Notes: generated by a model from the sequence alone, not told the origin. Positions 1-47,458 are shown, counted from the first letter of the stretch. The stretch: 47,458 nt of DNA from Bacteroidota bacterium (GCA_020047755.1 JAIFNL010000018.1:1-47458); one strand, 5' to 3'. Translations and numbers: made by a program.

Positions 1-2306
1 ACCGAAAGATTTACCGTTCCGCCAGCATAAGCTTGAGAAAAATCGGAACTTAAAACTCCCGAAACCGCAACATCTACGCTTGTAGCCATCTGATTTGCAG
101 GCACTAAGAGTTCATATCCATCTGAAAAAAGTACAGTTATAGGATTGTTTGAGTAATTGTGCGCCACATAAGTTTTCTTTCCATTTTTGTCGAAAACCGC
201 AGCAATAGGATAATTTGCTGTAATCGAAGAACTTACCTTTCCAAGCGCATTCATTCCGTGTAACCAATGATAGGTTTGTGCATCGGAAACACCAAATTTT
301 AAGGTTCTATCAGGATTTGAATTATACAAATCAATAGCAGCTTGCGGATTAGTAAACGAAAGGTATTCCCACATTATATCGTGCCAAAGATTTGGGTTTA
401 CTTGATTGTTCATTATGCCAGTATTGGCTTTTATTTCGTTCCAAAGCTTTTCAGCGTAAGCCAAATTATGCCCTAAGTAAAGCGAACCTCCATGAATTGG
501 ATACATTTCTATTCCGTAAGAAGCAGCAATATCGGCAGTCCAGAAAGTTCCATTGTCGTAAGAATTTCCCCAAACACGTGAGACTAAGCTAAAATTTTGG
601 GTGGGTCCGAAATTTCGTTCGTGTATATCAAACCAATATTCTTCAATGGCTGTTTGCTCGGTAGTGTAAAGATAAATACCCAAATCACGAATTTCGTCGT
701 TTCCGGTAATCGTTCCCCAATGAATTAAAGATGAGTTGAATTGCATACTTTCCGAAGTCGATTCTTGGTCATTTCCTTGCGGAAAACTAGCAAAACCATT
801 TGCCCAACAATGTCCGGCATACGGACTGAAATTTCGCAAAAAAGGAAATTTTGGATCATTTCTGTCAGGCGAAGCGGCATCTCTAACCAAAAGATTAATC
901 ATATCTCCCCATTTTGCAGACCAACCGGGTTCGTATTGTTCCATAAAAGCAGCAGCATGAATAAAATATCCCCAATGAAAATGATGGTCGTTCAGATTTC
1001 CGTCTTGTCCGTGTCCGGCAGGATAACCAATCATGGCAGACCAATTAGAATTGTAATAAAAAAGAAAAGCAATTTCACCCGATTCGGCTTTAAGCCAATC
1101 TTCTAAACGCTCTTTTACGGTAGCCACCATTTTATTTCGAGCTTCAACATTTCCCATTTGGTCAGCAATTCTAGCAGTTTGTATCAAACGATTCATTACT
1201 TGACCTTCGTTGTAAGAATCAGTCCAAGTGGCTAATCCATCATTTTCAATCTGACTTATTTTTTTGTCGAGCTCAGAAGGGCTAAATCCTTGGCTGTAAT
1301 TGGCTAAATAAGGAAGCGTTGGCAAAATTCCTTTGTAAGTATTTTCAACCGTAAACGTATTTCCAGCTAAGGTTTTCAACTCTCCTCTCACCGAACTATA
1401 CGAATATTTATTAGGTTGCGCCGAAGTAGCACTCAAATTAGCCCATTGATGTGGCAAAAGTCCTAAAAGCATTTGATTTTCAGTACCTTCCTTCACTTCA
1501 GTTGTTACTTCAAAAGTGGTTGCAAGTTTAGAAGTACTTTCGTTGAAAGACCAATTTGCGGTAGTATTTTTTGGAAAAACATAAGCATATTTTTTATATT
1601 CTTCGGCTACAGCCGAAATATTAGTAGCAGTAAGCGGAAGCATTGCCATCGACCAATAGTTTTTCCCATTCAAATCGGAAGTGTAAACCTTATCGTTTTG
1701 AGTCCAGGTACTTCCTACCGGAGCATAAAAAACAAAATCAGCTCCTGCGTGTGCATTCTCCACAATCAACATTTCGTTTGAAATAGTAGCAGTTCCATTA
1801 TTTACTGTTATCTGGGCTACATCGGCAGTGATTTTGTTGAAATAGATGAAAGGCATTCCAATTCCGGCTGTAGCCGAAAAATTACGAGTCCCGTCATTCC
1901 AATTAAAAGTAGCTGTCCAGTCAGAAAAATCGGAAAGTGTAGCTTTTGTGGCATTCAGATTCGTCGTTCCTACGGTGATAGGAATCATGTCGTCGAAAAC
2001 TCCCCAAGGAATATAACTAACTACTAAACCGGCATTTACAGTTTTTAAAGCCATTGGATAATTGAACATATTATCGGCATGGTTCGAAAGTATCAGCTTT
2101 GAGTACCAATCATTGGTTGGAACAGGCTTGCCGATAGCATTTCCGCTTATTTGAGGCGAACCGGGCGGATAAGAATTTCGTCCGGCGACATCAGTTCCGG
2201 GAAAATTGTTGGTATAACTTCCCGAACCTATATTGGTAAATTGTCCAAAAGTTTCAAATGAAATTAACAACAAAAGACTAATGAATAATGTAAAGAGTTT
2301 TTTCAT
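1..2306 (-). CDS. GH81 endo-beta-1,3-glucanase (laminarinase), 3' end outside window
   Basis: Secreted enzyme predicted to cut beta-1,3-glucans such as laminarin. The reading frame opens at an ATG (2306-2304) and runs 768 codons to the window edge without a stop, so the C-terminus is missing. The N-terminus is a signal peptide (MKKLFTLFISLLLLISF...). Family GH81 is recognised by NDHHFHWGYF with the candidate catalytic Asp at residue 440, and by GHCWANGFASFPQGNDQ followed by ESTSE, giving Glu515 and Glu519 four residues apart, as in the GH81 general-base region. The missing C-terminus could carry a carbohydrate-binding module or a secretion tag. No neighbouring polysaccharide-utilisation genes (SusC/SusD) are visible on this side. 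Several apparent plus-strand reading frames inside it are antisense shadows. Confidence 0.9.
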   Translation of the reverse strand, partial: MKKLFTLFISLLLLISFETFGQFTNIGSGSYTNNFPGTDVAGRNSYPPGSPQISGNAIGKPVPTNDWYSKLILSNHADNMFNYPMALKTVNAGLVVSYIPWGVFDDMIPITVGTTNLNATKATLSDFSDWTATFNWNDGTRNFSATAGIGMPFIYFNKITADVAQITVNNGTATISNEMLIVENAHAGADFVFYAPVGSTWTQNDKVYTSDLNGKNYWSMAMLPLTATNISAVAEEYKKYAYVFPKNTTANWSFNESTSKLATTFEVTTEVKEGTENQMLLGLLPHQWANLSATSAQPNKYSYSSVRGELKTLAGNTFTVENTYKGILPTLPYLANYSQGFSPSELDKKISQIENDGLATWTDSYNEGQVMNRLIQTARIADQMGNVEARNKMVATVKERLEDWLKAESGEIAFLFYYNSNWSAMIGYPAGHGQDGNLNDHHFHWGYFIHAAAFMEQYEPGWSAKWGDMINLLVRDAASPDRNDPKFPFLRNFSPYAGHCWANGFASFPQGNDQESTSESMQFNSSLIHWGTITGNDEIRDLGIYLYTTEQTAIEEYWFDIHERNFGPTQNFSLVSRVWGNSYDNGTFWTADIAASYGIEMYPIHGGSLYLGHNLAYAEKLWNEIKANTGIMNNQVNPNLWHDIMWEYLSFTNPQAAIDLYNSNPDRTLKFGVSDAQTYHWLHGMNALGKVSSSITANYPIAAVFDKNGKKTYVAHNYSNNPITVLFSDGYELLVPANQMATSVDVAVSGVLSSDFSQAYAGGTVNLS

Positions 2307-2703
2307 TTTTCTAATTTTTAATAAATTCTAAAAAATTTTAGGTAAAGTTAGTGAATTATAAGCTATTTTTTTAATTTAAGCTTACTTAAAAAACTCATAT
2401 CGGTGGAATTTAATTACTATAAAAATACTTCACTCAATATATATCTATTTAATTTATAGTATTTTAATATTCAAAACTTCTAACTATTTTTATTTCTATT
2501 CTGAAATAAAAAATATAATTATTAAAATACTCTTCAAATAGAATTTAGATTAAATATAAAGTCCAAAATTAACTTATATCTCAAAAATATTTGTAATAAA
2601 GTACAAATACAGCTTTTTTAGCAAACTATTCCAAGCAAATAAAAGTGTTTTTTAGCCAATTAAAATATATCACATTTAATTAACAAAATTTAACAAAAAA
2701 AAA
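2307..2703. other. AT-rich intergenic region between divergent genes
   Basis: About 400 bp of very AT-rich sequence separating the minus-strand glucanase from the plus-strand small secreted protein. It should contain the glucanase promoter, but I found no convincing TAnnTTTG on the minus strand and no coding frame or RNA gene. Confidence 0.5.
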
Positions 2704-2734
2704 TTTGCCTTTATTAAAATAAAAGATAGTTTTG
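2704..2734 (+). promoter_or_regulatory. Bacteroidota-type promoter for the small secreted protein
   Basis: TTTG at 2704-2707 and TAGTTTTG at 2727-2734 are separated by 19 bp, matching the Bacteroidota -33/-7 consensus exactly. Transcription would begin near 2741, leaving a leader of about 57 nt before the ATG at 2798. Confidence 0.65.
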
Positions 2735-2797
2735 TCCGTTATTAAAGAACATTGATTAAAAACAATTTTTATAATAAAATCTTTAAATTTAAAATTT

Positions 2798-3088
2798 ATG
2801 AAAAATCAAAGAATCATTACAATACTTGGTATTTTTGCTCTTGCTCTAATATTAGGAATCGTTTTTTCGACAAATAGTGTAGCTGTAAAAACAGTTAAAA
2901 CATCTAGCATTGAGTCAGTTATAAGCTTAGACGACACAAATAGCTTAGCAATGCTTGTTGGCGACGACGACAAAAAAGACGATACGAAAAAAACAAAGAA
3001 AACAAAAAAAACAAAAAAGAAAAGCGATTGCGATAAAGGCAAAACAGACCCAGGCTGTGGAACAACAAAAACACACGGCGGTTGCTAA
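2798..3088 (+). CDS. small exported Lys/Thr-rich protein with Cys-containing tail
   Basis: A 96-residue protein of unknown function. Residues 1-30 form a hydrophobic leader (IITILGIFALALILGIVF) that looks like a signal peptide or membrane anchor. A middle segment ends in an acidic patch (GDDDKKDD). A KKT repeat (KKTKKTKKTKKK) follows, and a short tail contains three cysteines and several glycines. The gene has its own consensus promoter and a strong terminator right after the stop, so it looks like a genuine single-gene unit. The layout of leader, short middle and distinct tail recalls small exported Bacteroidota peptides such as the NVEALA group, but I do not see that motif. Overlapping frames on both strands are shadows. 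Confidence 0.6.
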   Translation: MKNQRIITILGIFALALILGIVFSTNSVAVKTVKTSSIESVISLDDTNSLAMLVGDDDKKDDTKKTKKTKKTKKKSDCDKGKTDPGCGTTKTHGGC

Positions 3089-3090
3089 TA

Positions 3091-3125
3091 AAAAAAAAGC
3101 TCAATTCAAATTGAGCTTTTTTTTT
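3091..3125. terminator. intrinsic terminator
   Basis: A perfect stem, AGCTCAATT pairing with AATTGAGCT around a 2-nt loop, is flanked by an A-run on the left and a T-run on the right. It starts 2 nt after the stop of the small secreted gene. Because both flanks are homopolymeric it could also stop leftward-directed transcripts from the deaminase. Confidence 0.85.
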
Positions 3126-3312
3126 GCTTGTACACCTTTTGTTTACCTAATAAATTATGAAATTGAATTTAGATGCTTTACCTTTGTAAAAGATTAAGTA
3201 AAGAATTTTTAAATTAAAGCACTTAAAAAAACATTGATTTGTCTGAAACCATAGAATAAGTTTATTAAATCAGTTTACCAAACATTTTGATTATATCTAT
3301 TGACCTTTTTTT

Positions 3313-3789
3313 TTAATATTCAATTTTATCTTGCTTTTCAGTCCAAGCATTAAAAATAGCCAGCGATTCTTGCCTCATAAAATTACGAATGGTTTCTATT
3401 TTCCTTTTTTCATAAGGCAATTCTAATTCCTTGTAAATAAATGAATCATCAAAATCAATAGCAGCAGCATCATCTTTAGTACTTGCAAAATAAAGCTTTT
3501 TGGGTCGCGCCCAGTAAATAGCTCCTATACACATTGGGCAAGGTTCGCAAGTGCTATAAATCTCACAGTCAATCAATTGAAATGAATTTAATCGACTACA
3601 CGCATCGCGTATTGCATTTACTTCGGCATGAGCAGTTGGGTCGTTATTTTTCGTAACTCGATTGACTCCTCTTCCTACAATTTCCTCATTCTTTACAACC
3701 ACTGCTCCAAACGGACCACCTCCATTTTTTACATTTTCTAAAGCCAATCGAATAGCTTCTTTCATAAATTCATCATTTTTTTCTGTCAT
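3313..3789 (-). CDS. guaD: guanine deaminase (CDA-fold nucleoside/base deaminase)
   Basis: Cytosolic zinc enzyme predicted to deaminate guanine to xanthine. The 158-residue protein has the cytidine-deaminase fold signature: HAEVNAIRDAC (zinc His and proton-shuttle Glu) and CEPCPMCIGAIYWAR (two zinc Cys). The stretch AAAIDFDDSFIYKELELP plus the YEKR near the C-terminus match the Bacillus-type GuaD rather than tRNA adenosine deaminase TadA. I start at the ATG 3787-3789; an in-frame TTG lies 9 bases upstream. Its likely partners are purine-catabolism genes, and ygeY and ygeW lie 1.8 kb away on the opposite strand. Confidence 0.82.
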   Translation of the reverse strand: MTEKNDEFMKEAIRLALENVKNGGGPFGAVVVKNEEIVGRGVNRVTKNNDPTAHAEVNAIRDACSRLNSFQLIDCEIYSTCEPCPMCIGAIYWARPKKLYFASTKDDAAAIDFDDSFIYKELELPYEKRKIETIRNFMRQESLAIFNAWTEKQDKIEY

Positions 3790-3885
3790 TTTCGTCAAAA
3801 AATTTATTATAACTATAATCTAAAACTTTAAAAAACGTCTAAAAAATAATTTTCAAAAAAAACATTTTTTAGAAATACAACAATT

Positions 3886-4800
3886 CTAATTTTCCACAAT
3901 AAATGCGTCAGAAAATCCCTTAGAAATCAACTTATTACGTATTTTTTTTGCTTCCGAAAAGCTACTTCCTGCCGCCACAAAGTACTTGTATTTAAAAACA
4001 CCGTCCTCGAAAAAAACCTCTTCTACTTTCATTCCCAAGCCTTTAAACCGCGAAAAAGAAATTGCCTCGGTAGATGCACTAATTTGAACTTTATACTTAT
4101 CGCTAATTTGAGAAAACTGATTTGAATTAGAAACCACCTTTTCCGTTTTTACCTTCATAGCGTATAAAAACTCATCAAAACCTTTGTAAATAGCCTGAGC
4201 AATAAGTTTTTTACCTTTTTCTGAATTCAAAAAAATCTCTTCCGTTTCGTTTGTCATAAAACCACATTCAACCAAAACAGCTGGCATTGCTGTATTTTTC
4301 AAAACAAAATAATGACCTCCACGCTGCCAACTATCTTGCACACCAAGGTTTTTCCTTCCAGCTATTTCTTTCATATTCAAGCAAATAGTGCTTGCCAAAT
4401 TCTTACTTTCACCCAAACTTCCATTGTGGATATGCACTCTACAACCATTAATAGTGCTGCTATTATTAGAATCGGAATGAATACTTATAAAAAAATCGGC
4501 ATTATTTTTATTGGCAATATAAGCTCTATCATCGAGACTCACAAATTTATCAGACTCACGAGTATAAATAACTTTTACATTATCAATATTTTGACTAATT
4601 AATTCTCCCACCCTCAAGGCAATATCCAAATTTATGTGCTTTTCATCAAGCAATGTTTTCGAGCTAGCCAAATTACCAGGATCTTTACCTCCATGCCCTG
4701 CGTCAATTATCACAATATAATTCTGCGCGCTCAAATTTAAACTTACTAAAAGCACTAAAAAATTTAATAAGAGATTTTTAATACAACAAAAATAATTCAT
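3886..4800 (-). CDS. N-acetylmuramoyl-L-alanine amidase with C-terminal SPOR domain
   Basis: Exported peptidoglycan hydrolase predicted to cut the bond between N-acetylmuramic acid and L-alanine, probably at the division septum. In order: signal peptide (about residues 1-25), Amidase_3 domain (about 28-215) and SPOR domain (about 235-304). Zinc and catalytic residues are visible in IIDAGHGGKDPG (His), the Glu of DEKHINLDIA, FFISIHSDS (His) and AVLVECGFMTN (Glu). The SPOR region (YKVQISAS ... KYFVAAGSS) binds denuded glycan strands in this family. It lies 96 bp upstream of the deaminase on the same strand and could be co-transcribed with it. Confidence 0.92.
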   Translation of the reverse strand: MNYFCCIKNLLLNFLVLLVSLNLSAQNYIVIIDAGHGGKDPGNLASSKTLLDEKHINLDIALRVGELISQNIDNVKVIYTRESDKFVSLDDRAYIANKNNADFFISIHSDSNNSSTINGCRVHIHNGSLGESKNLASTICLNMKEIAGRKNLGVQDSWQRGGHYFVLKNTAMPAVLVECGFMTNETEEIFLNSEKGKKLIAQAIYKGFDEFLYAMKVKTEKVVSNSNQFSQISDKYKVQISASTEAISFSRFKGLGMKVEEVFFEDGVFKYKYFVAAGSSFSEAKKIRNKLISKGFSDAFIVEN

Positions 4801-5143
4801 TTACCAGAATATCTATAATTAAACAAAACAATCAAACGCTAAAAAAGAATTAACAATTTTAAAAAAACTATTTCAAATATCCAAAAACTTTGTATATTTG
4901 CTTTCTTTAAATAGAACAAATAGTTTACTAAAAAGAATATAAATACTTTTTTTAAAATTCAAAAAAACATAGAATATTAATTTCTAAACAAATAAGTATG
5001 CGAAAATTTAAAATCAAACCTTTTTCAAATATAACAATTTGTGCTTTTTAGAAATAATATCCAATCATTCAATCAAAAAGATGAAAATCAAATATATTCT
5101 AAAATAAACTTCATTTTAATAAATTTTTAAAATATACATATAA
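4801..5143. other. AT-rich intergenic region with a possible plus-strand -7 element
   Basis: No gene is visible. A TATATTTG at 4893-4900 matches the Bacteroidota -7 consensus on the plus strand, but no clear TTTG lies 19-21 bp upstream. It could feed the small membrane gene at 5144 with a leader of about 235 nt. Nothing else recognised. Confidence 0.35.
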
Positions 5144-5350
5144 ATGAAAAAATTTCAACTTATTCTTACTATTAGTACATTGATTCTTATTTTATTTGTG
5201 CTTACAAAACTCAATTACAGCAATTTAAGTTGGAATAACAACGAATTAAATTATGGACGAATAATTACAGGAATCATCATTATAATAGCAGCAAATGCTA
5301 GAATAGTAGAAAAAATAATTAAGAAATACACCAATTTAAAAATAGAATAA
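5144..5350 (+). CDS. small two-helix membrane protein, unknown function
   Basis: A 68-residue frame starting with ATG. It has two hydrophobic segments, about residues 5-23 (LILTISTLILILFVLTKL) and 40-53 (IITGIIIIIAANA), and a basic tail (KIIKKYTNLK). This layout is typical of small Bacteroidota inner-membrane proteins, but no family is recognised. It sits 214 bp upstream of ygeY on the same strand. It could be chance coding in AT-rich DNA, since hydrophobic Ile/Leu runs arise easily there. Confidence 0.45.
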   Translation: MKKFQLILTISTLILILFVLTKLNYSNLSWNNNELNYGRIITGIIIIIAANARIVEKIIKKYTNLKIE

Positions 5351-5564
5351 ATTTCAAAAATCGCTGTAAATCATATTTAACAAAGCATAAAACAATTTAT
5401 TATTGCAATTTTTCAATTTTTTCGTAACAAAATAGCAATAAAACAAATTAACAATTTTTTATTAGAATTTAAAAAAAAGTTGCGTAATTTTACTTTTTTT
5501 TACAATTTAGTTACTATCAAGTTACGTTATCAAAACATAATTATAAACAAATAAGTAAATTTAA

Positions 5565-6758
5565 ATGGAAAAAATAGCTCAAAAAATTAACGAACTAGCC
5601 GAAAAATATAGAGATTACACAGCAAATAATCTCTCTAAAATGGTAAAAATAAAGTCTCTCAGTATGCAAGAAAAAGAAGTTCAATTGGAACTTAAAAGGC
5701 AAATGGAAGAGGCTGGTTTTGATGAAGTTCGTATCGACGGTTTAGGCAACGTAATAGGTAGAATAGGCAATGGAAAAAAAATATTAGCCATTGACGGACA
5801 CATGGATACAGTCGATTTAGGAAATCTCGAAAATTGGACTTTCGATCCACTGGGCGGAGAAATAAAAGACGGATTTGTTCACGGACGTGGAACCGTGGAT
5901 CAAGAAGGAGGACCTGCCGCTTTTGTTACATCGGGGCGAATTTTGAAAGAGCTAGGTTTCGATAAAAACTTGACAATCTATTTCGTAGGCAGCGTTATGG
6001 AAGAAGATTGCGATGGGCTTTGCTGGAAATACATTGTAGAAGAAGAAGGCATCAGACCCGATTTTGCCATAAGCACCGAACCCACAAACCTCAACATTTA
6101 CAGAGGACACAGAGGAAGAATGGAAATAAGAGTTACTTTCAAAGGAATTTCATCGCACGGCTCAGCACCCGAAAGAGGGAAAAACGCCATTTATATGGCA
6201 TCAAAAGCAGCACTCGAAGTTGAAAAACTCAACGAACGCTTAGCTTTCGACGCATTTTTGGGAAAAGGAAGCATTACCATTTCCGAGTTTGTATCAGGAA
6301 GCCCATCACTTTGTGCAGTAGCTGATTACGCACATTTACACCTCGACCGCCGCCTAACTTGGGGCGAAACAAAAGAATCGGCAGTAGCTGAAGTTGAAGC
6401 AATTGTAAAAGATTTTGGAGGAAAAGTAGAAGTTTTGTACTACGAAGAAAAAGCCTATACTGGATTAAAATATGGAATGGAAAAATATTATCCAACTTGG
6501 AAAATAGCTGAAGACCATGAAGTTGTACAAAAAGGAGTAAGCAGCTTTGAAAAACTTTTTGGACAAAAACCATTAGTAGATAAATGGACTTTTTCTACCA
6601 ACGGAGTAACCATTAATGGCTATTACGGAATCCCTTTAATTGGATTTGGTCCCGGAAACGAAGTTTTAGCACATGCACCAAACGAAAAAGTTCCAATCGA
6701 CGATTTAGTAAAAGCATCGGCATTTTACGCAATGTACGCTTACGAAATAGCAGAATAA
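5565..6758 (+). CDS. ygeY: YgeY-type M20 family metallohydrolase
   Basis: M20/ArgE-DapE-type zinc hydrolase, 397 residues, very close in pattern to Escherichia coli YgeY. Metal and catalytic motifs: IDGHMDTVD (His and Asp), the Asp of GRGTVDQEGG, EEDCDGLCW (general-base Glu then metal Glu), STEPTN (metal ligand) and HAPNEK near the C-terminus (final His). HRGRMEIRVTFKG and SSHGSAPERG are also shared with YgeY. The family is linked to selenium-dependent hydroxylases and, in gut anaerobes, to anaerobic purine and urate breakdown; the exact substrate is not established by sequence. ygeW follows 101 bp downstream on the same strand, the same pairing as in enterobacteria. Confidence 0.88.
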   Translation: MEKIAQKINELAEKYRDYTANNLSKMVKIKSLSMQEKEVQLELKRQMEEAGFDEVRIDGLGNVIGRIGNGKKILAIDGHMDTVDLGNLENWTFDPLGGEIKDGFVHGRGTVDQEGGPAAFVTSGRILKELGFDKNLTIYFVGSVMEEDCDGLCWKYIVEEEGIRPDFAISTEPTNLNIYRGHRGRMEIRVTFKGISSHGSAPERGKNAIYMASKAALEVEKLNERLAFDAFLGKGSITISEFVSGSPSLCAVADYAHLHLDRRLTWGETKESAVAEVEAIVKDFGGKVEVLYYEEKAYTGLKYGMEKYYPTWKIAEDHEVVQKGVSSFEKLFGQKPLVDKWTFSTNGVTINGYYGIPLIGFGPGNEVLAHAPNEKVPIDDLVKASAFYAMYAYEIAE

Positions 6759-6859
6759 ATTGGTTTAAAATATAAATTATTTATCTATTTGTTTTAAAAT
6801 TTATAAAAATAGATAAAATATTTTACTTGAATAAAATTAAAGTTATAAAATTTATATGT

Positions 6860-8053
6860 ATGAAAAAAAAATTAAATAAAATTCTAAAAGAATTAAAATC
6901 ATTAAAATCAGAACTTTACGAAAAAGATTTCTTACTTACTTGGCAAAAAAGTAAAGCCGATTTAAAACAGACTTTATTAGTAGCAGAAGCCCTCAAATTA
7001 CTGAGAGATAACAATATATCTCCAAAAGTTTTTGATTCGGGGCTTGCTATTTCACAATTCCGCGACAATTCAACTCGCACACGCTTTTCGTTTGCATCTG
7101 CCACCAACCTCTTGGGCTTAGAAATTCAAGATTTAGACGAAGGGAAGTCGCAAATTGCTCATGGTGAAACAGTTCGCGAAACATCAAACATGATTTCGTT
7201 TTTAAGCGACGTAATTGGAATTAGAGATGATATGTTTCTTGGTGCAGGCCACGAATACATGAAAGAAGTAGGCGCAGCACTCGATTTTGGCTACGAAAAC
7301 GGAGTTTTGCCTTCTCGCCCCACCATCGTAAATCTTCAATGCGACGTAGATCACCCAACCCAATCGATGGCTGATTTAATGCACCTTAAAGAAACGTTTG
7401 GCTCGCTCGAAAATTTAAAAGGCAAAAAAATTGCGATGACTTGGGCATACTCACCAAGTTACGGAAAGCCACTTTCTGTTCCACAAGGAATTATTGGGCT
7501 AATGACTCGTTTTGGCATGGAGGTAGAACTTGCTTATCCTGAAGGCTATGAGTTGATTCCCGAAGTAATAGAACTTGCAAAAGCAAATGCTGAAAAAAGT
7601 GGCGGAAGCTTCAAAATTTCAAACTCAATGGAGTCTGCTTTTACTGATGCCGACATTATTTACCCCAAAAGTTGGGCACCTTATTCTGTAATGGAAAAAA
7701 GAACCGAACTGCTTAGAAACAAAGACCATAAAGGACTTGAAAAACTCGAAAAAGAATGTTTGGCTCAAAATGCAAACCACAAAAATTGGGAATGCGACGA
7801 AGAGAAATTAAAACTTACAAAAAAAGGAAAAGCACTATATATGCACTGTTTACCTGCTGATATTTCAGGAGTTTCGTGCAAAGAAGGAGAGGTTTCTGAA
7901 AATATTTTCGAGCAATACAAGGTTGAAACTTACATAGAAGCTGGCTACAAACCTTATATCATTGCATCAATGATTCTAAATAGTAAATTCAAGAATGTTG
8001 CCAAAACGCTAAAAAGCATCGCAAAATCAAAAAAACAACGTGTTAAAACATAA
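6860..8053 (+). CDS. ygeW: YgeW-type knotted carbamoyltransferase
   Basis: Predicted carbamoyltransferase of the trefoil-knot subgroup, 397 residues, almost the length of E. coli YgeW. Diagnostic segments are FRDNSTRTRFS (carbamoyl-phosphate loop), DEGKSQIAHGETVRET, LQCDVDHPTQSMADL, TWAYSPSYGKPLSVPQG and MHCLPADISGVSCKEGEV. I choose the ATG at 6860 because MKKKLNKILKELKSL aligns with the family N-terminus; the longer frame opens with TTG at 6827. The natural amino-group partner is unclear; the family differs from ornithine and aspartate transcarbamoylases in the HCLPADISGVSC loop. It forms a unit with ygeY and is closed by the terminator at 8114. Confidence 0.93.
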   Translation: MKKKLNKILKELKSLKSELYEKDFLLTWQKSKADLKQTLLVAEALKLLRDNNISPKVFDSGLAISQFRDNSTRTRFSFASATNLLGLEIQDLDEGKSQIAHGETVRETSNMISFLSDVIGIRDDMFLGAGHEYMKEVGAALDFGYENGVLPSRPTIVNLQCDVDHPTQSMADLMHLKETFGSLENLKGKKIAMTWAYSPSYGKPLSVPQGIIGLMTRFGMEVELAYPEGYELIPEVIELAKANAEKSGGSFKISNSMESAFTDADIIYPKSWAPYSVMEKRTELLRNKDHKGLEKLEKECLAQNANHKNWECDEEKLKLTKKGKALYMHCLPADISGVSCKEGEVSENIFEQYKVETYIEAGYKPYIIASMILNSKFKNVAKTLKSIAKSKKQRVKT

Positions 8054-8113
8054 AAAACTCGTGCTTTTTTTGATTTTAAATGCTGAATTTTAATATTTTA
8101 ACTAAAAAAATAG

Positions 8114-8145
8114 CCGATATTAACTATTTAATATCGGTTTTTTTT
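8114..8145 (+). terminator. intrinsic terminator after ygeW
   Basis: CCGATATTA at 8114-8122 pairs with TAATATCGG at 8129-8137 around a 6-nt loop, and is followed by a run of eight T. It separates the ygeYW unit from the SIR2-TIR gene. Confidence 0.85.
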
Positions 8146-8429
8146 ATGTTTTACAACATGTTTTCAAAAAAAATTAAGCACTCTATTAATAATAATAATA
8201 TATAAATATTTACACTATAAATTAATAGAAAATAATTATTAAAAATAAGAAAATAATCACTTATTTCTTCTAAAACACCAATAAATACTAGCATTTCATA
8301 GGAAAATAGAAAATAAAAAATTAAACTTAATCGTAAACAGAAAACCCTTAAAAAAAGATATTCTCATAAAATTTAGATAAATTTTAAAAATATAAATAGT
8401 TTAATTTACTTATTATCAGTAATTTAAAA

Positions 8430-8461
8430 TTTGCATATTAATAATTAATGTTGTATATTTG
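8430..8461 (+). promoter_or_regulatory. consensus promoter of the SIR2-TIR gene
   Basis: TTTG (8430-8433) and TATATTTG (8454-8461) lie 20 bp apart, a perfect Bacteroidota promoter. Expected start of transcription is about 8468, with a leader of roughly 73 nt. The 280 bp between the terminator at 8145 and this promoter are AT-rich with no feature I can name. Confidence 0.7.
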
Positions 8462-8540
8462 CATAAAATAATTTACATATAATTATAAAAATAATAATTG
8501 TAAATAAAAAAATATAAATAGTTAATAAAATTAATTTAAA

Positions 8541-9833
8541 ATGTATGCAAATTTCAATTGGGACGTATTCTTTACCCTGTTGAAAAAGAAACAAATAATT
8601 CCTGTAATTGGAAACGATTTGATTCTGATTAAAACAGGAAAAGACATATCACTCAAGCTAACGGAACACATAACGAACCAGTTAGCAAAAAATCTGAAAC
8701 TCGAACATAACAATTTGAGTTTACAACAGTTTATTTCAAAATACCAAAATTCGACAATGGTAAAAAGTTTGATAAAACATATTTATAATGAAATAGATAT
8801 CAATAATATAGACTTTACTCCATTACGAAAATTGGCAGAAATTACAGATTTTGACACATTTTTGACATTAAATTTTGACGGATTCTTTGAAGATGCCTTA
8901 AAAAGCATTAGAAAACAGCAAAATATTCATGTGATAAATATGGGATTAGAATCGGATAGAAATAACACTGCAAAAGGCATTGAAGATGCGCTAGTTTTCA
9001 ATATCTTCGGAAGCATTAGGTCTCAGCATTTTGCTAAAACCGAAAGCGATTTTTTGGAATATACCTTTTCACTGCACAACGATAAGTATGAAAATAAGTT
9101 GCTGAGTGAAAAAACGAAAGGAAAAAGTTTCTTGTTTTTAGGAAACGATTTACCGAACTGGATAGTTCCAACATTTATGCGAAGTATTACAAATGAGCCT
9201 TTCGAAAATGCCGAAAGTATTAAATTTATAGCTGAAAATGAAAAAGATACTGTAAATAATTATTTTCAATTTATGAATAACTATCAAATAGAGTATTATA
9301 GATCGCAAAATAATTACAAATCGAATTCATTGAGTTTTATAGATGAGCTTTACGAAAAATGGACTCAGTTTAATTCAAAACAAAGTCTTAATTTTTATAA
9401 TCGAAGCGTTTTTATCAATGCTGCTCCTCAAAACTTATCAGAAATGACTCAGTTATATGACGTTCTGCGAAGAAATGGAATTGAAGTATTTTATAATCCA
9501 AAAATCCATGAAAATCCATATTTATTTTCGAAAGAAGTTGAAAATCAAATAAAAAGGGCTAGTGTCTTTATCAGTTTGGTTTCAAAAGAAAGTTTAAGTT
9601 CGGAAAAAGAATATGCTTTTCACAAAGAGTTGAACATTGCAAAAATGCGACATTCGTGGTTTCACGATTCAAGTGAAGACTCGTTTATAGAAGTTTATTT
9701 TGTAGGCGAAAATGAATTAGAAAATACAGTAATTCCAGATTTTTTGAAAACATTTAGTATCAAAAGGTTTAATCCGGATTTGATTGTTGAAAATGTGTTG
9801 ATAGTTTTATCAAACGGCTTTTTTTTGTGCTAA
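8541..9833 (+). CDS. SIR2-like and TIR domain protein, candidate NAD-targeting effector
   Basis: A 430-residue protein with two NAD-related domains. Residues 1-215 resemble a SIR2-like_2 domain: PVIGNDL (21-27, nucleotide loop), TLNFDGFFE (109-117, equivalent to the TTNYD motif), NIFGSI (154-159) and SFLFLGNDL (196-204). The catalytic His normally found in the HG motif is Phe156 here. Residues 287-415 resemble a TIR domain: SVFINAAP, a GIEVFYNP strand, KRASVFISLVSKESLSS, and YAFHKEL with Glu363 at the position of the NADase glutamate. In bacterial defence both domains deplete NAD when triggered. The gene has its own promoter and precedes a STAND NTPase, which suggests effector and sensor roles. 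Pairing and function are inference. Confidence 0.72.
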   Translation: MYANFNWDVFFTLLKKKQIIPVIGNDLILIKTGKDISLKLTEHITNQLAKNLKLEHNNLSLQQFISKYQNSTMVKSLIKHIYNEIDINNIDFTPLRKLAEITDFDTFLTLNFDGFFEDALKSIRKQQNIHVINMGLESDRNNTAKGIEDALVFNIFGSIRSQHFAKTESDFLEYTFSLHNDKYENKLLSEKTKGKSFLFLGNDLPNWIVPTFMRSITNEPFENAESIKFIAENEKDTVNNYFQFMNNYQIEYYRSQNNYKSNSLSFIDELYEKWTQFNSKQSLNFYNRSVFINAAPQNLSEMTQLYDVLRRNGIEVFYNPKIHENPYLFSKEVENQIKRASVFISLVSKESLSSEKEYAFHKELNIAKMRHSWFHDSSEDSFIEVYFVGENELENTVIPDFLKTFSIKRFNPDLIVENVLIVLSNGFFLC

Positions 9834-10275
9834 ATTTAACGAAAAATGATTGAAGCTTAAAAAAGGGAAATTATATTAAGTAGAGAACCAAAATTAATTG
9901 TCAATTTTGTTTTGCTAAGTGCTTATAACTAATTAAGCATCAAAGGTTTTTCTCAAAAAAAAAATAGCTCTGGTGCTTTATTCTATTTTGTGATGAAAAA
10001 GTACTATTCTAAACAAAATACTTTATTTCTTTTTATAGAAGTAGAATTAAAATTGCTAAAAACCTTATATAATAAAGCTTATTTTATGAAAAAAATAGAA
10101 ATAGTTTGGTTAAAATTTAAATTTGTTAAGTTATTTTTAAAATATTTTGTATTTTTGACTTTTCTTTTAGTATAAATAAGCTGAATTTTTTTTGGTAATC
10201 GTGGCTGAAAGAAAACGCATCTTTTGCGTTATTTTGAAATTTTAAAATCCTCATTTACATCCGATATAAAATTTT
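9834..10275 (+). other. long gap between the SIR2-TIR and STAND genes, with a candidate promoter and leader hairpin
   Basis: These 442 bp hold no convincing gene; a 61-codon frame at 9990-10175 has biased hydrophobic/Lys composition and is doubtful. A TATTTTTG at 10150-10157 fits the -7 consensus, and TTTG at 10122-10125 lies 24 bp upstream, slightly long for the -33 spacing. A hairpin AACGCA/TGCGTT (10214-10230, 5-nt loop) falls in the predicted leader, 45 nt before the STAND start codon. No intrinsic terminator is obvious after the SIR2-TIR gene. Confidence 0.4.
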
Positions 10276-13200
10276 ATGGAATCAATTGATAAAAAAGATT
10301 TTTATCCTTTTTTGGGATTAGCAGCTTATAAAGAGGAATATAGCTCTGTTTTTTTTGGGAGGAAAGAGGAGGTTTCGCATTTACTAAGGCGAATTAATGA
10401 CAATATTGCAACTTTGCTTTATGGCAAATCGGGAATAGGAAAAACGTCGATAATAAAAGCTGGCTTAATGCCAGAATTGCGAAAAGAATATATGCTACCT
10501 ATCTATATAAAAGTAGATTACAAAAATAAAAGGGCTACTCCTATTGAACAAATTAAAACAAAAATATTAAATAGATTACGAAGTGTTGATGAAAATATTC
10601 CTGATTTTCAGAATAGAACATTATGGGAATATTTTCATGAGCATACGTTAATGAACGGAATGCTTAAACCTGTTTTAATTTTTGACCAGTTTGAAGAGAT
10701 TTTTAGGTTAGAGAAAAGGTATCAAAAAGAAGTAAACGAAATAATTATTGAAATTTCGAATTTAATTGAAAATCAAATACCTGCACAAGTAAATCAGCGC
10801 AAAAAGCAAAGTGAATTGCCTTATGATGCAAAAAAGCAGAACTATCGCATCGTTTTGTCGCTACGAGAAAGCTATTTACCTAACTTTGAGGATTTAAGTT
10901 CTTTCATGCCTTCTATAAAAAAAAATAAATATAAGCTCTTGGAATTGAATAGACAGGCTGCGATTGAAGTTGTTTATAATGCTGGTAAAGAGATAATTAC
11001 AGATAAAAATGCGGAAAGAATTGTTGATTTAATCTTGACGGATTCGATACCTGATTTTGGGAAGCATTCTGAGAATAAAGAATTGATTGATAGCTTTTTA
11101 ATAGAGCCTTTTATCTTAAGTTTGGTTTGTTACGAAATAAATGAATTTAGGATAAATGAGAACTATGCAGAGCTTTCGAGCGAGTTAATAGATAAAATAG
11201 AGATTAGTAAAATAATAAAAGATTTTTACGAAAATAGTACTTCCGATTTGCCTAAGTTATCGAGAAAAATAATTGAAAATGTGCTACTTACTTTTGATGG
11301 TTATAGAAAGCTTGAGAATAAAAGTGAGTTAATGCAAAAAGAAGATATTTCGGAAGAAGAGATTAATAGGCTGGTAAATAGGCGAATAATACGCACAGAG
11401 CAATGGAATGGAAGTGAACATTTGGAGTTGATTCACGATATTTTAGTGCCAACGGTAAAAAATATACGCGATAAGCAGATTGAAGAAGAACGGGTAGAGA
11501 AACGGGAAGAGGAATTGCGCGAAATTAGGCGGCAAGAAGAACAGAAGCGTTTGACTCAAAAGCGAAAAATGCAAATAGAAGCTGAACATCAAAAACTTAG
11601 ACACAAACAGCGTTTTAAGTTTATTATGGTTATTTTTTCTATTTCAGTTTTTGCATCAATTGTTTTGGGATATTTATGGATTTATGCCAGAGAACAGAGC
11701 GAAAGAGCAGAGCTAAAAGCCAAGGAAGCTGGTGCAAACTATATTGCTGCTGATGGCTTGATGCTGTCTGAAACCAATCCAACAAAGGCTTTTTTGCTTT
11801 CACGCTATGCTTACAACCAATCGCCGGAAAGTAAAATGTCGATAAGGGGTATTATGAAATCGTTCTATGAAGGTAATTTTTACTCTAATATTTTGGAAGA
11901 TAAATCGGTAACACTTCTAACACGAGTTTTGCCTCAAACGGGTGATATTATTATAGCCAAAGATAGTATTGTAATGATTTACGACTCAAATGGTTCTAAA
12001 AAGTATGATTTTTTAGTTCGTGGTCATATTAAATGGTTCGAAATATCAAAAGATGAAAAGCAAATTTTAGTTGCCACTGGAAAAACGGCATTACTTTACT
12101 CGATAAAAGGAACAGAAAACCAAATTTTTAGTGGACATGAAAAAAATATTAGTTTTGTTTGCTTTTCGCCCAACGAAAAGTTTATAGCTACGGCAAGCAA
12201 AGACAATACGGGTATTATTTGGGATTTGAATGCAAATAAAAAAATGCAAATAAAGCAGAAGGGCGATATAACAAGTATTGATTTTTCGCCCGATGGAAAG
12301 AATATTTTGAGTACAAGTAAAAATAGAGAATTGGCTATTTGGGATTTTGAAGGGCAAAAATTGAACACCACCGAGCTAGCAGGTGCTATCGAAATGGCAA
12401 AATATACTCCCGATGGAACAAAAATAATAGCAATTACAGATGCTCCATCGATAAGTATATTAACAAACAATGGTGTAGAAATAGAAACACTCAATTTGCA
12501 AAAGAAGATAAATAGCTTCAGTTTTTCGAGCGATGGGCAATATTTTGTATGTGCAGGCAACGATGGTGTAGCTTCGTTGTGGGATTTGGAATTGAATAAA
12601 TATTCTGATTTTAGAGGACACGAAGCTCCTTTATTGTCGGCGAGTTTGTCGAAAAATATGGAGTTTTTAATTACATCGAGTTCAGACAATACAATAAAAA
12701 AATGGAAAATTCCATCGCTAAAACCTTATACTTTGAAAGAAACCGAAAGTGCGGCTTTCTTTGTGGAGGTTTCTTCCAAAAAGCAGCGAATTTTGTATTC
12801 GATAAAAAATGATTTTTTTGTTTGGAATAAGGAAGGTAAACTGTTGAAAAAATTCACAAATAAAAGCAGGATTTATTCGGCAAAATTTTCAAACTCGGAA
12901 AAATACATTGTAACTTCGAGCAATGATAGCTTGGGGAAAATTTGGGATATGAAAAGCAAACAACCCATAAAAATACTTAAAGGGCATAAAAACGAACTGC
13001 TAAATGCTCGTTTCTCTTCTGACGATAAGCATATTATCACAGCAAGTAGAGATGGTAGAGCAATACTTTGGGATTTGAATGGAAAAATAATCAAAATATT
13101 TGAAAATAAAACAAAACAACCCGTTTTAGATGCCGCAATTTCGCCAGACCAAAAGTACGTGGCGATTGCTACAGAGGATCAATTCATCGAAATTTGGAAT

Positions 13201-13674
13201 GTGGAAGAGGGAACATCAAGAAGATTTTTGGCTCATGACGCAGGCATTGTTTCTATTGACTTTTCGCCACAAAGCGATAAAATTTTGAGTTCGGGTGTTG
13301 ATAAAATAGCTAAAATTTGGGATTTGGAGGGTAATCAATTGAAAACACTCAAAGGGCATCAAGAGCGTTTGAATTCGGCTGAATTTTCGCCCGACGGAAA
13401 ATATATCATCACCACCAGCAACGACAAAACGGCTAAATATTGGACAGTAAATGGCGATGAGCTTTTCACATTCGACTATCATACCGACAAGGTAAATGCC
13501 GCAGTTTTCACTCCCGATGGAAAATATATTATTTCGTCGGGAAATGATAATAACATAAAAAAATGGCCTATAAAAATAAGCGAAATTTTTAGATTAATTG
13601 ATAATACAAAAATTTACGGGAAAATTTGGGAGTTGGATAAAGAAACAATTGAAAAATACGAGCAATTCTTTTAG
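10276..13674 (+). CDS. transmembrane STAND NTPase with 14 WD40 repeats (nSTAND1-like)
   Basis: An 1132-residue sensor-type NTPase. Order: conserved start DFYPFLGLAAY; P-loop NTPase with Walker A YGKSGIGKTS (49-58), Walker B PVLIFDQFEEIF (132-143) and sensor strand RIVLSLRESYL (191-201); winged-helix end with LELIHDILVP (383-392); charged coiled coil (about 397-447); one transmembrane helix (about 449-470); a short helical region with ANPTKAF-like spacing; then about 14 WD40 repeats (545-1110), enough for two seven-bladed propellers. There is no signal peptide, so the N-terminal NTPase should be cytoplasmic and the propellers outside the inner membrane. STAND proteins oligomerise on ligand binding and fire linked effectors; the upstream SIR2-TIR protein is the obvious candidate. 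The ligand is unknown. Confidence 0.85.
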   Translation: MESIDKKDFYPFLGLAAYKEEYSSVFFGRKEEVSHLLRRINDNIATLLYGKSGIGKTSIIKAGLMPELRKEYMLPIYIKVDYKNKRATPIEQIKTKILNRLRSVDENIPDFQNRTLWEYFHEHTLMNGMLKPVLIFDQFEEIFRLEKRYQKEVNEIIIEISNLIENQIPAQVNQRKKQSELPYDAKKQNYRIVLSLRESYLPNFEDLSSFMPSIKKNKYKLLELNRQAAIEVVYNAGKEIITDKNAERIVDLILTDSIPDFGKHSENKELIDSFLIEPFILSLVCYEINEFRINENYAELSSELIDKIEISKIIKDFYENSTSDLPKLSRKIIENVLLTFDGYRKLENKSELMQKEDISEEEINRLVNRRIIRTEQWNGSEHLELIHDILVPTVKNIRDKQIEEERVEKREEELREIRRQEEQKRLTQKRKMQIEAEHQKLRHKQRFKFIMVIFSISVFASIVLGYLWIYAREQSERAELKAKEAGANYIAADGLMLSETNPTKAFLLSRYAYNQSPESKMSIRGIMKSFYEGNFYSNILEDKSVTLLTRVLPQTGDIIIAKDSIVMIYDSNGSKKYDFLVRGHIKWFEISKDEKQILVATGKTALLYSIKGTENQIFSGHEKNISFVCFSPNEKFIATASKDNTGIIWDLNANKKMQIKQKGDITSIDFSPDGKNILSTSKNRELAIWDFEGQKLNTTELAGAIEMAKYTPDGTKIIAITDAPSISILTNNGVEIETLNLQKKINSFSFSSDGQYFVCAGNDGVASLWDLELNKYSDFRGHEAPLLSASLSKNMEFLITSSSDNTIKKWKIPSLKPYTLKETESAAFFVEVSSKKQRILYSIKNDFFVWNKEGKLLKKFTNKSRIYSAKFSNSEKYIVTSSNDSLGKIWDMKSKQPIKILKGHKNELLNARFSSDDKHIITASRDGRAILWDLNGKIIKIFENKTKQPVLDAAISPDQKYVAIATEDQFIEIWNVEEGTSRRFLAHDAGIVSIDFSPQSDKILSSGVDKIAKIWDLEGNQLKTLKGHQERLNSAEFSPDGKYIITTSNDKTAKYWTVNGDELFTFDYHTDKVNAAVFTPDGKYIISSGNDNNIKKWPIKISEIFRLIDNTKIYGKIWELDKETIEKYEQFF

Positions 13675-13701
13675 TTTACTTTAGGTTTTTTCCTATCTTT
13701 G
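13670..13701 (+). promoter_or_regulatory. promoter of the lipocalin-like lipoprotein gene
   Basis: TATCTTTG at 13694-13701 is a perfect -7 element; TTTA at 13670-13673, 20 bp upstream and overlapping the end of the STAND gene, is a weak -33. The leader contains a small GGC-GAAA-GCC hairpin with a GNRA tetraloop at 13729-13738. Confidence 0.6.
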
Positions 13702-13765
13702 CAACGTTCTAAAAAAATAATCATTAAAGGCGAAAGCCGACTTAACTAAAAAAATATAGAAAAAA

Positions 13766-14350
13766 ATGAAACAATTAACAAAACTTACATTACTAGCTAT
13801 CGTATTTTTAGCAGTTTCGTGTTCAAAAAATGCCGGTGAACTTATTAAAGGTACATGGACTTTTGAGAAAATAGAAATATTGAATCACGATGAACTTATA
13901 AAACAACAACTTGAAACAAGTACAATTCAAATAGAAAAAGATATAGAAAAAATAAAAAAACAAATAGACGAATCGAAAGATGAAGCATTGAAAGAAGTGC
14001 TTGAAGCAAGCTTAACTCAATACGAAACAGCTTTAAAAGAACTTCCTGAACGTGCCAAAGAAGCAAAAGAAAATACACAAAAAAGCTTTGAAGCCCTTAT
14101 AGGAAAAGCAACTTTTACTTTCACCGAAGACTTTAAATGCGAACGAAAATTGAGCGTGGAAGACATTACAATGGGAACTTGGAGAATAGAAGATGGAAAT
14201 AAAGCGGTATTTATTTCGGAAGAATTCAATGGCGAAGTAAAGGAAATTCGTCATGAAATAGAAGAAATTTCGAGCGATAAATTAGTTTTAATTCGCGTAG
14301 AAGAAAATAATGACATTACAATGAAAATGCGCATGGAATTGAAAAAATAG
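13766..14350 (+). CDS. lipocalin-like lipoprotein with coiled-coil insertion
   Basis: A 194-residue outer-membrane or periplasmic lipoprotein. The leader ends in a lipobox, LAVSC, with Cys19 as the lipidation site. After it, LIKGTWTFEKIEI and, later, KATFTFTEDFKCE, TMGTWRIEDGNKAVFIS and SSDKLVLIRV resemble strands of the lipocalin-like domain common in Bacteroidota lipoproteins. Residues about 45-110 are a strongly charged helical insertion (EKDIEKIKKQIDESKDEALK...) likely to form a coiled coil. It has its own promoter, so it need not belong to the upstream defence genes. Role unknown. Confidence 0.75.
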   Translation: MKQLTKLTLLAIVFLAVSCSKNAGELIKGTWTFEKIEILNHDELIKQQLETSTIQIEKDIEKIKKQIDESKDEALKEVLEASLTQYETALKELPERAKEAKENTQKSFEALIGKATFTFTEDFKCERKLSVEDITMGTWRIEDGNKAVFISEEFNGEVKEIRHEIEEISSDKLVLIRVEENNDITMKMRMELKK

Positions 14351-14469
14351 GTAGTAATGCTATTTTATTTTTGAGTAGCCCCTTTGCTATTTGCTTATTT
14401 TTAAGCACTTGGCAAAACAAAATTCCCAATTTATTTGGTTCGCGACTAAAAAAAGGTTTTTATTTCAAA

Positions 14470-14500
14470 AAAAAAGCTGCCCAAATGGGCAGCTTTTTTT
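14470..14500. terminator. bidirectional intrinsic terminator between convergent genes
   Basis: GCTGCCC (14476-14482) pairs with GGGCAGC (14487-14493) around AAAT, with A-run on the left and T-run on the right, so it can terminate both the lipoprotein gene and the minus-strand HD gene, whose stop codon overlaps its edge. Confidence 0.9.
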
Positions 14501-15050
14501 ATATTTTCAATCCATCTTTGAAGGGCAGAAATGTCATAAAATCAGCATGATGCACCACGTAAGCTTCAGTAGTTCTTTTTACCAAATCACCTTCATGTGC
14601 GTGAGCAGCAATAATATGGCAAACTTCAGCCGGAACTCCGCAAGCCTCGGCAAGCGAAACTCCCGAAAATGGGTGACGCAAATATTTTCCGTAATTTCCT
14701 TGAATTGCTTTACCTTCTGCATTTAGCTCATATTCAAGCAATTTGCCAACATCAGCAAGAATTGCACCTGATATAAGAACGTCCATATTTACAGGCAAAT
14801 CAGTTCCATAAAATTTATTCATCTGATTTCCAGCATCTCTAGCAATGTGCACAACCGAGCGCTTGTGTGCCATGAAACTTACTTTCAAATTTGGCACAAG
14901 CAATGTAAAAGGTATGGCATTCAAGTCATTGGATGTAAGTACACTTTTATCGAGAGCCAATTGCCAAGTTTGAGCAGTTTTTTCGCGCAAGTCTTGATTT
15001 TCAATCCAAGCCAATTCTTCGCCCCAAAGTTTTTTTATTTCTTCAGTCAT
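14499..15050 (-). CDS. HD-domain phosphohydrolase-like protein, HD doublet altered
   Basis: A 183-residue protein of the HD superfamily of metal-dependent phosphohydrolases. Visible elements: AHKRSVVHIARDA (first His), LISGAILADVGKLLEYE (the usual HD doublet reads Ala-Asp), RHPFSGVSLAEACGVP (His), IIAAHAHEGD (His) and VVHHADF (late Asp). Loss of the doublet His may alter metal binding. I start at the ATG 15048-15050, 10 bp after the upstream stop; a longer frame would overlap that gene. It is translated right after the isocitrate/isopropylmalate dehydrogenase, so the two are probably one operon. Substrate unknown. Confidence 0.75.
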   Translation of the reverse strand: MTEEIKKLWGEELAWIENQDLREKTAQTWQLALDKSVLTSNDLNAIPFTLLVPNLKVSFMAHKRSVVHIARDAGNQMNKFYGTDLPVNMDVLISGAILADVGKLLEYELNAEGKAIQGNYGKYLRHPFSGVSLAEACGVPAEVCHIIAAHAHEGDLVKRTTEAYVVHHADFMTFLPFKDGLKI

Positions 15051-15060
15051 ATTCAACACC

Positions 15061-16257
15061 TTAGTTAAGTTTAGCAATAATAGCTTGTGCCATTTCTTGA
15101 GTTGATGCCGCACCATTTTTTACTGCATCGGGCGCACCACGCATTTTCATCATATCGTAAGTTCTTATTTTTCCTTCCGAAATAACTTCGGCAACAGCTT
15201 TGCGAATTTTCTTAGAAATTTCAGCTTCTCCAATGTAATCGAGCATCATGCAAGCAGATTCAATCATTGCAATTGGATTAACGATAGAAACCTCATAATC
15301 AGCATATTTCGGTGCAGAACCATGCGTAGGTTCAAAAACAGCTACACCACTTTCCGACCATTGTGCACTGCACGCAAATCCTAAACCACCAATTAAACCG
15401 GCAAAACCATCTGAAACAATATCGCCAAACATATTTCCGGCTACAATAACTCCGTAAGTTTCAGGGTTTTTAGTAAGCCACATCATTTGTGCATCAATGT
15501 TTGTGTTCCAAAGTTCAATTTCAGGATAATCATTTTTTTGAATTTGCTTTGCCATTCGGTACATCATGCCCGAAGTTTCTCTGATAACATTTGGTTTTTC
15601 GGCAAGAGTAACCGATTTGTAACCATATTTTCTGGCATGTTCAAAAGCAGCTCTTAAAATTCGTTCGGTAGCATTTTTTGTAAAAATACGAGTAGAAATT
15701 GAAATTTCTTCTTTTGGAACGTCGCCAAAATTTTGTTTAAACTTTGGGTGAGTCATAAACGCGTTGTAAACCTGCTCGTTAGGGTTTGACCACTCCACAC
15801 CACCATACAAACCTTCAGTATTTTGGCGGAAAATTACTACATCTACTTCAGGCTCTTCTATTTCAGTGCCAATACCTCTTCTTACAAAATTCAAAGGATT
15901 GCCTTTGTAAGTTTTGCAAGGGCGCACACAAATATCTAAATTAAAGTATTGACGCATTCCAACGATAGGGCTCGAATACACCAAACCTTTATTTTGTAAT
16001 TCAGGAACTAGCTCATTAGCAGCTTCTTCCTTTGGTTTTGAGGTAATTGCTCCAAATAAACCAATTTTATGCTCTTCTAATAATTTGAGCGTTCTTTCGG
16101 GCAGTGGATTTCCTTCTTTACACCAAAAATCCCAACCTATATCGCCATTTACATAATTGGCTTCAAAACCGGCAGCATTTAATACTTTAATAGTTTCTTC
16201 CAAAACCACTTTTCCGATGCCATCTCCGGGCATAGTTACAATTGTTCTTTTAGACAT
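15061..16257 (-). CDS. isocitrate/isopropylmalate dehydrogenase family protein
   Basis: A 398-residue NAD(P)-dependent beta-decarboxylating dehydrogenase, probably isocitrate dehydrogenase. Visible: N-terminal TMPGDGIGKVV, FRQNTEGLYGGVEW (family ENTE/LY region), GNMFGDIVSDGFAGLIGGLG (metal-binding Asp residues) and EPTHGSAPKYAD...NPIAMIESACMML (cofactor loop). The Lys-Tyr after GSAP is the arrangement seen in NADP-dependent isocitrate dehydrogenases, whereas NAD enzymes usually have Asp-Ile. The substrate loop reads YSSPIVGMRQYFNLDICVRP; the Asn that binds isocitrate in classical enzymes is a Pro here, so another 2-hydroxy-dicarboxylate cannot be excluded. It is the first gene of a two-gene unit with the HD protein. 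Confidence 0.82.
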   Translation of the reverse strand: MSKRTIVTMPGDGIGKVVLEETIKVLNAAGFEANYVNGDIGWDFWCKEGNPLPERTLKLLEEHKIGLFGAITSKPKEEAANELVPELQNKGLVYSSPIVGMRQYFNLDICVRPCKTYKGNPLNFVRRGIGTEIEEPEVDVVIFRQNTEGLYGGVEWSNPNEQVYNAFMTHPKFKQNFGDVPKEEISISTRIFTKNATERILRAAFEHARKYGYKSVTLAEKPNVIRETSGMMYRMAKQIQKNDYPEIELWNTNIDAQMMWLTKNPETYGVIVAGNMFGDIVSDGFAGLIGGLGFACSAQWSESGVAVFEPTHGSAPKYADYEVSIVNPIAMIESACMMLDYIGEAEISKKIRKAVAEVISEGKIRTYDMMKMRGAPDAVKNGAASTQEMAQAIIAKLN

Positions 16258-16324
16258 AGTTTTATTGTTTGTAAAAAAATTTAGTTTCTAAATAACATGT
16301 ACGACAACTTTCTAACGCATAATC

Positions 16325-16332
16325 CAAATATA
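16325..16332 (-). promoter_or_regulatory. candidate -7 element for the dehydrogenase/HD operon
   Basis: On the minus strand this reads TATATTTG, a perfect -7 match about 68 bp upstream of the dehydrogenase start. No clear -33 element is seen, so support is partial. Confidence 0.4.
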
Positions 16333-16495
16333 ATTAACTTATGATTAAGTAATTAATATAAAAAGAAAGTAAAGTTAGTTTCATTTATCATATCTATTTA
16401 TAATTTTCTAAAAAAGAAAATTTGCACCAAAAATAGTTTTTTTATTGAAAACAAAAACATGAAATTTTATGTTATATAACTTATTTTCACAAAAA

Positions 16496-16524
16496 AAAAG
16501 AGCAATTGATAAAATTGCTCTTTT
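16496..16524 (-). terminator. intrinsic terminator of the DUF349 gene
   Basis: GAGCAATT (16500-16507) pairs with AATTGCTC (16513-16520) around a 5-nt loop. Read on the minus strand it ends in a long T-run and lies 67 bp after the DUF349 stop. The rest of 16258-16590 is AT-rich with nothing else recognised. Confidence 0.8.
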
Positions 16525-16590
16525 AGTATTTTAGTATAAAATTTGCTTTTAAAATTCTAACTTATTTCAGTATTTTAAAACGCTACAAAA

Positions 16591-18699
16591 TTAAGCTTCC
16601 GAACTGTCTATCATGCTAATTTTTTGCTTAATTTCATCGGCTTTTTGTTTCGATGTAACAATTTGATTTTTAACATCTTGAATCAAAGCATCAGCATTTT
16701 TAGTATTTGCAAAGAAACCAATATTATTTTCGAGAGTAATAATATCATTGGTAATTTTTTGCAAAAGTTTTACTAATTTTTCTCTTTCGCCTTTCATTTT
16801 AGCTTGTCCACCGCCAGCATTGGAAAGTGTTTCAATTTTTTGCTTAAATTTAAGGCTATTTCTTTCTTTTTGATTCATGTTAATTTTGCCAAATTTAGCA
16901 TCAAGTTCTTTTCTAAAATCAGAAATTAACTGGTCTTTTTTATCAAAAGGAACATGTCCTATTTTGAGCCATTCGTTTTGCAAATCTTTCAAGGTTTGCA
17001 TTCCTTGCTCAATACTTTCAGATTCATTGAAATTTCTAATTTTTTCAATTATTTCAAGTTTCAATTTCAAATTTTCGTCTTGAACTTTGTCGATTGAGTT
17101 GAAATGTTCCGATTTTTTGTTGAAAAAATAATCGCAAGCAGCTCTAAATCTTTTCCATACAATATCCGATTGTTTGCGTGGTACAGGACCTATTTCTTTC
17201 CAGCGTTTTTGAAGAGCAATAAATTCGTCGGTAACTTTTTTCCATTCAAAACTTTCCTTCAAGCTTTCGGCTTGTACACAAAGGTCAATTTTGAGTTGCA
17301 AATTGTTGGTTTGCTCATTTTTTAAGCCATCGAAATACGTTCTTTTCTTTTGGAAAAACAAATCGCAAGCCTCTCTAAAACGTTGATAAATAGTATTGTT
17401 TTCTTTTTTAGGAGCAAAACCGATAAGCCTCCAAATTTTTTGAAGTTCAATAATTTCTTTCGATTTATCGTCCCAATCTTTTATGGAATCCATTTCAAGG
17501 GCATTGATTTCGTCAACCTTTTCGCAAATAAGAGTTTTTGCTTTTAAGTTGTTCATTTGCTCTTCTTTAAGAAGCTCAAAATGGTCTTGGTGGTTTTTAT
17601 TTATTTGAGTAGTAACTCGTTTGAAACGTTCCCAAAGTTCGTCTTTTTTCTCGGAAGGTACCGGACCTGCTTCGCGCCAAAGTTCGTGCAAATCTTGCAA
17701 GCGCTTAAAAGCTGTAACTACATTAGGTTCAAGCAATAAGCCTTCAGCATCATCGCAAAGTTTCGTTTTAGTTTCCAGATTTTTCTTTAAATCTAAATCT
17801 CTTAGAGCATTGTTAATTTTCACGTAATCATAGAACGATTCAACGCTTTTATGGTAATTGTCCCACAATTCTTTTACCGAATTTTGAGGCACAAGACCTA
17901 TTTCGCGCCATTCTTGTTGAAGCAAACGGAATTCATTGAACGTGTCGTTAAAAGCTTCTTCTTTATTGATTAAATAGTTAATTTTTTCAATAATTGCGTT
18001 CTTTTTCGCTAAATTCTCTTCCTTTTCTTTCTCTAAATTTTTAACAAATTCTGCTCTCGCATTTTTGTAAAGTTTCAGAAGTTCTTTAACTTCAAGCTCT
18101 AATTTGTCTGGCTCGGCTACAAATTGCGTTCTTTCTTCTTCAGGAAGCTCTTGATTTTTTTTATCAAATTCATCACTCAAAACTTTTAATTCAGCGTTGT
18201 GAATTTTGTAAAAAGATTGCTTGATGCCTTCCACATCGTTGCGAATAGCGTTTACATCGCCCTCAGAAATAAATTGTCTAAGTTTTTCAGCCAATTCAGA
18301 CTTTGAAAATTTTGAATAATCAACACTTTCTACCTGAATTTGTTCCTCCTCTTCTTCTAGATAATCCTCAGTTTCGGGCATAGAAACGTAAGCAGGAACC
18401 TCGGTTGCAACAATTTCATCAATCGTTTGTTTTTTCTCTTCCACTTTTTGAGTTTCTTGAGCAACAATCTTTTCTTCTTTTTTTTCTGGTTGAGATTTCG
18501 CCAATTCCGAAACATCGTAAGTTTTTCCAGTTTTAGCGGCAATTCGTTGAAGAATTTCGTCGGCAACGCTTAACTTTTTTTCACTCTTTTCAACAGAAAC
18601 TTTTGCGTCAGTTTCATTGTTAATTACTTGATCATTCAAATTTTCACTCATGAGATATAGTTTGGAATCATAATACTTTAGCTGTTTTTCAACTTGCAT
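16591..18699 (-). CDS. DUF349 repeat protein
   Basis: A 702-residue, highly charged, probably cytosolic helical protein. At least five DUF349 repeats are visible from about residue 240 on, each built around a W-K/R-x-I-G-x-V-P motif: EWREIGLVPQ, LWREAGPVPS, IWRLIGFAPK, RWKEIGPVPR and EWLKIGHVPF, followed by an R-F-R-x-A-x-D-x-F-F-type helix. The N-terminal 150 residues are acidic and low-complexity, and the C-terminus is a coiled coil. Biochemical function of the family is not established. The ATG at 18699 gives the longest form; a second ATG at 18651 (MSENLNDQ) is an equally plausible start. Short plus-strand frames inside it are shadows. Confidence 0.85.
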   Translation of the reverse strand: MQVEKQLKYYDSKLYLMSENLNDQVINNETDAKVSVEKSEKKLSVADEILQRIAAKTGKTYDVSELAKSQPEKKEEKIVAQETQKVEEKKQTIDEIVATEVPAYVSMPETEDYLEEEEEQIQVESVDYSKFSKSELAEKLRQFISEGDVNAIRNDVEGIKQSFYKIHNAELKVLSDEFDKKNQELPEEERTQFVAEPDKLELEVKELLKLYKNARAEFVKNLEKEKEENLAKKNAIIEKINYLINKEEAFNDTFNEFRLLQQEWREIGLVPQNSVKELWDNYHKSVESFYDYVKINNALRDLDLKKNLETKTKLCDDAEGLLLEPNVVTAFKRLQDLHELWREAGPVPSEKKDELWERFKRVTTQINKNHQDHFELLKEEQMNNLKAKTLICEKVDEINALEMDSIKDWDDKSKEIIELQKIWRLIGFAPKKENNTIYQRFREACDLFFQKKRTYFDGLKNEQTNNLQLKIDLCVQAESLKESFEWKKVTDEFIALQKRWKEIGPVPRKQSDIVWKRFRAACDYFFNKKSEHFNSIDKVQDENLKLKLEIIEKIRNFNESESIEQGMQTLKDLQNEWLKIGHVPFDKKDQLISDFRKELDAKFGKINMNQKERNSLKFKQKIETLSNAGGGQAKMKGEREKLVKLLQKITNDIITLENNIGFFANTKNADALIQDVKNQIVTSKQKADEIKQKISMIDSSEA

Positions 18700-19192
18700 T
18701 TTTCTTTAAAAAAAACACAAAAAACAAGCTTGCTTAGAGTTTAGTTTTAAAACTTAAAATAATAAATTAAAAAACTATGATAGCTTACAAATTTTGTTTT
18801 GTTTTGCCCTTAAAGACTTTAATTTTAATTATTAATACTATTGATATTCAAAACATTAAAACTAAAATAAATCATACAATCTCTTTTAATTTTGCAATTT
18901 TTGAAAGTACGAAAATAATTATTCTAAGAATACGCCCAAAATAATTAACCAAAAAAATAGATTAAAATTTTTATACTACCCAATTTTTAGCAAAAACAAG
19001 ATACCTAAAATAAACTAATATATTGATAATAAAAGCTTTATTAAGAATAATTTGAGTTTAACATTTGAAAAAGCAAAGGTTAAAAAAACTTTTTCGCCTC
19101 AGAAAATAAACATATTTTCTTTTTTTTATAATAGCATTTTGAAAAATGGTCAAATCTTATGATATTTGCAAAAAAACAGAATAGCAAAAGAA
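18700..19192. other. AT-rich divergent intergenic region
   Basis: About 490 bp separating the DUF349 gene from trmD. It contains a short perfect palindrome AGTTTTAAAACT (18743-18754) but no coding frame, RNA gene or consensus promoter that I can support. Confidence 0.4.
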
Positions 19193-19867
19193 ATGAGAAT
19201 AGATATTTTAACAGTAATGCCCGAATTATTAGAAAGCCCTTTCAAGCATTCTATCATGAAAAGAGCAATAGAAAAAGGCTTGGTAGATGTTCATATTCAC
19301 AACATTAGAGATTATTCACAAGACAAACACAAAAAAACCGACGATTACGCTTTCAGTGGCGAAGCTGGAATGGTTATGACCATACAACCAATTGATTCAC
19401 TGATAACTAAACTCAAAAACGAACGTAACTACGACACCATTATTTATACCTCTCCCGATGGAAAACGATTAGACCAAAAATTGGCTAATTCGTTATCTAC
19501 GTTAGAAAATATTATGATTTTATGTGGTCATTACAAAGGAATTGACCAACGAATTAGAGATTTTTTGATTGACATGGAAATTTCCATTGGCGATTACGTA
19601 CTTTCGGGCGGCGAACTTGCTGCAGCTGTAATTTCAGACAGCATCATTCGATTAATTCCGGGTGTTTTGAGCGACGAAACTTCTGCTCTATCTGACTCAT
19701 TTCAAGATGATTTGCTTGCTCCACCAGTTTATACTCGTCCGGCAGAATATAAAGGAATGAAAGTTCCAGATATTTTACTTTCGGGCAATACAAAAGCTAT
19801 TGAAAATTGGAAACTTGAACAATCGCTCGAAAGAACAAAAAGGTTGCGACCCGATTTATTAAAATAA
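19193..19867 (+). CDS. trmD: tRNA (guanine-37-N1)-methyltransferase
   Basis: Transfers a methyl group from S-adenosylmethionine to N1 of G37 in tRNAs, preventing +1 frameshifting. The 224-residue protein carries the trefoil-knot SAM site: [23 protein letters not shown] and [15 protein letters not shown], with [15 protein letters not shown] in the C-terminal half. I choose the ATG at 19193 ([11 protein letters not shown]) because it matches the family N-terminus; the longer frame opens with TTG at 19166 and adds a non-homologous tail. It is separated from its usual ribosomal neighbours (rpsP, rimM, rplS). The small lipoprotein gene follows 72 bp downstream without an obvious terminator. Confidence 0.97.
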
Positions 19868-19939
19868 GTTTCTTCAAAAAAAAAGAAAATAGCTAAAAAG
19901 AGAAATTATTTTTATTCAAACTTCAACAATTTCAAAAAA

Positions 19940-20128
19940 ATGAAAAAAATTTTAATCCCTTTCTTATCTTTATTTTTACTTGTTGCCTGCAACAACGAAA
20001 GTGAATCCACTAAAAATGTAGATGACTTAAAATCAGAAGAATTAGACAATGAAAATGTCAATTTAGAAGAAGATTTAGGCGAATTGGAAAATGAATTAGA
20101 AGAAAACAAGGACAGTTTGAAAAAATAA
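19940..20128 (+). CDS. small acidic lipoprotein
   Basis: A 62-residue predicted lipoprotein. The leader MKKILIPFLSLFLLVAC ends in a lipobox with Cys17. The mature part is almost entirely acidic and Asn/Glu/Leu-rich (EELDNENVNLEEDLGELENE) and probably forms one amphipathic helix. Function unknown. It ends 10 bp before the convergent stop of the radical SAM gene. Confidence 0.65.
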   Translation: MKKILIPFLSLFLLVACNNESESTKNVDDLKSEELDNENVNLEEDLGELENELEENKDSLKK

Positions 20129-20137
20129 AATTTGTTT

Positions 20138-21058
20138 TCAAATTTTGTAAAATTTGCCTTGATAGGTTTTTCTTTCTTTCATGCGTTTTTCGATTTTTGC
20201 TACGATTTCAAAATTTTTCAAACCGTTCCAATTTGGGCTAATTATCATATCTCTAGGCGATTCGCTAATGAAACGCTCTATCATAATTTTGGGGTTCAAA
20301 AGCTCTAAAAAATCGATAACCAATTCAATATACTCTTGGGCAGGATAAATATTGAAAATGCTAGGATTTTCTTCAAATTGTTTTGCCATTTTTGTACCTT
20401 TAAGTATTTGTAATTGATGCAGTTTCAAAACATGAAAAGGCAAGCTCGACAGCTCAACGGCTTGTTGCAATATTTCGCTACGCGACTCGCCTGGAAGCCC
20501 CAAAATGAGGTGCACTCCAGTTTGCAAATTGTATTTTTCAGTTAGCTTCAAAGCAGTGATGGTTTCTTGATGTGTGTGCCCTCTGTTAATAAACTCAAGT
20601 GTCTTATTATTAGTCGATTCCACACCATATTCAAGCACCACAAAATAATTTTCCGACAAGCTCTTTATATATTCAAGCTTCTCATTATCAATAGCATCAG
20701 GGCGAGTTGCTATTACTAGTCCTATTACTTTCGCGTGCGAAAGAGCTTCAGAATATAAATTTCTAAGCGTTTCCAAATCGGCATACGTATTAGTATAAGC
20801 TTGAAAATAAGCTAAATACTGTTGCGTTTTGTATTTTTTCTCAAAAAAAGCAATTCCCTCATTAATTTGCTGATTTACAGATTTTTCTGGCGAACAATAA
20901 AAAGGATTAAAACTTTTATTGTAGCAATAAGTGCAACCTCCAAAGGCTTTTTTGCCATCACGATTTGGGCAAGTAAAACCGGCATCAATCGCAATTTTTT
21001 GAACTCTTTCGCTAAATTGCTGCTTAAAAAAATGATTGTAATTGTTGTATAATTGCAT
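20138..21058 (-). CDS. YhcC/TIGR01212-type radical SAM protein
   Basis: A 306-residue radical SAM enzyme. The iron-sulfur cysteines are Cys30, Cys42 and Cys45 in FTCPNRDGKKAFGGCTYCYN, the spacing of the YhcC family rather than plain CxxxCxxC. LVIATRPDAI, VLEYGVEST and GVHLILGLPGES are later core motifs. The reaction is not firmly known. Its 3' end and that of the lipoprotein gene share a stretch of alternating AAAATTTG/CAAATTTT units (20127-20156) that could form hairpins. It lies 66 bp downstream of the exosortase gene on the same strand and might be the last gene of that operon. Confidence 0.9.
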   Translation of the reverse strand: MQLYNNYNHFFKQQFSERVQKIAIDAGFTCPNRDGKKAFGGCTYCYNKSFNPFYCSPEKSVNQQINEGIAFFEKKYKTQQYLAYFQAYTNTYADLETLRNLYSEALSHAKVIGLVIATRPDAIDNEKLEYIKSLSENYFVVLEYGVESTNNKTLEFINRGHTHQETITALKLTEKYNLQTGVHLILGLPGESRSEILQQAVELSSLPFHVLKLHQLQILKGTKMAKQFEENPSIFNIYPAQEYIELVIDFLELLNPKIMIERFISESPRDMIISPNWNGLKNFEIVAKIEKRMKERKTYQGKFYKI

Positions 21059-21124
21059 TTTTGAAAATTAAAATAAAAGTATGCAAATATAACAGTTTTT
21101 TGTTATTTTCAGGAAAAATGTGCA

Positions 21125-22474
21125 TTAGTCAAACAAATTTGAGTCAATTATTTTACCAACTTGAGCTTCCAATTCTGTTTTTGATGTGCATGTTACGTTC
21201 ACAAGACGATAAGGTTTTGAGCCTAAAAACATATTCCAACGCCAATCTAACTGACTGATTGTTTTGTGTTTACCATTATCGTACCACCAAGCGGTGTATA
21301 AATTTTCGCCAGTTTTGGCTGTTAAAATTGAAAAATAAACTTTATGCGCATTTATCGAAACGATTTTTTCGGCAGAAAATTCGTAACCACTTCCTTTCCA
21401 ACAAATTATAGGCGTATGGTCTGCACCATAAAATTGAACTGATGGTTTTATATAAATAAGCGTTTTCTCATTTTTCAACTGAACAATATTTTGATTAACT
21501 ATTTCTTTATCAAATCCTTGCAACTCAATTTTCAGCGCAGATTCGTCAAAAGTATAGTTTCTAAATTCTGCTCTAAAAAAATTTAAAACTGAAAGTTGCA
21601 ACAAGATTATTAAGCTAATAATCAAATACTTATAATTATCAAAAAAAATTCTAACCTTCGATTTTTTGTCCATAGCTTCGGCTAATTCTACTTTTTCATC
21701 AATAATTATCTTCTTAAACCGAAAAACTTTTTTCGTAATAAAAAAGATAGGTAAAATCACATACAAACACAATGAAAAAACGCCCAGTAACTCATGCGTA
21801 ACAGTCTCAGGAGCAGCCTTAAAAACAACAATTCCTACAATTCGAAATAAATTGCTAATCACATTCAACAAAAAAGCAATAAATAAAATTAAAATAATCT
21901 GCCAAAAAGAAGCTACTTTGTGAGTTTCCTTTTCTATTTTTGAAATAACATAAAGAGTTAAAATAAAGCCAGTTGTGAGTAAATTTAAGCCCATACACTC
22001 AGGTGCAACTTTGTAAATTTCTTTTCCTAGAAAAATAATATTTCCCGAAAAAGAAATACCATCATAAACAAAAGCTAAAATATTGGCAGCCAACTCTGTA
22101 ATAAGCAAGCGAATAGGAAAACCAAAAGTATTGAAAAAAAATGAAGCCAAAGGAGAAAGTAAAAGCATCAAAAAAAAAGGCAAATTATTAAGCTTTCCGT
22201 AATTGATTTCGACCAAAAATAGTAGAAAAAAAGCAAAACCAAAGAAAAAAAGTGATTGAATTTTCAAAAATGGATAAAAAATAAGTAAAAAAATAGCAAA
22301 CAATCCAAAACGTGCGCTTTTTTTGTTCTCGAAACGCACATAAAGCACAAAAGGCAAAAACAAAAAAGTTATAATTTGCTGAAAATCAAAACTAAAATAA
22401 AATATCAAATTTTGATAACTCGCTAAAAAAGCTAAAAAAGCAAAAGCTATAATTTTACTAATTTTTTCCATCAT
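21125..22474 (-). CDS. xrtN: exosortase N
   Basis: A 449-residue polytopic membrane cysteine protease/transpeptidase predicted to process proteins with a PEP-CTERM-like tail. About eight hydrophobic helices precede residue 250. The exosortase triad is visible: Cys160 in APECMGLNLL, Arg211 in NLFRIVGIVVF and His227 in THELLGVFS. After a further helix (about 281-300) a periplasmic C-terminal domain has YGADHTPIICWKGSGYEF and LYTAWWYDNG, resembling the EpsI-type domain fused to or encoded beside exosortases. Size and the adjacent VIT-domain target fit the exosortase N subtype of Bacteroidota. It is 61 bp downstream of the VIT gene. Subtype assignment rests on pattern memory plus context. Confidence 0.85.
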   Translation of the reverse strand: MMEKISKIIAFAFLAFLASYQNLIFYFSFDFQQIITFLFLPFVLYVRFENKKSARFGLFAIFLLIFYPFLKIQSLFFFGFAFFLLFLVEINYGKLNNLPFFLMLLLSPLASFFFNTFGFPIRLLITELAANILAFVYDGISFSGNIIFLGKEIYKVAPECMGLNLLTTGFILTLYVISKIEKETHKVASFWQIILILFIAFLLNVISNLFRIVGIVVFKAAPETVTHELLGVFSLCLYVILPIFFITKKVFRFKKIIIDEKVELAEAMDKKSKVRIFFDNYKYLIISLIILLQLSVLNFFRAEFRNYTFDESALKIELQGFDKEIVNQNIVQLKNEKTLIYIKPSVQFYGADHTPIICWKGSGYEFSAEKIVSINAHKVYFSILTAKTGENLYTAWWYDNGKHKTISQLDWRWNMFLGSKPYRLVNVTCTSKTELEAQVGKIIDSNLFD

Positions 22475-22535
22475 TTTATATATAATGCAAGTTTTCCAAA
22501 GTTTATGCCTCAGAAAACCTGCAAATTTTTAAATA

Positions 22536-25034
22536 TTATCTACCAAAAAACTTTTTAATTGATGTGATGAGAACAACAAGTATAGACACAACAATTAAAA
22601 TCCATTCGTGCGGTTCAGGAACTCCGCCATGTCCCAAAACAGAAGCATTTCCGAGAGTATTCTGATTTTCGTCTATATCAAATCGTTCGTAATCGGCTTG
22701 CGATTCTAGCACTATCAGGCTAGAAACGGGGCTAACAATGTAAGCTTCTTCTGCTAAGGTAATTAAGTTATCTGTGATAAATTTTTCGTCGAAAAAGTTT
22801 TTACCTGCTTCTTGCACAGTTTTATTATAGGCAAACATTCGCAACAAATGGTCGGGTGCACCAGTGTTTTCAACTCCTACTACTTTCTTTATCAGCATGT
22901 TTGCTTCCGTAATCGAAACCTCATTTTCGGCAGTAGAAACCACAGGAAATTTACTATTTTTGGCTATTTTTTCTAAATCAGCCAAACTACCTTCCATATA
23001 TTCAATGGCTCTAAATTGTTTCAAAGTTTTTAAAAATGGCGAAAGTGTATTATTGAGATTAAATAAATAAATAGTTTGGCTTTTTGTAGTTAAAAATTTA
23101 GAAAGTTCTTTCATAAAATTACTTTCTTTCAAATCGGAATAGTTCGGAGAATTTTCTGTCGATTTTGAAATAACCAAAGCCGAGTTCGATTTTATTTTAT
23201 GGAATGGGAGCAAGCTGAAATTCAATGAATTAATACGCTTGAAAAGTTCATCTTTGTTTTGTTCGGAAAGTTTTATCATTTCATCAAAATACACAAAAAC
23301 TTCTTTGCCTTTAAAAAAAGACAAGACTTCATCAAATTCATCTTCCGACCATGAGCTATTGATGTCAAGAAAAATAGTATCCATCGAAATCTTTCTATTT
23401 TTGGTTTTAAGCTCCGAAAGTGAGTAAGAATTGTTTCCAAAAGAGAATGATTTGCCAGAAATAGGAAGTTTATCAAAAGAAATTGACCAATTTTCGATAT
23501 ATGAGCCGCTATATTCAAATTTATTTTGCGCTATTTCGTCAAAATAAGAAGGAATTTCTAAATTTTCCATCTTTTTATCTGCTTCAACAATCAAAATTGT
23601 GGTTTCGAGAGTCGATTCTGCTACTGGACCTTCAAAATTCACATTATCAAGTATCAATTTTCCATTTTCCAATTTAAGCGGAATTGTAACTCCTATTTTG
23701 AAACGTCTATTCTCTTGAGGTGTGCATGGGAAAACATTGACAATCAACTTATTGCCCTCTTGCCAGTGCATTACCGATGGGTCGCGAACTTCTACACCTA
23801 CAACCGTTGTGTATGCGCTATCTGCCTTATTTTTAGTGGTTAAACGCGATTTTTGCTCTTCGCCGTTTATCCAAAGCGAAAGAGAACTTGCCACAGAACC
23901 TTCTGGCAAATTAAAAGTATAAAGTGCTTCTTGCTGATTCCACTCGTATTGATTTGAATTTTTTACCGAAATAATTTTTTCGACATAAGCTAACCTAAAC
24001 TCAGGATAAATACGAATATTTGTCAATACTTCGCTAGTTTTCAAGTCTTTGCCTGTCCATAGTTTTTGAGTTGCTTTGTGCCTATTTCCAAAAAGAGTGC
24101 GTAACACCTTAATTCGCTCTTCATCACTGATTTCCAATTCCTTAGTAAGTGCAGCAGCCATTACAATAAACGGGTTGTGTAATTTTTTTTCACTAAATGA
24201 ACCCATATTAGGCGAAAAAAAATTGAAAGAAGTTCCTGAGTCGTAAACAAAATTTCCTTTCATGATTGTTTCTGTAATATTATCATTATCAATTGATTGA
24301 CTTAGCAATATCCAAGTAGGTAAATCGACCAAAGGGCGTGTAATTATTGAAGCGTTGGCAGTGTGAATCCTTTGATTAGCAGTATTATAGGCAGAAATAT
24401 AAATTATGGTTATGGCAATAGGCAAAGCAACTCCAAGGTAATATGCAAGGGTTTGCAAAAATGTTTTTCGTGCTCTAACTACCTGCACCAACAACGTAAT
24501 GAGCAGAATGATAGGCATTAACAAGTGAATAGTAAATCCAAAAAACACCAAACCAACAAAAGCAAATGGCATGGTAGGCATCAAATACAATGTAAAGTAA
24601 AGTGCTAGCATAGAGCCTATTCCCAAAAAGAAAAAATTAACTGCCGAAAAATAAGTTTGCATTGTAGGAAAAAAAATTTGCAAACCTAGCGAAATGTAAG
24701 TTGCAAAAAAAGCTATAAATAACCAAGTTGGCATTTCCGAAAACACATTTATTTCGAGATTTATAGTAAAACAACTGATAGTAAGCAAACTAAGCAGTAA
24801 AAAAAAATGCCGCACATCGAGTTTAAAAATGCGCCAACCATTTGCCACCATGTTATTTATTGTAATTGCAATGAAATAAGCAATTCCTATAAAGTAAACT
24901 ATAAAAACAATAAAGTCGTCAGAATGTTTTAGTCGTGCAAATAAATTGTACATAACTAAAGATATGGCATTTAATAAAATGCCTAAAAGTATCATCAATT
25001 GCGATTTTGAGTTTGTTGTTTCCATTTTAATCAT
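22536..25034 (-). CDS. XrtN-system VIT-domain protein with PEP-CTERM-like tail
   Basis: An 832-residue membrane protein, the likely dedicated substrate of the adjacent exosortase N. The N-terminal 230 residues carry about eight transmembrane helices. A VIT-like region follows (about 345-470; LYTFNLPEGSVASSL, then ADSAYTTVVGVEVRD), then a degenerate von Willebrand A-like region starting at TIFLDINSSWSED, where the MIDAS motif is DINSS. The C-terminus has the three-part sorting tail: PEPHEW, a hydrophobic helix (ILIVVSILVVLITSI) and basic KKFFGR. The longer frame opens with TTG inside the upstream operator, so I use the ATG at 25034; an ATG at 25025 is possible. Confidence 0.85.
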   Translation of the reverse strand: MIKMETTNSKSQLMILLGILLNAISLVMYNLFARLKHSDDFIVFIVYFIGIAYFIAITINNMVANGWRIFKLDVRHFFLLLSLLTISCFTINLEINVFSEMPTWLFIAFFATYISLGLQIFFPTMQTYFSAVNFFFLGIGSMLALYFTLYLMPTMPFAFVGLVFFGFTIHLLMPIILLITLLVQVVRARKTFLQTLAYYLGVALPIAITIIYISAYNTANQRIHTANASIITRPLVDLPTWILLSQSIDNDNITETIMKGNFVYDSGTSFNFFSPNMGSFSEKKLHNPFIVMAAALTKELEISDEERIKVLRTLFGNRHKATQKLWTGKDLKTSEVLTNIRIYPEFRLAYVEKIISVKNSNQYEWNQQEALYTFNLPEGSVASSLSLWINGEEQKSRLTTKNKADSAYTTVVGVEVRDPSVMHWQEGNKLIVNVFPCTPQENRRFKIGVTIPLKLENGKLILDNVNFEGPVAESTLETTILIVEADKKMENLEIPSYFDEIAQNKFEYSGSYIENWSISFDKLPISGKSFSFGNNSYSLSELKTKNRKISMDTIFLDINSSWSEDEFDEVLSFFKGKEVFVYFDEMIKLSEQNKDELFKRINSLNFSLLPFHKIKSNSALVISKSTENSPNYSDLKESNFMKELSKFLTTKSQTIYLFNLNNTLSPFLKTLKQFRAIEYMEGSLADLEKIAKNSKFPVVSTAENEVSITEANMLIKKVVGVENTGAPDHLLRMFAYNKTVQEAGKNFFDEKFITDNLITLAEEAYIVSPVSSLIVLESQADYERFDIDENQNTLGNASVLGHGGVPEPHEWILIVVSILVVLITSIKKFFGR

Positions 25035-25054
25035 TTTTTTTAGTTTATTTATTA

Positions 25055-25083
25055 AAAGTACTTTGAAATACAAAGCAAAAATA
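25055..25083 (-). promoter_or_regulatory. palindromic operator copy 1, upstream of the VIT gene
   Basis: CTTTG (25061-25065), spacer AAATA and CAAAG (25071-25075) form a palindrome inside a stretch of about 30 bp nearly identical to that at 26106-26136 (AAAGTACTTTGAA, then CAAAGC and an A-rich end). It lies 26 bp before the chosen ATG. On the minus strand TATTTTTG (25083-25076) is a possible -7, but no -33 is evident. Confidence 0.6.
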
Positions 25084-25092
25084 GAAAAAAAA

Positions 25093-25410
25093 TTAGTCTC
25101 GTTTTTTTACAACTTCTTGTGTATTAGACAAAAGCTTGTTTAAATTCTCTAAATGCAAATTAAATTCGTTGCGACCTAACAGGCTAGCCCTGTAAGAAGT
25201 TTTAGGCTTTTTACCAACAAATTGCTTACGAACTTCCATATATTCTTCTGATTCCAAAGCTTTTAGATGGCTTGCTAAATTTCCATCGCTCACTTCGAGA
25301 AGCTCTTTGAGTGCCAAAAAATCGACCCAATCATTGACCATCAAAATAGACATAATGCCAAGCCTGATACGACTTTCAAACATTTTATTCAAATTAGCGA
25401 TTATATTCAT
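25093..25410 (-). CDS. winged-helix transcriptional regulator
   Basis: A 105-residue DNA-binding protein of the small winged-helix (HTH_34-like, MarR/ArsR-fold) type. Residues about 10-80 show the fold: FESRIRLGIMSILMV (helix 1), WVDFLALKELLEVSDGNLASHLKALESEEY (helix-turn-helix with recognition helix NLASHLKAL), and a wing with KQFVGKKPKTSYRASLLG. No metal site or ligand domain is visible. It lies between a six-helix membrane protein and the VIT gene, with near-identical palindromes upstream of both, so it most likely represses its own operon. The signal that would relieve it is unknown. Confidence 0.85.
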   Translation of the reverse strand: MNIIANLNKMFESRIRLGIMSILMVNDWVDFLALKELLEVSDGNLASHLKALESEEYMEVRKQFVGKKPKTSYRASLLGRNEFNLHLENLNKLLSNTQEVVKKRD

Positions 25411-25446
25411 GGCAAGAAATTAAAAATTACGAACTAGTAAAAAAGC

Positions 25447-26088
25447 TTAATTTCTTTCGTACTTAAAATACATCAACGTGCCATAAATAATATGCAGTAC
25501 ACCAAAACCTACAGCCCAAAAAAACAGCCCATAACCAATAAAAAACACGGCAATTAGCCCCAAAAAAATTTCTAAAATTCCCAAGGCTCGCACATCATTT
25601 AATGTGTAATGGCTTGCATTGACAAGAGCTAATCCGTAGAAAATGAGAGTAATAGCAGGCAAAATTGCCACTTCGCCATGATAAAGAAGTATCAAACCAA
25701 ACAATCCGCCAGCCACTAATGGAATAAACAAATTGATTAACAAGCGTTTAAATGTATTATCCCATATTTTATCGCCTCTGCGCTTTGCCTTGCGCCAAGT
25801 AAAATAAAATCCAAAGCTCAAAGCCAAAAGTAAAACGCTTAGAGCATCGGTAAAAACAAACAATAAAAATTGATTACGAGTTTGAGAATCAGCAAAATAA
25901 ATCATATCTTGGGTTTCGCCATAATAAAAGGAGTAATCAAAATACACATAAGCAGCCATTGCACCAAAAAGTGCAAAAACGCCAATAAATACGCCAGACA
26001 ATCCACTTAATGACAAAAATCGTGTCGATTTTTCCATTAACGACCGAATTTGCTTCAAATCACTGAGATGTTGTTCTTTTTGAGTCAT
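25447..26088 (-). CDS. six-helix membrane protein paired with the regulator
   Basis: A 213-residue integral membrane protein with a short cytoplasmic N-terminal helix (MTQKEQHLSDLKQIRSLMEK) and about six transmembrane segments (for example LSGVFIGVFALFGAMAAYVYF, DALSVLLLALSFGFYF, LGLIAVFFIGYGLFFWAVGF). No enzymatic motif is seen. Such proteins commonly travel with small winged-helix regulators in Bacteroidota, possibly sensing membrane state; that role is inference. The start is the ATG at 26088, because the longer TTG-initiated frame begins inside the operator and upstream of the predicted transcription start. The stop is 36 bp before the regulator. Confidence 0.75.
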   Translation of the reverse strand: MTQKEQHLSDLKQIRSLMEKSTRFLSLSGLSGVFIGVFALFGAMAAYVYFDYSFYYGETQDMIYFADSQTRNQFLLFVFTDALSVLLLALSFGFYFTWRKAKRRGDKIWDNTFKRLLINLFIPLVAGGLFGLILLYHGEVAILPAITLIFYGLALVNASHYTLNDVRALGILEIFLGLIAVFFIGYGLFFWAVGFGVLHIIYGTLMYFKYERN

Positions 26089-26105
26089 TTTGCGCTGTAT
26101 AAAAT

Positions 26106-26153
26106 AAAGTACTTTGAATTGCAAAGCTAAAAATTAGCCTTCACATAAACAAA
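26106..26153 (-). promoter_or_regulatory. promoter with palindromic operator copy 2, head of the XrtN operon
   Basis: On the minus strand TTTG (26153-26150) and TAGCTTTG (26129-26122) are 20 bp apart, a full Bacteroidota promoter. The -7 element shares bases with the palindrome CTTTG-AATTG-CAAAG (26112-26126), so a bound regulator would cover the -7 and the start point near 26115. The ATG at 26088 follows about 27 nt later. Confidence 0.72.
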
Positions 26154-26238
26154 TAAATTTGAATATTTTTTTCAAAAAAATGTTACTAGCTGATTTACAA
26201 AATGATACAATTTTCAAAAAATATACCTACAAGAAAGA

Positions 26239-26267
26239 TTGTTTTTTATGAAAACAATTTATCTTTG
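26239..26267 (+). promoter_or_regulatory. promoter of the ClC-family gene
   Basis: TATCTTTG at 26260-26267 is a perfect -7; TTG at 26239-26241 lies 18 bp upstream. The resulting leader would be about 137 nt. Confidence 0.55.
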
Positions 26268-26410
26268 AACTTATGAAATTATAAAATAATTTATGTTTTC
26301 AATTAGATAAAAATCTATTAATCAATATATTAATATTTTAAAATTTAGCTTAACTTCTAAATTTTAAAACATAAAAATTCAATAAATTATAGCCTTAACT
26401 TATTTTTTGC

Positions 26411-28075
26411 ATGAAAACTCACTATCTAGCCCGTTTTTTAATTTGGCGCGTTCGGCATATCAGCAACCGCAATTTTATACTCATTCTCAGTACATTAGTA
26501 GGAATTGGTGCGGGATTAATTGCGTATATTCTAAAAACAACAGTTTTCCATATTCGGAATCTTTTTGTCGATAGGCTTGACGTTGATACTGAGCTATTTT
26601 GGTTAATTTTTTACCCAAGCATTGGCATTTTGATAACTGCAATTATGCGAAAACGCATTTTGCGCGATAACAGTTTGATGAAACGGCATAAAATTTTTTC
26701 GTCGATGCTAGGCGGTGCGCTCACTGCCGGCTTTGGAGGTTCAGTAGGGCTGGAAACTCCTGTCATTTCGTCAGGTTCAGCCTTGGGCTCAACTTTAGCT
26801 AAAGAGCTGCATCTCAGCTACAAAGAAATAACGTTACTCTTAGCGTGTGGTGCTTCTGGCGGAATTGCTGCCATATTTAGCACTCCTATTGCAGCTATTG
26901 TTTTTGCACTGGAAGTTTTACTTATTGAAATTTTATCAAACGAAAGTATTTTGTTTAGTTTTACAAAAACAGAAGAATTTAGTGGCAACGATTTGCTATT
27001 TTTTATTATTTTAGGAGTTCTTATTGGTTTTTTAGCTATTTATTTTACAAAAACATATATTAAAATAGAAAATTATTTTTCTAAAATAGAAAATTATTAT
27101 AAAAGAGTAGCTATTGGTGGACTAATTTTAGGGCTACTTATTTTTATATTTCCAGCACTTTATGGCGAAGGTTTTATGACTATTAGGGCGATTTTGAATC
27201 AAAATTACGAAGATATTATCTATTTTAGCCTCTTCAAAAATTACAGATACGAATTTTGGGTAATTGTCGTTTTTTTTGCACTTCTTGCATTCATCAAAGT
27301 AATTGCGACTTCGGTAACAATTTCGGCTGGAGGAATTGGAGGAATTTTTGCGCCATCACTTTTTGTTGGTGCCATAAGTGGATTTTTATTTGCCTTTATT
27401 TTCAACAATTTAGGTTTTGAATATCAGCTTTCGGTTATAAATTTTACCTTAATTGGAATGGCGGCTATGCTTGGAGGCGTGCTCCATGCGCCGCTAACAG
27501 GCATTTTTTTGCTCGCCGAAATAAGTGGCGGTTATGAGTTAATTGCACCACTAATGCTTTGTACTACAATAAGTTATATTACAGTAAAAGCTATTTACAA
27601 AGAATCGATTTTTACTTATCAATTAGCCCAAAGAGGCGAGTTAATTACGCACAACAAAGACAAAGCGGTATTGACTCTTATGCGGCTTAAAACGTTGATA
27701 GAACATGATTTAGAAACAATAAATGTAAATTCGAGCCTTCGTAAATTGGTAGAAAAAGTAAAGATTTCAAAACGAAATATTTTTCCTGTTTTGAATGAAC
27801 AATCGATGCTGGTGGGTATTATTTTGCTCGACGATATTCGCGAAATTATGTTCAAACCAGAGCATTACGATACGGTTTTCGTGCGTAGCTTGATGAATTT
27901 GCCACCAAGTTACATCACAACTGAAGACGATATGAGATTGATAATGAAGAAGTTTAAGGAAACAAATGCCTGGAATTTGCCAGTAATAGAAAATGGAAAA
28001 TATTTAGGTTTTGTTTCAAAATCGAAAATGTTTGAAGCATACCGAAAGCTTTTATTGGAAATTTCGTCGGAATAA
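26411..28075 (+). CDS. ClC-family chloride channel/transporter with two CBS domains
   Basis: A 554-residue anion-conducting membrane protein. The ClC core spans about residues 20-400 with GGSVGLETPVISSG (gating Glu kept), GGIAAIFSTPIAAIVFALE and AGGIGGIFAPSLFVGA (anion-binding GxFxP). Residues about 420-550 hold two CBS domains (FPVLNEQSMLVGIILLDDI; LPVIENGKYLGFVSKSKM). The position after FALE, which is the internal proton glutamate in E. coli ClC, is Val, as in vertebrate ClC channels, so proton coupling is doubtful. The N-terminal GSGxP-type selectivity motif is not recognisable. It stands alone, with its own promoter. Confidence 0.92.
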   Translation: MKTHYLARFLIWRVRHISNRNFILILSTLVGIGAGLIAYILKTTVFHIRNLFVDRLDVDTELFWLIFYPSIGILITAIMRKRILRDNSLMKRHKIFSSMLGGALTAGFGGSVGLETPVISSGSALGSTLAKELHLSYKEITLLLACGASGGIAAIFSTPIAAIVFALEVLLIEILSNESILFSFTKTEEFSGNDLLFFIILGVLIGFLAIYFTKTYIKIENYFSKIENYYKRVAIGGLILGLLIFIFPALYGEGFMTIRAILNQNYEDIIYFSLFKNYRYEFWVIVVFFALLAFIKVIATSVTISAGGIGGIFAPSLFVGAISGFLFAFIFNNLGFEYQLSVINFTLIGMAAMLGGVLHAPLTGIFLLAEISGGYELIAPLMLCTTISYITVKAIYKESIFTYQLAQRGELITHNKDKAVLTLMRLKTLIEHDLETINVNSSLRKLVEKVKISKRNIFPVLNEQSMLVGIILLDDIREIMFKPEHYDTVFVRSLMNLPPSYITTEDDMRLIMKKFKETNAWNLPVIENGKYLGFVSKSKMFEAYRKLLLEISSE

Positions 28076-28086
28076 AAAAAGAAAAT

Positions 28087-28179
28087 AGTCGTTAGTTTTT
28101 TGCAAAATTTTAATCTTTTTTTATTGAAATTAAAATTCAAAAAAAAGAATTTAGCTAAATTTTGCAATAACTAACGACT
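28087..28179. repeat. 93-bp inverted repeat between convergent genes
   Basis: The left arm (28087-28110) and right arm (28157-28179) are complementary over 23 bases with one extra T and one T/A difference; each outer end reads AGTCGTTAGTT inward. The 46-bp centre contains a smaller inverted repeat (TTGAA/TTCAA). It fills the whole gap between the ClC gene and rocD. It may act as a bidirectional terminator, though the outer stem is unusually long; a miniature transposon is possible, but I see no clear target-site duplication. Confidence 0.7.
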
Positions 28180-28194
28180 CAAAAAAAAAAAGGG

Positions 28195-29406
28195 TTATTC
28201 AAAAGCTTTAAATGCCTCTTTAATTCTTCCGATAGCTTCCATTAATTGCTCTTCGTTGATAACCAAAGGTGGCGCAAAACGAATAATGTGTCCGTGAGTT
28301 GGTTTTGCCAAAACGCCATGTTTCGACATTTCCACGCAAACGTCCCAAGCTTCTTTTCCATTTTTAGGCTTGATAATCACAGCGTTCAAAAGACCTTTTC
28401 CACGCACAAGTTCTATCATATCCGATTTGATGGCACGCATTTCGGTGCGGAAAATTTCGCCAAGTTTAAGGGCGTTATCGGCTAATTTTTCTTCTTTAAT
28501 GACGGTAAGGGCAGCAATTGCAACCTTTGCAGCGAGAGGGTTTCCGCCAAAAGTAGAGCCATGCTCGCCAGGTTTTATGGTAAGCATAATTTCATTGTTT
28601 GCCAAAACAGCCGAAACAGGGAGTACTCCACCCGAAAGTGCTTTTCCGAGAATCAAAATGTCGGGTTTAACATCTTCCCAATCTACAGCAAGAAGTTTTC
28701 CGGTACGAGCAATTCCGGTTTGTACCTCGTCGGCAATAAACAAAACATTGTTTGCTTTGCACAAATCGTAGGCTTTTTTCAAGTAACCTTCATCGGGAAC
28801 AAAAACTCCAGCTTCGCCTTGAATAGGTTCCACTAAAAATCCAGCTACATTTGGGTCTTTCAATTCATTTTCAAGAGCTTCGATATTATTATAAGGTATT
28901 TTTACAAATCCGGGAGTAAACGGTCCGTAATCGCCATAAGAATCTGGGTCAGTGGACATTGAGATAATTGAAATGGTTCTTCCATGGAAATTATCTTCGG
29001 CAACAATAATTTTAGCTTGGTCTTGAGCAATGCCTTTCACTTTGTAAGCCCATTTGCGACAAAGTTTTAGGGCAGTTTCATCAGCTTCGGCACCAGAGTT
29101 CATTGGCAATACTTTGTCGTAACCAAAAAATTCGGTTATAAATTGCTCATATTCACCAAGTGAGCTGTTGTAAAAAGCCCGCGAAGTAAGTGTAAGTTTT
29201 TGGGCTTGCTCGGTAAGCGCAGCGATAATTTTGGGGTGGCAATGTCCTTGATTTACTGCCGAATAAGCCGACAAAAAGTCGAAATATTTTTTTCCATCGG
29301 TGTCCCAAACATGTACACCTAAGCCTTTGTCGAGCACTACGGGCATTGGGTGGTAGTTATGTGCACCAAATTTATCTTCTCTTGCAATATATTCTTGCTG
29401 TGTCAT
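28195..29406 (-). CDS. rocD: ornithine aminotransferase
   Basis: PLP-dependent class III aminotransferase predicted to convert ornithine and 2-oxoglutarate to glutamate-5-semialdehyde and glutamate. The 403-residue protein has [54 protein letters not shown] and the PLP lysine in [26 protein letters not shown] and IRFAPPLVI bind substrate carboxylate groups in this family. The short N-terminus without extension and the start [10 protein letters not shown] favour ornithine over acetylornithine as substrate. Monocistronic; no consensus promoter found upstream. Confidence 0.93.
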
Positions 29407-29872
29407 TCTAAAAAAGTTAATTAAAAGGTTATTAAAATTTTTTCTGTTTACAAATTTCTAAATTAATTTTGGTTTTACAAACTGATTTGAAACAAAAGCT
29501 TGTTTGTGTTAAAAATGAATAAGGTAAATGTCTGATTATGAATAAAAAAAATGACAATAATGCTATTAAACATAATTTTTAATTAATCCTTAGACGCAAA
29601 ATAATTGATAATGCCAATTGGTAAGTTTTGAATAGTGAATAACTTTTTTTTCTTTTTTTTGCTAAATTCTAATCAAAAATTAGAAAAAAAAGGAAAAAAA
29701 AGGAAATTTCTAAGTGATAAATCGTGCTTTATTGTTCAATTAATTTACCACAAATTAAAAAAATTCAAATACCAACTTTCGGGTTATTGAATCGAAAGAA
29801 TGGATTTTTAAAGCCTTTTCAAAATTCCATAAAAATGTGCTGAATTATTAAAATTAAAATTTCATTCAAAAT
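29407..29872. other. AT-rich divergent intergenic region with hairpin
   Basis: No gene is visible. TTCTAAT (29667-29673) pairs with ATTAGAA (29679-29685) around CAAAA, and the stem can extend imperfectly through a T-rich tract on the left (29643-29660) and an A-rich tract on the right. It could be an AT-rich terminator-like hairpin or composition noise. Confidence 0.4.
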
Positions 29873-29903
29873 TTTGAATTTTTAGTATTTTTTTTTATAC
29901 TTG
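29873..29903 (+). promoter_or_regulatory. promoter of the LruC lipoprotein gene
   Basis: TTTG at 29873-29876 and TATACTTG at 29896-29903, one mismatch from TAnnTTTG, with a 19-bp spacer. The leader would be about 107 nt. Confidence 0.5.
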
Positions 29904-30016
29904 CAAGAAAAAAGTATTTTTTTATGAAACAAAGTTAATTCTAAATGCGTATAACACAAAAGCGTTCATTTAAGACTTTTACAAAATTACTATTCAATAA
30001 CTAAAATTAACAAACA

Positions 30017-32098
30017 ATGTTTAGACAACAATTAAATCGACAAAATCTTCTGTCAATTGCTCTAGTAAGTCTATTTCTATTTCAAAGTTGCGAAATGAAA
30101 GAAATCTTAAATATAGAGATGTCAGAGGAACAGGAAATTAATAAAGAATTTAATTTCCAAACCACTCAAGAAATAGAATTTAGTGTATATGTTCTAAATT
30201 CGCACGGAAAATCGTTGAAAAATGTTCCGTTATATGTTTATGATTCAGACCCTTATAATTCAGATGGTGTTTTTGATGAAACAAAAGCAAGTTTGCTATT
30301 TAAAGGAATGACAAACTCCGAAGGTAAATTTGTTTACAAAACAAAAATACCTAATTATTTAAAACAAATCTATATTTGCCCGAAATATATTGGAGTAGCC
30401 GAGAAAGCGGTAATAACAGTTAATTCACAAAATGAACTTTATACCCTTGGTGGTCAAGCTCCAGCAAATATAGTTAGCAAATCGAGCACAAAGCCTTCAA
30501 AAATAGATGGTTACTTAACATTAGGTACTTGGAATACCATAGGTGTGCCCAACTATTTGGTTTTAGAGAATGACGATATTTCGAGCGAGCTATTGCAGCG
30601 CATCAATGCTTCTTTACCTGAAGGCAAAGCGGTTCCATCGCATCACCCTGAGTATATTACCGAAAAAGCTCAAGAAAATATTAAGTTGCTAAACAAAGCC
30701 AAACTTTGGGTAACTTTTGTTCACGAAGCGGCTGGCTATAAAAATACGCTAGGTTATTATACTTATCCTACAAATAATCCGCCAAAAACAGCTAGCGAAA
30801 TAGAAAATTTAACGATTATATTCCCTAATTCATCGTATAAAAATTCAGGTGGTGGATTATATTCGGGTAATAAAGTTCAGTTGAAATACTGGGATAAAGT
30901 AAAAAAAGAGTTTAGCGAAACCTTCCCCGAAGGAACAAGTGTAGGCTGGTTTGTAAATGCAAATGGCTGGAATTCGGGTGTTACAAATGGACTTTATCGT
31001 CATTATTCAAATTCAGAATTTAATGCCGAAAGCTCAGATGAATTAAAGAAACATACCGTTTTGTTGCACGATTCAGAAAATAAATTACTTATTTTAGGAT
31101 TTGAAGATATCAGAAGAGATTATTCGAGCTGCGACCAAGATTTTAATGATGTGGTATATTATGTAAAAGCCGATCCATTTACAGCTATCGACTTAAACGA
31201 TGTAGAAAATGTAGATGCAATAAAAGATACTGACAACGACGGAATTGCTGACAATGTAGATGAATACCCAACTGATGAAACCAAAGCATTTAACAATTAT
31301 TATCCATCGCCAAATGTTTTTGGAACTTTTATTTTTGAAGATTTGTGGCCCTCTAAAGGCGATTACGATTTTGAAGACTTGGTAATGGATTACAACATCA
31401 ACCAAATTACAAATGCTCAAAATGAGATAGTTGAAATACAATCGCGCTACATTGTAAAGGCAATTGGAGCAGGATTTAATAATGGTTTTGGTTTCCAACT
31501 TTCTGTTTCGCCTGACGATATTGAATCGGTAGAAGGAATTGATTTGCGCAACAATTACATAAGCTTAAATGCCAATAAAACAGAAGCAAACCAAAGCAAA
31601 GCTGTTGTGATTTTGTTTGACAACGCTTACAACGTGTTGCCGCGCGTACCTGGTTATTTTGGGGTAAATGTAGAAGTAGATGCTCCTTATATACAGCCAG
31701 ATACAATGAATTTGACCATCAAATTCAAAACAAAAACAAACATCAATAAATTTGCGCTTCCTCCTTACAATTCGTTTATGATTATCAACAAAATAAGAGG
31801 CAGAGAAATTCACTTACCCAATCAATTACCTACTGATTTAGTTGATGTTAGCTTCTTTGGCACAGGTGATGACAATAGTATTCCTGCGCAAGGAAAATAC
31901 TACACATCGAGCAAATATTACCCTTGGGTAATTGACCTTCCGAACTCTTTCAAACACATGCAAGAGAAAAAACAAATAACCAGAGGCTATTTGTACTTTG
32001 CAAAATGGGCTGAAAGCAATGGTACTTTGTTCAATGATTGGTATTTAGATAAAGATAATTATAGAAATTGGGAATTTATTTATCCACACGGAAATTAA
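30017..32098 (+). CDS. LruC/DUF4114-domain surface lipoprotein
   Basis: A 693-residue lipoprotein with a leader ending in LFLFQSC (lipobox Cys). A carboxypeptidase-regulatory-like beta domain comes first (about 50-135; EIEFSVYVLNSHGKSLKNVP). A DUF4114 region follows (about 270-390), ending in LLILGFEDIRRDYSSCDQDF and NDVVYYV. A thrombospondin type-3-like calcium motif DTDNDGIADNVDEYP comes next. The C-terminal LruC domain starts at FGTFIFEDLWPSKGDYDFED and LVMDYNI. LruC proteins are exported, often calcium-rich surface proteins whose role is unknown. It has its own promoter and terminator. Confidence 0.88.
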   Translation: MFRQQLNRQNLLSIALVSLFLFQSCEMKEILNIEMSEEQEINKEFNFQTTQEIEFSVYVLNSHGKSLKNVPLYVYDSDPYNSDGVFDETKASLLFKGMTNSEGKFVYKTKIPNYLKQIYICPKYIGVAEKAVITVNSQNELYTLGGQAPANIVSKSSTKPSKIDGYLTLGTWNTIGVPNYLVLENDDISSELLQRINASLPEGKAVPSHHPEYITEKAQENIKLLNKAKLWVTFVHEAAGYKNTLGYYTYPTNNPPKTASEIENLTIIFPNSSYKNSGGGLYSGNKVQLKYWDKVKKEFSETFPEGTSVGWFVNANGWNSGVTNGLYRHYSNSEFNAESSDELKKHTVLLHDSENKLLILGFEDIRRDYSSCDQDFNDVVYYVKADPFTAIDLNDVENVDAIKDTDNDGIADNVDEYPTDETKAFNNYYPSPNVFGTFIFEDLWPSKGDYDFEDLVMDYNINQITNAQNEIVEIQSRYIVKAIGAGFNNGFGFQLSVSPDDIESVEGIDLRNNYISLNANKTEANQSKAVVILFDNAYNVLPRVPGYFGVNVEVDAPYIQPDTMNLTIKFKTKTNINKFALPPYNSFMIINKIRGREIHLPNQLPTDLVDVSFFGTGDDNSIPAQGKYYTSSKYYPWVIDLPNSFKHMQEKKQITRGYLYFAKWAESNGTLFNDWYLDKDNYRNWEFIYPHGN

Positions 32099-32116
32099 TT
32101 CGTATTTCTAATCCTC

Positions 32117-32152
32117 AAAAAAGCCTCTTTTTTAGTAAAGGGGCTTTTTTTT
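32117..32152 (+). terminator. intrinsic terminator of the LruC gene
   Basis: AAAAAAGCCTCTTT pairs with AAAGGGGCTTTTTT (one G-U pair) around a 6-nt loop and ends in a T-run, 19 bp after the LruC stop. Confidence 0.85.
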
Positions 32153-32175
32153 GTTCGCCTATTTTAGTATCTTTG
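32144..32175 (+). promoter_or_regulatory. candidate promoter of the CotH-like gene
   Basis: TATCTTTG at 32168-32175 is a perfect -7; the -33 is poor (T-run of the preceding terminator). Start codon 59 bp downstream. Confidence 0.5.
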
Positions 32176-32233
32176 AGAAAAATAGATTATTCTGTTTTAA
32201 TAATTCTTTTAAAAAAAATTACAATAAATTACT

Positions 32234-33286
32234 ATGAAAAAAAGTTACATTATCGTAAGTATTCTATTAATAATAAACATATTAACCTCAAATGCACAAT
32301 CTCAAAATGATACAATACACAAAAATGATATTCTTTTTGAAAGTGATAGTTTGCTACACCTTACAATCATATCTGACTTTAAAACAATAACTTGCGATGT
32401 AAAAGACGATAGAAAATATCACAACGCATCGTTGCTCTATAAAACAGCAAATGGCACAGAACACCATTTGCCTGTAAAAATTAAAACACGGGGTAACTTT
32501 AGACGAAATAAGGCAAATTGTGATTTTCCTCCATTAAGAATAAAATTTCCGACGAAAGAAAAAGAAGGAACAATTTTTGAAAACAATAAAAATTTAAAAT
32601 TTGTAACTCATTGCAAAACAAACCACAAAACCTTCGAGCAAGCACTTTTGCAGGAATATTTGGTGTACAAACTATACAATATACTTACCGAAAAAAGTTT
32701 CAAAGTTAGATTATTAAAAATTAAGTATTTAGATGCCTTGGGTGAAAAAGACCCGATAGAAAAATTTAGTTTTGCCATAGAAAATGAGCATGAAATGGCA
32801 AAACGATTAGGTGGTAAAATAATTGAATTGCAGCAATATAAACAAACAAACACCGAACGAAACAGCATGATAACCTTTTGTATTTTCCAGTATTTAATAG
32901 GTAATACCGACTGGTCGGTTCCGGCTTTGCACAATGTAACTTTGATGTACGTAGAAGGATTGCCCATTTTTGCCATTCCTTATGACTTCGACTGGGCTGG
33001 CATGGTAAATTGCCCTTATGCCACACCCGACCCGCTTTTAAACATAAGCTCGGTGCGCGAACGTGTTTATCGTGGCTACGAGTACGAACGTCAAGAGTAC
33101 CAAAGCGCAATAGACTTATTCAAAGCTAAAAAGAGCGAAATTTATGAACTTTATGCCAATTTTCCGTATCTAAACCACAAGCAAAAAAAAATGAGCACCG
33201 ATTACCTTGATAGTTTTTATAAAATACTTGAAGATGAAAACTTAATAAAAACATTATTGATAAAAAATGCACGAAGCATTGATTAA
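32234..33286 (+). CDS. secreted CotH-kinase-like protein
   Basis: A 350-residue exported protein with a signal peptide (MKKSYIIVSILLIINILTSNA). Early strands LPVKIKTRGNFRR and CDFPPLRIKF resemble the R-x-R-G-N and P-x-x-I-K region of CotH proteins. The C-terminal half has GNTDWSVPALHN followed by IFAIPYDFDWAGMVN, which fit the catalytic-loop and DFD elements of the CotH secretory kinase fold. CotH phosphorylates spore-coat proteins in Bacillus; bacterial relatives of this type are uncharacterised. The assignment is by motif order only and could be wrong. It is separated from the LruC gene by a terminator. Confidence 0.55.
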   Translation: MKKSYIIVSILLIINILTSNAQSQNDTIHKNDILFESDSLLHLTIISDFKTITCDVKDDRKYHNASLLYKTANGTEHHLPVKIKTRGNFRRNKANCDFPPLRIKFPTKEKEGTIFENNKNLKFVTHCKTNHKTFEQALLQEYLVYKLYNILTEKSFKVRLLKIKYLDALGEKDPIEKFSFAIENEHEMAKRLGGKIIELQQYKQTNTERNSMITFCIFQYLIGNTDWSVPALHNVTLMYVEGLPIFAIPYDFDWAGMVNCPYATPDPLLNISSVRERVYRGYEYERQEYQSAIDLFKAKKSEIYELYANFPYLNHKQKKMSTDYLDSFYKILEDENLIKTLLIKNARSID

Positions 33287-34067
33287 ATGAGATTTACTAA
33301 AAGTTAAATAATGCAACTTGACAGTAACCGAAATTATAGAAATGCGAAAATAATTCTAAATTCGAATCACAAATTGTTACATTGTTCAATTGTTATTTTA
33401 TCACGAAGAATTGGAGAATTTACAATTTTAGCTAACTTTTTCAAAAAGGCACCATTTTTTTACACTACCAAATTTTTAGAACATTCTATTTGCAAAAAAA
33501 CTTTCGAAAATTTAAACGATTTATACCAAAATAGTTTAAATTTGCATTTAATTTGAGATTAAGCAAATTTTATACAAACTTTTGGTTTTATTCCAGAATT
33601 AAATTTTTAGTGAAAATAAAATAATTTAGGACATAAGTAATTAATTTACTGATAATTAAACAATCAATTCAAAAAAAAATCTTTCTCTCTCAAAAAAAAG
33701 AAATTCAATTTTAATTTGTCATTTTTTAGCAAAAAATTGCTATATTTTACTTCAAAAGTAAGATTTTTCTGGAAAACTACCAAGTTTATGATTAAAATAA
33801 TAGAGGTTAAATAACTAAATACCAACAAAATAAAATATTTAACACGTTAAAATTTCTAATGATATTAAAAAATCTAATCAAAATATATTATCTTTACCAA
33901 AGTATATAAAATTAAAATACTAATTATTTCTTCTAAACTATAAATAAAAACCTAACATATAACTAATTAAATTAGAAAAAATAAAATAGCCAACTATTTT
34001 TTTATTTATCTAGCAGCATGAGGAAATATAAAAAGAATAACAGTAAAAAAACATTAACTTAAAAAAT
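33287..34067. other. long AT-rich intergenic region with two small hairpins
   Basis: 781 bp without a convincing gene; the 81-codon frame at 33311-33556 lacks domain or leader features and is doubtful. Two adjacent perfect hairpins occur: TAGCAA/TTGCTA (33727-33742) and TTACTT/AAGTAA (33747-33761). A near -7 element TATCTTTA lies at about 33890-33897, 170 bp before the next gene. It might hold a small RNA, but there is no direct evidence. Confidence 0.35.
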
Positions 34068-37000
34068 ATGAAAAACCTTGCTTTGTTAGCCTTATTCTTG
34101 TTAGTTATAAGTTTTTCAGCCATTTCGCAGCCAGAAATAATAGTTCAAGCAAAACACAATTCAAAGGTTTTGCAATCAAAATACAGTAGTGATGGCGAGT
34201 GGTTAGCAACAAGCGACAACGATGGTAAAATAATTATCTGGGATTCTAAAACAAAAAAAAGAGTTAGAAGCTTTGATAATAAAGGATATCCAGCAAAAGC
34301 ATTGGCTTTCCACCCAAATAAAAACATTCTAATTTCGTCAAGTAACAATAGGATAATAGAATGGAATATTTATAACGGTAAAATAGTTCGCATTTTAAAA
34401 GCCGAGCATGATGATTATATAACTAGTCTCGATTTTAGCAACGATGGAAAATACTTGGTAAGCGGTTCGATAGACGAATCGGCAATTGTATGGCGTTTCT
34501 CAAATGGAAAAATGAAAAAACGTTTGAAACAAAATTTATTTTATAATAACGCAATTTACTCTGTAAAATTTTCGAAATTTGGAGAGTATGTTTTTACTGC
34601 AGGCGAAGACATCAATGTAAATATGTGGGATTGGCGAAAAAATGAATTGATTAGAAAATTCAAACATCACAAATACAAAATAAACAATATTGCAATAAAC
34701 AGCACTAGTAGTTTGATAGCATCGGCAAGCAACGACAGTAAAATAAATATTTGGAACATTAATTCGGGCAAAAAAATAGCCACTTTGCAATTGCCCAATA
34801 GCGATGCTCCTGCACAAAATATAGCCTTTCACCCAACGCTCGATAGAATTATAGCAACCTATTATAAAAATTATACCGATTCTACTCGCCTTTATACCAA
34901 AGAGGTAGTAGAAGGAAAACTGATAATGTGGGACATAAATAAATCGAAAATTGTTTGGGACAAAGATTTATTGGGAGGCGTTTTAGATATTGATATTTCG
35001 AGCGACAAAAAAAGTTTTATCACTGCCAATAGCGATTCAAACATAAAAATATTTAATATTAGTAATGGACAACAAACTTATACATTAGGCTCTGAAACGC
35101 AAATTAATAGCATTGTATTTGTGCCCGAGCGCAATGAGTTCATTACTGCTCTAAATAATGGAATTATCAAAATTTGGGATTCTAATAAACTCAAAATAAA
35201 AGGAATACTCGAAACAAATATTCCACAAGCAGTATCTGCCATTGACTATGATTATGCTTCGGGAAATTTAGTTGCAGCCATTGGCTCTACTATTTTTATT
35301 TGGAATTACGACTACAATGAAAAAAAATATCTATTTTCAAATACCTTCAAAATTAGTGAAAGCGATATTACAGAAATAAAGCTAACTGACCTATCGAGTA
35401 AAATATTCATCAAAAGAAAACTCTCGTACAATAAATTTGATATAGATAAACTTCCCGCCTATAAAAATGGAATAATACCCGAAGACTTAATCGATAATGT
35501 GGATTCAATTATAGCCGAAGTTTATAATCTAAAAGGCGATATGCTTTTTACTTACGACGATATTTTGCATGAAAATATCCATTTTGCCAACAACAACAGC
35601 AACCTTAAAATTGCTTTTACAAGCTCAGAAAACGATATAATTGAAAGTGATTTTAATAGCGACATGACCAACAGCAACTACATCTACAAAGAAGAAAATA
35701 TAATGAATACCAATTCTTTGATAGAAAGCTTAGCCTCAAATGCCTCAAAATTAAGTAGTAGTGCATCTAATTACAAAGGTTTTGTACAAACACACGATAA
35801 AACAGCAGTAAAAAATGCTGAAAATAGTAAAGTACTAAAGCTAGAACAAAAGCGTTTATCAAAAATAAATCCGGCATTTACAATTAATAATAAATACAAA
35901 TACATCGATTACAGTGCAAATGGTGAGTATTTGGCAGCTTGTGGACTTTTTGATTATATCGAACTATACGATTTGATAAAAAAGCAAAAAAAAGAAATAG
36001 GTAGATTTAGCGAAGCCGTTGAATTTTTTAGTTTTAGCTCTGATAACACAATGCTGGCAACAATTTCGGGCAAAAAAATACAAGTTTGGAATGTTTTAAA
36101 TGGAGCTCTTGAAAATGAAATTTCGAGTAAAAACATACTCAAAGAAGTGCATTTTTTCGACCAGAACAAAAAATTACTCTCTTATGGACACGATGATGGC
36201 ATCAAAATATGGAATACCGAAGATTTAGAGCCAATAGCTACCATTATTTCTGTCGGAAAAAGCGATTACATCACACTTTCAGACGAATCGTACTATGTTT
36301 CGTCTGAAAATGGAAGCCAAGGCGTAGCATTCTATGTAAATGAAACTTGTATTCCGGTGGAATGTTTCAAAATGAAGTATTCGCGCCCCGAAATTATAAT
36401 GAGTAAATTAGGTTCTTCTGACAATAATATAATAGCAGATTATTCAAATGAATATACTGCAAATTTAGAAAAATTTGGAATAACCAAAGACGAATTTGAT
36501 TTATCGCACATTCCAACGGTAGAAATTCAAAACAAAAGTGAATTCAAATGGTTCACAAACAACAGGTTAATAAGTTTAGATTTGAGAGCCACTGATTTGT
36601 CGTATGATTTAAAACGAATTAATATTTATGTAAACGGTGTGCCCATTTTGAAACCCAATCAAATTGATATAAGCCACAATAAAACAGACAATTACACGCA
36701 AAAATATACCATAGAACTGAATATGGGAAAAAATGTAATTTATGCTTATACAACCAACGAAAAAGGAGCAGAATCTGTAAAAGATTCGCTCATTATTACA
36801 TTAAAATTAAGAAATGATGCAGAAGAACCAAAACCTGATTTATACATCATTGCCTTAGGAACTTACCAATTTGCCGAAAAAGAGTTAAATTCGGAATTTA
36901 CACTCGAAAGTACCCGAAAACTTATTCAAATATTAGGAAAAGATAAATCAAACTACCGAAATATAATCATCGACACACTTTTCAACGAAGAAGCATTGAA

Positions 37001-37583
37001 ATACCAACTTTTGAGTTTAAAAAGAAAATATAGACACGTAAAAGTTGATGACCAATTTATTGTCATTTCGTCGGGCTATAGCGTTCTGAAAAACAATTTT
37101 GACGTTTATTTTGCAACACACAACATGAATTTCGGCGACCCTGAAAAAAATGGAATTGCCCATACTCTCATCAATAGTATGTTGGCAGAAGTTCCTGCTC
37201 GAAACAAAATTGTAATTGTCGATTCGTGGCAATTTATACAGAACGAAACAGCCAAAAACCTTGATAAACAAACAAATAAAGAGCTTTCCGAAATCACATT
37301 CGGTTCATACGACCCTGCAAAAAATATACGCAAAGACATTTTTAAAGAAATGTACAAAACATCTGGAACAACTGTTCTTTTTACAAATGGAATTAACAAA
37401 ACTGACCAAAAAGTCAATTTAATTACCAAAACCTTAGCACATGGTTATCGCAAAAAGAATGCAGATTTTAACAATGATGGAATTATTTCGAGCCACGAGA
37501 TAAACAATTATTTCGACTATCAGCATACTTTAATTGAAGAATCGGAAACAGAAAAAAAGGTAGCTGTTTACAAAGAATTTTAA
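34068..37583 (+). CDS. secreted WD40 protein with degenerate caspase-like domain
   Basis: A 1171-residue exported protein. A signal peptide (MKNLALLALFLLVISFSAIS) is followed by WD40 repeats over about residues 25-450 and 620-770, interrupted by an inserted low-complexity segment (about 450-615). A beta-sandwich-like stretch follows (about 810-920), then a C-terminal peptidase C14-like domain (about 925-1130; KPDLYIIALGTYQF ... VDDQFIVISSGYSVLK ... KIVIVDSWQF). The caspase catalytic His is Tyr1004 (SGYS in place of SGHG) and the catalytic Cys is Trp1054 (DSWQ in place of D-x-C-x-S-G), so the domain cannot be a cysteine protease. An EF-hand-like DFNNDGIISSHEI ends the protein. Role unknown, probably binding or scaffolding in the periplasm. 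Confidence 0.82.
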   Translation: MKNLALLALFLLVISFSAISQPEIIVQAKHNSKVLQSKYSSDGEWLATSDNDGKIIIWDSKTKKRVRSFDNKGYPAKALAFHPNKNILISSSNNRIIEWNIYNGKIVRILKAEHDDYITSLDFSNDGKYLVSGSIDESAIVWRFSNGKMKKRLKQNLFYNNAIYSVKFSKFGEYVFTAGEDINVNMWDWRKNELIRKFKHHKYKINNIAINSTSSLIASASNDSKINIWNINSGKKIATLQLPNSDAPAQNIAFHPTLDRIIATYYKNYTDSTRLYTKEVVEGKLIMWDINKSKIVWDKDLLGGVLDIDISSDKKSFITANSDSNIKIFNISNGQQTYTLGSETQINSIVFVPERNEFITALNNGIIKIWDSNKLKIKGILETNIPQAVSAIDYDYASGNLVAAIGSTIFIWNYDYNEKKYLFSNTFKISESDITEIKLTDLSSKIFIKRKLSYNKFDIDKLPAYKNGIIPEDLIDNVDSIIAEVYNLKGDMLFTYDDILHENIHFANNNSNLKIAFTSSENDIIESDFNSDMTNSNYIYKEENIMNTNSLIESLASNASKLSSSASNYKGFVQTHDKTAVKNAENSKVLKLEQKRLSKINPAFTINNKYKYIDYSANGEYLAACGLFDYIELYDLIKKQKKEIGRFSEAVEFFSFSSDNTMLATISGKKIQVWNVLNGALENEISSKNILKEVHFFDQNKKLLSYGHDDGIKIWNTEDLEPIATIISVGKSDYITLSDESYYVSSENGSQGVAFYVNETCIPVECFKMKYSRPEIIMSKLGSSDNNIIADYSNEYTANLEKFGITKDEFDLSHIPTVEIQNKSEFKWFTNNRLISLDLRATDLSYDLKRINIYVNGVPILKPNQIDISHNKTDNYTQKYTIELNMGKNVIYAYTTNEKGAESVKDSLIITLKLRNDAEEPKPDLYIIALGTYQFAEKELNSEFTLESTRKLIQILGKDKSNYRNIIIDTLFNEEALKYQLLSLKRKYRHVKVDDQFIVISSGYSVLKNNFDVYFATHNMNFGDPEKNGIAHTLINSMLAEVPARNKIVIVDSWQFIQNETAKNLDKQTNKELSEITFGSYDPAKNIRKDIFKEMYKTSGTTVLFTNGINKTDQKVNLITKTLAHGYRKKNADFNNDGIISSHEINNYFDYQHTLIEESETEKKVAVYKEF

Positions 37584-37607
37584 CGAAAAACATAACGTAT
37601 TCAAAAG

Positions 37608-37639
37608 AAAAAATCTGGTATAAAACCAGATTTTTTTTT
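37608..37639. terminator. intrinsic terminator between convergent genes
   Basis: AAATCTGGT (37611-37619) pairs with ACCAGATTT (37625-37633) around a 5-nt loop, flanked by A-run and T-run; it can serve both the WD40 gene and the minus-strand sensor gene. Confidence 0.85.
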
Positions 37640-37677
37640 GCACTAAAAAAAGACTTCTAAAAAAAATTACATTTCGC

Positions 37678-39669
37678 TTAGTTATAACTCTCTATCTGTT
37701 TGTTAAGTCTCTCAATGGTAGCTTTATAAATGGCAATTTCGTGCTCTGTTTCTTCTTGCTGCTCTCTAATTTGCTCCATATTTTGTCGCATTTCTTCTTC
37801 CTGCGCCAGCATCTGTTCTGCCTGAAAATTAGAATCTTCCAATAATTTAGTGGTTCTTTGATTTATTTTGATAGTAGCAAAAGTAGCCGCAATAGCTTCC
37901 GAAACCTTCTCAATAAAAGCTTTCTCATATTTATCCAAAATACCAAACGACGCAATTTCAATAACACCTTGCACTTCTTCATTGAAAATAAGTGGCACTA
38001 TCATAATGTTTCGTGGAGTCGATTTTCCCAATCCAGAAGTAATTTGTGTATATTCTTCGGGCAAATCGGTCAGATAAATAATTTCCTTTTCTAAAACACA
38101 TTGCCCCACAAGGCTTTCACCTATTTCTATTTTTTTCTCAGAATATTTGCGCCTTTCAAAAGCATAAGTAGCCATCAATTGCAAATGAACATCAGATTTA
38201 TCCTCGTCATTTATAATAAGTATTGCACCTTGATTTGCTTTTATATATTTTATCAGTTCGCTAATTATTTTGTACGAAAACTCAGAAACGTTAGACGATT
38301 CACTTCTCAAAAGCTCGGCAAAAATAGCCAAACCTGTGTTTATCCAATTTCGCCTTTCATCGGAATATTTATTTTTCTGGTTTTGAATTTGAGCATTTGC
38401 CAAGCTGTTGCGCATATCGAGCAGCAAAGACCCAAGTTTATCATTTGCACTAAGTTTCACATATTCAGCCTTGTAATTTCCCTTCCCTACTTGCGAGGCA
38501 AAATTGGCAAGCGAATGCAAACCTTTTACCAAATTATTCGTAGATTTTGCCATTTCTCCCAATTCATTGTGCGAATAAATTTCTAATGGCTCAATGTCGT
38601 CAATTTCACCCAATTCCAATTTTTTTAAAACGTCTGTTACCTGAAGAACAGGCTTGGTAACAGAATATAACAAAAATATCAAAACGATTACTAAAATAAC
38701 AAAACCCACACTTGCAAATAACACTAAATTAGAAAATCGCTCTCTAGCAGCTTTTTTAATTACAACATCGGGAACTGCAATTGCCAAAGCCCACGAATTT
38801 TCGTAAGTTCCCACATGAATTGGTGCAAACGACACGTAATAATCTTTTTTGTCAAAAAATTTAGTACGCACGCTAAAAATTTCACCTTTTGATATTTGAT
38901 TCACAATTGCCGTATTTTCTTCTAAAAAAATATCATTCAAACTATGACCAAACATTGCTTTCTCGTTAAAAGTAACTAAAGTTCCTTTATTGGTAAGTAA
39001 AAAGGCAAAAGTTTGCTCAAAAGGAGCAATAGAATTAGTAAATTCTTGCAGAGTATTAAGCGAAAAATCAATACCAACAACACCTGCAAATTTTTCATCA
39101 ACAAAAATAGGTGTAGAAAGAGTTGTTTCGTAAAGTGAATCCGTTTTATTCACAACCGACCAATAAGGCTCCGAAAGCGACTCCCGTTTTTGTTCTTTAA
39201 TTCGATGATATTCAGTTACTTTTACCACTTTACCAATATCAGCAGAATCAAGCTCTTTAACAATCTGCCCATTATATTTTGTAAAAGAAGAACTAACTCT
39301 TCCCGATTTTTCACCCCAATTTTCATCAAAAACAGATAGTTCGCGCGAATCCCAAACAGCCAAAAACAGCTCATTTTTTTTCAAATTTTCCCGAAATAAT
39401 TTATCGCGCATCGATTGGCTCAGTTCTTCTGAAAGAAACAAAGTATTCTCATTTACAGTGGCTAAAGCCCTAGCTACACCTAAATAACCTTCAAACCGAG
39501 CACGCACTTCATTTGATTTTTCACGCACCAAAGCATTAATCATCTCTTCCGAAGTTTGCTGCGTTAAATGGCTGTAACTGTAAATAATAACGCCCAAAAT
39601 TAAAGCATATATAAGCAAAGATGCTGTAATTATGGTAAAAACTATTTTTGTATTTAGCTTATTTTTCAA
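37678..39669 (-). CDS. Cache-HAMP-GAF sensor protein without output kinase
   Basis: A 663-residue membrane signalling protein. Order: TM1 (about 8-30, TIITASLLIYALILGVIIY), extracellular dCache region (about 35-305; LFLAVWDSRE, GVVGIDFSLNTLQEF), TM2 (LFASVGFVILVIVLIFLLYSV), HAMP-like linker, GAF domain (about 460-600; GESLVGQCVLEKEIIYLTDLP, PLIFNEEVQGVIEIAS) and a C-terminal coiled coil (EEEMRQNMEQIREQQEETEHE). No histidine-kinase, cyclase or chemotaxis output domain follows, as in many Bacteroidota proteins of this type; it presumably signals through partners. I start at TTG 39669 (followed by KNKLNTKIVFTI) because the promoter's -7 element lies at 39717-39724; the longer frame begins upstream of it at 39795. 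Confidence 0.8.
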   Translation of the reverse strand: MKNKLNTKIVFTIITASLLIYALILGVIIYSYSHLTQQTSEEMINALVREKSNEVRARFEGYLGVARALATVNENTLFLSEELSQSMRDKLFRENLKKNELFLAVWDSRELSVFDENWGEKSGRVSSSFTKYNGQIVKELDSADIGKVVKVTEYHRIKEQKRESLSEPYWSVVNKTDSLYETTLSTPIFVDEKFAGVVGIDFSLNTLQEFTNSIAPFEQTFAFLLTNKGTLVTFNEKAMFGHSLNDIFLEENTAIVNQISKGEIFSVRTKFFDKKDYYVSFAPIHVGTYENSWALAIAVPDVVIKKAARERFSNLVLFASVGFVILVIVLIFLLYSVTKPVLQVTDVLKKLELGEIDDIEPLEIYSHNELGEMAKSTNNLVKGLHSLANFASQVGKGNYKAEYVKLSANDKLGSLLLDMRNSLANAQIQNQKNKYSDERRNWINTGLAIFAELLRSESSNVSEFSYKIISELIKYIKANQGAILIINDEDKSDVHLQLMATYAFERRKYSEKKIEIGESLVGQCVLEKEIIYLTDLPEEYTQITSGLGKSTPRNIMIVPLIFNEEVQGVIEIASFGILDKYEKAFIEKVSEAIAATFATIKINQRTTKLLEDSNFQAEQMLAQEEEMRQNMEQIREQQEETEHEIAIYKATIERLNKQIESYN

Positions 39670-39716
39670 GGAGTAATGGGATTTTAATTTACAAAAATTG
39701 CTTTGAATTTCAATTT

Positions 39717-39724
39717 CAAAGATA
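39717..39724 (-). promoter_or_regulatory. -7 element of the Cache sensor gene
   Basis: Reads TATCTTTG on the minus strand, a perfect match; no clear -33. Transcription would start near 39710, about 40 nt before the chosen TTG start. Confidence 0.5.
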
Positions 39725-40289
39725 CGCTTTTCAATTAAAAAATAAAAAAGTTTTCTACTAAAAAATAATGAAAATTTACATATAAAAAAGTTCAATTTTC
39801 ACTATTTTTTTAAAACAATACAAAATTTGAACTCTAATTATAGATATAAAAAATTGTTTCTTTTTGTAAATATTTGATTTAGTATGATTTAAAGACTATT
39901 CTATTTAGAATTATTCTAAAATATAAAAAAAATATAGTTAACACCGATTAATTAAAACATAATTTTTAATTTTATAGAATGATATTTTGAAAAAATAAAA
40001 GATTATTTTAAGCAAAAACAAAACATAACTAATTAATATGTAAATACTTAAAGCATAACAAAGAGGAAATAATTCCTTTTATTGTGTTTTTTATTCACAA
40101 AATTAGATAATTACATACAAAAACAAATCAATACCAAAAATACAATAGTGGAAACCTGAAAAATAGATTTTTTTGAGAGGAACATAATTTTAAAAACGCA
40201 ATTTAATTTTATATAAGCCTTTTAAAATATAAAATCAGCCAAAAAAAGCAATTCAGTAAGAGTTCCACATAATCAATTCTTTACAAACA
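39725..40289. other. AT-rich divergent intergenic region
   Basis: About 565 bp upstream of the redox operon. It must hold that operon's promoter, but no TAnnTTTG with proper spacing was found on the plus strand, and no gene, RNA or strong hairpin is seen. Confidence 0.4.
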
Positions 40290-40808
40290 ATGAGAATAAA
40301 TAGAATAGCTGCAAAAAAACTACAAACAGAGCCAAAAGAAGTTGATTTAAGTTTGATAGACTCTCTGATAAAAAAGTACAAGGGAAAAAATGGCAATTTA
40401 ATTCCAATCTTACAAGGAATACAAGCCATTTATCGCTATTTGCCCGAAAGTGCTTTAAGAAAAATATCGGACGAAACAGGACACAAACTGAGTGATATTT
40501 ACGGAGTTGCCACTTTTTATGCACAGTTTAGACTCAATCCGGTAGGCAAAAACATAATCAAAGTTTGCCACGGAACAGCCTGCCACGTGCAAGATGCCAA
40601 AAACATAACCACTGCACTGAAAGAACATCTCAAAATCGAAGACGGACAAACAACGCCCGATGGCTTGTTCACCCTCGAATCGGTTGCGTGCCTAGGCTGC
40701 TGCTCGCTTGCACCCGTTATGATGATTGGCGACGATACTTTCGGGAAGCTTTCGGGAAAGTCGGCAGTAAAAGTCATAAGAGATATAAAAAAGAAAGAAA
40801 ATAATTAA
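40290..40808 (+). CDS. NuoE/HydC-like [2Fe-2S] subunit
   Basis: A 172-residue thioredoxin-fold electron carrier. The four [2Fe-2S] cysteines are in KVCHGTACHVQDA and ESVACLGCCSLAP, the NuoE arrangement. The N-terminal helical part (LIDSLIKKYKGKNGNLIPIL, ATFYAQF) is also typical. It would pass electrons between its partner flavoprotein and other iron-sulfur clusters. It is the first gene of a redox operon: the NuoF-like gene begins 58 bp later. Equivalent subunits occur in complex I, HydABC hydrogenases, NAD-formate dehydrogenases and Stn transhydrogenases. Confidence 0.93.
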   Translation: MRINRIAAKKLQTEPKEVDLSLIDSLIKKYKGKNGNLIPILQGIQAIYRYLPESALRKISDETGHKLSDIYGVATFYAQFRLNPVGKNIIKVCHGTACHVQDAKNITTALKEHLKIEDGQTTPDGLFTLESVACLGCCSLAPVMMIGDDTFGKLSGKSAVKVIRDIKKKENN

Positions 40809-40866
40809 ATGGGTTGAATTGCAAAACAATACAACAAGAAAAGCCATTTAAAAATAAAAAGTAAAC

Positions 40867-42645
40867 ATGGAAAAGCTAAAACTAATAGTTGGAATGGGAA
40901 GCTGCGGAATTGCTGCCGGAGCAGGCAAAGTTTTCGACAAAATAAAATACCTCCAAAACAACGAACAGCTCGACATCGATTTAGACCAAACTAGCTGTGT
41001 AGGAATGTGTTACAGAGAACCTCTTGTAGAAATTATCGACAACAATATTTCCTATTTATATGGAGGAATTGACGAAGAAAAAGTAGAAGAACTAATAGAG
41101 CACCACCAAAAATTTCATCTTCCCATAAAAGAATTAGTTGTAAAAACCGAAGAATTTAAAACTATCGACAACGAATTTACCGACTCGCAAGTAAAAATAG
41201 CACTTCGCAACTGCGGCTACATAAATCCCGAACGAATAGAAGAATATATAGCCAATAATGGCTACAAAGCAATCACTAAAATTGCAGAAAACAGCCTTTC
41301 GCAAGAACAAATTATCCAAAATATAATTGACTCAGGGCTTCGCGGACGAGGCGGCGGCGGTTTCTTAACCGGATTAAAATGGCGTTTTGCCAACAACAAT
41401 AAAAATGCCGAAAAATATATTATTTGCAATGCCGACGAAGGCGACCCGGGAGCATTCATGGATCGCTCAGTTTTGGAAGGCGACCCGCATTCTGTCATCG
41501 AAGGCATGATAATTGGGGCTTACGCAATAGGCGCAAACGACGGTGTTATTTATTGCAGAGCCGAATATCCTCTGGCTATCAAGCGATTAAACATTGCCTT
41601 AGCACAGGCACGCGAAAAAGGTTTTCTTGGAAAAAACATTTGTGGTATCAAAAATTTTAATCTCGACATTCACGTAAAAGAAGGAGCAGGAGCATTTGTT
41701 TGTGGCGAAGAAACTGCTCTAATAGCCTCAGTAGAAGGCGAAAGAGGAATGCCGCGCAAACGTCCGCCCTTTCCAGCAGCTTCAGGTTTATGGAAAAAAC
41801 CAACAAACATAAATAACGTGGAAACTTTTGCAAATATTCCTTGGATAATTTTTAATGGTGCAAAAGAATACGCCAAATATGGAACAGAAAAAAGCAAAGG
41901 AACAAAAGTTTTTGCCCTTACTGGAAAAATAAATCGCGGTGGTTTAGTAGAAGTTCCCATGGGAATTACTATCAAAGACATCATTTACAAACTTGGCGGT
42001 GGTATTCAAAATGGCAAAAAATTTAAAGCCGTTCAGCTTGGCGGACCATCGGGCGGCTGTATTCCTGCCTACCTCGACGACACCATTGTGGATTACGATT
42101 CGGTAAATGCCACAGGTGCCATCATGGGTTCGGGCGGAATGGTTGTAATGGACGAATCGACCTGCATGGTGGACATGGCGCGGTTTTTCCTCGATTTTAC
42201 ACAAAAAGAATCGTGCGGAAAATGCACCTTTTGCAGAATTGGCACTAAAAGAATGTTAGAAATATTGACCCGAATTACCGAAGGCGAAGGCAAAGAAGGT
42301 GATATTGAAAAACTGGAAGAACTTTCGTACCAAATAAAAGATTCGTCGCTTTGTGGACTTGGGCAAACTGCACCAAATCCGGTACTTACAACCATTAAAT
42401 ATTTCAGAAACGAATATGAAGCTCACATTCGCGACAAAAAATGTCCGGCAAAAAGTTGCACAAAATTACTCACTTACGAAGTGATTTCTGAAAATTGCAC
42501 AGGCTGTACAATTTGTGCAGTAAATTGCCCAACCAACGCAATTGATGGTGGCAAAAAAACAATTCATTTTATTCGCCAAGATGCATGTATTAAATGTGGA
42601 GCTTGTCTCACAAAATGTAATTTTGATGCAATTAAAATATCGTAA
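40867..42645 (+). CDS. NuoF/HydB-like NAD(P)H-binding flavoprotein subunit
   Basis: A 592-residue FMN and iron-sulfur subunit that should oxidise or reduce NAD(H). Domains: N-terminal thioredoxin-like ferredoxin (1-90; GMGSCGIAAGA and TSCVGMCYREPLVEI, only three Cys visible), NuoF core with RGRGGGGFLTGLKW and CNADEGDPGAFMDR (FMN and NADH site), GAGAFVCGEETALIASVEG, a [4Fe-4S] site SCGKCTFCRIGTKRMLE with a later Cys in SSLCGLG, and a C-terminal 2[4Fe-4S] ferredoxin (CTGCTICAVNCPTNAI; CIKCGACLTKCNFDAI). This HydB-like layout belongs to soluble multisubunit oxidoreductases rather than membrane complex I. Confidence 0.93.
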   Translation: MEKLKLIVGMGSCGIAAGAGKVFDKIKYLQNNEQLDIDLDQTSCVGMCYREPLVEIIDNNISYLYGGIDEEKVEELIEHHQKFHLPIKELVVKTEEFKTIDNEFTDSQVKIALRNCGYINPERIEEYIANNGYKAITKIAENSLSQEQIIQNIIDSGLRGRGGGGFLTGLKWRFANNNKNAEKYIICNADEGDPGAFMDRSVLEGDPHSVIEGMIIGAYAIGANDGVIYCRAEYPLAIKRLNIALAQAREKGFLGKNICGIKNFNLDIHVKEGAGAFVCGEETALIASVEGERGMPRKRPPFPAASGLWKKPTNINNVETFANIPWIIFNGAKEYAKYGTEKSKGTKVFALTGKINRGGLVEVPMGITIKDIIYKLGGGIQNGKKFKAVQLGGPSGGCIPAYLDDTIVDYDSVNATGAIMGSGGMVVMDESTCMVDMARFFLDFTQKESCGKCTFCRIGTKRMLEILTRITEGEGKEGDIEKLEELSYQIKDSSLCGLGQTAPNPVLTTIKYFRNEYEAHIRDKKCPAKSCTKLLTYEVISENCTGCTICAVNCPTNAIDGGKKTIHFIRQDACIKCGACLTKCNFDAIKIS

Positions 42646-42700
42646 AAATTCCAATTTATTCATCTATTTTTTCATTAATTTCAGTTTAAAATTATAAAAA

Positions 42701-44269
42701 ATGAATGAAAATTTAAAGAAAATAAAGCGTTTGCCGATAGCAAGAGCTGAGTTTAGAAGTTTTACTTACGAAAACTTTTGCTATGTAGATAAAACTCAAT
42801 TTATCAAGCAATTAGAATCAGAAGGAACTAAATATTTTTTCCTTTCTCGTCCACGTCGTTTTGGTAAATCGCTTTTTCTCGATACGCTTCGTGCCGCTTT
42901 TGCAGGCGAAAAAGAACTTTTTGTCGGTTTGTTTTTAGAAAATAATTGGGATTGGGAAACAAAATATCCAGTCATAAAAGTTAGTTTTGGCGGTGCAACA
43001 ATAAGTAATATAGCTGAATTTCAGAACTCTACAAATTTTTCATTAAACATAATAGCCGAAAGCTACCAAGTTGAATTAGCTGAAAAAAATTTCCCTGCAA
43101 CTGCATTCAAAGAGTTAATTAATAAGTTAACTAAAAAATACAATCTTCCGGTAGTAGTTTTAATTGATGAATACGATAAACCTCTTTTAGATAATATTAC
43201 AAAGCCAGAAGCAAAAGTTTTGCGGGAAGAATTAGCTTCCTTCTATTCGATACTCAAAGAAGAAGAGCGAAATTTGAAATTTGTGTTTATAACTGGAGTT
43301 TCAAAATTTAGTAAAACAAGCATTTTCAGCAAGTTAAATAATATTGTAGATATTTCGCTCAATGTAAAATATGCCGATATTTGCGGTTACACACAAGACG
43401 ATTTAGAACATATTTTCGTTGATTATCTGCATGATGTGGACTTAGAAAAAGTAAAATCGTGGTACGATGGATATAATTTTTTGGGCAAAAATTTATACAA
43501 CCCTTTTGATGTTTTATTATTTTTGAACGAAAAAAAATACAAACCGTATTGGTTTGAAACTGGAACGCCAACTTTTTTATTAGAGCTTATAAAAGAGCGT
43601 AAATATCACGTGCCTTCCCTTGAAAATGTTACGATTAGTTTATCGCAACTAACTGAATTTGATATTGATAGAATTGATTTAATCGTTCTACTTTTCCAAG
43701 CTGGCTATCTAACTATTGCGAAGGAAGAAATTTTGGGCGACGAGTATTTTTATGATTTGAAAATTCCAAACAAAGAAGTGCGTAAAGGCTTGTATGACTA
43801 CTTATTGCGTATGTTTTATGCCATCGAAGCCGATACAAATACGCGCACAAAATTATCGATTGCCATTTACAATTCGATAGCAAATAAAAAACCGGAAGAC
43901 TTAGAAAATGCTTTTAAATCTTTCTTTGCAGGAATTCCGCACGATTGGTATCGAAAAAATAACATTTCGGAATTTGAAGGATTTTATTCTGCGCTATTTT
44001 ATGCTTTTTTTGCTGCTTTGGGTTTCGATTTAGTAGCCGAAGATACAACAAACAAAGGCAAAATTGATTTAACTGTTTTTTCCAATACAAATGTTTTCAT
44101 TTTTGAATTTAAAATGAAAAACAATCAAAAAAATGCACTTCAACAAATAAAAGATAAGAAATACCACGAAAAATACATTAAAAAATGCAACGAACTGTAT
44201 TTAGTTGGAATTGAATTTGACGAAGATGAAAAAAATATTTCTAATTTTGAATATGAAAAAATTCAATAA
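42701..44269 (+). CDS. AAA-ATPase-like and PD-(D/E)XK nuclease-like protein
   Basis: A 522-residue ATP-binding protein. The N-terminal AAA-ATPase-like domain begins LPIARAEFRSFTYENFCYVDKT, with Walker A RPRRFGKS (about 50-57) and Walker B VVVLIDEYDKPL (about 150-161), then FVFITGVSKFSK. The C-terminal domain has a PD-(D/E)XK-like nuclease core: GKIDLTVF and FIFEFKMK (about 453-475). Such genes are present in many copies in Bacteroidota genomes and behave as accessory, possibly mobile elements; their function is not known. This one splits an otherwise compact redox operon, with gaps of 55 and 87 bp, and has no recognisable link to electron transfer. Confidence 0.88.
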   Translation: MNENLKKIKRLPIARAEFRSFTYENFCYVDKTQFIKQLESEGTKYFFLSRPRRFGKSLFLDTLRAAFAGEKELFVGLFLENNWDWETKYPVIKVSFGGATISNIAEFQNSTNFSLNIIAESYQVELAEKNFPATAFKELINKLTKKYNLPVVVLIDEYDKPLLDNITKPEAKVLREELASFYSILKEEERNLKFVFITGVSKFSKTSIFSKLNNIVDISLNVKYADICGYTQDDLEHIFVDYLHDVDLEKVKSWYDGYNFLGKNLYNPFDVLLFLNEKKYKPYWFETGTPTFLLELIKERKYHVPSLENVTISLSQLTEFDIDRIDLIVLLFQAGYLTIAKEEILGDEYFYDLKIPNKEVRKGLYDYLLRMFYAIEADTNTRTKLSIAIYNSIANKKPEDLENAFKSFFAGIPHDWYRKNNISEFEGFYSALFYAFFAALGFDLVAEDTTNKGKIDLTVFSNTNVFIFEFKMKNNQKNALQQIKDKKYHEKYIKKCNELYLVGIEFDEDEKNISNFEYEKIQ

Positions 44270-44356
44270 TTAATTATAAATTTTGAGTTAAAAAGAAATT
44301 ATATTATAAAAAACAAACAATTTTAGGCAAAAAACATAATTTATACTTTCAGAAAG

Positions 44357-47044
44357 ATGTCGCAAATAAATATAACAATAGATGGCAAACTATATAAAGC
44401 TGATAATGAGCAAACTATATTAGAATTTTGTAATGAAATAGGAATAAAAATTCCAACACTTTGCCACGACCCACGCTTAGAGCCTTATTCGTCTTGTTAT
44501 CTGTGTGTTGTGGAAATAGAAGGTGCACGCGGATTACAAACTTCGTGCTCTACCAAAATGGCAGAAGGCATGAAAATACAAACCAACAACGAAAAAGTTC
44601 GAGCCTCACGCAAAATGGCGCTCGACCTTTTGCAAAGCAACCACTTTGCAAGTTGCCAAGCTCCTTGCAAAAGTTCGTGCCCTGCCGGAGTTGATGTGCA
44701 AGGCTATATCTCGCTGATTGAAAAAGGATTATACCATGAAGCTGTAAAATTGATAAAGGAAGTAAACCCACTTCCCGCCATTTGCGGACGCGTGTGTGTG
44801 CGCCCATGCGAAGCGGCGTGCAACCGAAATTTTATGGAAAACGAAGGCACGCCCGTGGGCATTGACTATATGAAACGCTTTGTAGCTGATTTTGACTTAA
44901 ACTCAAAAAATCACTATAAACCTGAAATACAATCAAGTACAGGAAAAAAAGTGGCAGTAATCGGCGCAGGTCCGGGTGGACTTTCAGCAGCCTACTTTTT
45001 GCAACAAAAAGGGCATCAAGTAGATATATTTGAGGCAAACAACCACGCAGGTGGCTGGTTACGCTACGGAATACCCGAATATCGTTTGCCTAACAACCTA
45101 CTAGACAAAGAAATAGAAACAATTACCGAACTAGGAACAAATCTATTCTTAAATCAAAAACTTGGAGAAAATCTAAGCTACGAAAAACTAAAAAAAGAAT
45201 ACAATGCAACTATCTTAACCATTGGTGCTCAGAAAGGTACACTTTTAGGTGTGGAAGGTGAAGAAGCAGAAGGAGTTTATTCAGGCATTGATTTTCTGCG
45301 AAATATGGAACAAACAGGTCAAAAATATGATTTTTCTGGAAAAACGATAGTGGTAGTAGGTGGCGGAAATACCGCAATGGATTGCTGCAGAACTTCAATT
45401 CGGTGCAAAGCCGAAAAAACTTACGTCATTTATCGCCGCACCGAAAAAGAAATGCCAGCAAATCCGATAGAAATTCACGAATCGAAACTGGAAGGTGTTG
45501 AATATCTATTTCTTACAAACCCAACAAAAGTAAATAAAGACGAAAATGGAAAATTAAAATCCATAACTTGTGTGAAAATGACTTTGGGTGAGCCTGATTC
45601 GTCGGGTCGGCGTCGTCCAATTCCTGAGGAAGGCTCTGAATTTGAAGTAAATGCAGATTACATTTTGGCTGCAATTGGTCAAAAAGTAAATGCCGATTTT
45701 ATAACCGACATCAATAAATTTGCCGAAAATGGAGAATTAAAACTCAGTAAATGGGGAACAATTCAAGCCAATGAAAAAACGCTGCAAACCGATATTCCGT
45801 CGATATTTGCAGCCGGCGACGGAGTTACAGGCGCAGCCACAATAATCGAAGCCATAGCCCAAGCTGGAATCGCTGCCAGAAGCTGCGACCAATTCATTAT
45901 GGGACAACGAATTGAACCAAAACCCAAAGAATTTTTAAGCAAAAAATCTAATTTTGTGAAAGCAAGCCCAAAAGCATTCATGGGCAAATTTGAATATCAG
46001 CTAAGAAAAGAGATGCCAGTTTTAGACGAGAAAAACCGAATTAATTTCGGTGAAGTAGAGCTTGGCTACACAGAGGAAATGGCATTGCAAGAAACTGCTC
46101 GCTGCTTTGAGTGCGGTTGTTCGGAATATTTCAGCTGCGATTTGAAAGATTATTCAACTGAATATGGAGCTGAGCAAGAAAAGTTTAAAGGTGAATTTAA
46201 AGCACGTCCGGTAGATTTTTCGCACCCATTCATCGAAATTGACAACAACAAGTGCATTTTGTGCTCGCGTTGCGTTCGCATTTGCAAAGACGTAGTTGGA
46301 GCAGGAGCTTTGGGCTTAATAAACAGAGGCTTTGATACTTACGTAGCTCCAAGCATGGGCTTGTCGCTTACCGAAACCGCTTGCGAAAGTTGCGGTTTGT
46401 GCATTTCTACTTGCCCAACTGGCGCAATAACCGAAAATGTTAAATTCAAATCGGGTCCCGTAAAAATGGATAGCTTTGAAACTATATGTAACTATTGTTC
46501 AATAGGTTGCAAACTTACTATACATCACAGAAGCGGCTTTGTAATGAAAGTAGCAGGCGCAAACGGACTAGTAAACAAAGAAGGCAATCACTGCAAATTT
46601 GGCAAATTTGGTTACTCTTTTTATAATGATAAAACACGAATAACCAAGCCTTTGCTAAAAGAAAACGGCGAATTTAAAGAAATTAGCTTTGAAAAAGCAT
46701 TTGCTATCATAGCTGAAAAAATAAAAGCGGTAAAACCAGAAGAAAACGCATTTTATGCAGGCGCACGTTTAACCAACGAAGAGATTTATTTAATCCAAAA
46801 ATTGGCTCGTGCAGGAGCTAAAACAAACAATATCAGTAGTTTTCACTATGCACAACGCGAAAATGGATATATCAAAAATTCGTTCGACAATGTGCCGTTT
46901 GAAGAAATTTCAAAAGCCGGAAAAGTGTTTCTATTTGGTGCTGAACTAAATAACGACAATGGCGTAGTTAGTTTCATGGTTCAAAACGCCAGAGCTAAAA
47001 AAAATACAAGCATTGATTTGATTACCAGACTCGAAGACAGATAA
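44357..47044 (+). CDS. GltD-NuoG fusion subunit of an NAD(P)H oxidoreductase, truncated by a frameshift
   Basis: An 895-codon multidomain electron-transfer protein. Order: plant-type [2Fe-2S] ferredoxin (1-75); GltD N-terminal cysteine region (ASCQAPCKSSCPAGVD, ICGRVCVRPCEAACNR); GltD-like FAD domain (VAVIGAGPGGLSAAY, about 199) with NAD(P)H domain (VVVGGGNTAMDC about 331; YRRTEKEMPA); C-terminal 2[4Fe-4S] ferredoxin (CILCSRCVRICKD about 632; CESCGLCISTCPTGAI); and the start of a NuoG/FdhA-like domain (ICNYCSIGCKL about 708). Where formate dehydrogenases have their molybdenum-ligand Cys or Sec, NNISSFHYAQREN (about 823) has none. With the NuoE- and NuoF-like subunits this resembles Stn-type transhydrogenases. 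The homologous frame continues after the stop, see next entry. Confidence 0.85.
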   Translation: MSQINITIDGKLYKADNEQTILEFCNEIGIKIPTLCHDPRLEPYSSCYLCVVEIEGARGLQTSCSTKMAEGMKIQTNNEKVRASRKMALDLLQSNHFASCQAPCKSSCPAGVDVQGYISLIEKGLYHEAVKLIKEVNPLPAICGRVCVRPCEAACNRNFMENEGTPVGIDYMKRFVADFDLNSKNHYKPEIQSSTGKKVAVIGAGPGGLSAAYFLQQKGHQVDIFEANNHAGGWLRYGIPEYRLPNNLLDKEIETITELGTNLFLNQKLGENLSYEKLKKEYNATILTIGAQKGTLLGVEGEEAEGVYSGIDFLRNMEQTGQKYDFSGKTIVVVGGGNTAMDCCRTSIRCKAEKTYVIYRRTEKEMPANPIEIHESKLEGVEYLFLTNPTKVNKDENGKLKSITCVKMTLGEPDSSGRRRPIPEEGSEFEVNADYILAAIGQKVNADFITDINKFAENGELKLSKWGTIQANEKTLQTDIPSIFAAGDGVTGAATIIEAIAQAGIAARSCDQFIMGQRIEPKPKEFLSKKSNFVKASPKAFMGKFEYQLRKEMPVLDEKNRINFGEVELGYTEEMALQETARCFECGCSEYFSCDLKDYSTEYGAEQEKFKGEFKARPVDFSHPFIEIDNNKCILCSRCVRICKDVVGAGALGLINRGFDTYVAPSMGLSLTETACESCGLCISTCPTGAITENVKFKSGPVKMDSFETICNYCSIGCKLTIHHRSGFVMKVAGANGLVNKEGNHCKFGKFGYSFYNDKTRITKPLLKENGEFKEISFEKAFAIIAEKIKAVKPEENAFYAGARLTNEEIYLIQKLARAGAKTNNISSFHYAQRENGYIKNSFDNVPFEEISKAGKVFLFGAELNNDNGVVSFMVQNARAKKNTSIDLITRLEDR

Positions 47045-47458
47045 AATCGTACTATAAATTTATAAAAGCAGTAAATCACTATTTACTTACAAATAATCTT
47101 CAAAATCAATTATTTATCGATGGAAATTCGCAAAATTTTGAAATTTACAAAGAGCAATTATTGAAAGAAAATTTTGATGAATTAGTCAAAGAATCAGGCG
47201 TTTGCTGCAAAGGAACGATTATAAATTTTGCAAGCGAATACAACAAAACTCACAATGCCATAATAATTTTCTCGGAAAAAGAAGTTTCAGCAAACGCAAG
47301 CTTTGAATTACAAAATTTAGCTCTTCTGACCGGAAAACTTGGAAAAACAGCCAATGGCATTATTTCGCTCAAAGAAAAAAATAATTCACAAGCACTTTTC
47401 GACATGGGAAGTTTTTCAGAGCTAAGCATTGGCTCAGCCGACTTACACAATGAAAATG
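47017..47458 (+). pseudogene. frameshifted continuation of the NuoG/FdhA-like domain, 3' end outside window
   Basis: In the frame one base back, an uninterrupted reading frame runs from 47017 to the window edge. From 47044 it encodes KSYYKFIKAVNHYLLTN, AIIIFSEKEVSAN, LALLTGKLGKTANGI and ISLKEKNNSQALFDMG, the expected next part of a molybdopterin-oxidoreductase fold. The first frame ends in LITRLEDR-stop at 47044. One missing base between about 47022 and 47042 would join them, for example giving LED-x-IKSYYKF. It is either a real mutation or a sequence error; no classical slippery heptamer is seen at the joint. Confidence 0.8.

Follow-up and report, generated by a model that had tools for sequence, protein, structure and literature searches.

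An operator-like inverted repeat connects exosortase N and its VIT-domain target with a putative HTH_34 regulon in Bacteroidota

Exosortase N (XrtN) and its VIT-domain partner are known as the families TIGR04476 and TIGR04477, and the pairing itself is not new. Dedicated sorting systems were described in 2011 (PMC3237569), some of them pairing a VIT/vWA-type protein with a sortase of its own; there, in the TIGR03788/TIGR03784 and GlyGly-CTERM systems, one VIT target is likewise accompanied by an adjacent sorting enzyme. A distant relative of the VIT target is MSEP-CTERM (TIGR04286). On the regulatory side, the PadR-HAAS/DUF1700 pairs of Firmicutes consist of a small winged-helix protein encoded beside a small membrane protein. 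In Bacteroidota, the -7 promoter element is TAnnTTTG.

The window analysed here is a stretch of 47,458 nucleotides from a Bacteroidota bacterium (GCA_020047755.1 JAIFNL010000018.1:1-47458), whose genome comprises 4.6 Mb in 313 contigs. Four genes on the minus strand are arranged, in the order of transcription, as a six-helix membrane protein (TM6), an HTH_34 regulator, the XrtN-system VIT protein and XrtN (Table 1). All four are present in the order given by the initial annotation, which regarded them as a single operon. This is unlikely, since a second operator-like site falls between the HTH_34 and VIT genes; with two such sites, the four genes probably form two separate transcription units, TM6-HTH_34 and VIT-xrtN. 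The TTG starts at 26124 (membrane protein) and 25073 (VIT protein) were rejected, both lying inside the operator repeats. Translation probably begins at ATG 26088 in TM6 and at ATG 25034 or 25025 in the VIT gene. The neighbouring CLC channel and radical-SAM genes are kept within the genus only, to which G760 also belongs. A scan of contigs with one protein as the query gave a sole match, in the near relative L034. An apparent TM6-HTH fusion in L034 and L070 is an artefact that spans a run of N.

Table 1. Positions of the genes, domains and candidate operators in the window.
Feature	Position	Strand	Basis or remark
Candidate operator 1	26106..26127	-	GCTTTGCAATTCAAAGT + ACTTT, 5' of TM6-HTH_34; exact RCTTTGN5CAAAGT
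TM6, six-helix membrane protein, 213 aa	25447..26088	-	six hydrophobic segments
HTH_34 winged-helix regulator, 105 aa	25093..25410	-	PF13601
Candidate operator 2	25055..25076	-	GCTTTGTATTTCAAAGT + ACTTT, 5' of VIT-xrtN; exact match
XrtN-system VIT-domain protein, 832 aa from ATG 25034	22536..25034	-	TIGR04477
Seven N-terminal transmembrane helices, VIT protein	24342..25010	-	AlphaFold2 model + hydropathy
VIT domain	23694..23963	-	PF08487, E 1.1e-7
vWA-like domain, degenerate metal site (D-x-N-x-x-W, not DxSxS)	22938..23381	-	structural match, alignment columns
Sorting signal: PEPHEW, helix, basic tail	22539..22619	-	PEPHEW itself at 22602-22619
Exosortase N (XrtN)	21125..22474	-	TIGR04476; triad invariant
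XrtN triad codons	C160 21995-21997; R211 21842-21844; H227 21794-21796	-	21 aligned XrtN
EpsI-like C-terminal domain, XrtN	21128..21550	-	invariant HxPxxCW + WW; weak DUF3485 matches in 3 of 21 members, none in the window protein

Both members of the sorting pair scored above the curated cut-offs of their families: the VIT protein reached 871.8 bits against TIGR04477 (cut-off 250) and XrtN 338.8 bits against TIGR04476 (cut-off 200). In addition, a VIT-type gene was found directly upstream of xrtN at every XrtN locus examined, in agreement with the recognised pair that had been assumed. The window pair is no different from the database families in its gene order, its triad, the VIT domain or the PEP tail; an HTH_34 operator and membership in a regulon were not among what the entries for these families returned. 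In a 296-genome phylum sample, XrtN exceeded its cut-off in 4 genomes, and the VIT family did so in exactly those 4; among 395 class genomes, 16 had XrtN. The proposed triad of Cys160, Arg211 and His227 is invariant in all 21 aligned XrtN proteins. In the C-terminal domain that the initial annotation called EpsI-like, H353-x-P355-x-x-C358-W359 and W396-W397 are invariant in the 21 proteins; the Pfam family DUF3485/EpsI gave weak matches in three of them (best E 0.006) and none in the window protein. A Foldseek search of XrtN gave nothing significant (best E 0.005, to DcrB), and further structure comparison of the C-terminal domain gave middling Z values, up to 7.5.

The AlphaFold2 model of the VIT protein (pLDDT 87.7) consists of seven N-terminal helices, the VIT domain, a vWA-like domain and one C-terminal helix, which accounts for the eight helices counted previously. 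The charges of the loops fit a cytoplasmic N-terminus and periplasmic VIT and vWA-like domains. The VIT domain was found in 21 of 21 XrtN targets. In a structure search, the soluble part was most similar to inter-alpha-inhibitor heavy chain 1 (ITIH1, 6fpy), with a Z value of 15.5 over 386 residues and an rmsd of 7.3; the next family followed at 9.7. The similarity to the heavy chain fold spans both the VIT and the vWA domain, and the vWA-like domain shows a structural match to ITIH1 and VWF A1. The MIDAS motif DxSxS is absent from the window protein, and the polytopic targets mostly have DxNxxW at this place. An intact D-x-S-x-S occurs in two targets only (G524 and G470), which are shorter signal-peptide VIT-vWA proteins. 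These two are similar to TIGR03788, a marine sortase target, which they match at 417 and 383 bits (under the 552-bit cut-off), and their tail is likewise PEPHEW. The window target differs from the TIGR03788 type in being polytopic, in its degenerate vWA metal site, and in having an exosortase rather than a sortase as the partner. Its kinship to MSEP-CTERM is distant: the match of 53.3 bits over residues 53-464 is below the 150-bit cut-off, and the sorting signals differ.

The tail of PEPHEW, helix and basic residues was confirmed on the VIT protein, and PEPxEW is invariant in all 21 target tails. When the genome was searched with the tail profile, the VIT gene was recovered at E 2.5e-16 and the next best match at 0.7; all other matches, at 0.7 or worse, were rejected as XrtN targets. 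Neither the tail profile nor a DNA pattern revealed a second PEPHEW tail in the 4.6-Mb genome. The one-mismatch DNA match encodes PEPHEL inside miaA and is not another XrtN target. As judged by the tail signal, a single target for XrtN is therefore supported. This had been called strange for a sorting enzyme, a view that is not tenable in light of the dedicated systems described in 2011 (PMC3237569).

The small winged-helix regulator noticed in the initial annotation belongs to the HTH_34 family (PF13601; 92.5 bits, cut-off 27), and no other PF13601 protein was found in this genome at E 0.001. TM6 shows the six hydrophobic segments ascribed to it. It matched no Pfam or NCBIfam family above the cut-off, nor did it contain a sensor domain recognised by these libraries; at E 0.1, the Pfam search gave a chance-like Ost5 match and nothing else, HAAS/DUF1700 included. 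The layout of a small regulator beside a small membrane protein is similar to that of the PadR-HAAS/DUF1700 pairs; TM6 shows no detectable homology to any Pfam family, and the likeness is a lead only. TM6 was found in 93 of the 295 class genomes sampled, once per genome, and it is conserved together with HTH_34. This means that the pair is not the private regulator of the sorting genes, as had been thought: it is widespread, and the operon downstream of it is usually one of DUF4153 or CreD.

The inverted repeat RCTTTG-N5-CAAAGT, followed by ACTTT, occurs just 5' of TM6-HTH_34 and again just 5' of VIT-xrtN. Both window copies are exact; two sites were obtained in 0 of 100 shuffles (shuffle mean 0.02). 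The 4.6-Mb genome has four matches, and only the two in the window are placed as in a promoter. The other two, one in a convergent gap and one inside a gene, were rejected as operators. The left arm of the repeat ends in TTTG, as does the -7 element, and TAGCTTTG in operator 1 matches TAnnTTTG. Only 37 of 131 sites include the TA of this element, a point against repression there. With one mismatch to the longer pattern allowed, each genome had 0-6 sites. The repeat is thus not a general promoter, because its sites are so few.

The presumed overlap of the site with the -7 element favours repression over activation. The operator could nevertheless serve an activator, or HTH_34 might be a metal or redox sensor in its own right, with TM6 as plain cargo and a regulon that operates without membrane signalling. 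The weak likeness of HTH_34 to SufR and ArsR/SmtB (E 7e-5 and 1e-3, far under their cut-offs) is in line with such a regulator, and the lack of a recognised sensor domain is in line with TM6 as cargo. Against this stand the position of the site on the presumed promoter, which favours repression, and the co-conservation of TM6 and HTH_34, so that we regard this explanation as rather unlikely, at about one chance in several.

The connection of the sorting genes with the regulator was compared across 21 xrtN loci. TM6-HTH_34 adjoins xrtN in seven of them (the window, G760, G649, G445, G345, G360 and G491), which represent five families, and both operators are present in all seven; in G345, the second is located 5' of an Exo_endo_phos gene, itself upstream of VIT. 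Conservation of the four-gene order, on which the annotation was staked, is thus limited to these seven loci, but the VIT-xrtN core is kept in every locus examined. Among the 14 loci with no adjacent regulator, eight still have the operator, either 5' of VIT or at the start of the gene run that includes it (G174, G245, G296, G487, G550, G475, G368 with one mismatch, and G580). Overall, VIT-xrtN is accompanied by the operator in 15 of 21 loci, and the reversed pattern gave 0 matches. Several of the genomes with the operator but no adjacent regulator have TM6-HTH_34 elsewhere with its own sites; in G174 and G245, the module with its own two sites is on another contig. No recognisable operator was found at the remaining six loci (G109, G404, G458, G470, G524 and G719), and therefore the link is not universal. 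Furthermore, at least 13 of at most 16 genomes with XrtN also have TM6, compared with 80 of 279 among the other genomes (Fisher p 4e-5, kinship ignored).

The adjacency requires four changes on the VIT tree and on the XrtN tree, of which well-supported branches force at least three and at least two, respectively. In the TM6 tree, the xrtN-adjacent genes do not form one group (weak support). Repeated docking and an ancestral link with losses both fit this pattern; either way, a functional tie is favoured. We consider it improbable that an ordinary XrtN-VIT sorting pair merely lies beside an unrelated regulator/membrane pair with no regulation between them. Such chance neighbours would suit a core that is constant and a TM6-HTH_34 module that adjoins it in one third of the loci, but would account neither for a rare inverted repeat 5' of VIT-xrtN, even at eight loci lacking the adjacent regulator, nor for adjacency in five families with several changes on the trees. 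The regulatory link that had been suspected for the attached genes appears real on the strength of this shared operator.

The place occupied by VIT-xrtN is usually taken by other genes. Behind TM6-HTH_34 in 65 TM6 loci, DUF4153 was found in 30, CreD in 14 (one locus with both) and VIT-xrtN in six, while 16 loci had none of the three; VIT never occurred there together with DUF4153 or CreD. The CreD and DUF4153 gene runs of Bacteroidota share with the window the TM6-HTH_34 pair, the same two operators and the same slot, and differ in the effector, which is CreD or DUF4153 instead of a VIT protein with an exosortase. In G445, DAGK and DUF1361 genes come after xrtN; elsewhere the same genes come after DUF4153. 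G580 has a single gene run, DUF4153-VIT-xrtN, with the operator at its head. The 65 loci contained 120 sites, compared with 4 for the reversed pattern, and nearly all had one site 5' of TM6 and a second in the gap that separates HTH_34 from the operon behind it. In the aligned sites, each base of ACTTTG, CAAAGT and the following CTTT is conserved at 87-100%; the flank is T-rich upstream and A-rich downstream. That the repeat is an RNA element (an attenuator or an mRNA stability hairpin) is very improbable. Two inverted arms around a 5-base spacer, situated a few tens of nucleotides 5' of the start codon, would be compatible with it, but both arms are nearly invariant with no compensatory changes, which is what a protein site should show; in addition, the left arm holds the TTTG of the presumed promoter, and the third half-site ACTTT would be unused by a hairpin.

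The sequence itself shows the four genes with their families, the operator-like site and where it lies, one tail signal and a slot that alternates with DUF4153 and CreD. On this basis we propose, with a probability of roughly 0.7, that VIT-xrtN belongs to a set of interchangeable effector operons in a widespread Bacteroidota HTH_34 envelope regulon, probably repressed at the -7 element. Nearly as probable is that TM6-HTH_34 and RCTTTG-N5-CAAAGT(ACTTT) constitute an undescribed envelope-stress switch, with a slot for DUF4153, CreD, or an exosortase and its VIT substrate. In the open-access literature, which leaves most subscription journals outside, we found no account of a TM6-HTH_34 operator, nor of one that connects it with XrtN, CreD or DUF4153; as far as this literature goes, the operator-regulon link is new, and the XrtN and VIT families are known.

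In the proposed mechanism, HTH_34 would be a repressor that binds RCTTTG-N5-CAAAGT(ACTTT). Since the site overlaps the TTTG of the -7 element, binding would shut both its own TM6-HTH_34 promoter and the promoter in front of the effector genes. Repression would be lifted by a signal from the membrane or envelope, for which TM6, made from the same transcript as HTH_34, is the probable relay as a sensor or modulator. The polytopic VIT protein would then be made, with its VIT and vWA-like domains in the periplasm, and XrtN would cut the PEPHEW tail beside the C-terminal helix and may pass the new C-terminus to an acceptor. The VIT protein should stay in the inner membrane, because its seven N-terminal helices remain after cleavage. 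Processing therefore seems more likely to join or mature an envelope protein than to release it. The signal-responsive envelope system suggested by the initial annotation is still one that we infer, and it is better founded through the shared operator.

If this is true, exosortase N gains a regulatory context. The sequence-defined operator would place it in one regulon with CreD and DUF4153 and names the regulator to be expected, which makes the role of exosortase N testable by one regulator deletion. The distribution of TM6-HTH_34 suggests that about one third of the sampled class shares this switch and uses it to induce one envelope protein out of an interchangeable set, and the job of the VIT protein might then be comparable to that of CreD or DUF4153. 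The operator would thus offer a handle on a common regulatory module of Bacteroidota, undescribed as far as was found.

In one relative (genome G580), the DUF4153 effector gene and the VIT-xrtN pair, which alternate elsewhere, are side by side, because both are in one run headed by two operators, the inverted repeats read as putative HTH_34 sites. At two other XrtN loci (L062 and L065), the target is short: a TIGR03788-type VIT-vWA protein that has a signal peptide, an unbroken DxSxS motif, and a PEPHEW tail. This type is predicted to be an exosortase target at these loci, whereas it is a sortase target in marine proteobacteria.

Besides XrtN, the genome holding the window encodes a 199-aa exosortase-like protein, in which the Cys, Arg, and His are conserved. 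Its nearest families are XrtX and XrtF; the XrtX score of 131.5 bits is under the cut-off of 170. In the window itself, a 1171-aa protein has numerous WD40 repeats. Two further regions encode NuoF-like, 2Fe-2S, pyridine nucleotide-disulphide oxidoreductase, and molybdopterin oxidoreductase domains, a combination like that of electron-bifurcating hydrogenases or formate dehydrogenases.

At a distance from VIT-xrtN and from the proposed switch genes TM6-HTH_34, extra operator matches, several of them paired, were found in five relatives. The genes at these matches may be additional regulon members.

Positions of the features (G, genome; C, contig; L, locus)
Feature	Position	Strand
Operator and effector run, G580	L056:2603-8137	
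XrtN loci, short targets	L062:5159-8454; L065:4760-8043	
Exosortase-like protein	C307:7423-7857 (L073:1429-2028)	minus
WD40 protein	window 34068-37583	
Redox-domain proteins	window 40867-42645; 44357-47044	
Extra operators, G360	C9:1160-1444; C23:31193	
Extra operators, G445	C32:774-882	
Extra operator, G491	C13:8301	
Extra operators, G174	C17:98957-99738	
Extra operator, G475	C1:215971
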